From contig CP158972.1 of the NCBI GenBank assembly GCA_040429635.1, positions 2,118,001 to 2,182,000 on the forward strand: a DNA stretch of 64,000 nt. Direction: 5' to 3'. Both the position numbers and the translations under genes were made by a program. Under the pieces are notes generated by a model. The model was given only the letters and a program-made list of their open reading frames with translations, did not search any database and had not been told where the DNA came from. Shown in pieces: positions 1 through 64,000 of this stretch (position 1 is its first letter; each line of letters starts with the position of its first letter). This stretch comes from Tamlana crocina. GTDB lineage: Bacteria > Bacteroidota > Bacteroidia > Flavobacteriales > Flavobacteriaceae.

Positions 1-1069
1 AGTTGGCTGCTTTGGGGTTTTCGTCGTTAATATAAGCGGCTATGATGTTTTGCTTGTCGTTAAAAACGGCTTGTTGTTCTTGTTGAAGGGTTTTGTAATC
101 CTCAGCATATTCCGAGCTTAAAACCAAATCGGTGGCGGTTGGGTTGAAATTTACTGGTGAGGCATTAAATTGATAAAAAACAAATACCATAACGCCCACC
201 AAAAGAATGAAAAATTGCATGGGGATTTTCAGCAGTCCATTGAAAATAAGTCCCAATTGCATTTCCTTAACCGATTTCCCCGAAAGGTAGCGCTGAACTT
301 GGCTTTGGTCGGTTCCGAAATACGAAAGCATCAAAAAAGTACCGCCAATAATGCCGCTCCAAAAGGTGTAACGATTATTTAAATTGAATGAAAAATCGAG
401 CACCTCCATCTTGCCATTGGCGCCAGCGATATCAAGTGCTTTTTTAAAGGTAATATCTTGCGGAAGTTTGTCAACAATCAAAAAGAAAGCGACCAGCATT
501 CCAATAAAAATCACCAACATTTGATGTTTTTGAGTCACGTTAACGGCCCGCGTACCGCCCGAAACGGTGTAAATAATTACGAGCACGCCAATGGCGATAT
601 TAAGCGTTAATAAATCCCAGCCCAAAACAACGGACAAAATAATGGCTGGTGCAAAAATGGTGATTCCGGCAGCTAAGCCGCGTTGAATCAAAAATAAAAT
701 GGCCGCCAAGGTTCGGGTTTTTAAATCGAAGCGATTTTCCAAAAACTCGTAGGCCGTGTACACTTTTAATCGGTGATATAACGGTATAAAAACCATGCAA
801 ATTACAATCATGGCAATGGGAAGCCCAAAGTAAAACTGAACAAAGCCCATACCGTCATTAAACGCTTGTCCCGGGGTAGATAAAAACGTAATGGCACTGG
901 CTTGAGTGGCCATTACCGATAGCCCGATAGTCCACCACTTGGAGGTATTCCCACCACGTAAATAGTCCGTTACATTTTTACTACCACGGGTTTGCCAGGT
1001 ACCGTAGGCTACAATAGCGGCGAGTGTTAAACTTAAAACAGTCCAATCAATCCAACTTAAAATCTGCAT
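1..1069 (-). CDS. Sodium:solute symporter (SSS family), C-terminus cut by window edge
   Basis: The minus strand is open from ATG at 1069 to the window edge, about 356 residues. It begins MQILSWIDWTVLSLTLAA and contains typical SSS features: the early motif ATQASAITFLSTPGQAF in the first core helices, then YTVSGGTRAVNVTQ and SYFGTDQSQVQRYLSGKS. At least eight hydrophobic helices are visible before the edge. SSS proteins couple Na+ entry to uptake of sugars, amino acids or other small solutes; the substrate cannot be told here. It is the third gene of a tight operon after the PIG-L deacetylase and a 36-aa protein (gap of 3 nt), so it may import the product of that secreted hydrolase (inference). 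Confidence 0.9.
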   Translation of the reverse strand, partial: MQILSWIDWTVLSLTLAAIVAYGTWQTRGSKNVTDYLRGGNTSKWWTIGLSVMATQASAITFLSTPGQAFNDGMGFVQFYFGLPIAMIVICMVFIPLYHRLKVYTAYEFLENRFDLKTRTLAAILFLIQRGLAAGITIFAPAIILSVVLGWDLLTLNIAIGVLVIIYTVSGGTRAVNVTQKHQMLVIFIGMLVAFFLIVDKLPQDITFKKALDIAGANGKMEVLDFSFNLNNRYTFWSGIIGGTFLMLSYFGTDQSQVQRYLSGKSVKEMQLGLIFNGLLKIPMQFFILLVGVMVFVFYQFNASPVNFNPTATDLVLSSEYAEDYKTLQQEQQAVFNDKQNIIAAYINDENPKAAN

Positions 1070-1072
1070 ATT

Positions 1073-1183
1073 TTAAAAGGATTTGGTTATGAGGTAAAAC
1101 ACAAAAAAGTAAATGGCATTGGCTATTAAAACTACGGAATACCATTTTTGCCAAATTTGTTTCGGGGCTTTATTGTCTTCCAT
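1073..1183 (-). CDS. 36-aa single-pass membrane protein between PIG-L deacetylase and symporter
   Basis: ATG at 1183 to TAA at 1073-1075. The product starts MEDNKAPKQIWQKWYSVV and ends in one hydrophobic helix rich in Tyr/Phe followed by a short basic tail. It fits the gap between its neighbours exactly: 2 nt after the deacetylase stop and 3 nt before the symporter start, which argues for a real, translationally coupled gene. The layout, small helix then SSS transporter, parallels DUF4212 and its symporter at 37-39 kb, but the sequence is much shorter. A small accessory subunit of the symporter is the natural guess; no family is recognised. Confidence 0.65.
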   Translation of the reverse strand: MEDNKAPKQIWQKWYSVVLIANAIYFFVFYLITKSF

Positions 1184-1185
1184 GA

Positions 1186-3711
1186 TTAATCGTTGAGTTG
1201 CGCTTGTTCATTGATATCTGTTTTGCCAATGGAAAGCATATTAGCAAATAGTCGGTAGGCCCCGGAAACGCCGGCAGGGAATTCCCTAAAAAAGCTTAAT
1301 CCGGTGTAAATGTAATAGCCCTTTCCGTGTTTGGCAACCAATAAGCTACCGTTTTTAGGGCTTTCGCCTTTATCGTTAAGCGATAAAATGGGTGTGAATT
1401 CCTTGCTCCAAGAATCTGGGAAATAGAGTCCGCGTTCCTGTGTCCAGCCTTCAAAATCCTGTGGGGTAATTTTATTGGGTTCATTTAAAACCGGGTGCTC
1501 GGGTTTTAAAAAGCGTACCTCGGCATGCTCGTCGGTAACACGGTCTCGCGATACGTGCAGTTCATACGGAGCCAACTCTTCAGTTTTTAAGCCTCGATTG
1601 GTGTTGTATTGTACGATCATGTTTCCGCCATCGGCCACAAAATCGAAAAGTATTTGCTGTTTAAATTTGAGTTCTTCTACGGTATTGTATGCCCGTATGC
1701 CGACTACAACGGCATCAAAATGTTTTAAGGTTTCGGGAGTAATTTCAGAAGGATTCAACACGCTAACGTTGTACCCAATTTCGTGTAAACTTTCAGGAAC
1801 CACATCGCCCGCACCAGGAATGTAAGCAATATTTTCACCTTTCTTTTTAATGTCTAAACGCACAATTTTACTTGCGCTGGGCAATAAAACCGTTTGAAAC
1901 GGAATATGATTATAATCAATTTCAATAAGTTCTTTCGAGTAGGTTTTATTTTCAATATGGGCCGTGGGTTTTAAGAAGCCTTCATTTTGGTTTTTTGGCG
2001 GAATAACCGTGTAAACCAATGTTTGTTCTTCGCCCTTATTAGCTATGTTTATCTTTTGCTTTTTGGGGTAAATGCTCCAGTTTTCAGGATGCGCTATTTG
2101 TACGTAGCCCGTCAAGTTATCGCGGCCGGCCTTTACCGTAACGTGAATGTCGCGTGGTTTATCATCGCTGAAAATAATCACTTTTTCGGTAAGGGCAACC
2201 GATACTTCGGGAATGATTTCAAACGGACGGTACAGTTCACCTTTGTCGGGTTGGGCGTAGCGGTGAATAATATTTTTTGAAAATGTAAACGGTGTGCCTG
2301 CAATTTGCAAATGGAAATCGACTTTTAAAGTTTTTGGCGTTTCGGGGAGACCGATGAGTGATTTGTCATCCACTCGGTACATGCCCAAAGAACCTTTCTT
2401 TTCCAACCAATACGGTGAGGTGTAAGCAGCTTCGCTTTCAATTTTTATTGGTTCTTTAAAATTATATTTTACGTTATTTTTTAATGCGATATTTTTTGAA
2501 ATGTTGGGGTGGTTTGGGGTAATTAAACTCATCAAAGTAATGGGCACATCGCTTCTGTTCAGCACTTCAAGGTTTACGTTAATAGTCTCAGAAGGTGTGG
2601 CCATACTGGTATCGGCTGAAGCCTCTAAATACAAACCAGCGCACATTTCAATAATCGATTTTAGCTCTTTTGATTTTTGGGTTTTCCAATACTCGTTCTC
2701 AATATTCTGAAGCAATTTGTAGGCTTCCACCAATTGCGGAATATGTTCCGAAGGGTTTTTAAAATTGAAATTCGCTTCTACTTCATTCAAAATATTACCG
2801 ATGGCCTTTCCGCCTTTAATGCGGTTCCAAGAGGTATCGATACCCGAAAACATATCGTTGTTGTTCAAAAGTGGCTCGCCCTTTAAAAACTCGATGTATT
2901 CGTTTTGATTGCCCCGTTGTAGGTTGGTACCAAAGCCCTGACTTAAATGCTGGCTCCGTGCTAAAGCAGCGACTTCGTTGTTTGAGATGCCTGTGAGTGG
3001 ATAATAGGTGCCAATATCGAAACTGAGCATGTTGCTTTTGTCGGCTTGTTCAAACTTTTCCTCGCTGCCATAAAACCACCAGCTGGTATTAAAAAATATG
3101 CGCTTGGGCTGCCAAATGGAAGTATGCTCAAGTTGCTCGGGAAAGGCAGATGGATTGTTGGCCAAATCAAATGCTTCCATGCTCAACATGGCCGAACCGG
3201 TATGGTGGCCGTGGGTAGTGCCGGGCGAGCGGTGGTCAAAACGATTGATGATCACATCGGGTTTAAACTTTCTAATAGCCAAAACCACATCGCTCAATAC
3301 TTCGTTTTTATTCCAAATGTCGAAAGTTTCGTCGGGGTGTTTGGAATAACCAAAATCGTTGGCCCTCGAAAATACTTGTTCGCCACCATCAACACGTCTG
3401 GCCGCTAAAAGTTCCTGGGTGCGGATGACGCCCAAAAGTTCCCTGATTTCAGGACCTATAAGGTTTTGTCCGCCATCGCCACGGGTTAACGACAAGTAGG
3501 CCGTATTGACGTTTAAATGATTGGATATGTACGAAATCAATCGGGTGTTTTCATCATCGGGATGTGCCGCCACATAAAGCACCGAGCCCAAAACATTAAG
3601 TTTTTGGATGGATTTATAAATTTCGGCAGAAGATGGGGTTTTAGGTTTTTGGGCTTGAAGAGAAGCCCAAGTAAATACGAATAAAAACAGGTAGAGTAAA
3701 GTTCTTTGCAT
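1186..3711 (-). CDS. Secreted PIG-L (LmbE-like) family deacetylase with C-terminal GATase1-like domain
   Basis: 841 aa with a clear signal peptide (MQRTLLYLFLFVFTWASLQA, cleavage near residue 20). The zinc-binding motif AAHPDDENTRL lies at about residues 48-58, and a later H-x-x-H type segment TTHGHHTGSAM completes a PIG-L metal site. PIG-L enzymes remove N-acetyl groups from GlcNAc-type substrates. The middle is beta-rich. The last ~200 residues (YIPGAGDVVPESLHEIGYNV, DAVVVGIRAYN) resemble a class I glutamine-amidotransferase or ThuA-like fold, often found fused to such secreted deacetylases in Bacteroidota. First gene of an operon with a small membrane protein and an SSS symporter. The exact substrate is unknown. 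Confidence 0.9.
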   Translation of the reverse strand: MQRTLLYLFLFVFTWASLQAQKPKTPSSAEIYKSIQKLNVLGSVLYVAAHPDDENTRLISYISNHLNVNTAYLSLTRGDGGQNLIGPEIRELLGVIRTQELLAARRVDGGEQVFSRANDFGYSKHPDETFDIWNKNEVLSDVVLAIRKFKPDVIINRFDHRSPGTTHGHHTGSAMLSMEAFDLANNPSAFPEQLEHTSIWQPKRIFFNTSWWFYGSEEKFEQADKSNMLSFDIGTYYPLTGISNNEVAALARSQHLSQGFGTNLQRGNQNEYIEFLKGEPLLNNNDMFSGIDTSWNRIKGGKAIGNILNEVEANFNFKNPSEHIPQLVEAYKLLQNIENEYWKTQKSKELKSIIEMCAGLYLEASADTSMATPSETINVNLEVLNRSDVPITLMSLITPNHPNISKNIALKNNVKYNFKEPIKIESEAAYTSPYWLEKKGSLGMYRVDDKSLIGLPETPKTLKVDFHLQIAGTPFTFSKNIIHRYAQPDKGELYRPFEIIPEVSVALTEKVIIFSDDKPRDIHVTVKAGRDNLTGYVQIAHPENWSIYPKKQKINIANKGEEQTLVYTVIPPKNQNEGFLKPTAHIENKTYSKELIEIDYNHIPFQTVLLPSASKIVRLDIKKKGENIAYIPGAGDVVPESLHEIGYNVSVLNPSEITPETLKHFDAVVVGIRAYNTVEELKFKQQILFDFVADGGNMIVQYNTNRGLKTEELAPYELHVSRDRVTDEHAEVRFLKPEHPVLNEPNKITPQDFEGWTQERGLYFPDSWSKEFTPILSLNDKGESPKNGSLLVAKHGKGYYIYTGLSFFREFPAGVSGAYRLFANMLSIGKTDINEQAQLND

Positions 3712-3811
3712 CGTGTTATGTTAAAGAAACCAAATATAAAAAAGAAACCAGCGTTTGGGCTGGTTTTAAACTTTATTTAACGGTTAAGCTATAGCGACAC
3801 ACTGTTGATTT

Positions 3812-3922
3812 TTAAATTTGTTTATAGCTCATTTTTTCAGAGTCGGGACTTGGTTTTTGCGGTTCGGCGGGAATAATGGGGCGTGCATGCTGCTCGAAGA
3901 ATAACTGTTGAATGGAATCCAT
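3812..3922 (-). CDS. Possible 36-aa small protein, unknown
   Basis: ATG at 3922, TAA at 3812-3814, product begins MDSIQQLFFEQHARPIIPAE and continues with a Pro/Ser/Glu-rich stretch. It lies alone in the 355-nt stretch between clpB and the PIG-L gene, on the same strand as both, downstream of the clpB terminator. The amino-acid composition looks protein-like and not random, but there is no recognisable family, no visible ribosome site, and short open frames occur by chance. Treat as tentative. The rest of this intergenic stretch holds only the terminator at 3982-4028. Confidence 0.3.
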   Translation of the reverse strand: MDSIQQLFFEQHARPIIPAEPQKPSPDSEKMSYKQI

Positions 3923-3981
3923 CCGTTATTATCATGTTTTTGATTAGGCACGAAATGTTTGAAGGGTTTACAGTTTTAAAT

Positions 3982-4028
3982 AAAAAAAGCAACACTAGTA
4001 TTTTTTATGGACTGTGTTGCTTTTTTTT
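3982..4028 (-). terminator. Rho-independent terminator after clpB
   Basis: GCAACACtAGT at 3989-3999 pairs with ACTGTGTTGC at 4011-4020 (one bulged T), flanked by A7 on the left and T8 on the right. Read on the minus strand this is a hairpin followed by a T run 40-80 nt downstream of the clpB stop. The A/T tracts make it potentially bidirectional. Confidence 0.8.
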
Positions 4029-4066
4029 ATCCCGATTACTCGGGTAGTCAATCAAACTAATAAATC

Positions 4067-6673
4067 TTAAAATTTTTCTTGAACGAGGTCGCCTTGGTTT
4101 CTAAACACCAGTTTATCGTCAAATGCATCGAGTAAAATGATGCTATCTGTTGTGACTTTCCCCGCCAAAATCTCTTTACTTAAAGCGTTAAGCACTTCTT
4201 TTTGGATAACGCGTTTTACAGGTCGGGCACCATATTCTGGATTGTAACCTTTGTCGGCCAAGTAACTCACGGCTTCTGGTGTAGCATCAAAAGTGATACC
4301 TTGTTTGGCTATCATCTTAGTGATGTTTTTTAGTTGAAGCCCCACGATATCAATTATGTTTTCCTTGCTTAAAGGTGTAAACATAATAGTATCGTCTATT
4401 CGGTTTAAAAACTCAGGCCGCACCGATTGTTTTAACAACGCCAATACATCTACTTTGGCGACTTCTATGGCCGTTTCTATGTCTTTTGTGGCTTCAAAAC
4501 GCTCTTGAATAATGTGGCTTCCAATGTTGGAAGTCATGATGATAATCGTGTTTTTAAAATCGGCCACTCGTCCTTTGTTGTCGGTTAATCGGCCTTCATC
4601 CAATACCTGTAGCAAGATGTTGAATGCATCGGGGTGTGCCTTTTCAATTTCATCTAGCAGTACCACCGAATACGGTTTTCTTCTCACGGCTTCGGTCAGT
4701 TGTCCGCCTTCATCATAACCTACGTATCCTGGAGGCGCACCTACCAATCGACTTACGGCGTGGCGTTCTTGGTATTCGCTCATGTCAATTCTGGTCATGG
4801 CGTTTTCGTCGTCGAACAAGTATTCTGCCAATGCTTTTGCCAATTCGGTTTTACCAACACCAGTGGTTCCGAGGAACAAAAAGGTGCCGACTGGCTTTTG
4901 TGGATTTTGCAATCCGGCACGGCTACGTCTTACGGCGTCACTTACGGCTTCAATGGCTTCCTCTTGGCCAACCACACGCTTGTGCAATTCGTTTTCAAGC
5001 TTCAAAAGTTTTTCACGTTCGCTCTGCAGCATTTTGGTAACGGGTATGCCTGTCCACTTGGCAACCACTTCGGCAATATCATCATAAGTGACTTCCTCTT
5101 TTATTAAGGAATTTTCACTTTGTTCCTGCAATTGCTTTTGAAAGATTTCAAGTTGCTCTTGGGCTTGTTTTATTTTACCATAGCGCAATTCGGCCACTTT
5201 TCCGTAATCGCCTTCACGCTCGGCCCTTTCAGCTTCCAATTTGAAGTTTTCAATATCCTGTTTGGTGTTTTGGATATTATCGACCACTTCTTTTTCACTT
5301 TTCCATTTGGCATTGATTTCGTTACGTTCTTCTTTTAGGTTTGCTAAATCGGAACGCAGGCTTTTCAATTTCGCTTCGTCTTTTTCGCGTTTAATGGCTT
5401 CGATTTCAATTTCAAGCTGCATAATTTTTCTGTCCAAAACATCGAGTTCTTCGGGTTTGGAGTTGATTTCCATGCGCATTTTTGAAGCAGCCTCATCCAT
5501 TAAATCGATAGCCTTATCAGGTAAAAAACGGTTGGTGATGTAGCGTTGCGACAATTCTACCGCACCGATAATGGCATCATCTTTTATACGCACTTTATGG
5601 TGTGTTTCGTATTTTTCCTTGATACCGCGAAGTATGGAAATGGCACTTTCGGTATCGGGTTCATTTACCGTAACTTTTTGGAAACGTCGTTCCAGGGCCT
5701 TGTCTTTCTCAAAGTATTTTTGGTACTCATCTAAAGTGGTTGCTCCAATAGCGCGCAGTTCGCCACGGGCTAGGGCAGGCTTTAAAATGTTGGCAGCATC
5801 CATAGCACCTTGTCCGCCACCCGCACCAACAAGGGTGTGGATTTCGTCAATAAACAGTACGATATCGCCATCGCTACTGGTTACTTCTTTAATAACGGCT
5901 TTTAGGCGTTCTTCAAATTCACCTTTGTATTTTGCGCCGGCAATAAGTGCCCCCATATCGAGCGCGAAAATTTGTTTGTCTTTTAAGTTTTCAGGAATAT
6001 CGCCATCAATAATTCGATGAGCCAAACCTTCGGCAATAGCCGTTTTACCCGTACCGGGTTCGCCAACCAAAATCGGATTGTTTTTGGTACGACGTGATAA
6101 AATTTGAAGAATTCTTCGTATTTCTTCATCACGACCAATTACCGGATCTAACTTGCCATCTTTGGCCAGTTGGTTTAAATTTTTAGCGTATTTGCCCAGA
6201 GAGTTGTAGGTGTCTTCCTGGCTTTGCGATGTTACGCGGTCGCCTTGGCGTAATTCAGCAATAGCAGCGTTCAAGGTTTTTTCGGTAACACCTTGGTCTT
6301 TCAACATCTGTGCTATTTTACTATTCGATTTAAAAATCGCCAAAATCAAATGTTCAATCGATACATAATCATCTTTCATTTTCTTGGCAATAATCGATGC
6401 TTCGTTAAGCGATTTTCCAGCTTCACGAGACAACATCAGTTCGCCACCCGAAACTTTAGAAAAACTTTCCAGCTGCTTGTCTAAAGCTTGTTGAAGTATT
6501 GAAACGTTAACGTTCAATTTTTTCAAAATGAAAGGTAAAACGTTTTCATCCACCTCAAAAATGCCTTTAAAAAGGTGTTCGTTTTCTATTTGTTGGTGCC
6601 CCAAGCCTTGCGCGGTTTGTTGCGCTTGCTGGATGGCTTCCTGCGATTTTATGGTATAATTGTTTAGGTTCAT
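4067..6673 (-). CDS. clpB: ATP-dependent disaggregase ClpB
   Basis: 868 aa starting [18 protein letters not shown] at 6673; an in-frame ATG at 6745 would add 24 residues (rich in Lys, Cys) that ClpB proteins do not have, so it is rejected. Order of domains: Clp N-domain (residues ~1-145), first AAA+ with Walker [10 protein letters not shown] and Walker [11 protein letters not shown], long coiled-coil middle domain (~410-525), second AAA+ with [22 protein letters not shown] and a terminal sensor-2 segment GARPVKR. With DnaK it resolves protein aggregates in the cytoplasm. Full length, intact. Monocistronic, divergent from ytxJ. Confidence 0.98.
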
Positions 6674-6876
6674 ATTTGTATTTTTTTTAGATTCCCTTTT
6701 AGAGAACCTGATTTGTTTTTTACTTTTACAACCACACAAAGTCAATTATCTTACCAATGTAGTAAGGGAGACAAAATGTCTGTTAAATACTGATTTGTAG
6801 TGACTTTTTGTCCGTTTGTAAGATTTGAAATTTGATTCGACTGAGTTAAAAATGATTAAAAAGAAAGAGAAGTTTT

Positions 6877-7266
6877 ATGGGGTTATTAAATAAATTATTT
6901 GGAGGTTCAGACGAACCCAAAGAAGAAAAGGCCTTGCCTTGGATTGAATTGAACGCCGTTAATCAGCTGGACGATATTCAGCAAAAATCAAACGAAAAAA
7001 CACAATTCATCTTTAAACATTCTACGCGTTGTGGTATTAGCCGTATGGTAAAAAAGCAATTTGAGGCCGATTACAATTTAAACGACACCGATGCCGATTT
7101 ATACTATTTGGATTTAATTGCCTTTCGTGAGGTTTCCAATGAAATTGCGGCTAAGTTTCAAGTGCTTCATGAATCGCCGCAATTGTTGGCCATTAAAAAT
7201 GGAAGTGTTGTGGCGCACGATAGCCACGGAGCCATCAACAATCTGGATTTAGGTCAGTTTGTTTAA
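6877..7266 (+). CDS. ytxJ: YtxJ-type bacillithiol-system thioredoxin-fold protein
   Basis: 129 aa. A thioredoxin-like core with KHSTRCGISRMVKKQF near residues 48-63 gives a single conserved cysteine in the CGIS motif, and ESPQLLAIKNGSVV is the cis-Pro region. These are the marks of the YtxJ family, thought to act as a monothiol bacilliredoxin that removes bacillithiol from proteins. Bacillithiol is made by many Flavobacteria, so the call fits. It is 3 nt upstream of the next gene, implying co-transcription. Start chosen as the first ATG in frame (MGLLNKLFGG). Confidence 0.85.
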   Translation: MGLLNKLFGGSDEPKEEKALPWIELNAVNQLDDIQQKSNEKTQFIFKHSTRCGISRMVKKQFEADYNLNDTDADLYYLDLIAFREVSNEIAAKFQVLHESPQLLAIKNGSVVAHDSHGAINNLDLGQFV

Positions 7267-7269
7267 TCC

Positions 7270-7677
7270 ATGACTTCTACTTATTTGTTTGTTTACGGCA
7301 CGTTGTTGAAAGACACCGGCAACGATATGGCCAGTTTTTTGCACGCTCATTCTGAGTGTTTGGGCAATGGTTATTTCCACGGAAAACTTTACAGAATATC
7401 TTGGTACCCCGGCGCAGTTTTAAGTGAAAACACTTCTGAAAATGTACACGGAAAAATATTCAAAATACACGATGCTGCCGTGTTTAAAGTGCTTGATGAC
7501 TACGAGGGCACTGGTATCAACTATCCCGAACCGCATTTGTTTAAAAAAGAACAAGTTACTGCTTTTTTAGAAGATGGTGCAACGATTGAAACCGTTGTTT
7601 ATCTTTATAATTTACCGCTTGATGGATTACAGCAAATTAAATCGGGCGATTTTTTAAAACACGTTTCGGATAGCTAA
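7270..7677 (+). CDS. Gamma-glutamylcyclotransferase-like protein (YtfP/GGACT fold)
   Basis: 135 aa. The N-terminal signature YLFVYGTLLKDTGNDM is the YGSLR-type substrate loop of the AIG2/GGCT fold, and the glutamate in VLDDYEGTG is at the position of the catalytic Glu. Members act on gamma-glutamyl amines or peptides; many bacterial ones are uncharacterised. It follows ytxJ by 3 nt, which could link it to low-molecular-weight thiol metabolism (inference). Length is normal for the family. Confidence 0.8.
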   Translation: MTSTYLFVYGTLLKDTGNDMASFLHAHSECLGNGYFHGKLYRISWYPGAVLSENTSENVHGKIFKIHDAAVFKVLDDYEGTGINYPEPHLFKKEQVTAFLEDGATIETVVYLYNLPLDGLQQIKSGDFLKHVSDS

Positions 7678-7746
7678 AAACGTTGGGGCAGACTTTCTTT
7701 TTTTATGAAGAAAGGTTAACTTCGTTTTCTGCATTAACCAACCACC

Positions 7747-8841
7747 ATGCTCGCATCGCGCATTAAGTACAACCTTTCCAGAATATTGCCGTTTGGTGTT
7801 ATTTGGTTGCTGTTGGCATTCGTTTTTCTGTTTATTGAATACGCCGCAGCACCTACCACCGTGGCCGAAGGCGCTATAAAAGTTAATCTTAGGGTGTTGC
7901 TTTTTGCATGTAGTACCATTTTTGTTTTGGGGCTGATTATTGGCACGATTGAACTTTACGTGATTAATCCGTTGTTTACCAAAAATAGTTTTGCAAAAAA
8001 AATGTTGGGCAAGTTGTGTATTTACATTTTACTCTTGTTTGTTATTTTATCATTTACCTTTCCCGTGGCGGCCAGCTTGGAGTTGGGCGTGTCTGTTTTT
8101 AGCGAAGCGGTTTGGACTAAGTTCGCGGTATTTTTAAAAAGCCTGACTTTTTGGAGTACGGCTTTGCAATTGGGCGTATCGTTGGGTATTTCGTTGTTTT
8201 ATGTGGAGATGAGCGAAAATATGGGGCATGGCGTATTACGCAATTTGCTCACCGGAAAATACCATAAACCCCAAGAGGAAACACGTATTTTTATGTTTTT
8301 GGATATGAAATCCTCAACCACGATCGCCGAGCAGTTAGGGCATGTTAGATATTTTGATTTGCTAAATGCCTATTATCGCGATTTGTCGGGGGCGATTATT
8401 GACTTCTCGGGTGAAATTTACCAATATGTGGGCGATGAGATTGTGGTGTCGTGGCCATTAAAAAAAGGATTGCAAAACAACAATTGTTTAGCCTGTTTTA
8501 TGCAAATGAAAACCGCCTTGCAGCAACGTGCCGAGTGGTACAAAACACAGTTTGCAGTAGTGCCGACATTTAAAGCGGGTTTCCACATGGGCAAAGTCAC
8601 CACAGGCGAAATAGGAAGCCTTAAAAAAGACATCATTTTTACTGGCGATGTGCTCAATACTACCGCGCGTATCCAAGCATTATGCAACAGTTTTGGAGTT
8701 GAAATTTTGATTTCCAAAGTGTTGGTGGAGGCTTTAAAACTTGATGACACTTATACTTTGACTTCTTTAGGGGAAACGGAACTGCGGGGTAAAGCTGAGG
8801 CATTGGAATTGTATACGGTTGCTTTTGGTTTTCCTAGCTGA
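7747..8841 (+). CDS. Membrane class III adenylate/guanylate cyclase
   Basis: 364 aa. Four hydrophobic helices occupy roughly residues 12-32, 46-68, 80-106 and 128-152. The cytoplasmic catalytic domain (~175-360) has the first metal Asp in FMFLDMKSSTTIAEQLG, the second in YQYVGDEIVVSW (GDE), and the substrate-region segment FTGDVLNTTARIQALC. These are the family's essential residues, so it is probably active and makes a cyclic nucleotide. Single gene; a bidirectional terminator separates it from the convergent lipoprotein gene. Possible receivers in the window are the cNMP-binding proteins at 18.1 and 41.8 kb, though a direct link is only a guess. Confidence 0.9.
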   Translation: MLASRIKYNLSRILPFGVIWLLLAFVFLFIEYAAAPTTVAEGAIKVNLRVLLFACSTIFVLGLIIGTIELYVINPLFTKNSFAKKMLGKLCIYILLLFVILSFTFPVAASLELGVSVFSEAVWTKFAVFLKSLTFWSTALQLGVSLGISLFYVEMSENMGHGVLRNLLTGKYHKPQEETRIFMFLDMKSSTTIAEQLGHVRYFDLLNAYYRDLSGAIIDFSGEIYQYVGDEIVVSWPLKKGLQNNNCLACFMQMKTALQQRAEWYKTQFAVVPTFKAGFHMGKVTTGEIGSLKKDIIFTGDVLNTTARIQALCNSFGVEILISKVLVEALKLDDTYTLTSLGETELRGKAEALELYTVAFGFPS

Positions 8842-8870
8842 TGCTGTTATGGGGCGGGACAAATGATATA

Positions 8871-8901
8871 AAAAACGCCCAACTCAAGTTGGGCATTTTT
8901 C
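8871..8901. terminator. Bidirectional terminator between convergent genes
   Basis: GCCCAACT (8877-8884) and AGTTGGGC (8887-8894) form a stem with a very short loop, with A-run before and T-run after. It serves the cyclase gene on the plus strand and the lipoprotein gene on the minus strand. Confidence 0.85.
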
Positions 8902-8907
8902 TATATT

Positions 8908-10092
8908 TTAATTCAAAGAATACGAATTCATAATATTTTTGAGTTGGAGTTTAAGGTCTTCTCCGGTGTCGAAAATCATTTGTTCTTCGGTAGGGAAGGG
9001 CACACGTCTGTTGTTTAAAAAGGGGAGAAGTGTGGTTTCCAAAGCCCGGCGGTCGCCACGGGCATCGGCGTAAATGTGTTCAAACACAAACTCGCTATCC
9101 ACCGGAAAGGCATCCGCAAGCTGTTTGGTGTTTAAATTGTAATACTCCACATTTCCGGCCACTTTAACCGCCTTAAATTGTGTGAATTCATAAAACTCGC
9201 AACGCACGGTTTTTAAGTTGTCCACTTCAATGGTATTGCCCAAACTGTCTTTAACTTGGTTGCCCTTCTCGTCCAATAATAGTTTTTTGCCATCTACAAT
9301 TTGCTTTTCCTTAATGATTTGGCGCTCTCTTATTTGTTCGGGCGAAGTGTTTATTTCCCGCAAATTAACGCGCATATTGTAATCGTACTTTACCTCGTTT
9401 GTGGGGTTGTTGTGGTACACCGTCCATAGGTTATTCAATCCGTAAGTGCTGAAATTCAACAAATCGTCTTCCAATCGCTGCGGAATCACTTTTCGGGTAT
9501 CGTTTATCATTTCAACCAAAACAAAATCTGTCCCCTTTTGGTGTGCCACTTCCATAAGTTGGCGTACATCTTTATAATTCGGGTTGATATCTTCAATATC
9601 ACGAAATTGGTCGTACGCAAAACGGTAATCCATTTTATGGGCTGTTTTTGACTTTAAAACATTAGTGGCGTTGATATAAAGTTGTTCTGAAGCACCGTTT
9701 TTGGCTCCAATAATTTGGTTGTGGTAATTTGAAAAATTAAAACGGACTTCCTTCCCGTTAACATAAAGCGGCAAAATGTGCTTGATACGTTCTTGGCGGT
9801 TATCCAAAGCCACATAGGCATCGTAAATACGAATGTAATTTTCGGGATTGTTGTCTTTTTTGAGGAAATCGATGTTATCCAAATCGCGGGCGGTGGCTTT
9901 ATTGTAGGCCTCGTGGAGCATGATTATAAAATCGGCTTTTCCTTTTTTGTCCTTATTGGTGCGTAATTTATCCAAGGCATAAGAAATAGCCTGATCGTAA
10001 TTGCCCACACTTACGGCTTTTTCTATTTGTTTGCTCGTACTGCACGATAGTGCCATGAGAGCCACTAAGCTGAAAAGTAAAAATTTCTTCAT
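8908..10092 (-). CDS. Putative lipoprotein with TPR-like N-terminus, unknown function
   Basis: 394 aa. The N-terminus MKKFLLFSLVALMALSCSTS has a lipobox (LMALSC), so it is probably lipidated and anchored at the outer or inner membrane facing the periplasm. The first ~200 residues are helical with repeat-like pairs (AVSVGNYDQAISYALDKL, YRFAYDQFRDIEDINPNYKD) resembling tetratricopeptide repeats. The second half is mixed alpha/beta and not recognised. It is likely a conserved flavobacterial protein. Single gene with fahA upstream. Confidence 0.8.
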   Translation of the reverse strand: MKKFLLFSLVALMALSCSTSKQIEKAVSVGNYDQAISYALDKLRTNKDKKGKADFIIMLHEAYNKATARDLDNIDFLKKDNNPENYIRIYDAYVALDNRQERIKHILPLYVNGKEVRFNFSNYHNQIIGAKNGASEQLYINATNVLKSKTAHKMDYRFAYDQFRDIEDINPNYKDVRQLMEVAHQKGTDFVLVEMINDTRKVIPQRLEDDLLNFSTYGLNNLWTVYHNNPTNEVKYDYNMRVNLREINTSPEQIRERQIIKEKQIVDGKKLLLDEKGNQVKDSLGNTIEVDNLKTVRCEFYEFTQFKAVKVAGNVEYYNLNTKQLADAFPVDSEFVFEHIYADARGDRRALETTLLPFLNNRRVPFPTEEQMIFDTGEDLKLQLKNIMNSYSLN

Positions 10093-10240
10093 AGGTTAAT
10101 CGTTTTGGTTTATTTGGAAGGCTTTTCAATTTTGATGCCAAAATAATTAAACTTCCGATTAAAAACTAATTAATCCGACTAAATGAAAAATTAATTTGAT
10201 ATTTGTATGAAAAATATTTAAAATTTAACTATATTTAAAA

Positions 10241-10270
10241 ATGAAAATGCTCCGCTAAGGGAGCACTTTT
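10241..10270 (-). terminator. Terminator after fahA
   Basis: TGCTCC (10248-10253) pairs with GGAGCA (10260-10265) around a 6-nt loop, flanked by A- and T-rich tracts; it is about 40 nt past the fahA stop on the minus strand. The stem is short. Confidence 0.6.
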
Positions 10271-10305
10271 TACTGAAATTCAAATATTTGTATAATTGAT
10301 TATAT

Positions 10306-11589
10306 CTATTTCTTGCCAAAAACCGGAAGCAGTTTGGTGGACACTTCGCCAAAACCAATACGGGTACCATCTTTTTCGCAGTAACCTCGCATAATCACGG
10401 TATCGTTATCGTTAATGAATTTACGTTCGGTGCCATCTTTCAAGGTAATGGGTTTTTCGCCTTTCCAAGTCAGTTCTAACATAGAGCCATAACTGTCTTC
10501 GGTGGGGCCAGATATGGTGCCGCTCCCCATCATATCGCCCGAATTAACCGGACATCCGTTTACGGTATGGTGCGCCAATTGTTGTACCATGTTCCAATAC
10601 ATGTATTTAAAGTTGCTTTTGCTCACCACGGTTTCTTTGGCACCGTTGGGTTGAATGGCCACCTCTAAATTAATATCGTAGCTCTTTTTGCCTTTATATT
10701 TTAGGTAGTCCATTTGTGGTTTTACAGGTTTCGGCCCAGCAACGCGATAAGGCTCTAGAGCATCGAGTGTAACAATCCACGGCGAAATGGACGTGGCAAA
10801 ACTTTTTGCTAAAAACGGGCCTAATGGCACGTATTCCCATTTTTGGATGTCGCGTGCGCTCCAATCGTTCATCAATACCAAACCGAAAATATATTCCTCT
10901 GCTTCATCAATGGGGATGGGTTCGCCCAAATCGTTGGCGTCGGTAGTAATAAAAGCCATTTCCAATTCAAAATCCACTAATTTACTAGGGCCAAAAATGG
11001 GCTCGGTAGCACCGTTGGGTAAGGTTTGGCCTTGCGGACGGTGAATGGGAATGCCCGATGGAATAATAGAAGAACTCCTTCCATGATACCCCACGGGAAT
11101 GTGCAGCCAGTTCGGCAACAAAGCATTGTCGGGATCCCGGAACATACTGCCCACATTTTTGGCGTGTTCCATGCTGGAATAAAAATCGGTGTAATCGCCA
11201 ATCTGCACGGGCAATTGCATTTCAATTTCATCTAATCGAAATAGCACGATTTCTTTATGGCTTTTGTTGTTTTTAAGCGTGTCGTTATTACTATCAAAAA
11301 TGTCGGCAATGCGGTTTCTAACGGCTCGCCATGTTTTTCTTCCGTCGGCAATAAAATCGTTCAACGAATCCTGAAGAAAAATATCGTCCGTTAAGGCAAT
11401 GCCTTCAAAATATCCCAACTGGTGCAATGCACCCAAATCTATGGCGGTATCACCAATTCGAGTTCCAATGGTAATGATATCGTCGCGAGTTAAAAACACC
11501 CCAAACGGAATGTTCTGAATCGGGAAATCGGAGTTTTTATCAACGTGCAACCACGAAGTTCTATCTGGATTGTTAGCGGATAATGGCAT
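10306..11589 (-). CDS. fahA: Fumarylacetoacetase
   Basis: 427 aa, the normal length. N-terminal SH3-like domain (PFGVFLTRDDIITIGTRIGD) then the FAH catalytic fold with the active-site segment YHGRSSSIIPSG (catalytic His), FELEMAFI metal-ligand region, and VLMNDWSARDIQKWEYVPLGP. It splits fumarylacetoacetate to fumarate and acetoacetate, the last step of tyrosine breakdown, in the cytoplasm. Intact. No other tyrosine-degradation gene lies in the window. A related short FAH-fold protein is at 43.9 kb. Confidence 0.95.
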   Translation of the reverse strand: MPLSANNPDRTSWLHVDKNSDFPIQNIPFGVFLTRDDIITIGTRIGDTAIDLGALHQLGYFEGIALTDDIFLQDSLNDFIADGRKTWRAVRNRIADIFDSNNDTLKNNKSHKEIVLFRLDEIEMQLPVQIGDYTDFYSSMEHAKNVGSMFRDPDNALLPNWLHIPVGYHGRSSSIIPSGIPIHRPQGQTLPNGATEPIFGPSKLVDFELEMAFITTDANDLGEPIPIDEAEEYIFGLVLMNDWSARDIQKWEYVPLGPFLAKSFATSISPWIVTLDALEPYRVAGPKPVKPQMDYLKYKGKKSYDINLEVAIQPNGAKETVVSKSNFKYMYWNMVQQLAHHTVNGCPVNSGDMMGSGTISGPTEDSYGSMLELTWKGEKPITLKDGTERKFINDNDTVIMRGYCEKDGTRIGFGEVSTKLLPVFGKK

Positions 11590-11731
11590 AACTTTATTCG
11601 GTGTTTATTATTATAGTATTCTCATCAAACCTACATAATTTTTTTATTTTATCTGAAAAAATATAAAAAAATGTAGGATAGTTTTAACAGTTAAAAAGAT
11701 GGTTTATAACTTCGTGCTAATTAACCGTTTT

Positions 11732-11765
11732 TTGATGGGTATAAATAATCTATTTGTTATTTTTG
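11732..11765 (+). promoter_or_regulatory. Bacteroidota-type promoter of glyA
   Basis: A -7 box TATTTTTG at 11758-11765 matches TAnnTTTG exactly, with TTG at 11732-11734 upstream. Transcription would begin near 11771, leaving a ~24-nt leader before the ATG at 11795. This rules out an in-frame ATG further upstream at 11699. Confidence 0.6.
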
Positions 11766-11794
11766 CCGAATATTTAACTAGAACATTTTTTAAT

Positions 11795-13066
11795 ATGCAA
11801 CGTGACGAACAAATTTTTGAACTAATACAAGCCGAGAAAGAACGTCAACTACATGGTATTGAGTTGATTGCTTCTGAGAACTTTGTGAGCGAACAAGTGA
11901 TGGAAGCTGCTGGATCGGTATTAACCAATAAATATGCGGAAGGATACCCCGGAAAACGTTATTACGGCGGTTGCGAAGTGGTTGATGAAGTAGAGCAAAT
12001 AGCTATCGATAGAGCAAAAGCTTTGTTTGGCGCGGCTTATGTTAATGTTCAACCACACTCTGGTAGCCAGGCCAACACGGCAGTTTTTGCTTGTTGTTTA
12101 AAACCGGGAGATAAAATTTTAGGGTTCGATTTATCGCACGGTGGGCACTTAACGCATGGTTCGCCAGTAAACTTTTCTGGTAAACTTTATAACCCGGTGT
12201 TTTATGGGGTAGAGCAGGAAACCGGAGTGTTGAATTATGATAAAATTCAAGAAATTGCTACCAAAGAACAGCCAAAATTGATTATCGCTGGTGCTTCTGC
12301 TTACTCTCGCGATATCGATTTTAAACGTTTCAGGGAAATAGCCGATAGCGTTGGTGCTATTTTAATGGCCGATATTTCACACCCAGCTGGTTTAATTGCC
12401 AAAGGAATTTTAAACGACCCGATTCCGCATTGCCACATTGTAACCACTACAACCCACAAAACGTTACGTGGACCAAGAGGCGGTATGATTATGATGGGGC
12501 AGGATTTTGATAATCCTTTCGGAATTAAATTGAAAAACGGAAACTTGCGTAAAATGTCGTCGTTATTGGATTCTTCGGTATTCCCAGGAAACCAAGGTGG
12601 TCCATTGGAGCACATTATCGCCGCTAAAGCGATTGCTTTTGGGGAAGCTTTAACTGACGATTTCTTAAACTACCAATTGCAAGTGAAGAAAAACGCCAGC
12701 ACTATGGCCGATGCTTTGGTTGAAAAAGGGTATAACATCATTTCTGGTGGTACCGATAACCACTGTATGTTGATTGATTTACGAAACAAAAACCTGTCTG
12801 GTAAAGATGCGGAAGAAGCTTTGGTAAAAGCTGATATTACCGTAAACAAAAACATGGTGCCATTTGATGATAAATCACCATTTGTAACTTCTGGTATCCG
12901 TTTGGGTGTTGCTGCGGTAACCACTCGCGGTTTGAAAGAAAACGATATGTTGGCCATTGTGGAGTTGATTGATGAAGTAATTACCAACTTTGAGGATGAC
13001 GCAACTTTAGAAACTATAAAAGAAAGAGTAAACAGCATGATGAAGGACAAGCCTTTGTTTGTATAG
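11795..13066 (+). CDS. glyA: Serine hydroxymethyltransferase
   Basis: 423 aa from [18 protein letters not shown]; upstream in-frame ATGs would lie before the promoter and are not used. Clear motifs: [32 protein letters not shown], and the PLP lysine in [14 protein letters not shown]. The cytoplasmic enzyme converts serine and tetrahydrofolate to glycine and methylene-tetrahydrofolate, the main one-carbon source. Full length and intact; followed by a strong terminator, so transcribed alone. Confidence 0.98.
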
Positions 13067-13088
13067 TTTTCTTTTAAAATAGATGATA

Positions 13089-13122
13089 TAAAAAATCCAG
13101 CTTTTTAGCTGGATTTTTTTTG
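13089..13122. terminator. Strong terminator after glyA
   Basis: AATCCAGCT pairs with AGCTGGATT around a TTTT loop (13094-13115), preceded by an A run and followed by T8. Marks the end of the core block before the accessory cassette. Confidence 0.9.
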
Positions 13123-13176
13123 CTTTAAAAGTTGATTTTTAATGTTTCTTTTAACGGTTTGTATATGAAAAGTAGC

Positions 13177-13188
13177 GTGTTCTCTGTA
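13177..13188. repeat. Left copy of 12-bp inverted repeat bounding an accessory cassette
   Basis: GTGTTCTCTGTA here is the exact reverse complement of TACAGAGAACAC at 15461-15472. Both lie just outside the outermost genes of the TetR / membrane protein / monooxygenase set, and the match continues for three of the next four bases. Confidence 0.6.
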
Positions 13189-13189
13189 A

Positions 13190-13822
13190 TTAAAAATCAC
13201 CCGATACTGAAAGAATAGAATGATATTCTTTTTGACCTTTTGAGGTTAAATAAGGAAAAATTGCTTGAGTTAAAATTTCCGAATATTTTGGAATTACTTT
13301 TTTTGTAGTCTTAGAATTATGAATTTCAACATCAGAAATCCAAAACTCACTTAACATCTGAAAACGTTTATACAAATTTTTATATTCATTTAGCAACATT
13401 TCTTTTCGCATTAAATCATTTTCAATTAACAACTTAAAAATCATTAAAAACTGCTGTTCTCTGCGAGTAGATAATTCAGAATAATGAGTTTTTACCTTTT
13501 CGTTTTCACGCATAATTTGAACAAAATCAAGAAGGAAAAAACGATATTCATAAAAGTTAAACATTATTGTTTGAGAAATACTTATTAACAACTGGAAAGG
13601 GTTTTTAGATTCTTTAATGCTTGACATACTACTGTCAATATTTTGTACCAATTGAAAATACAAAGTCTCAATAATATCTTCACGCTTTTTGAAATGATAA
13701 TTTAAATTCCCTTGACTTATTTCCATCTTATTGGCAATTGTCCTTAGCGTCACTTTAGACAAGCCAAGTGAATTAAATAATTCTAAAGAAGTTTCTAAAA
13801 TTATTTCTTTGGTTTTTTTCAT
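13190..13822 (-). CDS. TetR/AcrR family transcriptional regulator
   Basis: 210 aa from MKKTKEIILETSLELFN at 13822; an ATG 42 nt further upstream would overlap the promoter box and is rejected. The N-terminal helix-turn-helix is typical: LGLSKVTLRTIANKMEISQGNLNYHFKKREDI (split over residues ~18-50). The remainder is a helical ligand-binding region. It is divergent from a membrane protein and monooxygenase pair, the usual arrangement for a repressor controlling a drug- or aromatic-responsive operon. The coding sequence is richer in AT than glyA or the gal genes. Confidence 0.9.
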   Translation of the reverse strand: MKKTKEIILETSLELFNSLGLSKVTLRTIANKMEISQGNLNYHFKKREDIIETLYFQLVQNIDSSMSSIKESKNPFQLLISISQTIMFNFYEYRFFLLDFVQIMRENEKVKTHYSELSTRREQQFLMIFKLLIENDLMRKEMLLNEYKNLYKRFQMLSEFWISDVEIHNSKTTKKVIPKYSEILTQAIFPYLTSKGQKEYHSILSVSGDF

Positions 13823-13826
13823 CTTA

Positions 13827-13890
13827 CAAAGATAAATAAAATAGTATACTTGACCTAAAAACAAAATAAATTAGTACTTTTGACCTAATT
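13827..13890. promoter_or_regulatory. Divergent promoters with two direct operator-like repeats
   Basis: A minus-strand -7 box TATCTTTG occupies 13827-13834 (for tetR). A plus-strand -7 box TACTTTTG is at 13875-13882 with TTG at 13850-13852 (for the membrane protein). Two near copies, TAGTATACTTGACCTAA (13843-13859) and TAGTACTTTTGACCTAA (13873-13889), sit 30 bp apart; the second contains the plus-strand -7 box. Such repeats between a TetR gene and its target are expected operators. Confidence 0.55.
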
Positions 13891-13904
13891 TAAAATTAGT
13901 AGAA

Positions 13905-14321
13905 ATGAAAGTTGAAAAAATTAGCAGTAAAATAGCAAGTTGGTCGTTAATATTCGTTGGTATTGGTCACACAATTACAGATTTAACAAGTACAAAAACG
14001 GAATCACAAAATGATTTCATCATTAAAATGAAAGAATGCCCAATAGAAGTATTAGGAAGTGAAACCAATATATTTTCCTTTCATCAAGGTTTTAGTTTAA
14101 TGATGGGAATATTACTTTTTGGATATGGACTATTAAATATTCTAATTTTGAGAAACAACCAAGCATCAACTATTCCAACTAACATTATAATTCTTAACAA
14201 TATAATTTGTGTAACCTCATTCGTTTTATCAATTAAATATTTTTTTATAGTGCCAATTGTATTCACAGGCATAGCACTTTTAGGATTCGCAATTTCATTA
14301 ATTATTAAACTTAGAAAATGA
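13905..14321 (+). CDS. Four-helix membrane protein, unknown
   Basis: 138 aa with four hydrophobic segments at about residues 12-30, 58-80, 93-110 and 113-134. The segment SLIFVGIGHTITDL near the start and FHQGFSLMMGILLFGYG resemble small uncharacterised membrane proteins that accompany TetR regulators in Bacteroidota (from memory, not verified). Its stop codon overlaps the ATG of the following monooxygenase (ATGA), so they are translated together. Function unknown. Confidence 0.75.
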   Translation: MKVEKISSKIASWSLIFVGIGHTITDLTSTKTESQNDFIIKMKECPIEVLGSETNIFSFHQGFSLMMGILLFGYGLLNILILRNNQASTIPTNIIILNNIICVTSFVLSIKYFFIVPIVFTGIALLGFAISLIIKLRK

Positions 14322-15453
14322 AAATATCAATAATAGGCTCAGGAATTGGAGGATTAACTACTGCCATTGCTTTAAAACAAAAAGGGTTTGAGGTAGAAAT
14401 ATTTGAAGCATCGAAAGAATTTAAAAAGGCAGGTTCTGGTATTAATTTAGCAATTAACGCAATGCAAGTTTTTAAAAGATTAGGTATTTATAATAAGATT
14501 TCAACTTTAGGTAGTTATACAGATTCTATGCTTATAACGGATGAAAAATTAAATACAATTACCAAGGTGAATTTAGAAAACGCAGAACTTGAACATAAGG
14601 TCAAAACATATGCTATTCATAGAGCCACTCTACATAATATTTTGGTCAATGAATTAAATGACATAAAAATACATTTAGGAAAAAAATAAAGTCATTAAAT
14701 CAAGTAAAAGATGAAGTAAATTTCACTTTTGAAGACGACACTTCATACACTACAAATATTTTAATTGGTGCTGATGGGATTCATTCTGTGGTTAGAAAAT
14801 CAATCATTGACAACACTGAAATACGAAAAGCGAAACAAGTATGTTGGAGAGGAATAGTAAAAATGTATATTCCAAAAAAATATCAAGCAGAATTGAACGA
14901 GTTATGGGGAAAAGGAAAACGTTTTGGCTTTGTTAAAATTAATGAAAATGAAGTGTATTGGTACGCACTTGCAAATTATAAAACTGACTATAAAAAGGAA
15001 TTTTATAATGCTCATTTGGAAGAATTATTTTCAGATTTCAGTCCATTAATTAAAAAAATAATATCTACTACAGAGAAAAGGAATGTGATTTTCAATGAAA
15101 TGATGGACTTAAAACCAATTTCAAGTTGGCATTATAAAAATGTATGTTTAATCGGAGATGCATCTCACGCAACTACACCAAATTTAGGGCAAGGTGCTTG
15201 TCAAGCCATTGAAACTGCTTTTGTTATTGCAGAATGTCTATCAACTGAAAACAATACAAAATTAGTATTTCAAAAACTCGAAAAAATAAGAAAAAAGAAA
15301 GTCGAAAAAGTTATAAATACAAGCTGGACAGTTGGTAAAACAGCTCACTTAGATAACAGAGTTGGAATCTTTTTCAGAAATAACATTATGAAACTAATAC
15401 CAAAAATAATCACTGAAAAACAATCGACTTCTATTTATAAGCTGAACTATTGA
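14318..15453 (+). pseudogene. FAD-dependent monooxygenase, split by a frameshift at an A7 run
   Basis: The first frame (14318-14689) gives the FAD-binding Rossmann start MKISIIGSGIGGLTTAIALK and runs to GKK-stop. The rest continues in the -1 frame (IKSLNQVKDEVNFTF...), passing the second FAD motif NILIGADGIHSVVRKS and the GDASHATTPNLGQGAC motif, to the stop at 15453. Joined, it is ~378 aa, the normal length of flavin hydroxylases related to TetX or PHBH. The shift point is gga-AAA-AAA-taa at 14678-14689. A -1 slip on A-AAA-AAA gives precisely the downstream frame. A real indel, a sequencing error or productive slippage are all possible. Confidence 0.85.
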
Positions 15454-15460
15454 AAATAAC

Positions 15461-15472
15461 TACAGAGAACAC
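15461..15472. repeat. Right copy of the 12-bp inverted repeat bounding the cassette
   Basis: TACAGAGAACAC, inverted relative to 13177-13188, begins 8 nt after the monooxygenase stop and abuts the palindromic element at 15474. Confidence 0.6.
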
Positions 15473-15473
15473 C

Positions 15474-15600
15474 GTATATAATTCATTGCTTGGTTCTCTA
15501 CTACTTACGAAAGTTCTCGCGGACTTTCTTGGTCGGTAATTATTTACTAAATAAGTTTCTTAAACCACGCAACAAACCATACACAAGCACGTTGGTTAGC
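15474..15600. repeat. Long imperfect palindrome, structured intergenic element
   Basis: The outer arms are GTATATAATTCATTGC..GGTT at 15474-15495 and the region 15563-15584; 16 of 22 positions are complementary. Inside is a perfect hairpin GAAAGT (15509-15514) / ACTTTC (15523-15528). It ends in CACGTTGG. The stem-with-inner-hairpin shape is reminiscent of recombination sites such as integron attC, or of dispersed flavobacterial repeats, but the canonical attC R-boxes are not convincing. It contains no open frame. Confidence 0.5.
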
Positions 15601-15655
15601 TAGATTTTCATTGTTAAAACATAGAGCAAAACTTTGAAATTTTGCACTAATGGAG

Positions 15656-15941
15656 CTATTTCCTATCGTTGTTGCCTGTAGTTTTTCCCTGATATCTATA
15701 TTTCGAAACGAGATAGATAATCAGTAGTAATATCCCAATTTCTATAATGCTGAAAAATATATAATGTTTGCTATTTGTACCTGTGGCTAAACTTCCTATT
15801 TGAACGATAATCATAAGAATACTAACGCTTACATTTATAATTCTAAAAGCCTTGTTATTCAATATCATTGTAATTATAATCATTAACATAGGAATTTCCA
15901 TAATAACAGAAAACCCTAAGAGAGACGATTCAGTAAATTCA
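15656..15941 (-). pseudogene. DUF6326-type membrane protein, 3' part (split by IS)
   Basis: This is the C-terminal two thirds of a small membrane protein: TESSLLGFSVIMEIPMLM, then IINVSVSILMIIVQIGSLA, then HYIFFSIIEIGILLLIIYL, ending with a basic tail and TAG at 15656. The 5' part lies at 17278-17410 beyond an IS256-family element. Joining the two at one copy of the 8-bp duplication gives an unbroken 136-residue frame. DUF6326 proteins are small four-helix membrane proteins of unknown role; the assignment is from memory of the family pattern. Confidence 0.8.
15934..15941. repeat. Target-site duplication, left copy
   Basis: TAAATTCA, identical to 17278-17285, flanking the IS element. An 8-bp duplication is usual for the IS256 family. 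Confidence 0.85.
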
Positions 15942-17277
15942 GGTAGTATCTCACTAAGTGTGTAAAGTTTAAATATCGAGGGTTAACAGCTCTCGATATT
16001 TTTTTGTTTAATTTTAAATTTTATACACTTATGAAGAAAGAAGATTTTCTAAACGACGACTTTTTAAAACAGTTCAAAACAGGAGACGAACTAACCTCCT
16101 TTCTAAAATCCATCCAAAAGCGGGGCATTGAAAAGATGCTTGAAGGCGAGCTTGATGCGCATCTGGATTATGAAAGGCACCAACAATCCGATAACAGCAA
16201 TACCCGTAACGGTTACGCTTCCAAAAAGATAAAAACGGCATTGGGCGAGACCAATATTAAAGTTCCCAGAGACCGAGAAGCCTCTTTTAACCCCATGCTC
16301 GTCCCTAAACGCACCAACATGGTCGATGGCATAGAAAATGTGATTATCAGCCTTTATGCTAAGGGCATGAGTAATTCCGATATCGAAGAACAGATCCGTG
16401 AAGTCTACGATTTTGATGTATCCACATCCACCATATCCCGCATCACGGATAAAGTTACCAATGATATTGTTGCCTGGCAGAACAGGCCATTGGAGCCCGT
16501 ATATTTAATTACTTGGATGGATGGCATTGTATTTAAGGTTCGGGAGAACTCCAAAGTCATTAACAAAACCATGTACATTGCCGTAGGACTACGTAGAGAC
16601 GGTAAAAAGGAAGTCCTAGGGCTTTGGCTGGGTAAGAATGAATCGGCTGACCTTTTGGATGAGTGTACTAACCGATATGAAAGCCAGAGGCGTTCAGGAT
16701 TTGCTTATCACGGCCACAGATAATCTTAACGGTTTTACCGACACCATTAAAAACGTTTTTCCTGAATCCAAGACCCAAATCTGTGTGGTGCATCAAATTA
16801 GAAATGCTTGTCGCTATGTGGTTTGGAAGGACAAGAAGGAGTTTACAAAGGATATGAAAAGCATCTATGATGCACCTACCAAAAGCGCAGCAAAAGCCGC
16901 TCTGGAGGACTTTGCCCAGAAATGGGAACACAAGTACTCTTACGCTATTAAAAGCTGGAGGGACAACTGGGAAGAACTTACAGCTTTCTATGAATTCCCT
17001 TTAGAAATCAGAAAAATCATTTACACTACGAACCTTATTGAAAACCTTAATGGAAAAATCAGAAAATACACTAAAAACAAACTCTCATTCCCAACAGATG
17101 AAGCTGTTATGAAATCCACTTTTTTAGCCATTAGAGAGGCTACCAAGAAATGGTCGATGCCCATTAGGAACTGGGGCATTATTTTAAACCAGTTTTTGAC
17201 TATATTTGAAAAAAGGGTCCGGCTTTAATTAAGCCAAACCCTCGATTTATAACTTACACACTTTTCGGGATAGTGTC
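15942..17277 (+). mobile_element. IS256-family insertion sequence, 1336 bp, complete ends
   Basis: Terminal inverted repeats: the left end starts GGTAGTATCTCACTAAGTGT and the right end (reverse complement) starts GACACTATCCCGAAAAGTGT; 17 of the first 24 bases match, and the shared cores AAGTGTGTAA and ATCGAGGGTT are exact. Both ends are flanked by TAAATTCA. One transposase gene fills the element, but it carries a one-base insertion. The element interrupts a DUF6326-type gene. A clean duplication and matched flanks point to a single insertion with no later rearrangement. Confidence 0.9.
16031..17228 (+). pseudogene. IS256-family (Transposase_mut) transposase, frameshifted
   Basis: Start MKKEDFLNDDFLKQFKTGDE at 16031. 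The frame holds the N-terminal region and the first catalytic Asp (TWMDGIVFK). At about 16651-16652 one extra C in a CC pair shifts the frame: the sequence reads NESAD then must move +1 to continue [13 protein letters not shown]. Downstream are the second Asp (TATDNLNGF), the conserved [13 protein letters not shown] and the Glu in [15 protein letters not shown]. The repaired protein is ~399 aa, the normal size. As read, the first frame stops after ~231 residues, so the copy is probably inactive unless the extra base is a sequencing error. Confidence 0.88.
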
Positions 17278-17285
17278 TAAATTCA
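17278..17285. repeat. Target-site duplication, right copy
   Basis: TAAATTCA, second copy; lies inside the 5' part of the interrupted DUF6326-type gene. Confidence 0.85.
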
Positions 17286-17410
17286 ATTCCTCCAACATTT
17301 CCATTAAGAAGCTCGTTTAGAAAAACAGAATCATATAACGAAAATACATCACAAAAAATATAATTTACCGTCAATGAAACCCAAAGTTTTGAAACTAAAT
17401 TCTTTTCCAC
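17278..17410 (-). pseudogene. DUF6326-type membrane protein, 5' part (split by IS)
   Basis: The frame runs from a GTG at 17410 (VEKNLVSKLWVSLTVNYIFC, then ELLNGNVGGIEF) into the IS. No ATG lies between the upstream gene's stop and the conserved start region, so GTG is the likely start, 4 nt after the stop of the gene at 17415-18035. That spacing suggests translational coupling. Continued across the IS at the duplication, the frame reads GGIEF-TESSLLGF without loss of a base. Confidence 0.75.
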
Positions 17411-17414
17411 ACTT

Positions 17415-18035
17415 CTAAAAATTAAATCCAAAATGCAACCCGGGTTCTGCAAAAAAGAACTTAGACCATTTGTCATCTTGCTGTTTAAACCCAACGGGCA
17501 TTTCGGTATGGTATGGACGATGTGTAATAGCCAATGAAGGTTCTATAAAAAATCTTTTTTTGAAGAAATTAAAATGATAACCAATTCTATACGTATTAAA
17601 AATTTGAAAACCGCTATCAATTTTTTTATCATTTTGATTTATAAAATCTTGCCAGGCGCTCATTACATGAACTGCGGCGTACAAACCTTTCCACAAAAAA
17701 CGTTGATAAGTAATGGCAAATCCTTTTTCTCTTATATATCCTAGGAAATTTTCGTTTGGGTCGGCCTTTGAAGAGCCCCAAGGTATTCCTAAAGGTTCAA
17801 AATATCGCCATTGTTTTAATTCTAACGAAACTACATCTTTTGTGCTTATTCTGTAGCCAATATTTAGTTGAGCAAAATTTGGACTTTCATCATCAGGAAC
17901 GAAATTCATCAACACAAAAGCGGTACTCCCTATGATACAAGGATGTTTATTTATTTCTTCTTTGGTGTATTGAGCATTTAGAATGTTACAGGTGGTGAAA
18001 AATAACACTAACAAGATTGTTTTGAGCATCTTCAT
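17415..18035 (-). CDS. Secreted/outer-membrane beta-barrel-like protein, unknown
   Basis: About 206 aa from MKMLKTILLVLFFTTCNILN with a signal peptide ending near NAQ. A start 12 nt upstream is also possible. The mature part alternates hydrophobic and polar residues with many aromatic strand ends (IGYRISTKDVVSLELKQWRY, KGFAITYQRFLWKGLYAAVH, YRIGYHFNFFKKRFFIEPSL) and ends with Phe (HFGFNF), as in small outer-membrane barrels. No family recognised. It is followed 4 nt later by the broken DUF6326-type gene. Confidence 0.7.
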   Translation of the reverse strand: MKMLKTILLVLFFTTCNILNAQYTKEEINKHPCIIGSTAFVLMNFVPDDESPNFAQLNIGYRISTKDVVSLELKQWRYFEPLGIPWGSSKADPNENFLGYIREKGFAITYQRFLWKGLYAAVHVMSAWQDFINQNDKKIDSGFQIFNTYRIGYHFNFFKKRFFIEPSLAITHRPYHTEMPVGFKQQDDKWSKFFFAEPGLHFGFNF

Positions 18036-18111
18036 AATTTTAGTCATTTATTGATGATGTAAAATTAGAGAGGTTTATACCTTCAAAACGTTCACTAAAG
18101 TGAAGAACAGT

Positions 18112-18693
18112 TTATTGTTTTGCTTTTTCTATAATCCTTGCTTTTATTCTGCTTAAAGATTGTGGTTTTACACCTAAAAAACTGGCCAATTGGTGTTGCG
18201 GGATTCTTTGAATAAGGTCAGGTTTTTTATTGAGTAAATTTAGGTATCGTTCTTCGGGCGAGGAGATTTTAAAACTATCAAAATCTATTTGTTGTTTGGA
18301 TAGGTTTTCTTCGGATAATATTCGACATAATTTCTCAAATTTTGGAAATTTTTCAAAAACTTCTTTTTCCATATCTGGAGTAGAAATTAGCAATATAGAA
18401 TCTTCTACACAACTTATATAATATTCTGAAGGCTTGTTGGTTAACACACAAGTAGGTGTTAGCCCTTCTAACTCTGTATAAAAAGCTGTTGTTTTTTCGT
18501 TTCCATCTACATTGTAGTACTGGCGGATACACCCTTTTATAACAAAATACCCTTTGTTGGATTTTTCATTTTCCCTTAGTAAAATGTCTCCCTTTTTTTG
18601 TGAATAGAAAATATCTAACGAATTTATAACATCCTTCTCGTTTTTATCTAAATCAATGTATTTAGAGATAAAGTCAATTAATAAATTTGTCAT
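18112..18693 (-). CDS. Crp/Fnr family transcriptional regulator
   Basis: 193 aa. The N-terminal cyclic-nucleotide-binding beta-roll spans residues ~20-115 (KGDILLRENEKSNKGYFVIKGCIRQYY). The C-terminal HTH at ~165-190 includes IPQHQLASFLGVKPQSLSRI. This is the common flavobacterial Crp type, which lacks the classical cAMP-contact residues, so the ligand is unknown. It is upstream of, and co-directional with, the 17.4-18.0 kb gene and may control it. Confidence 0.9.
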   Translation of the reverse strand: MTNLLIDFISKYIDLDKNEKDVINSLDIFYSQKKGDILLRENEKSNKGYFVIKGCIRQYYNVDGNEKTTAFYTELEGLTPTCVLTNKPSEYYISCVEDSILLISTPDMEKEVFEKFPKFEKLCRILSEENLSKQQIDFDSFKISSPEERYLNLLNKKPDLIQRIPQHQLASFLGVKPQSLSRIKARIIEKAKQ

Positions 18694-18798
18694 TTTTTAT
18701 TTTAATTTCTTGTAATTACAGGCAACCTCAAGGGTGTGCGTCGTTTTAATACTGAAACAAGTTTAGCACAGGCGACTTATTTCAACTGCGTAAAAACA

Positions 18799-20361
18799 TT
18801 ATTCCCCTTCCTCTGGAAATATAATGTGCTGATAAGCACCTAAATCAGGAGAAGCAGTTCGGTCCACATTTAAAATATCGAAGGGTACTTGTGTAGCAAA
18901 AATTGCTAGTCCTTGGTTGATGGCCGCCGATGCTTCACCTATGAACATCTGGTTTTTACTGGTATTAAAAAAGTTTGGGTCTTCATTAAAGATGTTACCC
19001 TCATAGTGGTTGGTATTGTTAAAATCGTAATTAAGACCAGTTAGGTTGGTGTTTCGGCTGTCAAAACGAATCAAGCAATTGGTGAATTTAAAGTTGAAAA
19101 CTACGTTATCATCTTCAATCTCTTCCATTTGTATTTCAGGGTTGTCGTTTCCATAAATGATGCAATTATTGAAGTTGGCTTCGGTAAGATCGGCCAGTGT
19201 GGCGTTGTCATCTTCATCCAAAACAAAATTGTTAAGCAATACGGCCGGAAACTGTCTTGCACTGTTGTTCCAATAATTGGCTATGGTGCTATGGGTAAAA
19301 TTGTATTTTCCGCCCAAAGTGCCAGCAAACGAAGATAGCCCGGAATTATTTATTACCACGTTTTCTCCTATAATGTTGGTGTTTCGGCCTAAAATACCAA
19401 AACTACTGGAGTTGTATATTTGGGAGTTAGTGATGGTTAATTTATTGGAGTTCGGATCGCCCTCGCTTAATATACCAACCGTTGCATTTTTTATAGTGGC
19501 GTAGTTTATAATGTTGTTTGTGCTGCCTTCCAACAACCAAATGGCGCTCCATTGCCCAGGCACATCGCTGTAAAGGGGTTCTAAACGGTCGCCTTCAAAA
19601 ATGACTTCGTTTTCCAGTAAATCGGGGTCAGAACTAACATTGCCGTTAACGTGGAGCGAAGCTCCGGCAGGAATAATTAACCCAGAATTATCATGAAAAT
19701 GTACTCTTGCACCAGCGTCTATGTTTAAAATTTCTCCATTGGGCACAACAGCAAAACCATAAATGACATAAGGTTTTTCGTTACTGAAATTGAGTTCGTT
19801 AGGTTGCAGTATTCTGCCTTGAATACCCGTGTCGACCACTTCGTTTCCATCAAAGGATTTTATCGTTTCGATAACTTTTGTAGTTTCATCTCGGTCGGGG
19901 TAAACAAAAATAGCATCTTGAATGAGTGAAACCAATTCAACGTTTTGTTCGTAACTGCCCACATCAAATTTAATGGCATCTATGTAAAGAAATTGGTTTT
20001 TGTCAACTGACAGGTTTTCAATATCATAAGTGGTTTCCACAAAAATAAACAGACTGTCTTTTGATAGAATTTCAATATTTTCGAAAGATTTTCCCGCTAT
20101 ACCATCAATATTCAAACGATAGCCCGAATTGTTACCCAATCTTAGTCTGACACTAGGCACAACAATATCTTCATTACTTCGGTTGTAAACCTTTAGTTTA
20201 TAGGTGCTTGATCCAATATTTGTAAATACCGTGTCCAGATAAAGTGTATCTGCCGAGAATTCTAAGTTACCTTTACTGCGAGAAAATTCGAAATCTTTTC
20301 GGCACGAACTCCAAAGCATTAAAAATCCTAAAACCAATATCGAGTAAAAGTAACGTTTCAT
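18799..20361 (-). CDS. Lipoprotein with right-handed beta-helix (polymorphic outer membrane-like repeats)
   Basis: 520 aa from MKRYFYSILVLGFLMLWSSC at 20361; an ATG 24 nt upstream adds only polar residues. The lipobox is LWSSC. Residues ~30-150 look like an Ig-like domain (DTVFTNIGSSTYKLKVYNRS). From ~200 on there are repeated short strands with Asn/Gly turns (INYATIKNATVGILSEG, LTITNSQIYNSSSFGILGRN, NFNNCIIYGND), typical of parallel beta-helices as in pectate-lyase-like folds. The C-terminus DRTASPDLGAYQH is a common end in Bacteroidota secreted beta-helix proteins. Role at the cell surface unknown. Confidence 0.85.
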   Translation of the reverse strand: MKRYFYSILVLGFLMLWSSCRKDFEFSRSKGNLEFSADTLYLDTVFTNIGSSTYKLKVYNRSNEDIVVPSVRLRLGNNSGYRLNIDGIAGKSFENIEILSKDSLFIFVETTYDIENLSVDKNQFLYIDAIKFDVGSYEQNVELVSLIQDAIFVYPDRDETTKVIETIKSFDGNEVVDTGIQGRILQPNELNFSNEKPYVIYGFAVVPNGEILNIDAGARVHFHDNSGLIIPAGASLHVNGNVSSDPDLLENEVIFEGDRLEPLYSDVPGQWSAIWLLEGSTNNIINYATIKNATVGILSEGDPNSNKLTITNSQIYNSSSFGILGRNTNIIGENVVINNSGLSSFAGTLGGKYNFTHSTIANYWNNSARQFPAVLLNNFVLDEDDNATLADLTEANFNNCIIYGNDNPEIQMEEIEDDNVVFNFKFTNCLIRFDSRNTNLTGLNYDFNNTNHYEGNIFNEDPNFFNTSKNQMFIGEASAAINQGLAIFATQVPFDILNVDRTASPDLGAYQHIIFPEEGE

Positions 20362-20388
20362 GTGTTGATGTCTATTGTTTTTCAATGG

Positions 20389-20416
20389 TCATGCTTCGAC
20401 TGCGCTCAGCACAGAC
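20389..20416. repeat. Dispersed flavobacterial intergenic repeat (CTTCGACTGCGCTCAG type)
   Basis: CTTCGACTGCGCTCAGCACA-type sequence; related copies are at about 52194-52218, 52262-52283 and, inverted, 56112-56140. In other flavobacterial genomes such intergenic elements form hairpins of the form GTCA..TGAC (general knowledge, unverified here). Confidence 0.6.
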
Positions 20417-20547
20417 GTGTAACATCCTAATAATCATTTCGCCGTGTGACAAAATTTCAGTGATGGATGTTACATTGAAGCCAATGTTTTAAGGGCTAAA
20501 AATATAACTTTTGAAGGGATGATTTAGTATAGATGGAATTAAAAATT

Positions 20548-20577
20548 AAAAACCTGCCGTTTAAGGGCAGGTTTTTG
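20548..20577 (-). terminator. Terminator of the gntR-galK-galT operon
   Basis: AAAAACCTGCC (20548-20558) pairs with GGCAGGTTTTT (20566-20576), an 11-bp stem 20 nt after the galT stop on the minus strand. Confidence 0.9.
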
Positions 20578-20595
20578 TAAAAAGTTATTTGAAAT

Positions 20596-21618
20596 TTAAA
20601 GTAGTGCTTTAATCATTTTTACAGCTGATTCAGCAGTAATATCACGCTGTGGCGACCCGAACATTTCGTAACCTACCATAAATTTTTTAACCGTTGCGCT
20701 ACGTAAAAGAGGCGGGTAAAAACTCATGTGCCAATGCCAGTGCTTGTTGGTTTCTCCGTTTGTTGGTGCTTGATGGATACCACTGGAGTAGGGGAACGAT
20801 GTGTTGAAAATTTTATCGTATGCTTTGGTGATAACCGCAATGGCTTCGGCATATTGATACGCTTCGTTGGCATCCATTTCCAAAATGTTGGATTGGTGTT
20901 TTTTGGGGACAATCATAGTTTCAAAAGGCCATACCGCCCAGAAAGGAACCAAAACCACAAAAGTGTCATTTTCAAAAATAATGCGCTCTTGTTTTTCCAG
21001 TTCCTGTTTTAAATAATCGCCCAAAAGGCTGCTATTGTTTTTGTTAAAATAGTTGAGCTGTTGTGTGTTTTTTTTGTCTACTTCGTTGGGCAAGGTAGAC
21101 TGACTCCAAATTTGACCATGTGGGTGCGGATTGCTACAGCCCATAACAGCGCCTTTATTTTCAAAAATTTGAACGTAGTTGATGTTTGGGTTGTTACCTA
21201 GTTCCTTAAATTCACGCTGCCACGCCAGTACCACTTTTTCTATTTCTTTTGGCGACATATCGGCCAAACTTTTAGAGTGGTCTGGACTGAAACAAATCAC
21301 TTTACAAATGCCCGTTTCGCTTACCGCAGTTAAAAGTCCGTCGTTTACAGAGAAGGTTTTTGAGTCGCTTTGCAGAGCTGCAAAATCGTTGGTAAACACA
21401 AAAACATCTTCGTAGTTGGGGTTTACTTCACCGTTAATACGAGTGTTTCCAGCACAGAGGTAACACGATTCGTCGTAACTGGGACGCACTTCGTTATTTA
21501 CGGCTTCGTTTTGTCCTTGCCACGGGCGCTTGGCACGATGTGGTGAAACCAAAACCCATTCGCCCGTTAATATATTTAATCGTTTATGTGAGTAATCTTG
21601 TAAATCTGTATTGTTCAT
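20596..21618 (-). CDS. galT: UDP-glucose--hexose-1-phosphate uridylyltransferase
   Basis: 340 aa starting MNNTDLQDYSHKRLNILTGE at 21618; the longer in-frame start at 21687 would overlap galK by 52 nt and is rejected. Zinc-ligand segment ESCYLCAGNTRING, the HIT-type active-site NPHPHGQIWSQSTLP (catalytic His), and the second half HQAPTNGETNKHWHWHMSFYPP. Transfers UMP between UDP-glucose and galactose-1-phosphate in the Leloir pathway. Last gene of the operon; 17 nt after galK. Confidence 0.97.
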   Translation of the reverse strand: MNNTDLQDYSHKRLNILTGEWVLVSPHRAKRPWQGQNEAVNNEVRPSYDESCYLCAGNTRINGEVNPNYEDVFVFTNDFAALQSDSKTFSVNDGLLTAVSETGICKVICFSPDHSKSLADMSPKEIEKVVLAWQREFKELGNNPNINYVQIFENKGAVMGCSNPHPHGQIWSQSTLPNEVDKKNTQQLNYFNKNNSSLLGDYLKQELEKQERIIFENDTFVVLVPFWAVWPFETMIVPKKHQSNILEMDANEAYQYAEAIAVITKAYDKIFNTSFPYSSGIHQAPTNGETNKHWHWHMSFYPPLLRSATVKKFMVGYEMFGSPQRDITAESAVKMIKALL

Positions 21619-21635
21619 TTTAGTTCTTTGTTTGA

Positions 21636-22784
21636 TTAGTTGACTATATGGGTGCCATCTTCCAATTGAATAAAATACACCGAGCACGCTTTATTGAATT
21701 TTTTTTCGTAAGCTTTTGATGTAGTTTCAGCAAAGTTTTGGGCTTCATCCTTTGCAATTAAATTAATGGTGCATCCGCCAAAACCACCGCCCATCATTCG
21801 AGCGCCTAAAACTTTTTTGTTGGTCTTTGCCTGCTCGACTAAAAAGTCGAGTTCGTCGCAGCTCACTTTGAATTGGGTTGAAAGCCCATCATGGGAAGCA
21901 TATATCAATTCTCCTAAGGTTTCCAAATCGTTGTCTTCAATAGCTTTTGAGGCTTTTTGGGCACGCTCGTTTTCCTGTATAACGTACAGTGCCTTTTGGT
22001 AATTTTCGGGAGTTACTTTATCCTTTATGGTTTTAAGATCATCTTCGGAAGCATCTCTAAGCGCTTTGATTCCAAGAAGTTCGGCAATATTTTCGCATGC
22101 CGAACGCCTGTCGTTATAAGCACTGTCTGAAAGACTGTGCTTTACATTGGTATTGATAAGCATTAATTGGTGGTCTTTAAAATCGATTTCGTAAGGTTTG
22201 GCTTTTACGCTTCTGCAATCTAAAAGCAAGGCATTGTTTTTTATGCCGAACATGCTCGCATATTGGTCCATAATACCACATTTTACTCCTACGTAGTTAT
22301 GTTCTGCTTTTTGTGAAATTAGAATCATTTCTTCTTTTGAAAGGCCCAAGTCAAATAATTCATTCAGACCAAAAACCACACTGTTTTCGAGCGCGGCAGA
22401 GGAAGACATGCCAGCTCCGCTAGGAATATCGCCCTTGAACACAATATTAAAATTACCGACTACTTTATTGCGGTTTTGTATTTCGGCCACAACACCAAAA
22501 ACATAGTTTTCCCAACTGCCTTCTTTGGATGGCTTTAAATTGTTTAAATCGAATTCGATTTTACTATCCAAGTCCAAAGCATAAGCCATACTTTTATTGG
22601 AATCGCTTTTTTGAATGGCTGCTGCAATGCCTTTATCGACTGCTGCTGGAAACACAAAACCGTCGTTATAATCGGTGTGTTCCCCAATAATATTGATTCT
22701 TCCGGGGGAAAAAATAAGTAGTGGCTCGGTTTTGAAATGCGCCAAAAATTGCGCTTTTACTTCATTAGTTAGTTGATTACTCAT
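21636..22784 (-). CDS. galK: Galactokinase
   Basis: 382 aa. GHMP-kinase motifs: the galactokinase signature SPGRINIIGEHTDYNDGFVF near residue 26, the ATP loop GDIPSGAGMSSSAALENS, and the C-terminal GARMMGGGFGGCTINLI. Phosphorylates galactose to galactose-1-phosphate with ATP. Intact and of normal length. Lies between the GntR regulator (12-nt gap) and galT. Confidence 0.98.
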   Translation of the reverse strand: MSNQLTNEVKAQFLAHFKTEPLLIFSPGRINIIGEHTDYNDGFVFPAAVDKGIAAAIQKSDSNKSMAYALDLDSKIEFDLNNLKPSKEGSWENYVFGVVAEIQNRNKVVGNFNIVFKGDIPSGAGMSSSAALENSVVFGLNELFDLGLSKEEMILISQKAEHNYVGVKCGIMDQYASMFGIKNNALLLDCRSVKAKPYEIDFKDHQLMLINTNVKHSLSDSAYNDRRSACENIAELLGIKALRDASEDDLKTIKDKVTPENYQKALYVIQENERAQKASKAIEDNDLETLGELIYASHDGLSTQFKVSCDELDFLVEQAKTNKKVLGARMMGGGFGGCTINLIAKDEAQNFAETTSKAYEKKFNKACSVYFIQLEDGTHIVN

Positions 22785-22796
22785 ATTAATATGGTG

Positions 22797-23795
22797 TTAC
22801 AGTGAGTTTCTTAAAATAAGTTCGTTCTTATTTTCTATTTGTAATTGCTGCTTGTTGATGATCATGTTTGCCAATTGTTCGCCCATGTGATGAAAATCGG
22901 TTGAAATGGTGGTAATGCCGCCTTCTACTATTTCTTTTAAGAGGTTGTCATTGTATGAAATGATGCCGACATCTTCAGCCAGCTTGAGGCTATCGGTTTT
23001 GATTTTTTTTATGATTCGGAGCAAGTCTTTGTCGTCTGGGATAATGTAAATTTCACCATGGCTTAGATTTCTATTTTTAAAGGAACTGATAATCTCATTT
23101 TTTACTGAATACTTTTTGCAAAAATTGATGAAACCTTTGAGCATGCCTAACGGTTGCTTGTCTTCATTGAAAATAAGGATTAATTTTTTGTATTTTGAAA
23201 TGAGGTTTAGGGCTTTTTCAAGATTGTTGAATATATCCTTTTCAAAATTTTGATAAATACCGTAGTATTCGGATAGTTCGGGGTGAGTTTGATCCAAGAT
23301 ATAAACGTTGTCTTTTGGGAGTTTTTCCAATACCAAATTAGTTTGTTCCAAATTAGCAGGCATGATCACGTAATAATTGTATAGCCCGTTGTTTTCTTCA
23401 ATCAGTTTTCGAAACATGTCTTTATTAAAATGGTGGAAAAAGGTGTCTACCCGAATATCTTCTTCGAGATTGTTAATGAGCGAACTGTACAGGTCTTCTT
23501 TAAATGAATTTAATTCGTCAAACAGAAGAAAAACTTTCTGGGCTATTTCAATATTGTCGTTAACCAAAAAATAGCCTTTACCGACAACCGACTCGATAAT
23601 ACCCCTGGTTTTTAGTTCATTAAAAGCCATCAGAACAGTGTCTCTTGAAACGTTTTGAGCCTCACTGATACTGTTTAAAGAGGGTAGTTGTTCTCCTTTT
23701 TTGAGTTTTCCTGATACAATAGCGTTTTCAATAGAATTTACTATTTGTCTGTACTTTGGTTTTCCTGCCTTATTTTTTATTTCAATCATGCTCAT
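22797..23795 (-). CDS. GntR-type HTH regulator with LacI-like sensor domain, galactose operon
   Basis: 332 aa from MSMIEIKNKAGKPKYRQIVN at 23795 (the next ATG, 6 nt on, is equally possible). Winged HTH of the GntR family at residues ~10-75 (LKKGEQLPSLNSISEAQNVS, then DTVLMAFNELKTRGIIESVV). The rest resembles a periplasmic-binding/LacI fold (EDVGIISYNDNLLKEIVEGG, TTISTDFHHMGEQLANMI). This domain pair is common for sugar-responsive regulators in Bacteroidota. It is first in an operon with galK and galT, so it probably senses galactose or a derivative and controls its own transcription. Confidence 0.92.
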   Translation of the reverse strand: MSMIEIKNKAGKPKYRQIVNSIENAIVSGKLKKGEQLPSLNSISEAQNVSRDTVLMAFNELKTRGIIESVVGKGYFLVNDNIEIAQKVFLLFDELNSFKEDLYSSLINNLEEDIRVDTFFHHFNKDMFRKLIEENNGLYNYYVIMPANLEQTNLVLEKLPKDNVYILDQTHPELSEYYGIYQNFEKDIFNNLEKALNLISKYKKLILIFNEDKQPLGMLKGFINFCKKYSVKNEIISSFKNRNLSHGEIYIIPDDKDLLRIIKKIKTDSLKLAEDVGIISYNDNLLKEIVEGGITTISTDFHHMGEQLANMIINKQQLQIENKNELILRNSL

Positions 23796-23799
23796 GGTG

Positions 23800-23838
23800 C
23801 AAATATAATAAAAAAACAAACCGGTAGGTACCAGTAGG
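23800..23838 (-). promoter_or_regulatory. Promoter and tandem operator of the gal operon
   Basis: On the minus strand, the -7 box TATATTTG (23800-23807) lies 5 nt before the ATG codon at 23795, implying a nearly leaderless message or use of the ATG at 23789. Just upstream are two adjacent 10-bp units, AACCGGTAGG (23819-23828) and TACCAGTAGG (23829-23838), 8/10 identical. Their position over the -33 region suggests the regulator's binding site. Confidence 0.55.
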
Positions 23839-23998
23839 ATTTTTTAAAATTTCCTTGCATTAGGCAACAAGAAATTTTAAAATTAAAATTCGTCTGATAA
23901 AATCAAGCTAGAACCCGTCTTTAACTTGTTGAAAAATAAGGGGTTAATAGTGTTTGTTCGGTTCCGTAATTAATTATTTTAAAATTATGGTATTTCTT

Positions 23999-24030
23999 TT
24001 GGTTAGATTTAGAGTTAATTTTTATATTTG
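23999..24030 (+). promoter_or_regulatory. Promoter of tRNA-Arg
   Basis: TTG (23999-24001), 21-nt spacer, then TATATTTG (24023-24030), an exact TAnnTTTG -7 box 30 nt upstream of the tRNA. Confidence 0.7.
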
Positions 24031-24060
24031 CGCACCGGAAAATAAATGAGTTTTCTAATA

Positions 24061-24134
24061 GGTCGCGTAGCTCAGCTGGATAGAGCATCTGCCTTCTAAG
24101 CAGACGGTCACAGGTTCGAATCCTGTCGCGATCA
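24061..24134 (+). tRNA. tRNA-Arg (anticodon TCT)
   Basis: The cloverleaf is complete. Acceptor stem GGTCGCG pairs with CGCGATC (one G-U). D-arm is AGCTCAGCTGGATAGAGC; anticodon stem TCTGC/GCAGA encloses loop CTTCTAA, anticodon TCT; T-arm is CAGGTTCGAATCCTG; discriminator is A at 24134. CCA is not encoded. It reads AGA codons. Followed at once by a terminator. Confidence 0.97.
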
Positions 24135-24135
24135 C

Positions 24136-24170
24136 AAAAACCCTTGCTATATTTAGTGAGGGTTTTTTGT
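24136..24170 (+). terminator. Terminator after tRNA-Arg
   Basis: AAAAACCCT (24136-24144) pairs with AGGGTTTTTT (24159-24168), directly after the tRNA 3' end. Confidence 0.85.
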
Positions 24171-24216
24171 TTTATATCTTCAAGGAATAGTAGAAGCTGT
24201 TATTTTCTACAAATTG

Positions 24217-24251
24217 TTTGCACATAGTTTGCACAACAGCCCTATTGTGCA
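24217..24251. repeat. Two direct TTTGCACA repeats plus an inverted partial copy downstream of tRNA-Arg
   Basis: TTTGCACA at 24217-24224 and 24228-24235 (11-bp period), with TTGTGCA at 24245-24251 inverted. No gene is present from 24135 to 24420. Short repeats beside a tRNA are typical of integrase arm sites or of a scar of an excised element, and accessory genes follow; this interpretation is inference. Confidence 0.4.
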
Positions 24252-24420
24252 TCGGTACGGCAAACACCTCTACTTCTTACATTTATAAGAGCAGGCATAA
24301 CAGATAATATTATAAAAACTAATAAAAGAGTAATGTGTTATAGAGTTAATATTCAGTTGGATATAGCACTATGATGCCTTTGGTTATTTATAATTTAGTT
24401 CCGAACCCAAAAACATAATT

Positions 24421-24954
24421 ATGAAAACCTTAAAAACAATCGTGGCATTTTGCCTAATATTAACAACAAGTGGGGCAATGGCACAAACTGAGAAAGATAG
24501 TGAAATCATGGCCGATGCTGAAAAAGCAAAAGCAACCTTAATAGCCAAAGACGCTGGGATAAAAGTATTTTTCGACAACTCATCAGGTTACGCGATTTTT
24601 CCGAACGTGGGAAAAGGAGGTTTAATTGTAGGAGGAGCGAGTGGCAATGGCGTAGTGTATGAAAATGGTGTGGCTGTTGGTATGGCTAGTTTAAAAAAAG
24701 TAAATGTGGGCCTACAGGCTGGGGGCCAAGCTGTAATTCAGGTAATATTTTTTGAAACGGAAGTCGCGTTAGAAGAGTTTAAAGAAGGAAACTATGAGTT
24801 TTCTGCTGAGGCCTCTGCAGTTATCGCCGAGGAGGGTAAATCTAAGGACGCTAGTTACGATGATGGCGTAATAGTATTTACGTTGCCCAAGGCTGGTTTA
24901 ATGGCGGATGCTTCTATTGGTGGCCAAAAATTTGAATACGATCCGTTTGAATAA
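24421..24954 (+). CDS. SYLF/Ysc84-like lipid-binding domain protein, exported
   Basis: 177 aa. Signal peptide MKTLKTIVAFCLILTTSGAM ending AMAQ. The mature part matches the SYLF pattern: helical start (AEKAKATLIAKDAGIKVFFD), GYAIFPNVGKGGLIVGGASG, VYENGVAVGMASLKKVNVGL, QAGGQAVIQVIFF, and the end PKAGLMADASIGGQKF. SYLF domains bind phosphoinositides in eukaryotes; bacterial versions are of unknown function. Single gene with its own terminator. Confidence 0.88.
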   Translation: MKTLKTIVAFCLILTTSGAMAQTEKDSEIMADAEKAKATLIAKDAGIKVFFDNSSGYAIFPNVGKGGLIVGGASGNGVVYENGVAVGMASLKKVNVGLQAGGQAVIQVIFFETEVALEEFKEGNYEFSAEASAVIAEEGKSKDASYDDGVIVFTLPKAGLMADASIGGQKFEYDPFE

Positions 24955-24973
24955 TATTTTAAGTGCTGAAATT

Positions 24974-25003
24974 AAAAGGTTGGCCGAGTGTCAGCCTTTT
25001 TTT
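24974..25003 (+). terminator. Terminator after the SYLF gene
   Basis: AAAAGGTTG (24974-24982) pairs with CAGCCTTTT (24992-25000) with one U-G pair, followed by T. Confidence 0.75.
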
Positions 25004-25085
25004 ATACAGTTAATAGAGGATTGGAGGTTTCAATAAAACTAAGGGACGCGAGGGTGATTTCGAAAAGAATTTAATCTAAAGGAAT

Positions 25086-26431
25086 ATGGAAATAAAATTT
25101 GATGTTTTTGTAATTGGAAGTGCTGTAGCTGGACGTTAAGTAGCTTCTACATGCGCCAAAGCAGGATTAAAGGTTGCTATTGCCGACAATAGGGAATACG
25201 GAGGGACTTGTGCTAACAAGGGGTGTAATCCTAAGAAAATAATTTTGGGGCCGACCGAAATTTTAGAAATGGCCAATAAATTAAAGGGAAAAGGTATCGA
25301 TTCATTGCCGAAATTGAAGTGGAAAAAAACCAAAAATTTAAAAGAAAATTCACTGACAAGGTTCCAGCGGGGACCGAAAATAAATTAAAAGAGTTAGGGG
25401 TAACTTTGTTCCATTAGTCACCTCAATTTTTGGACAAAAATACACTCACCGTGGAAGGCAAAACCATAAGAGCCGATAAGATTGTTATCGCCACAGGTAA
25501 AGTTTCAAGGCCCTTAAATATACAGAATACCGGTTACTTGTACACTAGCGATGATTTTTTGTTGCTAAAAAAATTGCCTAAGAGTGTCGCTTTTATTGGT
25601 GGAGGATATGTTGGAATGGAATTAGCGCATATGGCGGCTAGGTACGGGTGTAAAGTCACTATTATCGAAAAGGAAGAGCGCATATTAAAGACGTTTGATG
25701 CGGACTTGGTTGACCAACTTGTTGAATATTCCAAAGAAATGGGAATAAACATGATTTTCAATGCCGAAATAGATTCGGTTGAGAAATTACGTAAAAATTA
25801 TTGTCTCAATTATAGTGTAAATGGGCAAAACCAAACTTTAAAGGCACGAATGATATTTAACACCTCTGGGAGGATTCCTGCTATTGGAGAACTGGATTTA
25901 GAAAAAGGAAATGTTAAATATAATAATAAAGGAGTTGTGGTCGATGCGTATTTGAAAAACCCAAGCAATTCAAGTGTTTATGCCTGTGGAGATGTGTCTG
26001 CACATAGTTTGCCTTTGTCTCCGTTATCTGGCATGGAAGCTAAAGTAGTAGCGCATAATATTTTGAATAAAACCAGGGAAAAACTAAATGTTTCCGCTGT
26101 GCCTTCGGCTGTTTTTACACTGCCAAATTTAGCTTCTGTGGGCCTGTCTGAAACAGAAGCCAAGAAGAAATATAAAAATATAATTGTTAAGCACGACGCT
26201 GTGCCATATTGGTATAATTCAAAGCGCGTTAACAATAAAATATATGCTTATAAAATTTTAATTAATAAGCGAACCAATTTAATAGTAGGTGCGCATATTT
26301 TGGGGCCCAATGCTGCGGAATCAATCAATTTATTTACCCTATCAATGCATCAGCAATTAACGGTAAAATCGTTAAGGGAAATGGTTTTTGTTTATCCTAC
26401 ATGGGCATACGACATCAAGAATATGCTATAA
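25086..26431 (+). pseudogene. Degenerate flavin disulfide oxidoreductase (Lpd/MerA-like)
   Basis: The start MEIKFDVFVIGSAVAGR is followed by an in-frame TAA (25137-25139). The frame then gives the redox-active motif GGTCANKGCNPKK, a frameshift in an A-rich stretch near 25320-25335, and a TAG (25416-25418) before SPQFLDKNTLTVEGKT. From 25430 an intact part runs to 26431 with the NAD site FIGGGYVGMELAHMA, YACGDVSAHSLPLSPLSG, and the dimer domain LPNLASVGLSETEA. Repaired length is ~448 aa, normal for the family. Two stops plus one shift in one gene make real decay far more likely than sequencing error. Confidence 0.9.
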
Positions 26432-26571
26432 TAACTTATGAAAAAAAAATTGAAATTCAATTGTTTATAGTGCGAGTTAATGTTTTTGAATTAATAATCA
26501 GGTTAATTGAGGTAAAATTAAGTTAAGCGCTTTTATATCTTAGTAAAAGCAAATAAATATAAGCTCAGGTT

Positions 26572-27180
26572 ATGGAAAATGAAGTAGAACAAATAAGAAT
26601 GGAGAATATTGCCGATACAGATAGTGAAATATTTGCATTGCTAAAACAGCGCTATAGCCCACGAATTTTTAAAAAAAGACGCATTGATGAGTCTGACTTA
26701 GACCAGATTTTTGAAGCGGGCCGGTGGTCGGCAAGTTCAAATAACCTTCAACCATGGCGTTTTGTTTTTGCAGAAAAGGGTACGAAAGCTTATCAGTTGA
26801 TTTATGACTGCTTGAGTGATTTCAATAAAACATGGGCCAACAATGCACCGCTTTTAATGTTAACCGCGTTCCAGAAAAATACCAAAGACGGTAAAGAAAA
26901 TTTTCATGCTTTGCATGATTTAGGGCTTTGTTTAGGGAATGTTACAGTACAGGCTCAGTATTTAGGAATTGGTTTGCATCACATGGCGGGTGTGGATTGG
27001 AAAAAAGCCCATCGGATTTTTAAGGTGCCCAATAATTTTCATATCACTACAGCAATAGCCATGGGATATTATGGAGGTGCTTTAAATGATTTACCACCCG
27101 ATTTGCAAGAGGAAGAGATTGCACAACGGGAAAGAAATCCGGTTAAAACTTTTGCTTACAAGGAATCGTGGGGCGGTTAA
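26572..27180 (+). CDS. Nitroreductase family protein
   Basis: 202 aa. FMN-binding nitroreductase fold: KQRYSPRIFKKRRIDESDLD (phosphate/ribityl contacts), FEAGRWSASSNNLQPWRFVF, ALHDLGLCLGNVTVQAQYLG and IAMGYYGG. These are NAD(P)H-dependent flavin enzymes acting on quinones, nitro compounds or similar. Start MENEVEQIRMENIADTDSEI; the second Met (residue 10) is possible. Stands alone after the decayed reductase. Confidence 0.9.
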   Translation: MENEVEQIRMENIADTDSEIFALLKQRYSPRIFKKRRIDESDLDQIFEAGRWSASSNNLQPWRFVFAEKGTKAYQLIYDCLSDFNKTWANNAPLLMLTAFQKNTKDGKENFHALHDLGLCLGNVTVQAQYLGIGLHHMAGVDWKKAHRIFKVPNNFHITTAIAMGYYGGALNDLPPDLQEEEIAQRERNPVKTFAYKESWGG

Positions 27181-27276
27181 TACTTTAAATTTATAGTATT
27201 AAAAAATTAGTTTTGACGGGAATATAGTAGTACCTTTAAAGTTTACTATTTTTCGTCCCCAAAAAACTAAAATACA

Positions 27277-27837
27277 ATGACTCTCTTCGTAAAATACGAT
27301 TTTGATAAGCTGTGTACAGCATTTTTAAAAGAGCACCTCAACGCTTTGGATATCTCCTACACCATTAACAGTATTAATGAGGTTGAAATTAGCGAAGAGT
27401 TACCTGAGCACAAACAAGAATTCCTTGAAGGTGCCTTTAAAAAATACGGTATAGAAATAATAACAAACCAAAAATCAAATTTAGTTGAGCGCATAAAGAG
27501 CAGCATCGATAAAATGTTAAGGGATAAATCTAAAAGTGCCTTAAAGCTGTCTACGTATTTATCCGAAAATTTAAACTATTCTTACACCCATTTATCTAAG
27601 GTTTTTTCAGAAAGCACTTATACATCTATTGAAAATTATGCCATTCTTAGAAAAGTTGATATAGTAAAAGAGTATCTTTGCAATACAGACTTAACTTTAA
27701 CAGAAATAGCATTTCAATTAAATTATAGTAGTGTGGCCCATTTATCTGGTCAGTTTAAAAAAGTTACCGGTTTAACCCCAACCACTTTCCAGCATATCAT
27801 GGTAAATAAAAAAAAATACGAACTTAAAGTTGGTTAA
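27277..27837 (+). CDS. AraC-family HTH regulator with short N-terminal domain
   Basis: 186 aa. Residues ~1-60 form a small alpha/beta region (sequence around YTINSINEVEISEELPE). The C-terminal ~110 residues are the two-HTH AraC domain (KLSTYLSENLNYSYTHLSKV, LTLTEIAFQLNYSSVAHLSG, QFKKVTGLTPTTFQH). It lies 14 nt upstream of a response regulator and 468 nt upstream of a histidine kinase, forming a signalling operon. The short N-terminal domain coupled to AraC HTH is common in flavobacterial stress-type loci (general impression). Confidence 0.88.
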   Translation: MTLFVKYDFDKLCTAFLKEHLNALDISYTINSINEVEISEELPEHKQEFLEGAFKKYGIEIITNQKSNLVERIKSSIDKMLRDKSKSALKLSTYLSENLNYSYTHLSKVFSESTYTSIENYAILRKVDIVKEYLCNTDLTLTEIAFQLNYSSVAHLSGQFKKVTGLTPTTFQHIMVNKKKYELKVG

Positions 27838-27851
27838 CAGACCGTAAATAA

Positions 27852-28298
27852 ATGAATAAATCCCTCTTGAATATTGTCTTGGCAGATGATGATGAAGATG
27901 ACAGAATGTTATTTAGTGAAGCTATAGAAGAAATCGATATTCGCACCAAACTTTCGTTGTTCAGTCACGGTAAAGAACTTATGGATTACCTTAACCTGCC
28001 TAACGTTATACTTCCAAATCTTATATTTTTAGACCTTAACATGCCCATAAAATGCGGTATGCAATGTTTAAAGGAAATTAGAAGCAACGAAAGGTTAAAC
28101 CATCTATGCGTTGCTATATACTCAACCTCCTCTTCTGATATTGATGTAGAGGAAACCTTTTTAAATGGAGCGAATATTTATATTAATAAGCCCCCAAGTT
28201 ATATAAAACTTAAGGAATCTATTGAAAAGGTATTGAAACTTAACTGGCAGTACCATACTTCTAACTTAAACAAAGAGACTTTTTTATTTAGAATTTAA
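27852..28298 (+). CDS. Single-domain response regulator (Rcp1-like)
   Basis: 148 aa, receiver domain only. Acidic pocket ADDDEDD at residues 11-17, phospho-acceptor D61 in FLDLNMP, Ser/Thr switch in IYSTSS, and K113 in YINKPPS. No output domain, so it works by protein contact, as Rcp1-type regulators do with phytochrome-like kinases. It lies 7 nt before the PAS histidine kinase, its likely partner. Confidence 0.93.
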   Translation: MNKSLLNIVLADDDEDDRMLFSEAIEEIDIRTKLSLFSHGKELMDYLNLPNVILPNLIFLDLNMPIKCGMQCLKEIRSNERLNHLCVAIYSTSSSDIDVEETFLNGANIYINKPPSYIKLKESIEKVLKLNWQYHTSNLNKETFLFRI

Positions 28299-28305
28299 AC
28301 AAGTT

Positions 28306-30900
28306 ATGGACTTTAAACGTGTTTATACTTCTACTAAAACTTATATAATTTTATTGATTTCGGCTTTTGCTTTGCTGTTGGTTATGGCAAGTATGGCTTA
28401 TAAACAAATTATCAAATTACAGGAGTCTGCTGAAATGATAACCCATACAGTACACGTTTATAATGTACTGGGTAGCCTTTCCAGACACGCGATAAAAGCA
28501 GATTCTGAAGACTTTAAACAGGAACTTTTAAAAAAACCTAATGCTAGCAATACCCTTAAGAGATATTCGCAGGAAGGCATAAAATTAATAGATAGCTTAA
28601 AAAAGTTAACGGTTGATAACCCTATGCAACAAACCAAACTAAAACCGTTAGGAAGTTTGTTGAATAAGTTGAACAGCCAACTCTATGTATTGGATACACT
28701 AAATTTAGAGAGCGACCAAGAGTTTTTTGAGGCAAGAGAATTACAAAAAGAAAAAATTTCTAAAACACTTTTCAATATTCGTGTTATAGAAAACCAAATA
28801 CTTAAGGAAGAGGAGCGTTTAATGCATAAAAGAAAATCAGAATATGCATCGCACAAATTTTTAGCGCCCCTAACTTCATTAATCTTAGCTTTCTTTGCCC
28901 TTCTTATTTCATTTATTTCGTTTTTAAGGATATATAGAAATAAACTGAGGTTTAAACGGTCTGAAGCATTATTAAAAAATATTCTTTCTACTACCGATAA
29001 TGTTATTAACTATTATGAGCCAATATTTAACAATGCTAATGAATTGGTAGATTATAAAATTGTATTTGCTAATGAGTGCAATCGTGATTATTTCGGTTTA
29101 GAACCAGATGAGATTATAGGTAAAAAGGTTTCTGAAGTTTTTCCTGTTCTCGTTGAAAATGGGGATATGAAAGAAATGAAGAGGTGTTATAAGGAGAGAA
29201 AGACCGTTGTGTTCGATAGGCCATTGATGATACAAAATGAAAAAATGTGGTTTCATTCTTTAGTCACCCCATTAGAGGGTGGTATATTGGTAACAGCGAG
29301 AAACACAACAGCCGAAGAAAATGCCAAGGAAGCGCAGTTACTGTTCAAAAAACGACTAGAAAAGCATAATTTAGAACTATTAAACAACCGTGCTTTTTTA
29401 AGTAACATACTTAAAAGTATATCGCATGTGGTTATACACTTTAAAAGTGTAAGAAATAAAGAAGGAAAAATAAATGATTTCAATATATCATTTGTCAATG
29501 AAAACGTAACTCCTATTACGGGCGATATTCCTGAGAAAATTAAAAACAAAAAAGTTTCAGAGGTATACCCCGATATTTTTAACCCAGTTGTACTTGAGCA
29601 CTTGGCTAATGTGGTTGAAGGAGGCACAACCCAGCATTATCAAGTACCATATTATCAAAACAACCGTGAGCAGTGGTTTAGGGCTACTGCTATAAAGCTT
29701 GGAGATGGAGTTACGGTAACATTAAGAGAGATAACCGAAGAGAAAAAAACGTCCGATCGGTTAACCCAGCTTAACGAAGAACTTGTTATTCAAAATTCCA
29801 TTTTATCAGACGCCGAAAATTTAGCTAAAATAGGCAGTTTTATCTGGGACCCAGAAACCGACGATTTGGAGCCCTCTGAAAACTTCTATAATATGTTGGG
29901 GGGAATTTCAGAGAACAAAAAAACACCTTTATCAGGGTTCAGGGAATATGTACACCCAGAGGATATTGAAGTTTATGATAGACGAAACCTAAAATCCATA
30001 ACTCAATTTAGCTCTTTAGAACATACCTTCCGTATTATAACAAAACAAGGAGGCTTAAAGTATTTTAAAACAAATGGGCAGTTTGTAAATAAAAATGGAA
30101 AAATGGTTATGGTGGGGGTTGTTCAAGATGTTACAGACAGTATCATAGCTGAAGAAAATTTACTGAACAGCAACTTAAAATTAAAGCAAAGTAATGCAGA
30201 ACTCGAAGCTTTTAATAGAGTAGCCAGTCATGACCTACAGGAGCCGTTGCGTAAAATTCAACTGTTTATATCTAGAATAGAAGACCGGGAAATAGAGGCT
30301 CTTTCCGATAAGGGTAAGTCCTATTTTAAAAAGGTTACCAATGCTGTACAGCGTATGCAGTCGCTAATTAAAAACCTATTGTCCTATTCTAGGATTGATA
30401 GCAGCAGAACAGATTTTGAAAACATAAATCTAGATGAAACTTTAAGTAACGTAGAAGAAGATTTAGCTACGGTAATAAAAGAAACAGGGGCAGAATTGAC
30501 AGCTGATAAACTTCCAGTTTTAAAAGGAGTCGCTTTCCAGATGGAACAATTGTTTACCAATTTAATCTCCAATTCATTAAAGTATAGAAACCTTACTGCG
30601 GCTCCAAAAATTGAAATACGATATGAACTTATTGATGCTTCGGGTTTACCTATCCACTTGCCTAAAGAAAAGAAATTTTATCATAAAATCTCATTTATAG
30701 ATAATGGTATTGGCTTTGATTCCCAATATGCCGAAAAAATATTTGAAGTTTTCCAACGGCTACATCAAAAAACAGAATATACGGGTAACGGTATTGGCTT
30801 GGCTACTTGTAAAAAAATAGTGGAAAATCATAATGGGTATATCATTGCAAAATCTAGCGTTGGCTCGGGTGCACAGTTTATAGTCTTTTTACCAGTTTAA
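28306..30900 (+). CDS. Hybrid-less sensor histidine kinase with CHASE3-like sensor and PAS domains
   Basis: 864 aa. Two membrane helices (~10-30 and ~188-208) enclose a helical extracytoplasmic region resembling CHASE3. Then follow at least three PAS-like segments (e.g. IFANECNRDYFGLEPDEIIG; FVNENVTPITGDIPEKIKNK; LAKIGSFIWDPETDDLEPSE with a PAC end). The HisKA phospho-His is H642 in ASHDLQEPLRKI, and the ATPase has NLISNSLKYR, DNGIGF and GNGIGLATC. The kinase core is of the bacteriophytochrome type that pairs with single-domain receivers such as the preceding gene. Confidence 0.93.
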   Translation: MDFKRVYTSTKTYIILLISAFALLLVMASMAYKQIIKLQESAEMITHTVHVYNVLGSLSRHAIKADSEDFKQELLKKPNASNTLKRYSQEGIKLIDSLKKLTVDNPMQQTKLKPLGSLLNKLNSQLYVLDTLNLESDQEFFEARELQKEKISKTLFNIRVIENQILKEEERLMHKRKSEYASHKFLAPLTSLILAFFALLISFISFLRIYRNKLRFKRSEALLKNILSTTDNVINYYEPIFNNANELVDYKIVFANECNRDYFGLEPDEIIGKKVSEVFPVLVENGDMKEMKRCYKERKTVVFDRPLMIQNEKMWFHSLVTPLEGGILVTARNTTAEENAKEAQLLFKKRLEKHNLELLNNRAFLSNILKSISHVVIHFKSVRNKEGKINDFNISFVNENVTPITGDIPEKIKNKKVSEVYPDIFNPVVLEHLANVVEGGTTQHYQVPYYQNNREQWFRATAIKLGDGVTVTLREITEEKKTSDRLTQLNEELVIQNSILSDAENLAKIGSFIWDPETDDLEPSENFYNMLGGISENKKTPLSGFREYVHPEDIEVYDRRNLKSITQFSSLEHTFRIITKQGGLKYFKTNGQFVNKNGKMVMVGVVQDVTDSIIAEENLLNSNLKLKQSNAELEAFNRVASHDLQEPLRKIQLFISRIEDREIEALSDKGKSYFKKVTNAVQRMQSLIKNLLSYSRIDSSRTDFENINLDETLSNVEEDLATVIKETGAELTADKLPVLKGVAFQMEQLFTNLISNSLKYRNLTAAPKIEIRYELIDASGLPIHLPKEKKFYHKISFIDNGIGFDSQYAEKIFEVFQRLHQKTEYTGNGIGLATCKKIVENHNGYIIAKSSVGSGAQFIVFLPV

Positions 30901-30987
30901 AGGGCACTTTTTTATCACAATTTTACTCTTACCGAGTAAAACACCTCTTCTTTTATAGTTTTTTTAACTAATTATTTCCAAAATCCT

Positions 30988-31041
30988 AAAGTTATATAAC
31001 ACAATCCAAAAGTTATGTAACGAAATATTGCTGCGTTGTAA
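30988..31041. promoter_or_regulatory. Two palindromic operator-like repeats plus a half copy
   Basis: AAAGTTATATAAC (30988-31000) and AAAGTTATGTAAC (31009-31021) are 21 bp apart, two helical turns; GTTATATAAC is a perfect palindrome. A weaker GTTGTAAC follows near 31034-31041. They lie upstream of two small genes and the second AraC gene. Confidence 0.5.
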
Positions 31042-31087
31042 CGAATTTTACACTATTCGTAAAAATCAAACTATAATCCTTTTAACT

Positions 31088-31246
31088 ATGAGTACAGTAG
31101 GTATGAACAGCACTTTTAAAAAGCCCTCAAAACAATTTGCTAGAGTAGGAAAATCATGGCCAAGAACATACTTTATGGGAAGCAACTTTTTAAAGAATGT
31201 GTTTTGGAGAGTAATAGGAAAAGAGAACAATACAATAGAAAGTTAA
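31088..31246 (+). CDS. 52-aa small protein, unknown
   Basis: ATG at 31088 (MSTVGMNSTFKKPSKQFARV), TAA at 31244-31246. A start 60 nt earlier is possible but would overlap the operator-like repeats. The sequence is basic with aromatic residues (KSWPRTYFMGSNFLKNVFWR) and lacks a clear membrane helix. No family recognised. It is followed 22 nt later by another small gene and then the AraC regulator, so it may be a stress-induced small protein (inference). Confidence 0.55.
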   Translation: MSTVGMNSTFKKPSKQFARVGKSWPRTYFMGSNFLKNVFWRVIGKENNTIES

Positions 31247-31268
31247 ATGTCAAACCAAAATCACCCAA

Positions 31269-31424
31269 ATGTTAAGAATAGCAGCTTATACAGTAGTACT
31301 ATGCTTTATTGCTTGGGGTACAGGTTTCTTTCTTTTTGGAGTAGATATGACGATCCACTTTTTATTGATTGATATAATTGTCCTCACCGTAGTAGCGGCA
31401 TTAACGATAAACACGAAATTCTAA
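31269..31424 (+). CDS. 51-aa membrane protein resembling lmo0937/DUF5670 family
   Basis: ATG at 31269, TAA at 31422-31424. Two hydrophobic helices: MLRIAAYTVVLCFIAWGTGF and, after a short loop, LLIDIIVLTVVAALTIN. The pattern of a GxFFxFG turn between two helices is that of the tiny lmo0937-type stress membrane proteins common in Bacteroidota, but the match is from memory. Too short for ordinary gene calling; kept because of its spacing (18 nt before the AraC gene) and the composition. Confidence 0.65.
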   Translation: MLRIAAYTVVLCFIAWGTGFFLFGVDMTIHFLLIDIIVLTVVAALTINTKF

Positions 31425-31442
31425 ACCTTAAAATTTAATCTT

Positions 31443-32471
31443 ATGAAAACGATATATTTAAATGCAGACACGATTGAAAAAACTTTTGAGCAACTTAAAA
31501 CCAATATTGGAGGGGCTATACTAAAAGAGTCGAACGAGTATACTTTAGAAATAAGAAATAAATTTGGACAAGGAACAATACAGGGCGTAGTGCTATCTGG
31601 CGGTATTTCCTATATTGAATTTGATCTGAAATTTTATGACGATATTGCTATTTCTATTAACACCCCAAGAAAAAACCCTATCTATTTTGCATATTGTTAT
31701 CAGGGTAGCCTAACCCATAGTTTCGGCATCGACGGTAAAAAAACGGAGTTACAAAGTTTTCAAACTGGAATTATTTCAAGTAAGCCAAAGGAGGAAAACG
31801 TGCTTTACTTCAAAAAGAATGAAAGACTTAATATTACATTAATCACTGTTCAAACATCTCGTTCTTCCAAAAAACCCATAAGCAATGATCTAAAAACAAA
31901 ATTATACAACACATTCATAAAGGATGAGAGGTTGGAAAACTTTGTATATGTGGGGTCGCAAAACTTGAAGATTGCCGAAAAAATTCAGCAAATTCATGCC
32001 ATTAGACAAAAAGGATTAGTAAGAACCCTTTTGATTCAAGGATTAGTTAATGTAATTTTAGCTCTTGAAATACAGCAACACGCCGACGACGAAAAAAACA
32101 GAAATCGACATCTTGGTATACTTACCACAAGCGAGATGAAAATCATCAAGCAAGTTTCGGAGTATATTGAAGAAAATTTCGATAGGCCATTATCTATATC
32201 ATTCTTATGTTCACAGTTCGGTATAACAGCCTTAAAACTTCAGGAAGGCTTTAAGTTAATGCATGGCCGTACCGTTTCTACCCACATTAAGTGGGTGCGC
32301 GTTCAAAAAGCAGAAGAATATTTAAAACATACCGATATGAATATCTCTGAGATTGTTTATAGTATTGGTTTTTCAAGTAGAAGCTATTTTTCAAAAATTT
32401 TCAAAGAAAGCTTTAACTGTAGTCCGAGAGAATACAAAGAAGCCCAAAAAGTGCTACCCATATCAGCTTAA
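31443..32471 (+). CDS. AraC family transcriptional regulator
   Basis: 342 aa. The N-terminal ~130 residues look like a cupin-type sensor domain (beta-rich: SGGISYIEFDLKFYDDIAIS, YFAYCYQGSLTHSFGIDG). The C-terminal two-HTH AraC domain at ~235-335 has LSISFLCSQFGITALKLQEG and MNISEIVYSIGFSSRSYFSK. Co-directional with the two small genes before it, 18 nt from the second, so it may regulate and be transcribed with them. Confidence 0.92.
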   Translation: MKTIYLNADTIEKTFEQLKTNIGGAILKESNEYTLEIRNKFGQGTIQGVVLSGGISYIEFDLKFYDDIAISINTPRKNPIYFAYCYQGSLTHSFGIDGKKTELQSFQTGIISSKPKEENVLYFKKNERLNITLITVQTSRSSKKPISNDLKTKLYNTFIKDERLENFVYVGSQNLKIAEKIQQIHAIRQKGLVRTLLIQGLVNVILALEIQQHADDEKNRNRHLGILTTSEMKIIKQVSEYIEENFDRPLSISFLCSQFGITALKLQEGFKLMHGRTVSTHIKWVRVQKAEEYLKHTDMNISEIVYSIGFSSRSYFSKIFKESFNCSPREYKEAQKVLPISA

Positions 32472-32499
32472 TAAGCAAATGTGTGTTATTTAATCTAAA

Positions 32500-33076
32500 G
32501 AATTCCTCGTCAGCTTTCTGAGGGGTTTAGCAGAAAAGTTTGAAAAACGGAGAGTTTTACAAAATACTTTGAAAAAGTATATATTGGATTTATGAGTGAA
32601 CATATCCACAAGCGACCTAATAAAAGCTTGCTGTTGTATCATGTAATTTATCCAATAAAATATAGGCATTCAATTTTGACTGACCGTGTTAATTCTAGTA
32701 TAATAGCTTTAGTGTGTTCAGAGATAGAAAACAGATATGAGATCTATTTTATAGAGACAGGTTTAGATGAGAACCACGTTCATTTTTTAGTTCAAAGTAT
32801 CCCAGTGTATTCTCCAAAAAAGATAGTTCAAACGGTCAAGAGTATATTGGCAAGGGAAATCTTTCGTCTTCATCCAGAAGTAAAAGAGCAATTATGGGGC
32901 GGTCAGTTTTGGATAAAAGGGTATTATGTAAATACGTTGGGTCAATATGCTAACGAATAAGTGATAAAGAACTATTTAATGAATCAAGGAAAACAAAAAG
33001 AAAATAAACAGATCCATTCAAGTCAATTGAGGCTGTTTGAATAATTGAGATACCGCGCAGCTTGCCTTGCTGTGGG
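32500..33076 (+). mobile_element. IS200-type element (IS200/IS605 family), TnpA only
   Basis: Defined by a TnpA gene with candidate end hairpins instead of inverted repeats. On the left, CCTC/CAG pairs with CTGAGG at 32505-32524; on the right, CAGC (33058-33061) pairs with GCTG (33069-33072). No TnpB is present. Exact cleavage sites cannot be fixed by eye. The right hairpin ends immediately before the stop codon of the convergent FGE-like gene. Confidence 0.55.
32592..33044 (+). pseudogene. IS200/IS605 TnpA (Y1 HUH transposase) with in-frame stop
   Basis: Start MSEHIHKRPNKSLLLYHVIY. HUH motif in ENHVHFLVQSIP; catalytic Tyr in the segment FWIKGYYVNTLGQYANE. A TAA at 32958-32960 follows, and the same frame then continues VIKNYLMNQGKQKENKQIHS and ends at 33044, which is the expected TnpA tail. 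Full length would be 150 aa, normal for TnpA. One base change (e.g. GAA to TAA) explains the loss of the last ~28 residues; activity of the truncated form is doubtful. Confidence 0.85.
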
Positions 33077-33077
33077 G

Positions 33078-34199
33078 TCATTCATTTTTAAGCATATGTG
33101 GCGTTGCCACAGTTCTAAAGCCCATGTGGTCTGATCCAGAATCTATACTGTTTCCCATTTTGGCAGAAATCCTAAAACTGGCACAATAAGAGGCGTGGCA
33201 TAAAAATGAGCCACCCTTAATAACATGTTCTATTTGATAAGGGTTATTGGGACTATAACTTTTTGCAGCACCCTTTGGGTTAACAATTGGTTTCGATGTA
33301 TCTAACTCTTTATAATAGTTTACATTGAATAAATCGCTCGTCAATTCCCAAACATTGCCTGCCATATCGTAAATTCCAATATCGTTTGGCGGGTATGATT
33401 TTACCGGAGCGATAAATTCAAAGCCATCTTTAGGTTCGTTTTTAATGGGAAAAACCCCTTGCCACGTATTAGCATATTGGTTTAATAGGCTAGGGTCGTT
33501 ACCCCAAGTAAAGGTGTTGTTTGCACTGTTACCTTGTGCAGCAGATTCCCATTCGGCTTCGGTAGGTAGTCTTCTATTGGCCCATTCGCAGTAAGCCATG
33601 GCATCTTCATATGCAATGTGAACGACAGGAAAATTTTCTTTACCCTCAATACTACTGCCAGGACCCTCTGGGTGTTGCCAGTTAGCACCAACTTTCCATG
33701 TCCACCATTGGCTATAATCGCCCATGTTCGCCACCTTATCTACATTCTTGTTGAAGATTAAACTGCCAGGTTGCAATACCGAGTCGTGTGGTTTTGGTGT
33801 TCCGGGGGGTAAATCTTTTTTCATTTCTTCCCAAATAATAGGTCGCTCAGCAATGGTTTTGTAACCAGTAGCGTCAACAAATTCTTTAAATTGCTTATTG
33901 GTGACTTCTGTAATATCTATAAAAAAACCATCAACGGTGACTTGATGGGCTGGTTTTTCACGGGGCATAGCAAATTGGTCTTCGGGCTTGGCGCCTTGGG
34001 TAAAAGTTTTCTTTTCAACCCATACCATGCCTTCGGGAGTGCTTCCTGGTTTAGAGGTTGGTGGTGACTCTAGATGAACTTCTTTTTCTGTATTGTTTGT
34101 TGAAGTTGTCTTTTTTGAGTTTTCCTGATTTTTACATCCAATAAAACCAACAGATAAAAGTACCACGGTAAATATGGAGGCAATGGATTTTTTTTTCAT
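33078..34199 (-). CDS. Formylglycine-generating enzyme (FGE/SUMF1) family lipoprotein
   Basis: 373 aa. N-terminus MKKKSIASIFTVVLLSVGFI followed by GCKN, a lipobox. The FGE-sulfatase domain starts at PEGMVWVEKKTFTQGA and includes FFIDITEVTNKQFKEFV, RLPTEAEWESAAQG, and YDMAGNVWELTSD. The end GGSFLCHASYCASFRISAKM carries two cysteines, C334 and C339, spaced as the catalytic pair of true FGE. Such enzymes convert a sulfatase cysteine to formylglycine. No sulfatase is in the window. Many family members lack the cysteines, so their presence is notable. Confidence 0.9.
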   Translation of the reverse strand: MKKKSIASIFTVVLLSVGFIGCKNQENSKKTTSTNNTEKEVHLESPPTSKPGSTPEGMVWVEKKTFTQGAKPEDQFAMPREKPAHQVTVDGFFIDITEVTNKQFKEFVDATGYKTIAERPIIWEEMKKDLPPGTPKPHDSVLQPGSLIFNKNVDKVANMGDYSQWWTWKVGANWQHPEGPGSSIEGKENFPVVHIAYEDAMAYCEWANRRLPTEAEWESAAQGNSANNTFTWGNDPSLLNQYANTWQGVFPIKNEPKDGFEFIAPVKSYPPNDIGIYDMAGNVWELTSDLFNVNYYKELDTSKPIVNPKGAAKSYSPNNPYQIEHVIKGGSFLCHASYCASFRISAKMGNSIDSGSDHMGFRTVATPHMLKNE

Positions 34200-34264
34200 T
34201 ATTTTAAATTCTTTAACGTTTTAATGATTGTCGATGGAACGTAAATTTAGTGGAAGAGGTTATG

Positions 34265-35365
34265 TTACCTTTTCCATTGAAGTTTCAGTTTATCAAAAAA
34301 CTTTCTAACTAAATTGTAAACAAATGTATTGGTTTTTGCGTAATTAAACGAAAGGAAGCATACAACAAGTATAAATAAAATGGCCCCTACAATAGCTTCA
34401 GTTGCAGATAGGGATTGCTTTAAAAACCACTTGATGCCGTAACCGGTAAAACTTCCGTAGAGCAAAATAAAATGGATAACGTAAATAGACAAAGTCTTTT
34501 CTCCAATTTTTGCAATTATTGATTGTTTTAAAAACATTTCTAAAGCATAAAAAACTCCGAATAGCATAAGCACGTTGCCCAGTCGGGTAAACAGGTAATT
34601 GTAGTTGGCACTTAGCTTGAAGAGTTCAATATCAAAAACACTATAAAACTCCATTAAAAGCCAAGACGAATGGCCTATTAAAAAATACCCTGCCAAAAGA
34701 AAGGTGAGAATGGTTACGGCTTTAAATCGGAAGCGGTGCACATGCCTAAAAAACACAGTAGAGATAAAAGCCCCAAAGGCCGAATACCCGAACCAAGGCA
34801 AAATGGTAAATACCGAGCCGTTGGTTTTGCTCATATAGTTAGCTAAAAACAGAGGCGTGTTTTCTAAAGTTAGGTTTCTGTAAAGTGGCTCGGACAAAAA
34901 ACAAACAAAGCCTATTAAAAATAACACCACCGAAAACACATAGCTATGTTTCTTAAAAACCAAATGAAGCAATACCAAAAAAATAAGGGACAAGCCAATG
35001 CACTGCAGTACATCGACTGCAAAAAAATAAGGGTTAAACTTGCCGCTAAGCCAACTAAAAACATTAATGCGCAAGCTATAACCAATACCAATTAGAAGCA
35101 TGCCACGAAAAAGTCCTTTCTTTATCCTAGGCTTGTCGCAGCCCTTTTGGTGAGCCTTTAAAAGTAAATAGGAAAAAACAAGTCCGGAAATAGTGAAAAA
35201 CGTGGGGGCGGTAATGCCTCGAAAATATGACCAAACGTTATAAGCTATATTTCCGTTGTCTCTAAAAATAGGAGCGAGCAAGGTATCGATAAAATGCCCT
35301 TGAAGCATCATCAAAATAGCAAATGCCCGCACGGCATCGATAAAATATAAACGGTTGGTCTGCAA
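34265..35365 (-). CDS. HGSNAT/DUF1624-like multi-pass membrane acyltransferase
   Basis: 366 aa with about ten hydrophobic helices. The first segment RLYFIDAVRAFAILMMLQGH has the R-x-x-x-x-D and conserved His of the heparan-alpha-glucosaminide N-acetyltransferase catalytic domain, and RGITAPTFFTISGLVFSYLL is the second conserved block. The human homologue acetylates a terminal glucosamine; bacterial members are largely uncharacterised and probably acylate a cell-envelope sugar. Lies 65 nt upstream of, and co-directional with, the FGE-like gene. Confidence 0.85.
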   Translation of the reverse strand: MQTNRLYFIDAVRAFAILMMLQGHFIDTLLAPIFRDNGNIAYNVWSYFRGITAPTFFTISGLVFSYLLLKAHQKGCDKPRIKKGLFRGMLLIGIGYSLRINVFSWLSGKFNPYFFAVDVLQCIGLSLIFLVLLHLVFKKHSYVFSVVLFLIGFVCFLSEPLYRNLTLENTPLFLANYMSKTNGSVFTILPWFGYSAFGAFISTVFFRHVHRFRFKAVTILTFLLAGYFLIGHSSWLLMEFYSVFDIELFKLSANYNYLFTRLGNVLMLFGVFYALEMFLKQSIIAKIGEKTLSIYVIHFILLYGSFTGYGIKWFLKQSLSATEAIVGAILFILVVCFLSFNYAKTNTFVYNLVRKFFDKLKLQWKR

Positions 35366-35454
35366 TACAAAGTTGGTTTGAATGCTTAAATATACTCTGA
35401 AATAATTGAAATGGTACGGCCCTAAAATGATATATTTATAAAATTTTACAGTTT

Positions 35455-36813
35455 ATGGAAAAACTCATCGAAGCTTTTGCCAACTATGCTTGGGGGCTGC
35501 ACTTGGTTATTTTGTTGATTGGCGGTGGTTTATACTTGTTGGTTTTATCGCGGTTTTTGCCGTTTCGGCATTTGGGTCTTGCCTTCGATGTGCTTCGAGG
35601 GAAATATGATGACCCCGATAACCCGGGTGAGATTTCACATTTTAAGGCACTTTCCACGGCTTTGGCATCTACCATTGGCATGGGTAACATTGCCGGTGTG
35701 GCGGTAGCTATTTCGGTTGGTGGTCCGGGAGCCATGTTTTGGATGTGGGTGAGTGCCATTGTGGGAATGGCTACAAAATTTTTCACTTGTACTTTAGCCG
35801 TCATGTATCGAGGAAAGGATAGCAATGGCGAGCTTCAGGGCGGCCCGATGTATTTTATCGTGGAAGGGTTGGGGCAATCTTGGAAACCTTTGGCAGTTAT
35901 GTTTAGTGTTTTTGGCATGGTAGGAGCGCTTCCGGTGGTAAATGTAAATCAGTTGACTCAGGCGATAAATGACATTGTATTAATTCCAAATGGGGTTGAA
36001 GTCGGGTTAAGGTCTAACCTGATTTTAGCTGCAGTTCTGGTTACAGTAACTGCGGTTATTATTTTGGGAGGTTTAAAACGAATTAGCAATGCGGCCTCAA
36101 AATTAGTACCTTCAATGGTGTTACTATATTTTATGTTGGTTATCCTTGTTTTGGTTTCAAATTACCACTCGGTTCCGAAGTATATTATAATGATTTTTAC
36201 CGATGCCTTTTCAGCGGAATTTTATAAAGGCGATTCTTTTTTCGGAGGTGTTTTAGGGGCTTTAATTTTATTAGGTATTCGTCGTGGTGCTTTTTCAAAC
36301 GAGGCTGGTATTGGTACGGCACCCATGGCACATGGTGCAGCAAAAACAGATGAACCCGTGCACGAAGGTTTAGTTGCTATGCTCGGGCCGGTAATCGACA
36401 CTTTAGTGGTTTGCACCTTAACCGCATTGGCTATTTTAGTAACTGGTGTCTGGGAAACCACCTCTGATAATGGCGTAAGCTTAACGGCTGCGGCATTCAG
36501 TTACGCTATGCCCAATTATGGTAGTTATTTACTTATGGTTTGTGTATTTGTATTTAGTGTGTCGTCATTATTTTCGTATTCGTATTATGGTACCAAATGC
36601 TTGTCGTTTTTAATTGGAGCCGATAAAAAGCACTACTATAATTATTTTTATATTTTAAGCATTATTGTTGCAGCAGTTTCTCCGTTTAGTGCCATGCTCA
36701 ATTTAATTGATGGCGTTTTTGCGCTAATGGCCATTCCCACAATGTTGGCCACTATAAAATTAGCTCCAAGAGTGATGGTACAGATCAAAACTTATTTTAA
36801 AAATACAGTTTGA
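35455..36813 (+). CDS. Sodium:alanine/glycine symporter (AGCS family)
   Basis: 452 aa, about eleven membrane helices. Family signatures include ALASTIGMGNIAGVAVAISV, GGPGAMFWMWVSAIVGMATK, the GxxxN region RRGAFSNEAGIGTAPMAHGA, and YGTKCLSFLIGA. Imports alanine or glycine with Na+ across the inner membrane. Intact and of normal length; stands alone with 234 nt of gene-free sequence before the acetate module, in which I see no obvious structure. Confidence 0.93.
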   Translation: MEKLIEAFANYAWGLHLVILLIGGGLYLLVLSRFLPFRHLGLAFDVLRGKYDDPDNPGEISHFKALSTALASTIGMGNIAGVAVAISVGGPGAMFWMWVSAIVGMATKFFTCTLAVMYRGKDSNGELQGGPMYFIVEGLGQSWKPLAVMFSVFGMVGALPVVNVNQLTQAINDIVLIPNGVEVGLRSNLILAAVLVTVTAVIILGGLKRISNAASKLVPSMVLLYFMLVILVLVSNYHSVPKYIIMIFTDAFSAEFYKGDSFFGGVLGALILLGIRRGAFSNEAGIGTAPMAHGAAKTDEPVHEGLVAMLGPVIDTLVVCTLTALAILVTGVWETTSDNGVSLTAAAFSYAMPNYGSYLLMVCVFVFSVSSLFSYSYYGTKCLSFLIGADKKHYYNYFYILSIIVAAVSPFSAMLNLIDGVFALMAIPTMLATIKLAPRVMVQIKTYFKNTV

Positions 36814-37047
36814 ACCATTTTATTTTTAAATGGTGACCTGCAATTGATTTTAACAATCTAAATATTATATTAGCATTTTACGAAAGATTTTTTGTTGAAG
36901 TTCTTAAAAAATTTACTAAAATTTTATTGAAGTGTCTTTAAGGGGCGATTTACCGTTATACGGAAAACTGTTTCCCTGAAGCATTTTCTTTTTTGATTTA
37001 TTGAATTTCGTACACCACAGATTGAACCACTAAAACACTAAACTAAT

Positions 37048-37302
37048 ATGACAAAAAACAAGGCAAAAGCCTACTGGAAAGAAAACATTAGGTATTTATT
37101 CATCCTTTTAACTATTTGGTTTTTCGTATCGTTTGGTGCGGGTATTTTATTAAAGGACACGTTAAACGAAATTAAACTCGGAGGCTTCAAATTGGGCTTT
37201 TGGTTTGCACAACAAGGCGCCATTTATGTGTTTGTAGTACTCATTTTTGTTTACGTTCGAATTATGAACCAATTAGATAAAAAGTATGGGTACGATAAGT
37301 AA
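37048..37302 (+). CDS. DUF4212 small subunit of the acetate-type symporter
   Basis: 84 aa with two membrane helices (RYLFILLTIWFFVSFGAGIL and QQGAIYVFVVLIFVYVRIMN). The KAKAYWKENIRYL start and NQLDKKYG end are typical of DUF4212. The gene overlaps the following symporter start by 17 nt, as usual for this pair; the two are thought to form a complex. Confidence 0.93.
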   Translation: MTKNKAKAYWKENIRYLFILLTIWFFVSFGAGILLKDTLNEIKLGGFKLGFWFAQQGAIYVFVVLIFVYVRIMNQLDKKYGYDK

Positions 37303-39022
37303 TTTTATAGCCTTGGCAGAAAGTATCGATGTGCAGAATTGGACCTACATCATCGTTGGAGTTACATTTACACTATATATTGGCATCGCCATTTGGTCTA
37401 GAGCAGGTTCTACAAAAGATTTTTACGTTGCTGGTGGTGGGGTATCGCCGCTTGCAAATGGCATGGCTACGGCCGCCGATTGGATGAGTGCGGCATCCTT
37501 TATTTCTATGGCTGGAATCATCTCTTTTGCCGGTTATGATGGTGCCGTGTATTTAATGGGATGGACAGGCGGTTATGTGTTGCTAGCACTATTATTGGCA
37601 CCGTATCTACGTAAATTCGGAAAGTTTACCGTTCCCGATTTTATTGGCGACCGTTACTATTCCAACACTGCCCGATTGGTGGGCGTTATTTGTGCACTGC
37701 TGGTGTCGTTCACCTATGTCGCTGGACAAATGCGGGGTGTGGGACTGGTGTTTTCGCGCTTTCTGGAAGTGAATATTAATACCGGAGTGATTATCGGGAT
37801 GATTATCGTTCTTTTTTATGCCGTACTTGGTGGGATGAAAGGTATCACTTATACGCAAGTAGCGCAGTATTGCGTGCTTATTTTTGCGTTTATGGTGCCC
37901 GCTATTTTTATTTCGATTCAAATGACGGGCAATCCTATCCCACAGTTAGGCTTCGGTAGTACTTTGGCCGATGGTTCAGGCACCTATTTATTGGATAAAT
38001 TAGATGGACTCAGTACCGAACTCGGCTTTGCGGAATATACCGAAGGCTCAAAAGCTACAATTGATGTATTTGCCATTACCTTGGCACTTATGGTAGGTAC
38101 AGCAGGATTACCACATGTTATTGTTCGTTTTTTCACAGTAAAACGAGTTAAGGATGCCCGAAAATCAGCCGGATTGGCATTGTTGCTCATAGCTATTTTA
38201 TACACTACAGCACCAGCGGTTTCGGTTTTTGCTAGAACAAACATGATTGAAACGGTGTCGAACAAACCGTATAGTAATATGCCAGAATGGTTTAAAAAAT
38301 GGGAAACCACAGGGCTTATTGCGTTTACAGATAAAAATAACGATGGAAATATTCAATATGTAGCCGACGAAAGTAAAAATGAATTGTTAGTGGATAACGA
38401 TATTATGGTGTTAGCAAACCCCGAAATAGCGAAACTACCCAACTGGATTATTGCTTTGGTAGCTGCAGGTGCACTGGCCGCGGCTTTATCAACGGCTGCG
38501 GGACTGTTATTGGTTATTTCATCTTCCGTGTCGCACGATTTGATTAAAAAAATGATTAATCCCAATATTTCTGAAAAAGGGGAATTAATTGCGGCACGTT
38601 TGTCGGCAGTAATTGCCGTTTGCGTTGCGGGCTATTTTGGAATTAATCCGCCTGGGTTTGTCGCAGCGACCGTAGCTTTGGCATTTGGGCTGGCTGCAGC
38701 ATCGTTTTTCCCAGCTATCATTTTGGGGATTTTCTACAAAAAAATGAACAAAGAAGGCGCCATTGCAGGAATGGTTGTTGGCATAACTACCATGTTGCTT
38801 TACATGATAAAATACCGTTTGGGGTGGTTTGATGATGCGGTACCCGATAAGAGTGAATGGTGGTTTGGCATTTCACCCGAAGGCTTTGGTACGGTAGCTA
38901 TGGTACTCAATTTTATAGTATCTATAATTATTATGAAATTTACGCCTAACCCACCTGAAGAAGTGCAGGATATTGTTGAAAATATAAGAATTCCCAGTGG
39001 AGCGGGAGCAGCGACCCATTAA
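37286..39022 (+). CDS. ActP-like sodium/acetate symporter (VC_2705 type)
   Basis: 578 aa, about thirteen helices. SSS signatures: AADWMSAASFISMAGIISFA, YVAGQMRGVGLVFSRFLEV, and TAGLPHVIVRFFTVK. An insert in the loop near residues 345-375 has an EF-hand-like motif DKNNDGNI (D349-I356), a known feature of this subfamily. Takes up acetate or a similar short acid with Na+. Followed 117 nt later by acs, and preceded by its DUF4212 partner. Confidence 0.93.
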   Translation: MGTISNFIALAESIDVQNWTYIIVGVTFTLYIGIAIWSRAGSTKDFYVAGGGVSPLANGMATAADWMSAASFISMAGIISFAGYDGAVYLMGWTGGYVLLALLLAPYLRKFGKFTVPDFIGDRYYSNTARLVGVICALLVSFTYVAGQMRGVGLVFSRFLEVNINTGVIIGMIIVLFYAVLGGMKGITYTQVAQYCVLIFAFMVPAIFISIQMTGNPIPQLGFGSTLADGSGTYLLDKLDGLSTELGFAEYTEGSKATIDVFAITLALMVGTAGLPHVIVRFFTVKRVKDARKSAGLALLLIAILYTTAPAVSVFARTNMIETVSNKPYSNMPEWFKKWETTGLIAFTDKNNDGNIQYVADESKNELLVDNDIMVLANPEIAKLPNWIIALVAAGALAAALSTAAGLLLVISSSVSHDLIKKMINPNISEKGELIAARLSAVIAVCVAGYFGINPPGFVAATVALAFGLAAASFFPAIILGIFYKKMNKEGAIAGMVVGITTMLLYMIKYRLGWFDDAVPDKSEWWFGISPEGFGTVAMVLNFIVSIIIMKFTPNPPEEVQDIVENIRIPSGAGAATH

Positions 39023-39139
39023 TGGAATGAAAAATTGAGTTTAGCTATGCAGCCAAGTTGTTGGTAGAAAAAAATAAGAAAAGCGCGTTTTAATTTTTAA
39101 TTTAGAGAACGCTAAACGATACAAAATAAAAGACAATTC

Positions 39140-41047
39140 ATGAGTAATTATCACATTAAACACTTAGAAGAATATTACCAAGTTTATAGAAAATCAATAC
39201 GTGAACCCGAAAATTTTTGGGAAGAAGTCGCTGAAGAGCACTTTATGTGGCGCAAAAAATGGGACAATGTATTAAGTTGGGATTTCAGCAAACCCGAAAT
39301 CAAATGGTTTGAGGGTGCTCAACTGAATATTACCGAAAACTGCATCGATAGGCATTTGGCCACGCGAGGAGACAAAACTGCTATTTTGTTTGAACCTAAC
39401 AATCCGGAGGAAGCATCAGAACATATTACATATAGTGAATTGCATAAACGTGTAAATAAGTTTGCCAATATATTGAAACAGCAGGGCATCAAAAAAGGCG
39501 ACCGTGTTTGTATTTATGTACCTATGATTCCGGAGTTGGCTATTTCCGTGCTGGCTTGTGCCAGAATTGGTGCTATTCATTCGGTAGTTTTTGCCGGATT
39601 TTCATCTACCGCATTGGCCACCCGAATCAATGATTCCGATTGTAAAATGGTTATTACAGCCGATGGTTCGTACCGCGGCGCCAAAACCATTGACCTTAAA
39701 GGGATAGTAGACGAGGCCTTGAAGGGGTGCCCCGAGGTAAAAACCGTTTTGGTGGCTAAGCGCATTAACTCAGAAATTTCAATGAAAGCAGGTCGCGACC
39801 AATGGCTGCAACCGCTTTTGGATGAAGCTTCAGACGATTGTAAAGCTGAGGTAATGGATGCCGAAGATCCGCTTTTCATTCTTTATACTTCCGGTTCTAC
39901 CGGAAAGCCCAAAGGGATGGTGCACACCACAGCCGGTTATATGGTTTATACGGCTTACACCTTTAAAAATGTGTTCCAATACAGGGAAAACGACGTGTAT
40001 TGGTGCACGGCCGATATTGGGTGGATTACTGGGCACAGCTATATTGTTTATGGTCCGTTGGCCAATGGGGCTACTACCGTAATGTTTGAAGGCGTGCCGA
40101 GCTATCCTGATTTCGGGCGCTTTTGGCAAATCGTAGAAAAGCATAAAATCAATCAGTTTTACACCGCTCCAACAGCCATTCGTGCCTTGGCTAAACAAGG
40201 TGTCGAGTTGGTTGAAAAATACGATTTATCGTCATTAAAAGTGTTGGGCAGTGTAGGTGAACCTATCAATGAGGAGGCTTGGCACTGGTATAACGATGTG
40301 ATTGGTAAAAACAAAAGCCCTATTGTAGATTCGTGGTGGCAAACCGAAACCGGAGGGATTATGATTACGCCAATTCCTTATGTTACACCTACAAAACCCA
40401 CCTATGCCACCTTGCCATTTATTGGCATTCAACCTGCGTTATTGGATGAAAGTGGCAAAGAGTTAAAGGGCAACCAAGTGGAAGGGCGTTTATGTATTAA
40501 ATTCCCGTGGCCCTCTATTGCACGTACCATTTGGGGCAACCACGAACGTTATAAAGAAACCTATTTTTCGGCTTACGAAAACAATTATTTCACAGGAGAT
40601 GGTGCCATGCGTGATGAGGTGGGGTACTATCGTATTACGGGTAGGGTAGATGATGTGATTATAGTGTCCGGACACAACTTAGGAACAGCACCTATTGAAG
40701 ATGCCATTAACGAGCATCCAGCAGTAGCCGAATCGGCCATTGTAGGCTTCCCGCACGATATCAAGGGCAGTGCGCTTTACGGATACATTACGCTCACCAA
40801 TCCAGGGGAATCGCGAGACCATAATAACCTGCGTAAAGAAATTAATCAGTTAATTTCAGACCGTATTGGGCCTATTGCCAAGCTCGATAAAATACAGTTT
40901 ACGCAAGGCTTGCCAAAAACGCGTTCGGGTAAAATTATGCGACGCATTTTACGTAAAATAGCCAGTAAAGACACCAGTAATTTGGGCGATACCAGTACGC
41001 TATTGAATCCGGAAGTGGTTCAGGATATTATGGATAATGCTTTGTAA
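39140..41047 (+). CDS. acs: Acetyl-CoA synthetase
   Basis: 635 aa, normal length. AMP-forming motifs: PLFILYTSGSTGKPKGMVHT near residue 250, VDSWWQTETGGIMITPIPY, and the C-terminal hinge and acetylatable lysine in TRSGKIMRRILRKIA. Converts acetate, ATP and CoA to acetyl-CoA in the cytoplasm. With the symporter it makes an acetate-scavenging unit. The 7-nt gap to the convergent exonuclease gene leaves no room for a terminator, so the transcripts may overlap. Confidence 0.98.
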   Translation: MSNYHIKHLEEYYQVYRKSIREPENFWEEVAEEHFMWRKKWDNVLSWDFSKPEIKWFEGAQLNITENCIDRHLATRGDKTAILFEPNNPEEASEHITYSELHKRVNKFANILKQQGIKKGDRVCIYVPMIPELAISVLACARIGAIHSVVFAGFSSTALATRINDSDCKMVITADGSYRGAKTIDLKGIVDEALKGCPEVKTVLVAKRINSEISMKAGRDQWLQPLLDEASDDCKAEVMDAEDPLFILYTSGSTGKPKGMVHTTAGYMVYTAYTFKNVFQYRENDVYWCTADIGWITGHSYIVYGPLANGATTVMFEGVPSYPDFGRFWQIVEKHKINQFYTAPTAIRALAKQGVELVEKYDLSSLKVLGSVGEPINEEAWHWYNDVIGKNKSPIVDSWWQTETGGIMITPIPYVTPTKPTYATLPFIGIQPALLDESGKELKGNQVEGRLCIKFPWPSIARTIWGNHERYKETYFSAYENNYFTGDGAMRDEVGYYRITGRVDDVIIVSGHNLGTAPIEDAINEHPAVAESAIVGFPHDIKGSALYGYITLTNPGESRDHNNLRKEINQLISDRIGPIAKLDKIQFTQGLPKTRSGKIMRRILRKIASKDTSNLGDTSTLLNPEVVQDIMDNAL

Positions 41048-41054
41048 TTTATAT

Positions 41055-41717
41055 TTATCTATTCAACAAATAACCCCAATTAAGATGTTTTCTTTTATCT
41101 AAACGAGCCAATATTTTTAAAAATACCAAAGCCGTGATAAGCGCATCGCCAGTGGCGGTGTGCCTATCTATAGGTTGAACGTTCAGTTCGCTGCATAAAT
41201 AATCTAATGTATAGGGTTTGGTGTTGTCTTTATAGATTACATGTAACGACTTTTTGTAAAGAACACCAGTATCAATAAAATTGTTTTTTAGTTTTCCTAG
41301 GCCATGCCTTAACAACATGTTATTCATCATATCCCGGTCAAAACTGGCATGATGGGCAATTAAAACGGCATCTTTTATATAGTCCAAAAATAGCTTTATC
41401 CCTTCGAGTTCTGATATTTTTTCTTCGGAACCGTTGCGTATAATACCGTGTATTTTTACGGTTTCGGCTTTAAAAACATCTTGTTTTAAATATACTTCTA
41501 AAGTGTCGTTCACCGGAATGGTTTTTCCAATGATGGCCACTGCACCAATCGATAATACCCGATCTTCTATTTTATCGAATCCTGTCGTTTCTGTATCAAA
41601 AGCTACAAACCGGGTGTTCTCGATGTCGCCTTTCTTCTTTTTCTTAAAGTGGGCTAAATAATCCAACCAAAAATCGGGATACTCCTTTTTCTTTTTAAAA
41701 AACCAATTCCATGCCAT
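41055..41717 (-). CDS. 3'-5' exonuclease, DnaQ/DEDDh type
   Basis: 220 aa. Exonuclease motifs: I FVAFDTETTGFDKIEDRVLS, II HHASFDRDMMNN, III HTATGDALITA (His of DEDDh). Resembles DNA polymerase III epsilon-like nucleases. Located 57 nt after the cNMP/CBS/DUF294 gene. The same pair sits beside acs and the VC_2705-type symporter in other bacteria, including Vibrio (from memory), so a role tied to acetate use or its signalling is suspected; the mechanism is unknown. Confidence 0.9.
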   Translation of the reverse strand: MAWNWFFKKKKEYPDFWLDYLAHFKKKKKGDIENTRFVAFDTETTGFDKIEDRVLSIGAVAIIGKTIPVNDTLEVYLKQDVFKAETVKIHGIIRNGSEEKISELEGIKLFLDYIKDAVLIAHHASFDRDMMNNMLLRHGLGKLKNNFIDTGVLYKKSLHVIYKDNTKPYTLDYLCSELNVQPIDRHTATGDALITALVFLKILARLDKRKHLNWGYLLNR

Positions 41718-41774
41718 GTTTCTGTTTCAGTTTTAGAGTTTTGTTGTTTGTTTTCGGTTTAACACGCTATGGGT

Positions 41775-43694
41775 TTATACAAAATTTTTTAAATCGAAAC
41801 GGACTTTAAGCACTTCCTGAATATCATGGATGGGCTTAAAACAGCGTCTCAGTTTCAATTGCTCTTCTTTGGTGAGGGTTTCTATTTCAATGAATTTGCC
41901 CGTATTGTTGTGCAAAAAGCCCTGCTTGGTTTTAAATTTCGATAAGGCTTTAAATGCGTATGCACAAGATTGATAAAGTTCTTTGTTGTTATAATCAATG
42001 TCGGCTAGTTTTTCAAAACGCTCGGCCGTGTTGTTGACCCCTTTTATTTTATTTTGTAAAATGAGCAGTCGGGCCGCATCCACCAACGGCATAATAGCAC
42101 GGTTTTTAATATTGAAAAGATCTTTTTGTTGGTTGTCTTTTTCAACGGCAAATTGCTTGAAAAAACCTAATGGCGGTGGATTTTTCAAGGCATCGCGGCC
42201 CAAAAATTTAAAAAACATCGAGGTTTTTTCGAGGGTTTCATAAATGGAATCAGATAGTTCGTTTACCAAACTTTTTTTCCCATAAACATGACTAAAATCG
42301 AAAAAGATGGAAGACAGCAATATGGCTTTGTCGTCGGTATTCAAAATCCAATCGCCAAATTGGGCTTTCCAATCGGTGATGGTTTTGCACCAGTCGGGGT
42401 TGCTGGCCATCATACCGGCTTCGCAATATTCAAAGCCTATTTTGTTTAACGACTTGCTAACCAGTTTCCCAAGTTCCACAAAATAATCTTGCGTTTCTTG
42501 GTGTTTTTCCTCAGGAACGTCCTCAAAAATAATGGCATTATCTTGATCAGTAAACAATAATTGTTCTTTTCTCCCTTGGCTGCCCAATGCAATCCAAGAG
42601 AATTTTACTGGTGGCTTTTTAGGCATTTTCTTTAGTGCAATTTCAACCGCACGAACGGTAACGGCGTCGTTAATTTGGGCAATAATTTTTGTAATATGGC
42701 CAATGGGCATATTTTGCTCCAAATAACTTTTTAATAAATGATTGGCCTTAAGCCTTGCCGCCCTGAGTTTTTTGGTGCGTTTGGCTCGTTTTATTTCCTT
42801 TAAAATAACGGATGGCGTGTTTCCCAAAGTGGCCAAAACATCATGATGGGTGAGCACCCCAATGAGTTTGGAGTTTTCGGTGCCGTCTTTAGTGATGCAC
42901 AAATGCCCAATGTTATACTGAACCATTTTTAATTGGCCTTCGGCAACGGTTAAATCTCTTTTACAAGTGATTACAGGCGTACTCATAATATTTCCTACAT
43001 TGGTGTCGATGGGAAAAATGCCCGTGGCAATTTTGTTTTTAATGTCGCTATTGGTAATGATTCCTACGGGTTTATCATTGTCGTCAACCACAATAATGCA
43101 ACCAATTTTATGATTTTTCATTTTTATGGCGGCCTCTTTTAAAGTGGAATGGTGATGACAGGTTATGGGATTCTTGGTATAATTTGCTGTTTGAAAATAC
43201 TCAATGTCTTTTGAGGTATTGGGCAAATAATCCACGAAAATTTTACTGTTTTCTTCAGCCGTATAGGGGTCGAAGGTATTCGTGGCGAAAGCCGTAATCA
43301 AGAATTTATAAACATTCGTATTGTCCGCACTTACCCGACGAAAAATATTAATAGGAATTGCATAAACAATGGATTCTTCGTTGGCTTTGGCCGTTAATTT
43401 ATACGACTCTTGTGCAATGAGCGGACGAAGCCCAAAAAGGTCGCCACCATCACTAATATTTACCACAACCTGTTCATTTTCGTTGGTGGTGTGGATTAAG
43501 GTTACCGCTCCATTTCTTACTATATAAAACACATTATTGAACGGGTCGCCCTTTTTAAAAATAGTGTCACCTTTTTCCAAATAAACGATGGAAACTTCCG
43601 TTGAAATTTTCAGTAAATCGTCGGCTTTTAAATGGTTGAAAGGCGGGAAGTTTTTTAAAAAATCGTAAACGCGATAAGCAATGGAATTATTCAT
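41775..43694 (-). CDS. cNMP-binding / double CBS / DUF294 nucleotidyltransferase-like protein
   Basis: 639 aa. Order: cyclic-nucleotide-binding domain (~18-130; EKGDTIFKKGDPFNNVFYIV), two CBS repeats (~170-290; IGCIIVVDDNDKPVGIITNS and the next), DUF294 domain (~330-470) with the nucleotidyltransferase motif LGSQGRKEQLLFTDQDNAII, then a DUF294 C-terminal helical region. It looks like a GlnD-type signal protein that may modify a target on sensing an adenine nucleotide. Operon with the exonuclease; convergent with acs. Confidence 0.92.
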   Translation of the reverse strand: MNNSIAYRVYDFLKNFPPFNHLKADDLLKISTEVSIVYLEKGDTIFKKGDPFNNVFYIVRNGAVTLIHTTNENEQVVVNISDGGDLFGLRPLIAQESYKLTAKANEESIVYAIPINIFRRVSADNTNVYKFLITAFATNTFDPYTAEENSKIFVDYLPNTSKDIEYFQTANYTKNPITCHHHSTLKEAAIKMKNHKIGCIIVVDDNDKPVGIITNSDIKNKIATGIFPIDTNVGNIMSTPVITCKRDLTVAEGQLKMVQYNIGHLCITKDGTENSKLIGVLTHHDVLATLGNTPSVILKEIKRAKRTKKLRAARLKANHLLKSYLEQNMPIGHITKIIAQINDAVTVRAVEIALKKMPKKPPVKFSWIALGSQGRKEQLLFTDQDNAIIFEDVPEEKHQETQDYFVELGKLVSKSLNKIGFEYCEAGMMASNPDWCKTITDWKAQFGDWILNTDDKAILLSSIFFDFSHVYGKKSLVNELSDSIYETLEKTSMFFKFLGRDALKNPPPLGFFKQFAVEKDNQQKDLFNIKNRAIMPLVDAARLLILQNKIKGVNNTAERFEKLADIDYNNKELYQSCAYAFKALSKFKTKQGFLHNNTGKFIEIETLTKEEQLKLRRCFKPIHDIQEVLKVRFDLKNFV

Positions 43695-43775
43695 GTAGTC
43701 TTTTTGATATTGTAGTTGGAGTGAAGCTTTTTATAGTAATCGTTAATTGTAGATGGTTATGGATTTCTATAAATT

Positions 43776-43896
43776 CGTCAGTTCGAGTGGATTTTTCGAT
43801 TGAAAATGAGAAAAAGTTTTATCGAGAATTCGAATTTTTCAACCCAAAAAGTTCTCGATACAATTCCTTATGGCTTCGGAATCAATCGAACTGACG
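43776..43896. repeat. Nested palindromic intergenic repeat
   Basis: Outer arms CGTCAGTTCGA (43776-43786) and TCGAACTGACG (43886-43896) are exact complements. Inner arms TATCGAGAA (43820-43828) and TTCTCGATA (43852-43860) are exact complements too. A 121-nt structure between genes of the same strand, with no open frame. Confidence 0.7.
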
Positions 43897-43941
43897 CCAA
43901 AACTATATATCATGTTCAAAATCCATAACAGATTGTTGATA

Positions 43942-44556
43942 TTAAACCATTTTAAAATCTAAAAGCAGATCGCCTTCAATGGAGGCTTGTATGTGGTCGC
44001 CTTTATGGATTTCTCCCGTTCCAGAGGCTGGCGTACCTGTAAAAATAAGGTCGCCTGGCTCTAAAGTCATGAATTTTGAAGTGAATGCAATAATATCGCT
44101 AAAATTGTAAATCATCAAACAGGTGTTTCCAACTTGTTTTTCTTCACCGTTTATAACCAAATTAAAGTTGATGTCGTCTAGTTTTGGAAAGTTGGAAACC
44201 GGTTTAAAACTTGAAATCGGAGCTCCGCCATCAAATCCTTTTCCTAAATCCCATGGGCCTTTATTTTCTCTACTGGCATTAAAAATATCTTTTGCCGTAA
44301 AATCAATGCCGATACCAATTTCCGAAATAAAAGAAGCGGCATTATCCAAACTAATATCTTTTCCTTTTTTACCAATTTTAACCACCAATTCCGCTTCATA
44401 ATTCAATTGTTTAGTAAAACTCGGGTAGGCTACATTATCGTTGTTCTTTACAAGGCTTGATTCCGGTTTAGAAAATATAATCTGGTTTCCGGTTTTGTTG
44501 GCACTGATTTCATCAGGATTAGAAACATAGTTTTTGCCAATAGCAAGTATTTTCAT
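43942..44556 (-). CDS. Fumarylacetoacetate hydrolase family protein (short type)
   Basis: 204 aa, the single-domain FAH fold. Motifs: KILAIGKNYVSNPDEISANK, metal ligands in LNYEAELVVKIGK, and LEPGDLIFTGTPASGTGEIH. Members are hydrolases, decarboxylases or oxaloacetate tautomerases; many are broad-specificity acylpyruvases. The substrate cannot be told. Intact. Confidence 0.92.
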   Translation of the reverse strand: MKILAIGKNYVSNPDEISANKTGNQIIFSKPESSLVKNNDNVAYPSFTKQLNYEAELVVKIGKKGKDISLDNAASFISEIGIGIDFTAKDIFNASRENKGPWDLGKGFDGGAPISSFKPVSNFPKLDDINFNLVINGEEKQVGNTCLMIYNFSDIIAFTSKFMTLEPGDLIFTGTPASGTGEIHKGDHIQASIEGDLLLDFKMV

Positions 44557-44726
44557 GTTATTTTTAGTTTAAAGTTAGAAGTGTAAAATTAGTAAATTAC
44601 CCAATTAAAATGGATATAAAAGTAGTAACCTGAATTGGTGCCGATGCTCACTGTCCGTTGCTATAAAGAAATACGTTGGAGAGCCATGGTTATGAAATCA
44701 TAGTGTGATTTGGAGAAGACCGAGTT

Positions 44727-45161
44727 TTAACTCAATGGAACAATCAGCACAGGTATTTTAGATTCCTGAATAATTTGTTTGGAAACACTCCCTATAATGG
44801 CATTGTACAAAAAGCTGTGATCGTTGTAACCGGCAATGATGAGGTTGATGTTTAATGAGTTGGCTTTTTCCATGATGGTTTTAACCGTAGCCCCTTGAAT
44901 GAGCAATGCTTCGGCGTTTAGTCCGCTTTCTTTTAGGGCGGCACTGTACTGCTGGATTTTTTTATGTTCGTCCCACAATTCATTGGCCCTTAAATCGCGT
45001 TCATGCTGTGGGCCGACTTCATAACCCACAAAGTCTGGATTGGGAGCAGCAATATGGAGCACCCATATTTTAGATTGGAATTTTTCGGCCAATTCGGTGG
45101 CTTTGTCGAGCAGAATTTGTTCGTTTCCGTCAAAATCTATGGTGACCAGAATGTTTTTCAT
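44727..45161 (-). CDS. Universal stress protein family
   Basis: 144 aa. UspA fold: MKNILVTIDFDGNEQILLDK start and IIGSVSKQIIQESKIPVLIV end. The G-(2)-G-(9)-G-S ATP motif is only partial (IAGYNDHSFLYNAIIGSVSK), so nucleotide binding is uncertain. Small cytoplasmic stress protein of unknown partner. Confidence 0.9.
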   Translation of the reverse strand: MKNILVTIDFDGNEQILLDKATELAEKFQSKIWVLHIAAPNPDFVGYEVGPQHERDLRANELWDEHKKIQQYSAALKESGLNAEALLIQGATVKTIMEKANSLNINLIIAGYNDHSFLYNAIIGSVSKQIIQESKIPVLIVPLS

Positions 45162-45221
45162 TTTAATTAAAATTAAACCACTATTAAGTTACAAAATTTT
45201 AAGGATTTTGGAGTGAACGAT

Positions 45222-45821
45222 TCAGCAGTTTTTGTATTTGTCGTGCAAGCCAACACCATTTAAAATCATGGGTGTTATTTTGATGATGCGACTTTGTTTG
45301 GTAGCATCGCGTTTGGCCGATTCGATGTGTTCACAATATTCGCGCTGTTTGCCAGGCGTTAAGTTTTTAAATGCTGTTTTTAGTTCGCCATTTGCGTTTA
45401 ATGCTTGTTGCAGTTCCCTCGGAACAACGGTTTTCTTTTTACTTCGGTTGGGTTTCAGTTCTTTGCCCAACTTTTGATTGTCTATCGCTTCCTTAACATA
45501 GGCCAATACCATGTTTTTGTCAATATTGTCTATTGATTCAAAGCGCATTTGCCTCAAGGCTTTGGTTTTGTTTTCTTGGGCATTGACCAAAACATTGTGC
45601 GCATCCTTCAAAAATACCCCGTTAAAAAACCAAATACCGAAATGGTTTTTAAAAGCGCCCAAACCCAAAACATTTTTGCCGTTTACGGTATAAACGGGCG
45701 CTCCCCATTTTATGGTTTCTTCAACGTCTGTGGTGGTAATAATATCCCTTAAAAGTGTTAGAGATTCGCTGTATTTACTGTGTTTTTCAATGTATTCTTC
45801 AACTGCAGAAGTTTTCTCCAT
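45222..45821 (-). CDS. DUF1801 / YdeI-like protein
   Basis: 199 aa. The N-terminal DUF1801 domain (IKWGAPVYTVNGKNVLGLGA, then FKNHFGIWFFNG) is followed by a YdeI/OmpD-associated C-terminal motif (LKTAFKNLTPGKQREYCEHI, SAKRDATKQSRIIKITPMIL). Function unknown, possibly metal- or stress-related. 10 nt after the SnoaL-like gene, so probably co-transcribed with it. Confidence 0.88.
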   Translation of the reverse strand: MEKTSAVEEYIEKHSKYSESLTLLRDIITTTDVEETIKWGAPVYTVNGKNVLGLGAFKNHFGIWFFNGVFLKDAHNVLVNAQENKTKALRQMRFESIDNIDKNMVLAYVKEAIDNQKLGKELKPNRSKKKTVVPRELQQALNANGELKTAFKNLTPGKQREYCEHIESAKRDATKQSRIIKITPMILNGVGLHDKYKNC

Positions 45822-45831
45822 ATTGCTCTAT

Positions 45832-46197
45832 TTATTGTTCCATAGAATAGAAAAACTGTTCGTTAACAATTTTTCCGCCTTTTACTTCAAAAACACCCAG
45901 TTCTTCCATTTGCTGGCGTCCACGGTCTTTAAAAGTAACATCGAAAGTCATTTTGCTGGTAAAGTGGTTTTCGGCCACTACGGGATCCGAAATGTTGCCT
46001 CCGTGGAATTCTTCAACATTATCCAACCATTGTTTGCTTTTGTTCCACACGTTTTGCTTACCGCTAACTTGCTCTTCGGGGTAACCCGGCATTTCCTTGC
46101 TTACAATATCATCGGCATACAGTTGCTCGATACATTCTAGGTTTTTGCCCTCTCTGCACATTTGTGCCCACTGGTTTGCTACGTCTTTTGTACTCAT
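45832..46197 (-). CDS. SnoaL-like (NTF2 fold) protein
   Basis: 121 aa. The cone fold pattern of the NTF2/SnoaL family is visible: helical start ANQWAQMCREGKNLECIEQL, then YADDIVSKEMPG, then beta strands (HFTSKMTFDVTFKD, LGVFEVKGGKIVNEQFFYSM). Such proteins may be enzymes or simple binding proteins. Operon with the YdeI-like gene. Confidence 0.88.
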   Translation of the reverse strand: MSTKDVANQWAQMCREGKNLECIEQLYADDIVSKEMPGYPEEQVSGKQNVWNKSKQWLDNVEEFHGGNISDPVVAENHFTSKMTFDVTFKDRGRQQMEELGVFEVKGGKIVNEQFFYSMEQ

Positions 46198-46448
46198 GAT
46201 TTTTAGTTTTTTTAGTTGACTCTTAAAGTTACTAAAAAAAGTAATGTGTTTGCGTTAAGGGATTGTTAGGGTTTTCAAAAATGAAATAGCTTCATTGTTA
46301 TTCGGTTTAAAAGTTTTTGTTCGGGTAAAGCTAAAATGGCTTCTATAAACTGTTAGACTTCGAATTTTCCGGTTTGATCATTTAAAATTTGAGTTCAAAT
46401 TACAATAAAATATGCTTATTTTGTAAACTGAAAAGGAAGCAATACCAT

Positions 46449-47069
46449 ATGGCAGAATTTATAAAGATTTACGAAGAAAACCCCAATCCGCGGGAAATTG
46501 AAAAAGTAGTGCGTGTTTTAAGAAGTGGCGGCCTCATTATTTATCCCACCGATACCGTTTATGGTTTGGGATGCGATATTACTAATATAAAAGCCTTGGA
46601 GCGTGTGGCCAGAATCAAGGAAGTGAAACTTGAAAAAGCCAATTTTTCGTTTGTTTGCCATGATTTAAGTAATTTAAGCGATTACGTAAAACAGATTGAT
46701 ACTTCGGTGTTTAAAATTTTGAAACGGGCACTTCCTGGCCCCTATACCTTTATTCTTCCGGGATCTAAATCGTTGCCCAATCCATTTAAAAAAAGGAAAA
46801 CCGTAGGTATCCGTGTGCCGGATAATAATATTGCCTTGGAAATTGTAAAACAATTGGGTAATCCAATTATTTCAACCTCCATTCGTGATGAAGACGAAGT
46901 GTTGGAATATACCACAGACCCCGAATTGATTCTCGAAAAATGGGACAACCTGGTCGATTTGGTTATCGATGGAGGTTATGGTGGCAATGAACCTTCCACG
47001 GTTATCGACCTGTCGGAAGATACGCCAATCGTGGTTCGCGAGGGCAAAGGCGATTTGGAGATTTTTTAA
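46449..47069 (+). CDS. YciO-like Sua5/YrdC family protein
   Basis: 206 aa from MAEFIKIYEENPNPREIEKV; an in-frame ATG at 46389 adds residues not in the family. The KxR-type nucleotide site is present: SGGLIIYPTDTVYGLGCDI, RIKEVKLEKANFSFVCHDLS, ALPGPYTFILPGSK and KTVGIRVPDNNIA. The end DTPIVVREGKGDLEIF closely parallels E. coli YciO. Sua5/TsaC makes threonylcarbamoyl-AMP for tRNA t6A; YciO has a related but weaker activity. Which role it has here is open, as no other copy is in view. Confidence 0.9.
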   Translation: MAEFIKIYEENPNPREIEKVVRVLRSGGLIIYPTDTVYGLGCDITNIKALERVARIKEVKLEKANFSFVCHDLSNLSDYVKQIDTSVFKILKRALPGPYTFILPGSKSLPNPFKKRKTVGIRVPDNNIALEIVKQLGNPIISTSIRDEDEVLEYTTDPELILEKWDNLVDLVIDGGYGGNEPSTVIDLSEDTPIVVREGKGDLEIF

Positions 47070-47193
47070 AATAAACCTGTCCAAAAAAAAAGAGTCATTC
47101 TGAATCCCGATAATTATTGAGATTAGAAATGTCATCATTTTAATCGTATAACGAAATTACTGGGTTTTACCTTTAATTAAATTATAAACATAA

Positions 47194-48180
47194 ATGAAAA
47201 ACAGAATATTAGGAAATCAAGGATTTAAAGTGAGTGAAGTAGGGTTGGGATGCTGGCAATTGGGTGCCGATTGGGGCAACGACATCTCTAAAGAAACGGC
47301 GTTCAATATTTTAAACGAAGCCGTAAAAAATGGGATCAACTTCTTTGATACGGCCGATGTTTACGGCAACGGAAAAAGCGAAACCCTAATAGGTGAGTTT
47401 CTAAAAACCACAGATGCCCCCATTCGGGTGGCTACAAAATTTGGGCGTGCAGCCAATGTGTTTCCCGATAAATACTCGAAAGCGGCCTTATACAGTGCTG
47501 TAGATGCTTCGCTTAAAAACTTGGGGGTTGAATCTCTAGATTTAATGCAACTACACTGTATTCCCACGCATTATTTGATGAAGGGCGATGTTTTTGATTG
47601 GTTGCGCGAATTGCAATCCGACGGACTCATAAAACATTTTGGTGCTAGTGTAGAAAGCGTTGAGGAAGGTTTGATTTGCCTCGAACAGGAAGACCTTTTG
47701 TCTTTACAGGTTATTTTTAACATTTTCAGGCAAAAATTGGTTACTGAACTGTTTCCGAAAGCTGAAGAAAAAGGGGTTGGTATAATCGTGCGTTTACCGT
47801 TGGCGAGCGGATTGCTTACTGGAAAGTTCGATCAGAACACCACTTTTGCTGCCGATGACCATAGGAATTACAACAAAAATGGGGAAGCCTTTAATGTGGG
47901 CGAAACCTTTGCTGGTTTACCGTTTGAAAAAGGAGTGCAACTGGTTGATACCATAAAAAAGGACCTGCTGCCAGAAGACTTAAATATGGTACAATTGGCA
48001 TTGCGCTATATTTTAGATCACGACGCCGTAAGCACCATTATTCCGGGGGCAAGTCGTCCAGAACAAGTATTGGGCAATGCCTCGGTGTCAAGCCTTGACC
48101 CATTGGAGCCGCAGCTTCACGAAAAATTAAAGCAACTTTATCAAAATGAAGTCCACGATGCCATTCGTGGCGTATATTAA
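47194..48180 (+). CDS. Aldo/keto reductase
   Basis: 328 aa, (beta/alpha)8 barrel. Active-site Asp/Tyr in NFFDTADVYGNGKSETLIGE, Lys in RVATKFGRAANVF, His in LMQLHCIPTHYL, NADP-binding end VSTIIPGASRPEQVLGNASV. A cytosolic NADPH-dependent oxidoreductase of unknown substrate. 23 nt before the MarC gene. Confidence 0.94.
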   Translation: MKNRILGNQGFKVSEVGLGCWQLGADWGNDISKETAFNILNEAVKNGINFFDTADVYGNGKSETLIGEFLKTTDAPIRVATKFGRAANVFPDKYSKAALYSAVDASLKNLGVESLDLMQLHCIPTHYLMKGDVFDWLRELQSDGLIKHFGASVESVEEGLICLEQEDLLSLQVIFNIFRQKLVTELFPKAEEKGVGIIVRLPLASGLLTGKFDQNTTFAADDHRNYNKNGEAFNVGETFAGLPFEKGVQLVDTIKKDLLPEDLNMVQLALRYILDHDAVSTIIPGASRPEQVLGNASVSSLDPLEPQLHEKLKQLYQNEVHDAIRGVY

Positions 48181-48203
48181 CCCTATAAATTATTTAAAAG
48201 TTA

Positions 48204-48830
48204 ATGGATCATTTAATAGCGTTTTCAATAACGGTCTTTACTGGTTTTTTTGCCATTACCAATCCCATTTCCAACATGACGATTTTTATGTCGTTGGTTG
48301 ACGAAGCCGATGTTACCGAAAAACGGGCCATCAGCCGAAAAGCAGCTTTCGTGGCTTTTATTATCGTTTTGGTATTTGTGATTTTGGGCAAGTTTATTTT
48401 CCAATTGTTCGGTATTACCATTCCGGCGTTTAAAATTACGGGGGGCATTTTAATTTTCTATGTAGGTTTTGAAATGCTGCAATCGAAAAAATCGAACGTG
48501 AAGCATTTAAACAAAACCAAGTTGGATGAAGATATTGCCATTTCACCATTGGCCATTCCTATTATTGCTGGCCCCGGAACCATTGTTACGGCCATGAACT
48601 TCGTGTCTAATGCGGGGTATGTAAAAATCGCTATTGTTATCGCCATTTACGCCGTAATGTGTTTTCTCAATTATCTGGCCTTTAATTTAAGCGGCTTTAT
48701 AGTTAAAAACTTGGGCCGAAACGTTATTTCAGTAATTGGTAAAATTATGGGTTTAATCATTGCCATTATCGGTACCAGCATGATCATTCAGGGGATAAAA
48801 ATATCGTTTGATTTGCCGATGCTTCAATAA
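48204..48830 (+). CDS. MarC family membrane protein
   Basis: 208 aa with six helices. Family motifs FFAITNPISNMTIFMSLVDE near the start, IPAFKITGGILIFYVGFEML, and AIPIIAGPGTIVTAMNF. Function unknown despite the name (not a drug efflux gene). Its last 47 nt overlap the end of the convergent gene at 48784-49608. Confidence 0.92.
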   Translation: MDHLIAFSITVFTGFFAITNPISNMTIFMSLVDEADVTEKRAISRKAAFVAFIIVLVFVILGKFIFQLFGITIPAFKITGGILIFYVGFEMLQSKKSNVKHLNKTKLDEDIAISPLAIPIIAGPGTIVTAMNFVSNAGYVKIAIVIAIYAVMCFLNYLAFNLSGFIVKNLGRNVISVIGKIMGLIIAIIGTSMIIQGIKISFDLPMLQ

Positions 48831-49608
48831 GCAAATTACCGATTAGAAAACCGACTGTTCCAAATGGCGAATTAAAGTTCTTCCCACGGCTTACCCCAAA
48901 GAAAATAAGGCAAAAGCCAATCACCTTAAACCAAAAGAAGCACAAATAGATAAATTGCGTGGTTTTATACTCGGGGTGGAAATAGCTTTCTGGAAAGCTC
49001 AATGCCAATAAAAATGCAGCCAAAACGGTGGTGACAATCAGCGTGTCTAAATTTCGGAAGGGATACATGAGCCACTTGCGCCACACGCTTAAATCGTTGC
49101 CCCATTTGTGAATGAGGTAATAATAGCCATTGCCCATAGGTGCAAACAAGAGCGGGTCGTCGTAATTTTCAAGTCGGAAGAGTTTGCTCGGCGCCATAAT
49201 TTTAAAATCGCCCAAAGTGCATTGGTGCGCTTTTTCCAATTTTTTGATTTTATTAATGGCTTCGTTGGGTATCTCGCCTTTAAACAAATGGCTCTCCAAA
49301 AACCGAAGGCGGTACACCACGCATATTTTTTTGATGTCTTCGATATGGAAAATCTTATCGGTTTCGAGTAAATTGAGGTTGAAGGGGTTGTGCCCAACTT
49401 GACTTTTCTCATTTACCAAAGCCTCGCGAATAGCATCTTCGTGCTGGGCATCATCGGTCAAAACCTGCTGCACTTGTAGCAAAATGTCGTTGGCTTTGCT
49501 GCGTTTGTTGCGCTGTTTTAAAAGTTGTTGTTCAATATTAACTAGCATGGCGTGGAAGCTTGGTTCTTTAAAGTTACGGAATATTTTGTTGTCTTTAATT
49601 GTTGACAA
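48784..49608 (-). CDS. Membrane protein, unknown, overlapping MarC gene tail-to-tail
   Basis: 274 aa (a start at MLVNIEQQLLKQ, 60 nt in, is possible). The soluble N-terminal ~165 residues include a run of helical segments (NIEQQLLKQRNKRSKANDIL; RLRFLESHLFKGEIPNEAIN; KIKKLEKAHQCTLGDFKIM), followed by two or three hydrophobic helices (RNLDTLIVTTVLAAFLLALS; YLCFFWFKVIGFCLIFFGVS). No family recognised. Probably a conserved flavobacterial gene since it is intact despite the 47-nt overlap. Confidence 0.75.
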   Translation of the reverse strand: MSTIKDNKIFRNFKEPSFHAMLVNIEQQLLKQRNKRSKANDILLQVQQVLTDDAQHEDAIREALVNEKSQVGHNPFNLNLLETDKIFHIEDIKKICVVYRLRFLESHLFKGEIPNEAINKIKKLEKAHQCTLGDFKIMAPSKLFRLENYDDPLLFAPMGNGYYYLIHKWGNDLSVWRKWLMYPFRNLDTLIVTTVLAAFLLALSFPESYFHPEYKTTQFIYLCFFWFKVIGFCLIFFGVSRGKNFNSPFGTVGFLIGNLLIEASANQTIFLSPE

Positions 49609-49736
49609 TTCTTTAATAATAATTGTAAGAAAGAGAGTCGTATTAGAGGGAAAAGTTCTAAATTGGCTTTCGTGGGATAAAATAATTCAAACAAGGACAT
49701 CTTACCTTGTGGTGCAGTAAAATTGAAGAACAAAAA

Positions 49737-51602
49737 ATGAGAATAAAGGAAGACATTCCAATTCTAGGAAAGGTTACGGTAAACTTTCTTGATTTAAGTG
49801 CAAAATTGTATCAACATTATATTGATATTAAAGAAATTGATAGACAAAAGAAGACAGCTCATTTAGGTTTAATTTCTCACGCTTTCAAAAACTCTAATCA
49901 TAGCAGATTTGATTACTTAATATTACAATGTGTAATTTCAGAACTAATCGAAAATACGTTTAAAGGGACAACCAACGCTCAAGGAAACATAACGATAGAT
50001 GGAAATAAACATTTTGGAAATGATATAATTAAAACTTGGATTTTACTTTCTAACTTCGGTCACTGTAAAAATACCATTGGTGATGAAAAAACGCTACTAC
50101 TCGAATGTATTCATAATAAGTCTTTTAAAAGAAAGCTGTTAAATTGTATAAAGGACAAACGGCTAAAAAAATGGTCGCAAGAGGTAATCACTAATTTTGA
50201 TTATGTTAAATTTCATCACATAATCAGTTTTGTTAGAATATATAAAACATTTACTAGACGTATTGATAGACAAGAAGAACTAATTAAAATATATAAACTC
50301 TTACTTTTACCTGAAGATGAAAATGACCAAATAGCAAGTTCAAACCAAATTTCTCGATTAAAAAACATTTATTATATTCTTAGAGATATTTCTATAATTT
50401 CTTTGGATTCTAGAAATAGTTCTCTTCCTTTCAGCTTAGATATTCTCTCTACAGTTTTGTCATTGGATTCGTTCGAAAATAACTATCAAAACAAGAGGAT
50501 TTCAATTATATTAGAACCACTTATCTCTATACTTTATGATAATCTATATCTAAATATAAAGAGCCAAACGCAGCAAAGGTCTTATGAAATAAACGCCTCT
50601 AAGACAATCGATTCAGATGTCGTCAAAAGTTTGAATCAGGCCTTGAGCAATGGCTTGTATAACCCTACATTATGTGATTTACAGCATTTTCTGAGGATTA
50701 AATTAGATAAAAAAAACATGGTTTTTGAAGAAGTTTCGAGTGCGACTAAACAAATTTTAAAAGTAAAAAATGGAATTAATGGTGTTGAAGCATCAATAGA
50801 TCTAAACCCTTTTACAGACAAAAGAGTCATTGACTTTTATTTGGATAAAACTTTTAATATTAAAAATTTTTCTACCTTCATATTTAATATAGGTAACATT
50901 GTTCTAGAACAAATTATTGGTACAGCAACAAATGAATTTAATAAAACCAAAAAAATAAACAAAATAATTGATGACAACTTAAACTCTCTGAACATAACCG
51001 AACAACAAAAAAAAGATTTCAAAAAACCAATAAGGGAACATATTTCTTCTAACATCAAAAAAGCACTTTTGAATAAAAATTTACCAATTTTTAAAAATAT
51101 TCTATGGGCTGCATTACGTTATCATTTAGATAGCAAGTATCATTTTGATATAGACAATCATTCTTTCGGAAAATATGACTATTTTGGAATAAAAATAGGA
51201 AATCTAAATCCGCTTAAGGAAAATTTCGATAATGCAATAAAAACAGAAAAAGATATAGATAGAATACATGAATTAAATCAGCTAAGAAAGTCCGCCTTCA
51301 GAAAATTTGATGGAACTGTTTTAATTTGCTTATCAAGGATAAAAGTTTATAATTATTCTTTACCTCCAAATAAAAGAATTGTAACTGATATTGATGGTGT
51401 TATAATGAAATTTAACGATAAAGAGTTGATACTTGAATTGCACGAAAGTAAAAATACAAATAAGCCAGTAAAGGATGCCCTAAAGGATATTAACTCAAAA
51501 TTGATTAAAACGATTGATACAAAAATTAAAGGTGTAAAGTTACGAGGGATACCTAGTTATGGTGCGAAGATTTATATTCGACATATCTCTAACATTGTAT
51601 AG
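49737..51602 (+). CDS. 621-aa protein of unknown function, possible nuclease-like C-terminus
   Basis: Start MRIKEDIPILGKVTVNFLDL at 49737; an ATG 30 nt upstream adds MWCSKIEEQK and is less likely. No known family is recognised. Near the N-terminus, SNHSRFDYLILQCVISELIE (residues ~53-72) and SNFGHCKNTIGDEKTLL (~105-121) faintly recall the His/Asp segments of HD-domain phosphohydrolases. Near the C-terminus, TDIDGVIMKFNDKELILELH (~550-569) followed by ESK has the D-(16)-E-x-K spacing of PD-(D/E)XK nucleases, with D553, E570 and K572. The gene is much more AT-rich than its neighbours, stands alone and has no signal peptide, suggesting a transferred cargo gene. Confidence 0.85.
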   Translation: MRIKEDIPILGKVTVNFLDLSAKLYQHYIDIKEIDRQKKTAHLGLISHAFKNSNHSRFDYLILQCVISELIENTFKGTTNAQGNITIDGNKHFGNDIIKTWILLSNFGHCKNTIGDEKTLLLECIHNKSFKRKLLNCIKDKRLKKWSQEVITNFDYVKFHHIISFVRIYKTFTRRIDRQEELIKIYKLLLLPEDENDQIASSNQISRLKNIYYILRDISIISLDSRNSSLPFSLDILSTVLSLDSFENNYQNKRISIILEPLISILYDNLYLNIKSQTQQRSYEINASKTIDSDVVKSLNQALSNGLYNPTLCDLQHFLRIKLDKKNMVFEEVSSATKQILKVKNGINGVEASIDLNPFTDKRVIDFYLDKTFNIKNFSTFIFNIGNIVLEQIIGTATNEFNKTKKINKIIDDNLNSLNITEQQKKDFKKPIREHISSNIKKALLNKNLPIFKNILWAALRYHLDSKYHFDIDNHSFGKYDYFGIKIGNLNPLKENFDNAIKTEKDIDRIHELNQLRKSAFRKFDGTVLICLSRIKVYNYSLPPNKRIVTDIDGVIMKFNDKELILELHESKNTNKPVKDALKDINSKLIKTIDTKIKGVKLRGIPSYGAKIYIRHISNIV

Positions 51603-51690
51603 CTTTTAGGCATTAATTAGGTTTGCTTGTATACTTGTTAACACTGTAATTTAGTTCTTATATTCCTTTAATCCTTCATTCAACCACATA

Positions 51691-51725
51691 AAAAAAGCGA
51701 AACCCCAATAGGTGTTTCGCTTTTC
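51691..51725. terminator. Bidirectional terminator before the LysM gene
   Basis: AAAAGCGAAAC (51693-51703) pairs with GTTTCGCTTTT (51714-51724), an 11-bp stem, flanked by A and T runs. Serves the LysM gene on the minus strand and possibly the 621-aa gene. Confidence 0.88.
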
Positions 51726-51744
51726 AGTTTTATTAAACAGAGAA

Positions 51745-52125
51745 TTATATATTCGGAATGATCAATTCTTGGTCGGGGTAAATCACATCTGGGTTTTTCA
51801 AAATATCAGAATTGGCCTTAAAAATATCTTGGTATTTGGCGGGGTTGCCGTAATACTGCTTCGCTATTTTCCCTAAAGTTTCGCCACTTTTTACGGTGTG
51901 CCTGGCGTATACCGAGGTGTCGGCCACTTTTATATCGGCCATAATATCGGCGGGGTTTTCGCCACCAATTTCCTTGATTTTATCCCAAATCAGGTTTTTT
52001 TCATATTGGTACTTTGCGGTGCCCCACACTTTCAGTTTTCCATTTTCTTCTTCCACTTTGCCGTCGGTAACGTTCAGTTTTTCGCCCAAATCTAAAACGG
52101 GTTGGTATTTTGCTTTTGCTGTCAT
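51745..52125 (-). CDS. LysM-domain protein resembling Kbp/YgaU
   Basis: 126 aa. The N-terminal half (DGKVEEENGKLKVWGTAKYQ) resembles the BON-like part of YgaU/Kbp; the C-terminal LysM domain is clear: HTVKSGETLGKIAKQYYGNP, YPDQELIIPNI. There is no signal peptide. E. coli Kbp is a K+-binding cytoplasmic protein; this one may be similar or bind peptidoglycan. Single gene. Confidence 0.9.
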   Translation of the reverse strand: MTAKAKYQPVLDLGEKLNVTDGKVEEENGKLKVWGTAKYQYEKNLIWDKIKEIGGENPADIMADIKVADTSVYARHTVKSGETLGKIAKQYYGNPAKYQDIFKANSDILKNPDVIYPDQELIIPNI

Positions 52126-52193
52126 AGGTATTAAGTTTTATTTGTTTTAATTTTTTGTTACACTTTATTTTCAATATTATCGACTGTTGTCAC

Positions 52194-52283
52194 CTTGAGC
52201 CTTTCGACTTCGCTCAAGATAAACTAAGGCCGAAAGGCCTTGTTAAACGAAGGTTATAATTAGGTTTCGACTCCGCTCAACCT
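52194..52283. repeat. Three consecutive intergenic hairpins of the dispersed repeat type
   Basis: CTTGAGC (52194-52200) / GCTCAAG (52212-52218); AAGGCC-GAAA-GGCCTT (52226-52241, perfect, GNRA loop); AGGTT / AACCT (52262-52283). The first and third enclose TTCGACTTCGCTCA and TTCGACTCCGCTCA, variants of the 20389-20416 repeat. They fill the gene-free stretch 52126-52400. Confidence 0.65.
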
Positions 52284-52409
52284 GACATACATTTGTTAAA
52301 TATAGAAAAAAGCCACATTATATTTATCTATTTTATGGTTAATAATTGTAGCTTCTTTCAAATGGCATAAATAATAACGTTGCAATTAGGCTAATTGATT
52401 GAAAATATG

Positions 52410-52417
52410 TATTTTTG
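52410..52417 (+). promoter_or_regulatory. -7 box of the rpsA promoter
   Basis: TATTTTTG matches TAnnTTTG, and a start near 52423 would give a leader of about 165 nt. The -33 element is not clear (nearest TTG gives an over-long spacer). Confidence 0.5.
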
Positions 52418-52478
52418 CACTCCTTTTAGCGAAAACGGAAAGATAAAAGGGAACATTTTAAAAATCAATTTATAACGC

Positions 52479-52570
52479 TTCTGTGTGTTTATCGCTTAAA
52501 TCTTCCGAGGCATACAGAATACAAATCCCGAATGCTGTTTGGTTTTAAACCATTGCAAACCAAAGCATTC
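52479..52570 (+). promoter_or_regulatory. Structured rpsA leader, two hairpins
   Basis: Hairpin A: TTCTGTGTG (52479-52487) with CATACAGAA (52511-52519), 8 of 9 pairs. Hairpin B: GAATGC..TTGGTTT (52530-52545) with AAACCAAAGCATTC (52557-52570), 13-14 pairs with a 2-nt bulge. B ends 16 nt before the ATG. Ribosomal protein S1 represses its own mRNA through leader structure in E. coli; the same kind of control is plausible here, but this structure is not known to me. Confidence 0.55.
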
Positions 52571-52586
52571 AAGTTAATTAGCATAA

Positions 52587-54419
52587 ATGGCTGAAAACGA
52601 AAACAAAGCTGAAGTTGAAGCAACTGAAGCACAAACTGCACAAGCTCCGGTAGTATCTGAAGCACAAGCAAACCCTGAAAAATTCTTAAAGGAGTTTAAC
52701 TGGCACAACTACCAAGAAGGTATTGACGAGGTTGACGACCAACAATTAAAAGAATTTGAAAAATTAGTAGCCGAGAACTTTGTTGACACTTTAGATGACG
52801 AAGTGGTAACTGGTGAAGTGGTACACATTACAGATCGCGATGCTATTATCGATATCAACGCAAAATCTGAAGGTGTTATTTCATTAAACGAGTTCCGTTA
52901 CAACCCAGATTTAAAAGTAGGCGATAAGGTAGAGGTATTGATTGACGTTCGCGAAGATGCAACTGGTCAATTAGTGTTATCTCACCGTAAGGCGCGTGTA
53001 ATCAAAGCTTGGGATCGCGTAAACAAAGCACACGAAACTGGCGAGATTGTAAACGGTTTTGTAAAATGCAGAACTAAAGGTGGTATGATTGTAGATGTAT
53101 TCGGTATCGAAGCATTCTTACCAGGTTCTCAAATTGACGTTAAGCCAATTAGAGATTACGATCAGTACGTAAACAAAACTATGGAATTCAAAGTGGTTAA
53201 GATCAACCACGAGTTCAAGAACGTAGTTGTGTCTCACAAAGCGCTTATCGAAGCTGATATTGAAGAGCAAAAGAAAGAAATCATTGGTCAATTAGAAAAA
53301 GGTCAAGTATTAGAAGGTGTGGTTAAAAACATCACGTCTTACGGTGTGTTTATCGACCTTGGTGGCGTAGATGGATTGATCCACATTACAGACCTTTCTT
53401 GGTCTCGTATCAACCACCCGAACGAAATTGTAGAATTAGACCAAAAACTTAACGTGGTAATCCTTGATTTTGATGAAGATAAATCAAGAATCCAATTAGG
53501 TTTAAAACAATTGAGCAAGCACCCATGGGAAGCTCTTGCTGATGAAGTAAAAGTTGGTGACAAAGTAAAAGGTAAAGTAGTTGTAATCGCAGATTACGGT
53601 GCATTTATCGAAGTTGCTGATGGTGTTGAAGGATTGATTCACGTTTCTGAAATGTCATGGTCTACACACTTACGTTCTGCACAAGATTTCGTATCTGTAG
53701 GTGACGAGGTTGAAGCGGTAATCTTAACTCTAGATAGAGAAGACCGTAAAATGTCTCTTGGTATAAAGCAATTGACTCCAGACCCATGGACTGATATTAC
53801 AGGTAAATACCCAGTAGGTTCTAAGCACACTGGTATTGTACGTAACTTCACTAACTTTGGTGTATTCGTAGAATTGGAAGAAGGTATTGACGGATTGATT
53901 TACATCTCAGATCTATCTTGGACTAAGAAAATCAAGCACCCAAGTGAGTTCTGTAACGTAGGCGATAAGTTAGACGTTGTTGTATTGGAGTTGGATGTTG
54001 AAGGACGTAAATTATCTTTAGGTCACAAACAAACTACTGAAAACCCATGGGACAAGTACGAAACTGAGTTCGCTTTAGATACAACCCACGAAGCTGAAAT
54101 TTCTGAAATCGTTGACAAAGGTGCTACTGTAGAGTTTAACGAAGATATCGTTGCTTTTGTACCTGCACGTCACCTAGAAAAAGAAGATGGCAGCAAATTG
54201 AAAAAAGGAGAGAAAGCCGAGTTTAAAATCATTGAATTCAACAAAGAATTTAAGCGCGTTGTAGCCTCTCATACTGCTGTTTTCAAGGAAGAAGAAGCTA
54301 AGATTGTAAAACAAGCTGCTAGAAAAGCTGAAGCTGCTGCTGCAGAAGCAAAACCAACTTTAGGTGATGCTAACGATGCTTTACAAGCACTTAAGGATAA
54401 AATGGACGGGAAGAAGTAA
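52587..54419 (+). CDS. rpsA: 30S ribosomal protein S1
   Basis: 610 aa. Several S1 (OB-fold) repeats with the usual GxVxxxxxxGxFV pattern, e.g. VKNITSYGVFIDLGGVDGLI, VVVIADYGAFIEVADGVEGL, VRNFTNFGVFVELEEGIDGL. A strongly acidic N-terminus (ENENKAEVEATEAQTAQAPV) and an Ala/Lys-rich C-terminus are typical of Bacteroidota S1. Codon use is that of a highly expressed gene. It binds mRNA on the small subunit. Likely start is MAENENKAEVE; no nearby alternative. Confidence 0.97.
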   Translation: MAENENKAEVEATEAQTAQAPVVSEAQANPEKFLKEFNWHNYQEGIDEVDDQQLKEFEKLVAENFVDTLDDEVVTGEVVHITDRDAIIDINAKSEGVISLNEFRYNPDLKVGDKVEVLIDVREDATGQLVLSHRKARVIKAWDRVNKAHETGEIVNGFVKCRTKGGMIVDVFGIEAFLPGSQIDVKPIRDYDQYVNKTMEFKVVKINHEFKNVVVSHKALIEADIEEQKKEIIGQLEKGQVLEGVVKNITSYGVFIDLGGVDGLIHITDLSWSRINHPNEIVELDQKLNVVILDFDEDKSRIQLGLKQLSKHPWEALADEVKVGDKVKGKVVVIADYGAFIEVADGVEGLIHVSEMSWSTHLRSAQDFVSVGDEVEAVILTLDREDRKMSLGIKQLTPDPWTDITGKYPVGSKHTGIVRNFTNFGVFVELEEGIDGLIYISDLSWTKKIKHPSEFCNVGDKLDVVVLELDVEGRKLSLGHKQTTENPWDKYETEFALDTTHEAEISEIVDKGATVEFNEDIVAFVPARHLEKEDGSKLKKGEKAEFKIIEFNKEFKRVVASHTAVFKEEEAKIVKQAARKAEAAAAEAKPTLGDANDALQALKDKMDGKK

Positions 54420-54424
54420 TTCCT

Positions 54425-54444
54425 ATTCCTGCGCAGGCAGGAAT
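54425..54444. repeat. Small palindrome after rpsA
   Basis: ATTCCTGC (54425-54432) and GCAGGAAT (54437-54444) are exact complements around a 4-nt loop. Resembles dispersed flavobacterial palindromes. Confidence 0.6.
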
Positions 54445-54462
54445 CTTTTCATCCTATTGAAC

Positions 54463-54493
54463 AAAAGCCCCGCAGAAATGCGGGGCTTTTTTT
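54463..54493 (+). terminator. rpsA terminator
   Basis: AAAAGCCCCGC (54463-54473) pairs with GCGGGGCTTTT (54480-54490) around a 6-nt loop; T run to 54493. Nearly the same sequence recurs at 55447-55477. Confidence 0.92.
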
Positions 54494-54557
54494 ATAATAA
54501 AACCGAAACTTGTAAAAATAATTCTATTTTTGACGACAACTATATTTACAAATTAAA

Positions 54558-55439
54558 ATGAAAAAACTTCACTTAACTTTTATCGCATTTTTGATGCTTA
54601 TTTCAGTGCATGCTCAATATGGAATAACTAAAAAAAGGAAACCAGAAGCAGAAATAATTAAAACATTACCCTTATTAGTTGTATTACATGATTACGACGA
54701 CCCATTATATCAGCGAATGAGAGTTGATTTAAAAGAGGCTATGCAGAAGTATTGGTATTATTCAGAGGATATTACTTTTGTTTCGAAAGATGAATTAAGA
54801 GAATATGAAAAGGACAAATTGAAAAGGGACAATTATGCCTACTTGATGTTTTCAGAAAAATTATATCGAGCTAATGTTCCTGCTGGGTGTTTTTGTATAG
54901 GCTTACTTAACAAAAAAACATTTACTCATTTTAAAAAGTTTGGTAATTACGATGAGAAGTTAACCATGGCAGACTACAAACAAGGTTTATATTGGTTACA
55001 GAAGGATTTAGAAACGGTTTTTGATGCTAAAACATGGAAAGAAAACAACCAAAATACTATTAAAGCGTTTAGGGAAAATGTAGAAACGAGTACTTTACTG
55101 GTTGATGAAAGTCTAGTAACCGACGATTTAAAAGATCAAATGGAATCGGTATATAGTTATAATTATAAAATAGTTACAAAAGAAGAAATTGATAGAGCTA
55201 TAATGTCGTCTTCTCCCAATATACTGTACACCAAACCATATAATTACCTTTCTCGCCCTTTAGTTAAGTCTAATGACGAAGGTCATTCTTTAGCTAGTAT
55301 GAGGGATAATGTTAATGTTGTAGTTTTAAACTATGTCTATAGTGCCGAAAATAACCAGCCTTTAGCAGCGTTTAAAACAAAGGCAAACAAAAAAACAACG
55401 TTAAAGCATTTCAAAAAGGGATTAAAAGTTTTAAAATAG
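54558..55439 (+). CDS. Exported protein, unknown
   Basis: 293 aa with a signal peptide (MKKLHLTFIAFLMLISVHA, cleavage before QYG). The mature part begins with basic residues (ITKKRKPEAE) and then shows a mixed alpha/beta pattern (LPLLVVLHDYDDPLYQRMRV, LMFSEKLYRANVPAGCFCIG, ENVETSTLLVDESLVTDDLK). No family recognised. The gene sits between two nearly identical terminators and is more AT-rich than rpsA and pyrR, which suggests later arrival (inference). Confidence 0.75.
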   Translation: MKKLHLTFIAFLMLISVHAQYGITKKRKPEAEIIKTLPLLVVLHDYDDPLYQRMRVDLKEAMQKYWYYSEDITFVSKDELREYEKDKLKRDNYAYLMFSEKLYRANVPAGCFCIGLLNKKTFTHFKKFGNYDEKLTMADYKQGLYWLQKDLETVFDAKTWKENNQNTIKAFRENVETSTLLVDESLVTDDLKDQMESVYSYNYKIVTKEEIDRAIMSSSPNILYTKPYNYLSRPLVKSNDEGHSLASMRDNVNVVVLNYVYSAENNQPLAAFKTKANKKTTLKHFKKGLKVLK

Positions 55440-55446
55440 CAACCTC

Positions 55447-55477
55447 AAAAGCCCCGCACAAATGCGGGGCTTTTTTT
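55447..55477 (+). terminator. Terminator nearly identical to that of rpsA
   Basis: AAAAGCCCCGC (55447-55457) pairs with GCGGGGCTTTT (55464-55474). It differs from 54463-54493 by one loop base. Confidence 0.92.
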
Positions 55478-55509
55478 ATGCATTCGTTTCAACTTCTAAT
55501 TTTTTGCAC

Positions 55510-55517
55510 TACCTTTG
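55510..55517 (+). promoter_or_regulatory. -7 box of the pyrR promoter
   Basis: TACCTTTG matches TAnnTTTG, 26 nt before the ATG at 55543. No clear -33 TTG at the usual distance. Confidence 0.45.
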
Positions 55518-55542
55518 TTTACCAGATACGTTTGGATTAAAT

Positions 55543-56082
55543 ATGAGTCAAAAAGTTTTACTTAACGCAAAAGAGGTAAACATCATTCTTCACCGTTTGG
55601 CTTGCCAACTTATTGAAAAACACAACGATTTTAGCGACACTGTACTTATTGGTTTACAGCCTCGTGGCGTGTTTTTGGCAGACAGATTGGCAAAAATTTT
55701 AAAGGAAGATTACAAAGTTAAAAATATCCAATTGGGGTATTTAGACATTACTTTTTTTAGGGACGACTTTAGAAGAGGCGACAAACCCTTGGAAGCCAAC
55801 AAAACCAAAATCAACTTTTTGGTAGAAGATAAAAACATTGTGTTTATTGATGATGTACTTTACACCGGCCGAAGTATTCGTGCGGCACTAACCGCCATTC
55901 AGTCGTTTGGCCGTCCCAACGAAATAGAGCTGCTGACTTTAATCGATAGGCGTTTCAGTAGGCATTTGCCTATTCAGCCCAATTATAGAGGCCGTCAGGT
56001 AGACGTTATAAACGAAGAAAAAGTAAGGGTAAACTGGAAAGAGCACGATAACGAAGATTCGGTTTACTTAATTGAAAAATGA
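55543..56082 (+). CDS. pyrR: Bifunctional PyrR: pyrimidine regulator / uracil phosphoribosyltransferase
   Basis: 179 aa from MSQKVLLNAKEVNIILHRLA; the in-frame ATG at 55462 lies before the promoter and overlaps the terminator. PRPP-binding motif VFIDDVLYTGRSIRAALTAI, and GLQPRGVFLADRLAKIL. In Gram-positives PyrR binds pyr mRNA; here it may simply act as a phosphoribosyltransferase. Next gene is pyrB, 155 nt on. Confidence 0.93.
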   Translation: MSQKVLLNAKEVNIILHRLACQLIEKHNDFSDTVLIGLQPRGVFLADRLAKILKEDYKVKNIQLGYLDITFFRDDFRRGDKPLEANKTKINFLVEDKNIVFIDDVLYTGRSIRAALTAIQSFGRPNEIELLTLIDRRFSRHLPIQPNYRGRQVDVINEEKVRVNWKEHDNEDSVYLIEK

Positions 56083-56111
56083 TAGGCATAAGCTTGAAGT
56101 TTGATGCCAGA

Positions 56112-56140
56112 TTGAGTGTCACACTGAGCGCAGTCGAAGT
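56112..56140. repeat. Dispersed repeat, inverted copy of the 20389-20416 type
   Basis: CACTGAGCGCAGTCGAAGTG is the reverse complement of the CACTTCGACTGCGCTCAGTG-type repeat; lies in the pyrR-pyrB gap. Confidence 0.6.
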
Positions 56141-56200
56141 GTAGTCAAAATCTAAAACATAAAATAATAACTTGAAGTTGGTTAAAAGAATGCACAAGCA

Positions 56201-56235
56201 ACTTTAAACTTTAAACTTTAAACTTTAAACTTTTA
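56201..56235. repeat. Heptamer tandem repeat at the pyrB start
   Basis: Five copies of ACTTTAA (the last is ACTTTTA) fill 56201-56235 and end 2-3 nt before the pyrB ATG at 56238. Confidence 0.85.
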
Positions 56236-56237
56236 GA

Positions 56238-57167
56238 ATGAGCGAATTAAGTGTAAACCACTTATTGGGAATAAAATATCTTAAACCCGAAGATATCCAA
56301 CTTATTTTTGAAACGGCCGACCATTTTAAGGAAGTGATTAACCGGCCCATTAAAAAAGTACCTTCGCTACGCGATATCACCATAGCCAATCTGTTTTTTG
56401 AAAATTCCACCCGAACTAAATTATCGTTTGAGTTGGCTGAAAAACGTTTGTCGGCCGATGTGCTTAATTTTTCATCGGCGCAATCATCGGTAAAAAAAGG
56501 GGAGACCCTTATCGATACGGTAAACAATATTTTATCTATGAAAGTGGATATGGTGGTGATGCGCCATCCCAACCCGGGGGCAGGCGTGTTTCTTTCCAAG
56601 CACATAAAAGCGAGTATTGTAAATGCTGGCGATGGCGCTCACGAACACCCTACACAAGCTTTATTGGATTCGTATTCCATCCGCGAAAAATTAGGTGAAG
56701 TTGGCGGAAAAAAAGTAGTGATAGTTGGTGATATTTTGCATAGCCGAGTAGCGCTGTCGAACATTTTCGCATTACAATTACAAGGCGCCGAAGTGATGGT
56801 TTGTGGCCCGAAAACACTGTTGCCAAAATATATAGATAGCCTTGGAGTAAAAGTTGAAACCAATTTACGTAAAGCCTTAAATTGGTGTGATGTAGCAAAT
56901 ATGCTTCGTGTGCAAAACGAGCGAATGGATATCAGTTACTTTCCTTCAACAAGAGAATACACCCAACAGTTTGGAGTAAGCAAAGATTTATTGGATTCAT
57001 TGGATAAAGAAATCACCATCATGCACCCAGGCCCTATAAATCGAGGCGTGGAAATTACCAGTGATGTGGCCGATTCCAGTCAATCGATTATTCTAGACCA
57101 AGTACAGAACGGTGTAGCGGTGCGTATGGCCGTGATATACTTATTAGCTTCAAAAATAAAACAGTAG
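56238..57167 (+). CDS. pyrB: Aspartate carbamoyltransferase catalytic chain
   Basis: 309 aa. Carbamoyl-phosphate motif FFENSTRTKLSFELAEKRLS at ~52-71, GDGAHEHPTQALLDSY, and the aspartate-loop region HPGPINRGVEITSDVADS. Makes carbamoyl aspartate in pyrimidine synthesis. No pyrI regulatory chain is seen. Translation start lies directly after the heptamer repeat. Confidence 0.97.
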   Translation: MSELSVNHLLGIKYLKPEDIQLIFETADHFKEVINRPIKKVPSLRDITIANLFFENSTRTKLSFELAEKRLSADVLNFSSAQSSVKKGETLIDTVNNILSMKVDMVVMRHPNPGAGVFLSKHIKASIVNAGDGAHEHPTQALLDSYSIREKLGEVGGKKVVIVGDILHSRVALSNIFALQLQGAEVMVCGPKTLLPKYIDSLGVKVETNLRKALNWCDVANMLRVQNERMDISYFPSTREYTQQFGVSKDLLDSLDKEITIMHPGPINRGVEITSDVADSSQSIILDQVQNGVAVRMAVIYLLASKIKQ

Positions 57168-57170
57168 ATT

Positions 57171-57503
57171 ATGATTTTAGACCAAAACGGAAATATCTCT
57201 ATAATCACGCAAGAACAAGCTACGGTTGTAGAATTAGTGAAAAAAATTCAGGAGTCGTATTCAAAAATAAAAAACTATAATATTATTGTGGTGTTAACCT
57301 CATTAAAACCTTTAAGACAAGATGATATAGTGGAGTTTTTGCAAATTTCGAATACACATCGAGGTTCAAAAAAATCGTTCGTAATCGTTAACAATAAAAT
57401 TGATTTAGATAGTGTTCCAGATGAAATTGTTGTGGTGCCCACCATTCAGGAAGCCCATGATATTATAGAAATGGAAGAAATGGAGCGCGATTTAGGGTTT
57501 TAA
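57171..57503 (+). CDS. 110-aa STAS-like protein, unknown
   Basis: Starts MILDQNGNISIITQEQATVV, 3 nt after pyrB. Alternating strands and helices (IIVVLTSLKPLRQDDIVEFL, KSFVIVNNKIDLDSVPDEIV) suggest a STAS or similar small alpha/beta fold. In related genomes a gene like this precedes rnz and is sometimes named after it (memory); no function known. Forms an operon with DUF3291 and rnz. Confidence 0.8.
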   Translation: MILDQNGNISIITQEQATVVELVKKIQESYSKIKNYNIIVVLTSLKPLRQDDIVEFLQISNTHRGSKKSFVIVNNKIDLDSVPDEIVVVPTIQEAHDIIEMEEMERDLGF

Positions 57504-57504
57504 T

Positions 57505-57981
57505 ATGACAGCATACCATCTTGCACAAGTAAATATTGCCAAGCGTTTAGCTCTAATGGACGACCCCATTATGCAAGATTTTGTGAACAACGTTGATAGA
57601 ATGAATGTCATAGCCGACCAAAGCGACGGATTTGTTTGGCGCTTAAAAGATGAAGATAAAGACGAAGCGGCCGCTATATTTCAAGATGATTCGCTTTTAA
57701 TTAATATGTCCGTTTGGGAAAATCAGGAATCGTTATTTAATTACACATACCGGTCCAACCACATTGAAGTTTTCAAACGGAAAAAGGAATGGTTCAGTAA
57801 AGTGAAGATGGCCCACATGGCGTTTTGGTATGTACCTGTGGGGTATATGCCAACTTTTAATGACGCTAAGTTACGTTTGGATTATTTAAACGCTCACGGT
57901 GAAACCCCTTTTGCCTTTACTTTTAAAAGCAAATTTACCATCGTAGATGCCCTAAACTACAAACAGCTTAAAACAAAATGA
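57505..57981 (+). CDS. DUF3291 domain protein
   Basis: 158 aa. The DUF3291 pattern is clear: YHLAQVNIAKRLALMDDPIM at the start, GFVWRLKDE, SVWENQESLFNYTYRSNHIE, and KMAHMAFWYVPVGYMPTFND. Dimeric alpha-beta barrel-like fold, perhaps a heme- or small-molecule-binding monooxygenase relative. 1 nt after the preceding gene and overlapping rnz by 4 nt (ATGA). Confidence 0.88.
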   Translation: MTAYHLAQVNIAKRLALMDDPIMQDFVNNVDRMNVIADQSDGFVWRLKDEDKDEAAAIFQDDSLLINMSVWENQESLFNYTYRSNHIEVFKRKKEWFSKVKMAHMAFWYVPVGYMPTFNDAKLRLDYLNAHGETPFAFTFKSKFTIVDALNYKQLKTK

Positions 57982-58883
57982 AACTATCCATTTTAGGCTG
58001 CTACAGTGCCACGCCCCGAACGTTAAACAACACCACCTCGCAAGTATTGGAAATAAACAATCACATGTTTTTAATAGATTGTGGCGAGGGTACGCAGGTG
58101 GAATTGCGAAAACATAAAATAAAATTCAATCGCATTAAGCATATTTTTATTTCGCATTTGCATGGCGACCATTTTTTTGGTCTGGTGGGATTGATATCAA
58201 CGTTTAGGTTGCTTACCCGTGAGACCGACCTGCATATTTATGGCCCAAAAGGCATTAAAGAAGTGGTTACGCTTCAAATGAAGTTGGCCGATTCGTGGAC
58301 CAATTACAAATTGATTTTCCATGAACTCACTTCAAAAGAATCAGAATTAATTTTTGAAGACGATAAGGTGGAAGTGCACACCATTCCGTTAGATCATCGA
58401 ATTTACACCAACGGGTATTTGTTTAAGGGAAAAGAAGGCTCTCGAAAACTGAAGATACATGCCGTGGAAAGGGCTAATATTAACGTAGCGTATTACAGAA
58501 AACTTACCCAAGGTTTTGATGTGGAAAATGAACATGGCGAGCTTATTAAAAACGAAGCGGTAACCAAGCCAGGGCCAAAACCAAAGAGTTATGCGTTTTG
58601 TAGCGATACCATGTACAAGGAAGATATCGTGCCCATAATAGAGAATACCACTGTACTTTATCACGAATCGACTTTTTTAAATCAACATGCCCATTTGGCG
58701 GTAAAAACAAAACACTCTACCGCACGCGAAGCGGCTCTTATTGCCCAAAAAGCGAATGTAGAAACTTTAATTTTGGGGCATTACTCCACGAGATACGATA
58801 ATCTAAAAGTATTTAAGGAAGAAGCCGAAGACGTTTTTCCAAATGTTGAACTGGCTAAAGACGGCAAAACTTTTGAGTTTTAA
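57978..58883 (+). CDS. rnz: Ribonuclease Z
   Basis: 301 aa. Metallo-beta-lactamase fold: FISHLHGDHFFGLVGLISTF (HxHxDH), CSDTMYKEDI, HESTFLNQHAHLA, and LILGHYSTRYDN. Cuts the 3' trailer of tRNA precursors, needed here because the window's tRNA has no encoded CCA. Overlaps the preceding gene start-to-stop and overlaps the convergent gene by 4 nt. Confidence 0.96.
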   Translation: MKLSILGCYSATPRTLNNTTSQVLEINNHMFLIDCGEGTQVELRKHKIKFNRIKHIFISHLHGDHFFGLVGLISTFRLLTRETDLHIYGPKGIKEVVTLQMKLADSWTNYKLIFHELTSKESELIFEDDKVEVHTIPLDHRIYTNGYLFKGKEGSRKLKIHAVERANINVAYYRKLTQGFDVENEHGELIKNEAVTKPGPKPKSYAFCSDTMYKEDIVPIIENTTVLYHESTFLNQHAHLAVKTKHSTAREAALIAQKANVETLILGHYSTRYDNLKVFKEEAEDVFPNVELAKDGKTFEF

Positions 58884-59302
58884 TTCAACTCCTTCAAGTT
58901 TAAAATCCAGGTTATAGCTTGGCTAATGGAAGTACACCTTTTGATCTTTTTTTTAGTCAGTTGTTTTTCTAAACTGGCATTTCCGAAAGCAAAGTTGTTA
59001 TAAACCACAAAGGCGCTGGCAATTATTATGTTAAATTCGTCATCAATCCTATTGTAACAGCCCGGATCGGTAGAATAGGAGTGTATGCGGTTTGCAATAA
59101 ATCCGAGCTTAGTGTTTTTTCCGTAAAAGCCTATAAGTTCGACCATTAAAAGCCTGAGTTTTTCATAAGTTAAATGCTCGCCTTCGTTTATTTCAGAAGC
59201 ATAAAATTTTTCAAAAAGGTAAAACGTTCCAAACGGAAGCGTTAACTTATGTGAAGGGTTGTTTTTATAATACTCTGAAGTTTCTAAATACATGGAAATC
59301 AA
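58880..59302 (-). CDS. Small cytoplasmic protein, paralogue 1 (SpoIIAA/STAS-like)
   Basis: 140 aa; a start at MYLETSEYYKNN (9 nt in) is possible. Shares the block LPFGTFYLFEKFYASEINEG and YGKNTKLGFIANRIHSYSTD with the next gene, ~35-40% identical by eye over the whole length. The common pattern (G-x-x-x-R-x-x-S-Y-S-x-D-P) suggests a small fold such as STAS, found in flavobacterial sensor-like proteins, but no function is known. Its stop overlaps that of rnz by 4 nt. Confidence 0.8.
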   Translation of the reverse strand: MISMYLETSEYYKNNPSHKLTLPFGTFYLFEKFYASEINEGEHLTYEKLRLLMVELIGFYGKNTKLGFIANRIHSYSTDPGCYNRIDDEFNIIIASAFVVYNNFAFGNASLEKQLTKKKIKRCTSISQAITWILNLKELN

Positions 59303-59336
59303 ACGAAGTTTTATTGATTCAACAGATTGTTTTCAA

Positions 59337-59747
59337 CTATTTTTTCTCAAATAAGGTCCATTCAATGGCTGCTTCCAATGAGTCAAAGCGCTTTATATTT
59401 ACAGGAGCAAAATGCTTCTCTAAGGCTGCGTTGATTGAGGTCATTTTATTATAGTACACAATAGCCCCCGAAGATATAACACTATTGTAAGTTTGGTCTA
59501 CTAATTCCCAAGTCTGGGGATCCATGGAATACGAATTTACACGATGCGAAATATATCCCCATTTTGTGTTTTTTCCATAATACTCAATAACTTTATCCAT
59601 TACAGTCTTTATCATCTCCCAATCAAAATGAATACCTTCGTTTAATTCGGAAACAACAAAACCATCACACAAGTAAAAATTACCAAAAGGCATTTGCAAC
59701 TTGTGGGGTTTTAAATCACTGTAATATTTTTTTTCTTCGAAAGTCAT
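59337..59747 (-). CDS. Small cytoplasmic protein, paralogue 2 (SpoIIAA/STAS-like)
   Basis: 136 aa, start MTFEEKKYYSDLKPHKLQMP. Matches the previous gene in MPFGNFYLCDGFVVSELNEG, YGKNTKWGYISHRVNSYSMD and the C-terminal SLEAAIEWTL. A tandem duplication, 34 nt apart, with considerable divergence, so the copies are old. Function unknown. Confidence 0.82.
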   Translation of the reverse strand: MTFEEKKYYSDLKPHKLQMPFGNFYLCDGFVVSELNEGIHFDWEMIKTVMDKVIEYYGKNTKWGYISHRVNSYSMDPQTWELVDQTYNSVISSGAIVYYNKMTSINAALEKHFAPVNIKRFDSLEAAIEWTLFEKK

Positions 59748-59829
59748 AAAGAAAATTCATACTATAAAATTAGTGATTTTAATATCATGTTGCTACAAAG
59801 CTAGAGCGTTTTTTTGTTAATTTGTATTT

Positions 59830-60474
59830 ATGGAAAAGGACTTAAGCAACTACAGGAAATCTTATGAAAAGGCAGAATTACTTTTGTCTGAAGTACCCGA
59901 AAACCCTATTGAACTGTTTCAAAAATGGTTTTACGAAGTTGATGCGCATTTTCCAGAGAATGAAACCAATGCCATGACCATTTCAACTATTGGCTTAGAT
60001 GCTTTTCCCAAAAACAGAGTGGTGTTACTCAAAAAATACACTTTTGAAGGTTTTATTTTTTACACCAATTATAATAGTGAAAAAGGAAAGGCCATTGCCG
60101 CAAATCCTAACGTTTGTCTGTCATTTTTTTGGCATGGAGCAGAACGGCAAGTCATTATAAAAGGAAAAACTGAAAAGATAGCTGAGAATTTAAGCGATGG
60201 TTATTTTGAATCCAGACCAAGAGGAAGTCAATTAGGGGCTTTGGTGTCCAATCAAAGTGAAGTGGTAAATCGCAAAGATTTAGAAAAAGAACTTATAAAA
60301 TTAGAAAAGCAGTTTGCTGGAAAGGAAATACCAAGGCCATTACATTGGGGCGGCTACATTGTAAAGCCTGTTGAAATGGAATTTTGGCAAGGACGCCCCA
60401 ATAGACTTCATGACCGTATTCGCTATAAACTTTTGGAAGATTTTAATTGGCAAATAGATCGATTGGCACCATAA
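59830..60474 (+). CDS. pdxH: Pyridoxamine/pyridoxine 5'-phosphate oxidase
   Basis: 214 aa. FMN- and PLP-site motifs: NRVVLLKKYTFEGFIFYTNY, SFFWHGAERQVIIKGKTEKI, SRPRGSQLGALVSNQSEVV, and the end EFWQGRPNRLHDRI. Makes pyridoxal phosphate with O2. Normal length. Single gene. Confidence 0.97.
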   Translation: MEKDLSNYRKSYEKAELLLSEVPENPIELFQKWFYEVDAHFPENETNAMTISTIGLDAFPKNRVVLLKKYTFEGFIFYTNYNSEKGKAIAANPNVCLSFFWHGAERQVIIKGKTEKIAENLSDGYFESRPRGSQLGALVSNQSEVVNRKDLEKELIKLEKQFAGKEIPRPLHWGGYIVKPVEMEFWQGRPNRLHDRIRYKLLEDFNWQIDRLAP

Positions 60475-60530
60475 ATTTATTTGAAAATAAATTCTTTCAA
60501 AAAACTACATTTTAACGATTAAAAACATTA

Positions 60531-60570
60531 AAAATCGATTAAAGACATGTTTTTAGTCGATTTTAACTTT
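60531..60570 (+). terminator. AT-rich hairpin after pdxH
   Basis: AAAATCGATTAAA (60531-60543) pairs with TTTAGTCGATTTT (60552-60564), 12 Watson-Crick pairs plus one G-U, followed by AACTTTTTATT. May terminate pdxH; the T-run is offset. Confidence 0.5.
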
Positions 60571-60637
60571 TTATTAACATTTACTTCGGGTTAGGATTAT
60601 AATTTTACAATCCCAAATCTAAAATAACTTAACCCAC

Positions 60638-61135
60638 ATGAAGTTACCAATCAAACTGCCGTTATTGGCTTTGTTGGCTATGCTTTCGTTTTCATCGTGC
60701 TCTACCCATAACTTAGATGATGATGCAGAAGCTATAGAACTTAAACTAGTTGCCCAACAAGCCAAGTTAATTGAACTAGAAATTTTAGAACTCATTAACG
60801 ACCACCGTATTTCACAGGGTTTAAATCCTTTAGAAGATATGGATATTGTAAAATCTGTAGCCTTTAGCCACACCGATTATATGGTGGATAGTGGAGAGGT
60901 TTCCCACGATAATTTTTATTCACGGAGCAATTACCTAAAATCTCACGCCGGAGCAAAACGAGTTTCAGAAAACGTGGCTTACGGTTATAGCTCTGCCGAG
61001 TCCGTAGTACGAGCTTGGCTTAAAAGTGAAGCGCATAAAAACAACTTGGAAGGCGATTACACAAACTTTGATGTATCGGCCGAAAAAAACGAAGAAGGTA
61101 GATGGTATTATACCAATATCTTCATTAAGAAATAA
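60638..61135 (+). CDS. CAP (SCP/PR1) domain lipoprotein
   Basis: 165 aa. Signal with lipobox: MKLPIKLPLLALLAMLSFSS then CST. The CAP domain has LINDHRISQGLNPLEDMDIV, AFSHTDYMVDSGEVSHDNFY (His of the putative metal site), SENVAYGYSSAESVVRAWLK, and KSEAHKNNLEGDYTNFDVSA. Extracytoplasmic; bacterial roles include hydrolysis or adhesion but are mostly undefined. Ends with its own terminator. Confidence 0.92.
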   Translation: MKLPIKLPLLALLAMLSFSSCSTHNLDDDAEAIELKLVAQQAKLIELEILELINDHRISQGLNPLEDMDIVKSVAFSHTDYMVDSGEVSHDNFYSRSNYLKSHAGAKRVSENVAYGYSSAESVVRAWLKSEAHKNNLEGDYTNFDVSAEKNEEGRWYYTNIFIKK

Positions 61136-61246
61136 AACACCCAAAAAACATTAAAAGCATCCTTTTTAATTTCAATTAATAGCCATTAAAGAAACTTAAG
61201 AGGACACACTGATAACTCAATAAGTTATTTAAATTTTAGTTTGGAC

Positions 61247-61278
61247 TAAAATCCCCTTTATTACGAGGGGATTTTTTT
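61247..61278. terminator. Terminator between convergent CAP and thrC genes
   Basis: AAAATCCCCT pairs with AGGGGATTTT around TTATTACG, followed by T7; positions 61248-61276. Usable in both directions. Confidence 0.9.
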
Positions 61279-61296
61279 ATGTAACCATGTTCAATA

Positions 61297-62589
61297 TTAC
61301 TTCAACAAAAAGTCTTTTAAATCTTCGTAGGTTGAAACCATAACCGATTCCTTTTCCTTGCCCATTACCGATTGTATTTGCTCCGGCAATGGTTGTTCTT
61401 CTTTTACAACCTCTTCCACCACATCCAAAAACTTGGTAGGGTGCGCGGTTTCCAAGAACACACAATGCGCCTTCGGGTTTTCCTTTAAGTACGATTTGCA
61501 TCCTAAATATCCAACGGCACCATGCGGGTCGGCCACATAATTATAATTGTCGAAAATTTCGAGCATCGCTGCTCTGGTTTCGTCGTCGGTGAAACTGAAA
61601 GACGATAAATTTTCCTTTAAGGTTTCGAAGTCGTTTTTGTAAATTTCCTGAATACGGACAAAATTACTTGGTGCGCCAACATCCATCGCGTTACTGATGG
61701 TTTGTATAGAAGGTTTTGGTTCGTACAATTGCGATATTAAATAACGCGTTACCACATTATTTACATTGTTTGAAGCTACAAAATGCTTGATGGGCAACCC
61801 TAATTTTTGCGCCATCATTCCGGCACAAATGTTTCCGAAATTACCGCTGGGCACCGAAAATACGATATCTTCATGTTGATTATGCAATTGCTTATAAGCA
61901 AACATAAAATAAAATAGTTGTGGCAACCAACGCGCCACATTAATAGAGTTCGCAGAAGTGAGCTGCATTTGGCTTGTTAGGCTTTCATCGAGAAAAGCTT
62001 TCTTTACCATGGCTTGGCAATCATCAAAAGTACCGTTAACTTCCAAGGCCTTTATGTTTTGGCCTAAAGTGGTAAGTTGTTTTTCTTGAATCTCACTCAC
62101 TTTTCCACTAGGGTAAAGAATCACTACATTCACCCCTTTAACCCCTAAAAATCCGTTCGCAACTGCACCACCGGTATCACCCGAAGTGGCCACCAAAACG
62201 GTTACTTCTTTGTCGTTGTTTTTATTGAAATAGCCTAAACAACGCGCCATAAAACGGGCACCAACATCTTTAAAGGCCATGGTTGGACCGTGAAATAATT
62301 CCAACGTCGAAATATGGTCATTCAATTTAACCACAGGAAAATCAAAAGACAAGGTTTCTTCAACGATTGTTTTTAAAACATCTTCTGGAATTTCGGGTAC
62401 AACAAATTGTTTAATGGCCTCGAAAGCCAATTCCGAATAATTTAAATCGTCAATATTTTCAAAAAAAGACTTTGGCAGTGGCGTAATACTTTCTGGAAAA
62501 TACAAGCCTTTATCGGGAGCCAAGCCTTTAATTACGGCATTTTTGAATGTTGAATTAGGAACTTTATGGTTAAGTGAATAATAATTCAT
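61297..62589 (-). CDS. thrC: Threonine synthase
   Basis: 430 aa. PLP lysine in LELFHGPTMAFKDVGARFMA, VATSGDTGGAVANGFLGVKG, FSVPSGNFGNICAGMMAQ, and SNFVRIQEIY. Makes threonine from phosphohomoserine. Last in the thrA-thrB-thrC operon (2-nt gap after thrB). Intact and of normal length. Confidence 0.97.
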   Translation of the reverse strand: MNYYSLNHKVPNSTFKNAVIKGLAPDKGLYFPESITPLPKSFFENIDDLNYSELAFEAIKQFVVPEIPEDVLKTIVEETLSFDFPVVKLNDHISTLELFHGPTMAFKDVGARFMARCLGYFNKNNDKEVTVLVATSGDTGGAVANGFLGVKGVNVVILYPSGKVSEIQEKQLTTLGQNIKALEVNGTFDDCQAMVKKAFLDESLTSQMQLTSANSINVARWLPQLFYFMFAYKQLHNQHEDIVFSVPSGNFGNICAGMMAQKLGLPIKHFVASNNVNNVVTRYLISQLYEPKPSIQTISNAMDVGAPSNFVRIQEIYKNDFETLKENLSSFSFTDDETRAAMLEIFDNYNYVADPHGAVGYLGCKSYLKENPKAHCVFLETAHPTKFLDVVEEVVKEEQPLPEQIQSVMGKEKESVMVSTYEDLKDFLLK

Positions 62590-62591
62590 TG

Positions 62592-63521
62592 TTAGTGTTG
62601 TTCAATTATTTTTATACCTTCAGTATTGATTTTTGAAATATGAATATCAAAATTATATTCGGTAGCCGAATAGACTTTATTCATGGCATCGGCCACACTT
62701 TTAGCGGTTTCTATGCTTTTGCTTAATGCAAAAATAGATGGACCAGACCCCGAAATACAAGCGCCTAAAGCCCCTGCTTTTAGCACTTCATTTTTAACCT
62801 CGTTGTAGTGTGGAATCAAGTTACTACGATGGGGCTCCACGATAACATCATGAAGGGAGTCTTTTATTAAATCGTAATTACTGGTATGTAGCCCGTGTAT
62901 TAAACTGCCTAAATTAGACCATTGCGTAATAGCATCGGTAAGCGTCACTTCTTTGGGCAAAACAGCACGGGAATCGGCGGTTTTTATTTCAATTTGCGGA
63001 TGAATAATAGAAGCGAATAAATCGTCGGGCGAGGGGATTTCCAAAATATTCAATGGCGCAACGCTTTTTACGAGCGTAAAGCCACCAAAAAGGGCAGGGG
63101 CCAAATTATCGGCATGCTCACATTTACTGGCCAAAGCCTCGCCTTTAATGGCAAATTCCGTTAATTGTGTTTTATTGAACGGCCTACCCAAAATTTCATT
63201 CATGCCAAATACACTTCCCACGGCACTGGCGGCACTGCTGCCAATGCCGCTTCCGGGTTTGATGCGTTTGTAGATTTCTATTTCAAAACCAAAATCAACA
63301 TTAATGGCATTGTACATGGCTAAAGCCGATACACCTGCTACATTTTTTTCAGTTTCGTAGGGCAAGTTAAATCCCTCAATGTGCGTGATATGAATACCTT
63401 TTTTGGGAGTTCTACGAATCACCATTTCGTCACCAACACTATCCAAACAAAAACCGAGCACATCAAAACCACAAGCCACATTGGCTACGGTAGCGGGCGA
63501 AAATATTTTAATTTCTTCCAT
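62592..63521 (-). CDS. thrB: Homoserine kinase
   Basis: 309 aa, GHMP family: FSPATVANVACGFDVLGFCL at the start, ATP loop RIKPGSGIGSSAASAVGSVF, GALGACISGSGPSIFALSKS. Phosphorylates homoserine. 3 nt after thrA, 2 nt before thrC. Confidence 0.97.
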   Translation of the reverse strand: MEEIKIFSPATVANVACGFDVLGFCLDSVGDEMVIRRTPKKGIHITHIEGFNLPYETEKNVAGVSALAMYNAINVDFGFEIEIYKRIKPGSGIGSSAASAVGSVFGMNEILGRPFNKTQLTEFAIKGEALASKCEHADNLAPALFGGFTLVKSVAPLNILEIPSPDDLFASIIHPQIEIKTADSRAVLPKEVTLTDAITQWSNLGSLIHGLHTSNYDLIKDSLHDVIVEPHRSNLIPHYNEVKNEVLKAGALGACISGSGPSIFALSKSIETAKSVADAMNKVYSATEYNFDIHISKINTEGIKIIEQH

Positions 63522-63524
63522 AAT

Positions 63525-64000
63525 TTAATCGTTGCCCAATCGAATTATATCTGCAAACAATCCAGATGCCGTAACATCAGCACCAGCACCGGCTCCCTTA
63601 ATAATCATAGGTTGTTGGGCGTATCTTTTGGTGTAAAACATGACGATGTTGTCACTTCCTTCCAAATTGTAAAATGGATGGCCTTCTGGGATTTCCTGCA
63701 AACTCACGCTAGCTTTTCCATTATCGAATTTCGCTACATATTTTAATTGGCAGTTCTTTGCTTTGGCAGAAGCATATAATTTTTGATAATGTGCCTCGTC
63801 TGCAATTAAAGTTTCATAAAAATCTTCGACACTATCACTTTTTAATCCGGATTCAGATAAGAACGATATGTTTTCAATATCTTCCAAGTTCATTTCCACG
63901 CCACTTTCTCTAGCCAAAATCAATATTTTTCTAGCCACATCAACACCGCTTAAATCAATTCTTGGGTCGGGTTCGGTATAACCTTCAACCCCAGCTTGTT
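63525..64000 (-). CDS. thrA: Aspartokinase/homoserine dehydrogenase ThrA, C-terminal part, cut by window edge
   Basis: The frame is open to the right edge and reads QAGVEGYTEPDPRIDLSGVD then VARKILILARESG, the substrate-binding region of homoserine dehydrogenase, ending MIIKGAGAGADVTASGLFAD before the stop. This is the usual C-terminus of the fused ThrA enzyme, so the aspartokinase part would lie beyond the window; a separate homoserine dehydrogenase cannot be excluded. First gene of the operon. Confidence 0.88.
   Translation of the reverse strand, partial: QAGVEGYTEPDPRIDLSGVDVARKILILARESGVEMNLEDIENISFLSESGLKSDSVEDFYETLIADEAHYQKLYASAKAKNCQLKYVAKFDNGKASVSLQEIPEGHPFYNLEGSDNIVMFYTKRYAQQPMIIKGAGAGADVTASGLFADIIRLGND

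Follow-up and report, generated by a model that had tools for sequence, protein, structure and literature searches.

A lone gene of Tamlana crocina predicted to join a SAMHD1-like pseudoenzyme to a PD-(D/E)XK-like domain: a possible mobile one-gene defence protein

Introduction

What kind of protein is encoded by a lone gene of 621 codons in a 64-kb stretch of the Tamlana crocina genome (64,000 nucleotides, referred to here as the window), and could it act against phages or mobile elements? A preliminary description of this DNA noted a possible PD-(D/E)XK nuclease motif near the C terminus of the protein and a faint HD-domain resemblance near its N terminus, and suggested a one-gene defence factor that joins a nuclease to a possible phosphohydrolase. 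Antiviral immunity in humans and in bacteria alike makes use of SAMHD1-type enzymes, which break down dNTPs. Our analysis leads us to propose, with a probability of about 0.55, that the gene encodes a single-protein factor against phages or mobile elements, in which a dead SAMHD1-like, ligand-binding part controls a nuclease. The architecture of the protein is well supported as a prediction; the nuclease activity, the role in defence, and the sensing of a ligand together with its direction are what we infer.

Results

The gene occupies positions 49737..51602 of the + strand, as first described, and is present in a single copy in its own genome. Its AT-richness, also noted at the outset, is borne out by a GC content of 0.276 (27.6%) and a GC3 of 0.225 relative to 0.373 (37.3%) for the window as a whole, and the gene is among the lowest-GC stretches of comparable size within it. 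The protein had been placed in no recognised family, and searches of Pfam, PADLOC, NCBIfam, PHROG and PDB sequences likewise gave no significant match, the PADLOC-DB HMM search returning 0 families at E <= 10. That the gene is functional and not a chance ORF follows from purifying selection: dN/dS is ~0.05 between the window gene and a copy from Olleya, with dS near saturation, and 0.107 between the Olleya copy and one from Maribacter. A promoter scan of the gene yielded no excess over shuffled sequences. The ORF list, an AF2 model, Foldseek and VIA together describe a protein made up of a SAMHD1-like pseudo-HD part and a PD-(D/E)XK-like nuclease domain. The AF2 model was built on seven homologues and has a mean pLDDT of 74; a single-sequence model (pLDDT 36) was useless and was set aside.

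Residues 1-460 (49737..51116, + strand; residues ~226-313 modelled with low confidence) appear by Foldseek, VIA and hhalign to have a SAMHD1/HD-phosphohydrolase-like fold. The best 50 Foldseek matches in the PDB were all HD phosphohydrolases or SAMHD1, headed by 2hek (E 6.5e-7), with TM-scores to SAMHD1 of a modest 0.2-0.36 of the query, and VIA superimposed residues 1-494 of the model on residues 115-602 of SAMHD1 over 353 residues with an rmsd of 4.4 and a Z of 12.7, a value near the range reachable by chance for mostly helical models. Because the TM-scores are modest and Z is close to that range, agreement between sequence and structure carries weight here. When the family alignment was compared by hhalign with 19 live HD enzymes, a score of 56 was obtained (Prob 87, E 3.7e-6), whereas none of 150 column-shuffled alignments scored above 25 and the reversed alignment gave 17.5; with the most distant family member (L053) left out, the score was still 46. 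This alignment pairs LLSNFGH of the family with LLHDIGH of the live enzymes. A whole-genome profile search also matched two live HD enzymes (L054 and L057) over the same N-terminal stretch, and the top PDB profile match, below threshold, was the HD protein 2o6i. The profile-profile alignment, judged against its shuffled controls, thus supports the prediction that residues 1-457 have the SAMHD1/HD-phosphohydrolase fold. The faint HD resemblance first seen in SNHSRFDYL and SNFGHCK is real in the sense that these segments are the ones paired in the alignment with H-x-R-F-x-H-S and LLHDIGH of the HD enzymes; an HD-type fold is indeed predicted, but at ~460 residues of SAMHD1 type it is larger than had been thought.

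The proposed phosphohydrolase fared less well, since other residues stand in place of the HD metal ligands throughout the family. In HSRFDY (residues 55-60; 49899..49916, + strand), which aligns with HD motif I, the metal-binding His has become Tyr60, with H55, R57 and Y60 invariant, and in SNFGH (residues 105-109; 50049..50063, + strand), which aligns with HDIGH, the His-Asp pair is Ser-Asn throughout. The position of the final HD Asp varies among members. The His of the GH pair survives as H109 (Tyr in L053), and Ile or Leu takes the place of the catalytic His that comes next; their counterparts in SAMHD1 are H210 and H215, the catalytic histidines of its GH...H segment. With the metal ligands gone in every member, canonical HD hydrolysis is not to be expected. 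Nonetheless, 6 of the 8 positions mapped to the former substrate pocket are invariant among the nine members, versus 27 of 460 residues overall (p 6e-7), a test somewhat biased in that the mapped positions fall in the best-aligned part. Were the pocket a relic, its residues should have drifted, and such invariance in spite of the lost ligands argues that the pocket has been retained, so that residues 1-460 look like a pseudo-dNTPase rather than a phosphohydrolase.

Two other readings of this domain bear on the same residues. The domain might still be enzymatic by way of a re-invented active site, giving a two-enzyme effector of the kind originally suggested. H42, R57, Y60, S105, N106, H109, D116, E117 and K118 are invariant or nearly so across phyla, as a new active site would lead one to expect; against this, three of the four HD metal ligands have been exchanged for residues that seldom coordinate divalent metals, the position of the last Asp is variable, and the equivalent of H215 is Ile or Leu, and we consider this reading improbable. 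Alternatively, the SAMHD1-like part could be a nucleic-acid-binding platform and not a nucleotide sensor, delivering a constitutively active nuclease to foreign DNA or RNA. The fold matches include SAMHD1-DNA and SAMHD1-RNA complexes, the nuclease-like domain also stands alone in Priestia, and the allosteric sites of SAMHD1 are reported to accept oligonucleotides (PMC7854603). In opposition to a platform, the invariant residues cluster in the former substrate pocket, and the residues aligned with the allosteric nucleotide sites of SAMHD1 vary, by inspection of a sequence alignment on which the mapping depends. A platform seems to us unlikely, if a good deal less so than a re-invented enzyme, and we favour the proposal of a dead SAMHD1-like part that would bind a ligand and govern the nuclease.

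The nuclease itself would reside in residues 500-621 (51234..51599, + strand), modelled by AF2 mostly at pLDDT 78-93 up to residue 617 as a PD-(D/E)XK-like domain consisting of a helix (507-520), five strands (527-531, 535-539, 548-552, 554-559 and 563-571), a helix (577-592) and two strands (600-605 and 609-617). An acidic motif where a strand begins, D551-I-D553 (51387..51395, + strand), and E570-x-K572 (51444..51452, + strand) are invariant in the alignment of nine members; T550, D551, D553, E570, K572, G609 and K611 are the same in all nine sequences, down to ~20% identity. E512 in the preceding helix is invariant in all members except L053, and K583-D584 is nearly invariant. Because the hairpin 554-571 turns near 561-562, judging by its register, D553 is placed opposite E570, and the order of elements and motifs is predicted to be that of the alpha-beta-beta-beta-alpha-beta core of PD-(D/E)XK proteins, with D and E-x-K on adjacent strands. 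The D553/E570/K572 motif picked out by eye in the preliminary description has therefore held up, both in its predicted topology and in the E570 and K572 columns, whose conservation that description had singled out for checking and which do not vary across the nine members. Profile searches of the C terminus against PDB, Pfam and PHROGs gave chance-level matches, and hhalign against NERD, YraN, Mrr and DUF4365 gave no signal, YraN-Mrr being the one pair that scored among the positive controls. Since profiles reach no known nuclease, the assignment is made from the motif and the predicted topology, on which residues 500-621 look like a PD-(D/E)XK nuclease and are presumed active. No PD-(D/E)XK entry appeared in the fold-search lists for the whole model, but since the HD part takes up those lists, this does not speak against such a domain.

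The family is rare and patchy and crosses phyla, being found in Bacteroidota, in a deltaproteobacterial MAG and on a Bacillota plasmid. A protein search of a family sample of 397 genomes recovered real copies in three, the window's own included, the other two at 82% and 38% identity, and a class sample contributed one copy at 40%. Plasmid records supplied a full-length copy from Peribacillus (30% identity) and an ORF of 152 aa from Priestia that corresponds to the C-terminal domain only. A pattern scan of genome contigs with the single protein found nothing, whereas one based on the alignment succeeded, with copies in Olleya (83%), Maribacter (82%), Reichenbachiella (47%), Neolewinella (39%), Nonlabens (36%) and the deltaproteobacterial MAG (36%); a profile search added a further copy (G895) and the very distant full-length member L053 of genome G880 (~20%). 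In viral and phage records, pattern scans of IMG/VR and tblastn and blastn of phage records detected no relative. Flavobacteriaceae tblastn matches at E ~0.004-0.4 (L004-L024) were weak and were treated as chance, as were two profile matches, an LptF-like (L055) and a nuclease S1-like protein (L056), on the strength of their ORFs.

Several relatives have defence genes as neighbours, which supports the preliminary description; the association is given here as raw observed neighbours. The Peribacillus gene adjoins a PtuA/PDC-M01A-like (Septu-like) AAA ATPase (E 6e-185), whose PDC-M01B partner carries an HNH-like motif by eye. The G880 gene lies on the same strand as, and downstream of, a type ISP restriction enzyme and a YhcG nuclease, and the C-terminal-only ORF of the Priestia plasmid (L026 9204-10516) adjoins a NucC-like DUF6602 gene in a dnd/pbe region. 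In the deltaproteobacterial MAG an EVE/type II REase-like gene is directly upstream, while the Reichenbachiella gene is flanked by a serine resolvase and a DUF4365-TPR gene. The Maribacter and G895 copies have ordinary neighbours. The suggestion that the gene is a unit by itself agrees with these loci, which hold a single gene without a constant partner.

In the window the gene lies in a strain-variable segment (49692..51672). The sister species G339 matches the window on the left as far as 49692 and on the right from 51672 onward; what it has in between is a different gene, RES-like and 305 aa long (L046 3457-4374; E 1.6e-4 for the RES domain, slightly below the cut-off). The sister species G159 has other genes again at this site. 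The presence of different genes at the same spot in G339 and G159 marks a variable single-gene site, one that seems to swap single genes. Around the window gene, searches for an attC-like site, terminal repeats and complementarity of its own ends found none. In G159, the 3' end of a LysM gene and a downstream hairpin are duplicated around the inserted genes (L045 3861-4305 and 7358-7483), in the manner of an integration scar. A dispersed repeat of ~105 bp at 52184-52289 of the window has many partial copies in its own and sister genomes.

Other copies have features of integron cassettes, namely an attC-like site and complementary ends, which are present at the Olleya (L029) and Nonlabens (L033) loci. 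The Olleya and Maribacter genes share 96.6% DNA identity over a stretch that opens 24 bases upstream of the ATG and ends immediately short of the stop codon, with unrelated flanks, and the start of this homology lies within ~2 bases of the predicted cassette boundary. A 135-bp attC-like site lies on either side of the Olleya gene, whose own ends are exact 10-nt complements (GTTAGGCAAC / GTTGCCTAAC); the Nonlabens gene has the same exact 10-nt complementarity (GTTATGTAGC / GCTACATAAC). A covariance model of the 135-bp site, which had been trained on several of the sites that it found, detected arrays at both loci, and attC-like sites in 183 of 224 family genomes. We propose that the gene moves as a one-gene unit, partly at least as a cassette of integron-like arrays. 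With relatives in defence islands as well as in such cassettes, the product is probably a mobile one-gene defence protein.

The arrays themselves, tandem rows of one-gene cassettes with 135-bp attC-like sites (L029, L033 and L181-L184), were examined as a side finding. In the fetched arrays, complementarity of own ends at at least 6 of 7 bases was found in 44 of 57 consecutive pairs versus 5% of non-consecutive pairs. At the array heads in G159 and G157, a tyrosine recombinase adjoins a divergent small gene; the array recombinases score 188-206 bits with the integron-integrase model TIGR02249, whose cut-off is 265, and a canonical IntI above that cut-off was present in 0 of 13 genomes tested. 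These Flavobacteriaceae arrays are possibly an undescribed integron-like platform. One array carries defence-like cassettes with a KAP/QatA-like ATPase, a GmrSD-like gene and a DUF4365 gene (L183 7323-11085 and 14218-15228). The window has one attC-like site by the covariance model (15464-15599, + strand), and beside it lie a split FAD-monooxygenase-like gene and a split IS256-type transposase, each in two ORFs by eye (14318-15453 and 16004-17228).

A nuclease borne on cassettes might instead serve as a toxin, in DNA repair or in maintenance of the element. By eye, the integron-like arrays also hold ParDE-like pairs and unknown cassettes, and the neighbour of one relative is a serine resolvase, both in keeping with such a role. 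However, no antitoxin-like neighbour is conserved among the relatives, and several of them adjoin specific defence genes, so we give a role outside defence little credence.

Discussion

The interpretation that we prefer, a one-gene defence protein, would work as follows. The SAMHD1-type part (residues 1-460), having lost its metal site and kept its pocket for dNTP, would be a ligand sensor or regulator, and the effector would be the PD-(D/E)XK nuclease of residues 500-621, acting through D553, E570 and K572 and perhaps D551 and E512. A nucleotide or nucleic-acid ligand made during infection would bind the SAMHD1-like part, and the resulting change of shape or assembly would switch the nuclease on. 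We advance only tentatively, and at less than even odds, the most specific form of this proposal: a sensor-effector immune protein in which the pocket of a dead SAMHD1-type dNTPase is the ligand site and directly controls the fused nuclease, and which spreads as a single-gene cassette of Flavobacteriaceae arrays served by a non-IntI tyrosine recombinase. If true, the SAMHD1 fold has been reused as a sensor, giving up catalysis, keeping its pocket and gaining a nuclease, an idea that is directly testable. The side finding, that integron-like arrays lacking a standard IntI are widespread in Flavobacteriaceae, may prove as important as the gene itself.

The protein is new in combination and built of known parts: a SAMHD1-type pseudoenzyme fused to a nuclease was not found described in the sequence libraries or in the part of the literature that was covered. 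With SAMHD1 and the bacterial HD dNTPases EF1143 (2o6i/3irh/4lrl), BT4208 (2q14) and that of Aquifex (2hek), residues 1-457 share a predicted fold and the motif order H-x-R-F followed by LL-x-x-x-GH, with R57 and H109 kept; in contrast to these enzymes, the metal-binding His, the His-Asp pair, the Asp and the equivalent of H215 are lost, a nuclease-like domain is fused at the C terminus, and a single-sequence search with the window protein does not match them. In the Clover system, a nucleotide-controlled HD/SAMHD1-type dGTPase, CloA, defends against phage together with CloB (PMC12265719). CloA has an intact HD motif, is an active dGTPase with an NTase partner, and has no nuclease domain reported, whereas the window protein has S105-N106 and, by eye, no NTase gene among its neighbours. 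A precedent for control by an inactive HD domain is RelA, in which a pseudo-HD acts as the switch for a neighbouring domain (PMC8012599), although the HD family and the effector domain are different and the setting is the stringent response.

With PD-(D/E)XK nucleases such as Mrr, NERD, NucC and DUF4365, the C-terminal domain has in common the D...E-x-K motif, the predicted alpha-beta-alpha-beta order and similar neighbours, but no detectable sequence or profile link. Integron cassettes of Vibrio and of mobile integrons carry anti-phage systems, according to studies cited in PMC12444791, and likewise consist of one gene and an attC-like site with complementary own ends and possible defence cargo. 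The Flavobacteriaceae arrays differ from them in their 135-bp class of site and in a tyrosine recombinase that scores below the IntI cut-off, and the window copy differs from integron cassettes in lying outside any array. For Bacteroidetes proper, IntegronFinder 2.0 reported one complete integron, in Salinibacter (PMC9024848); with this gene located in cassettes, the notion that integrons serve as libraries of anti-phage genes would come to include the Bacteroidota, where few integrons have been reported.
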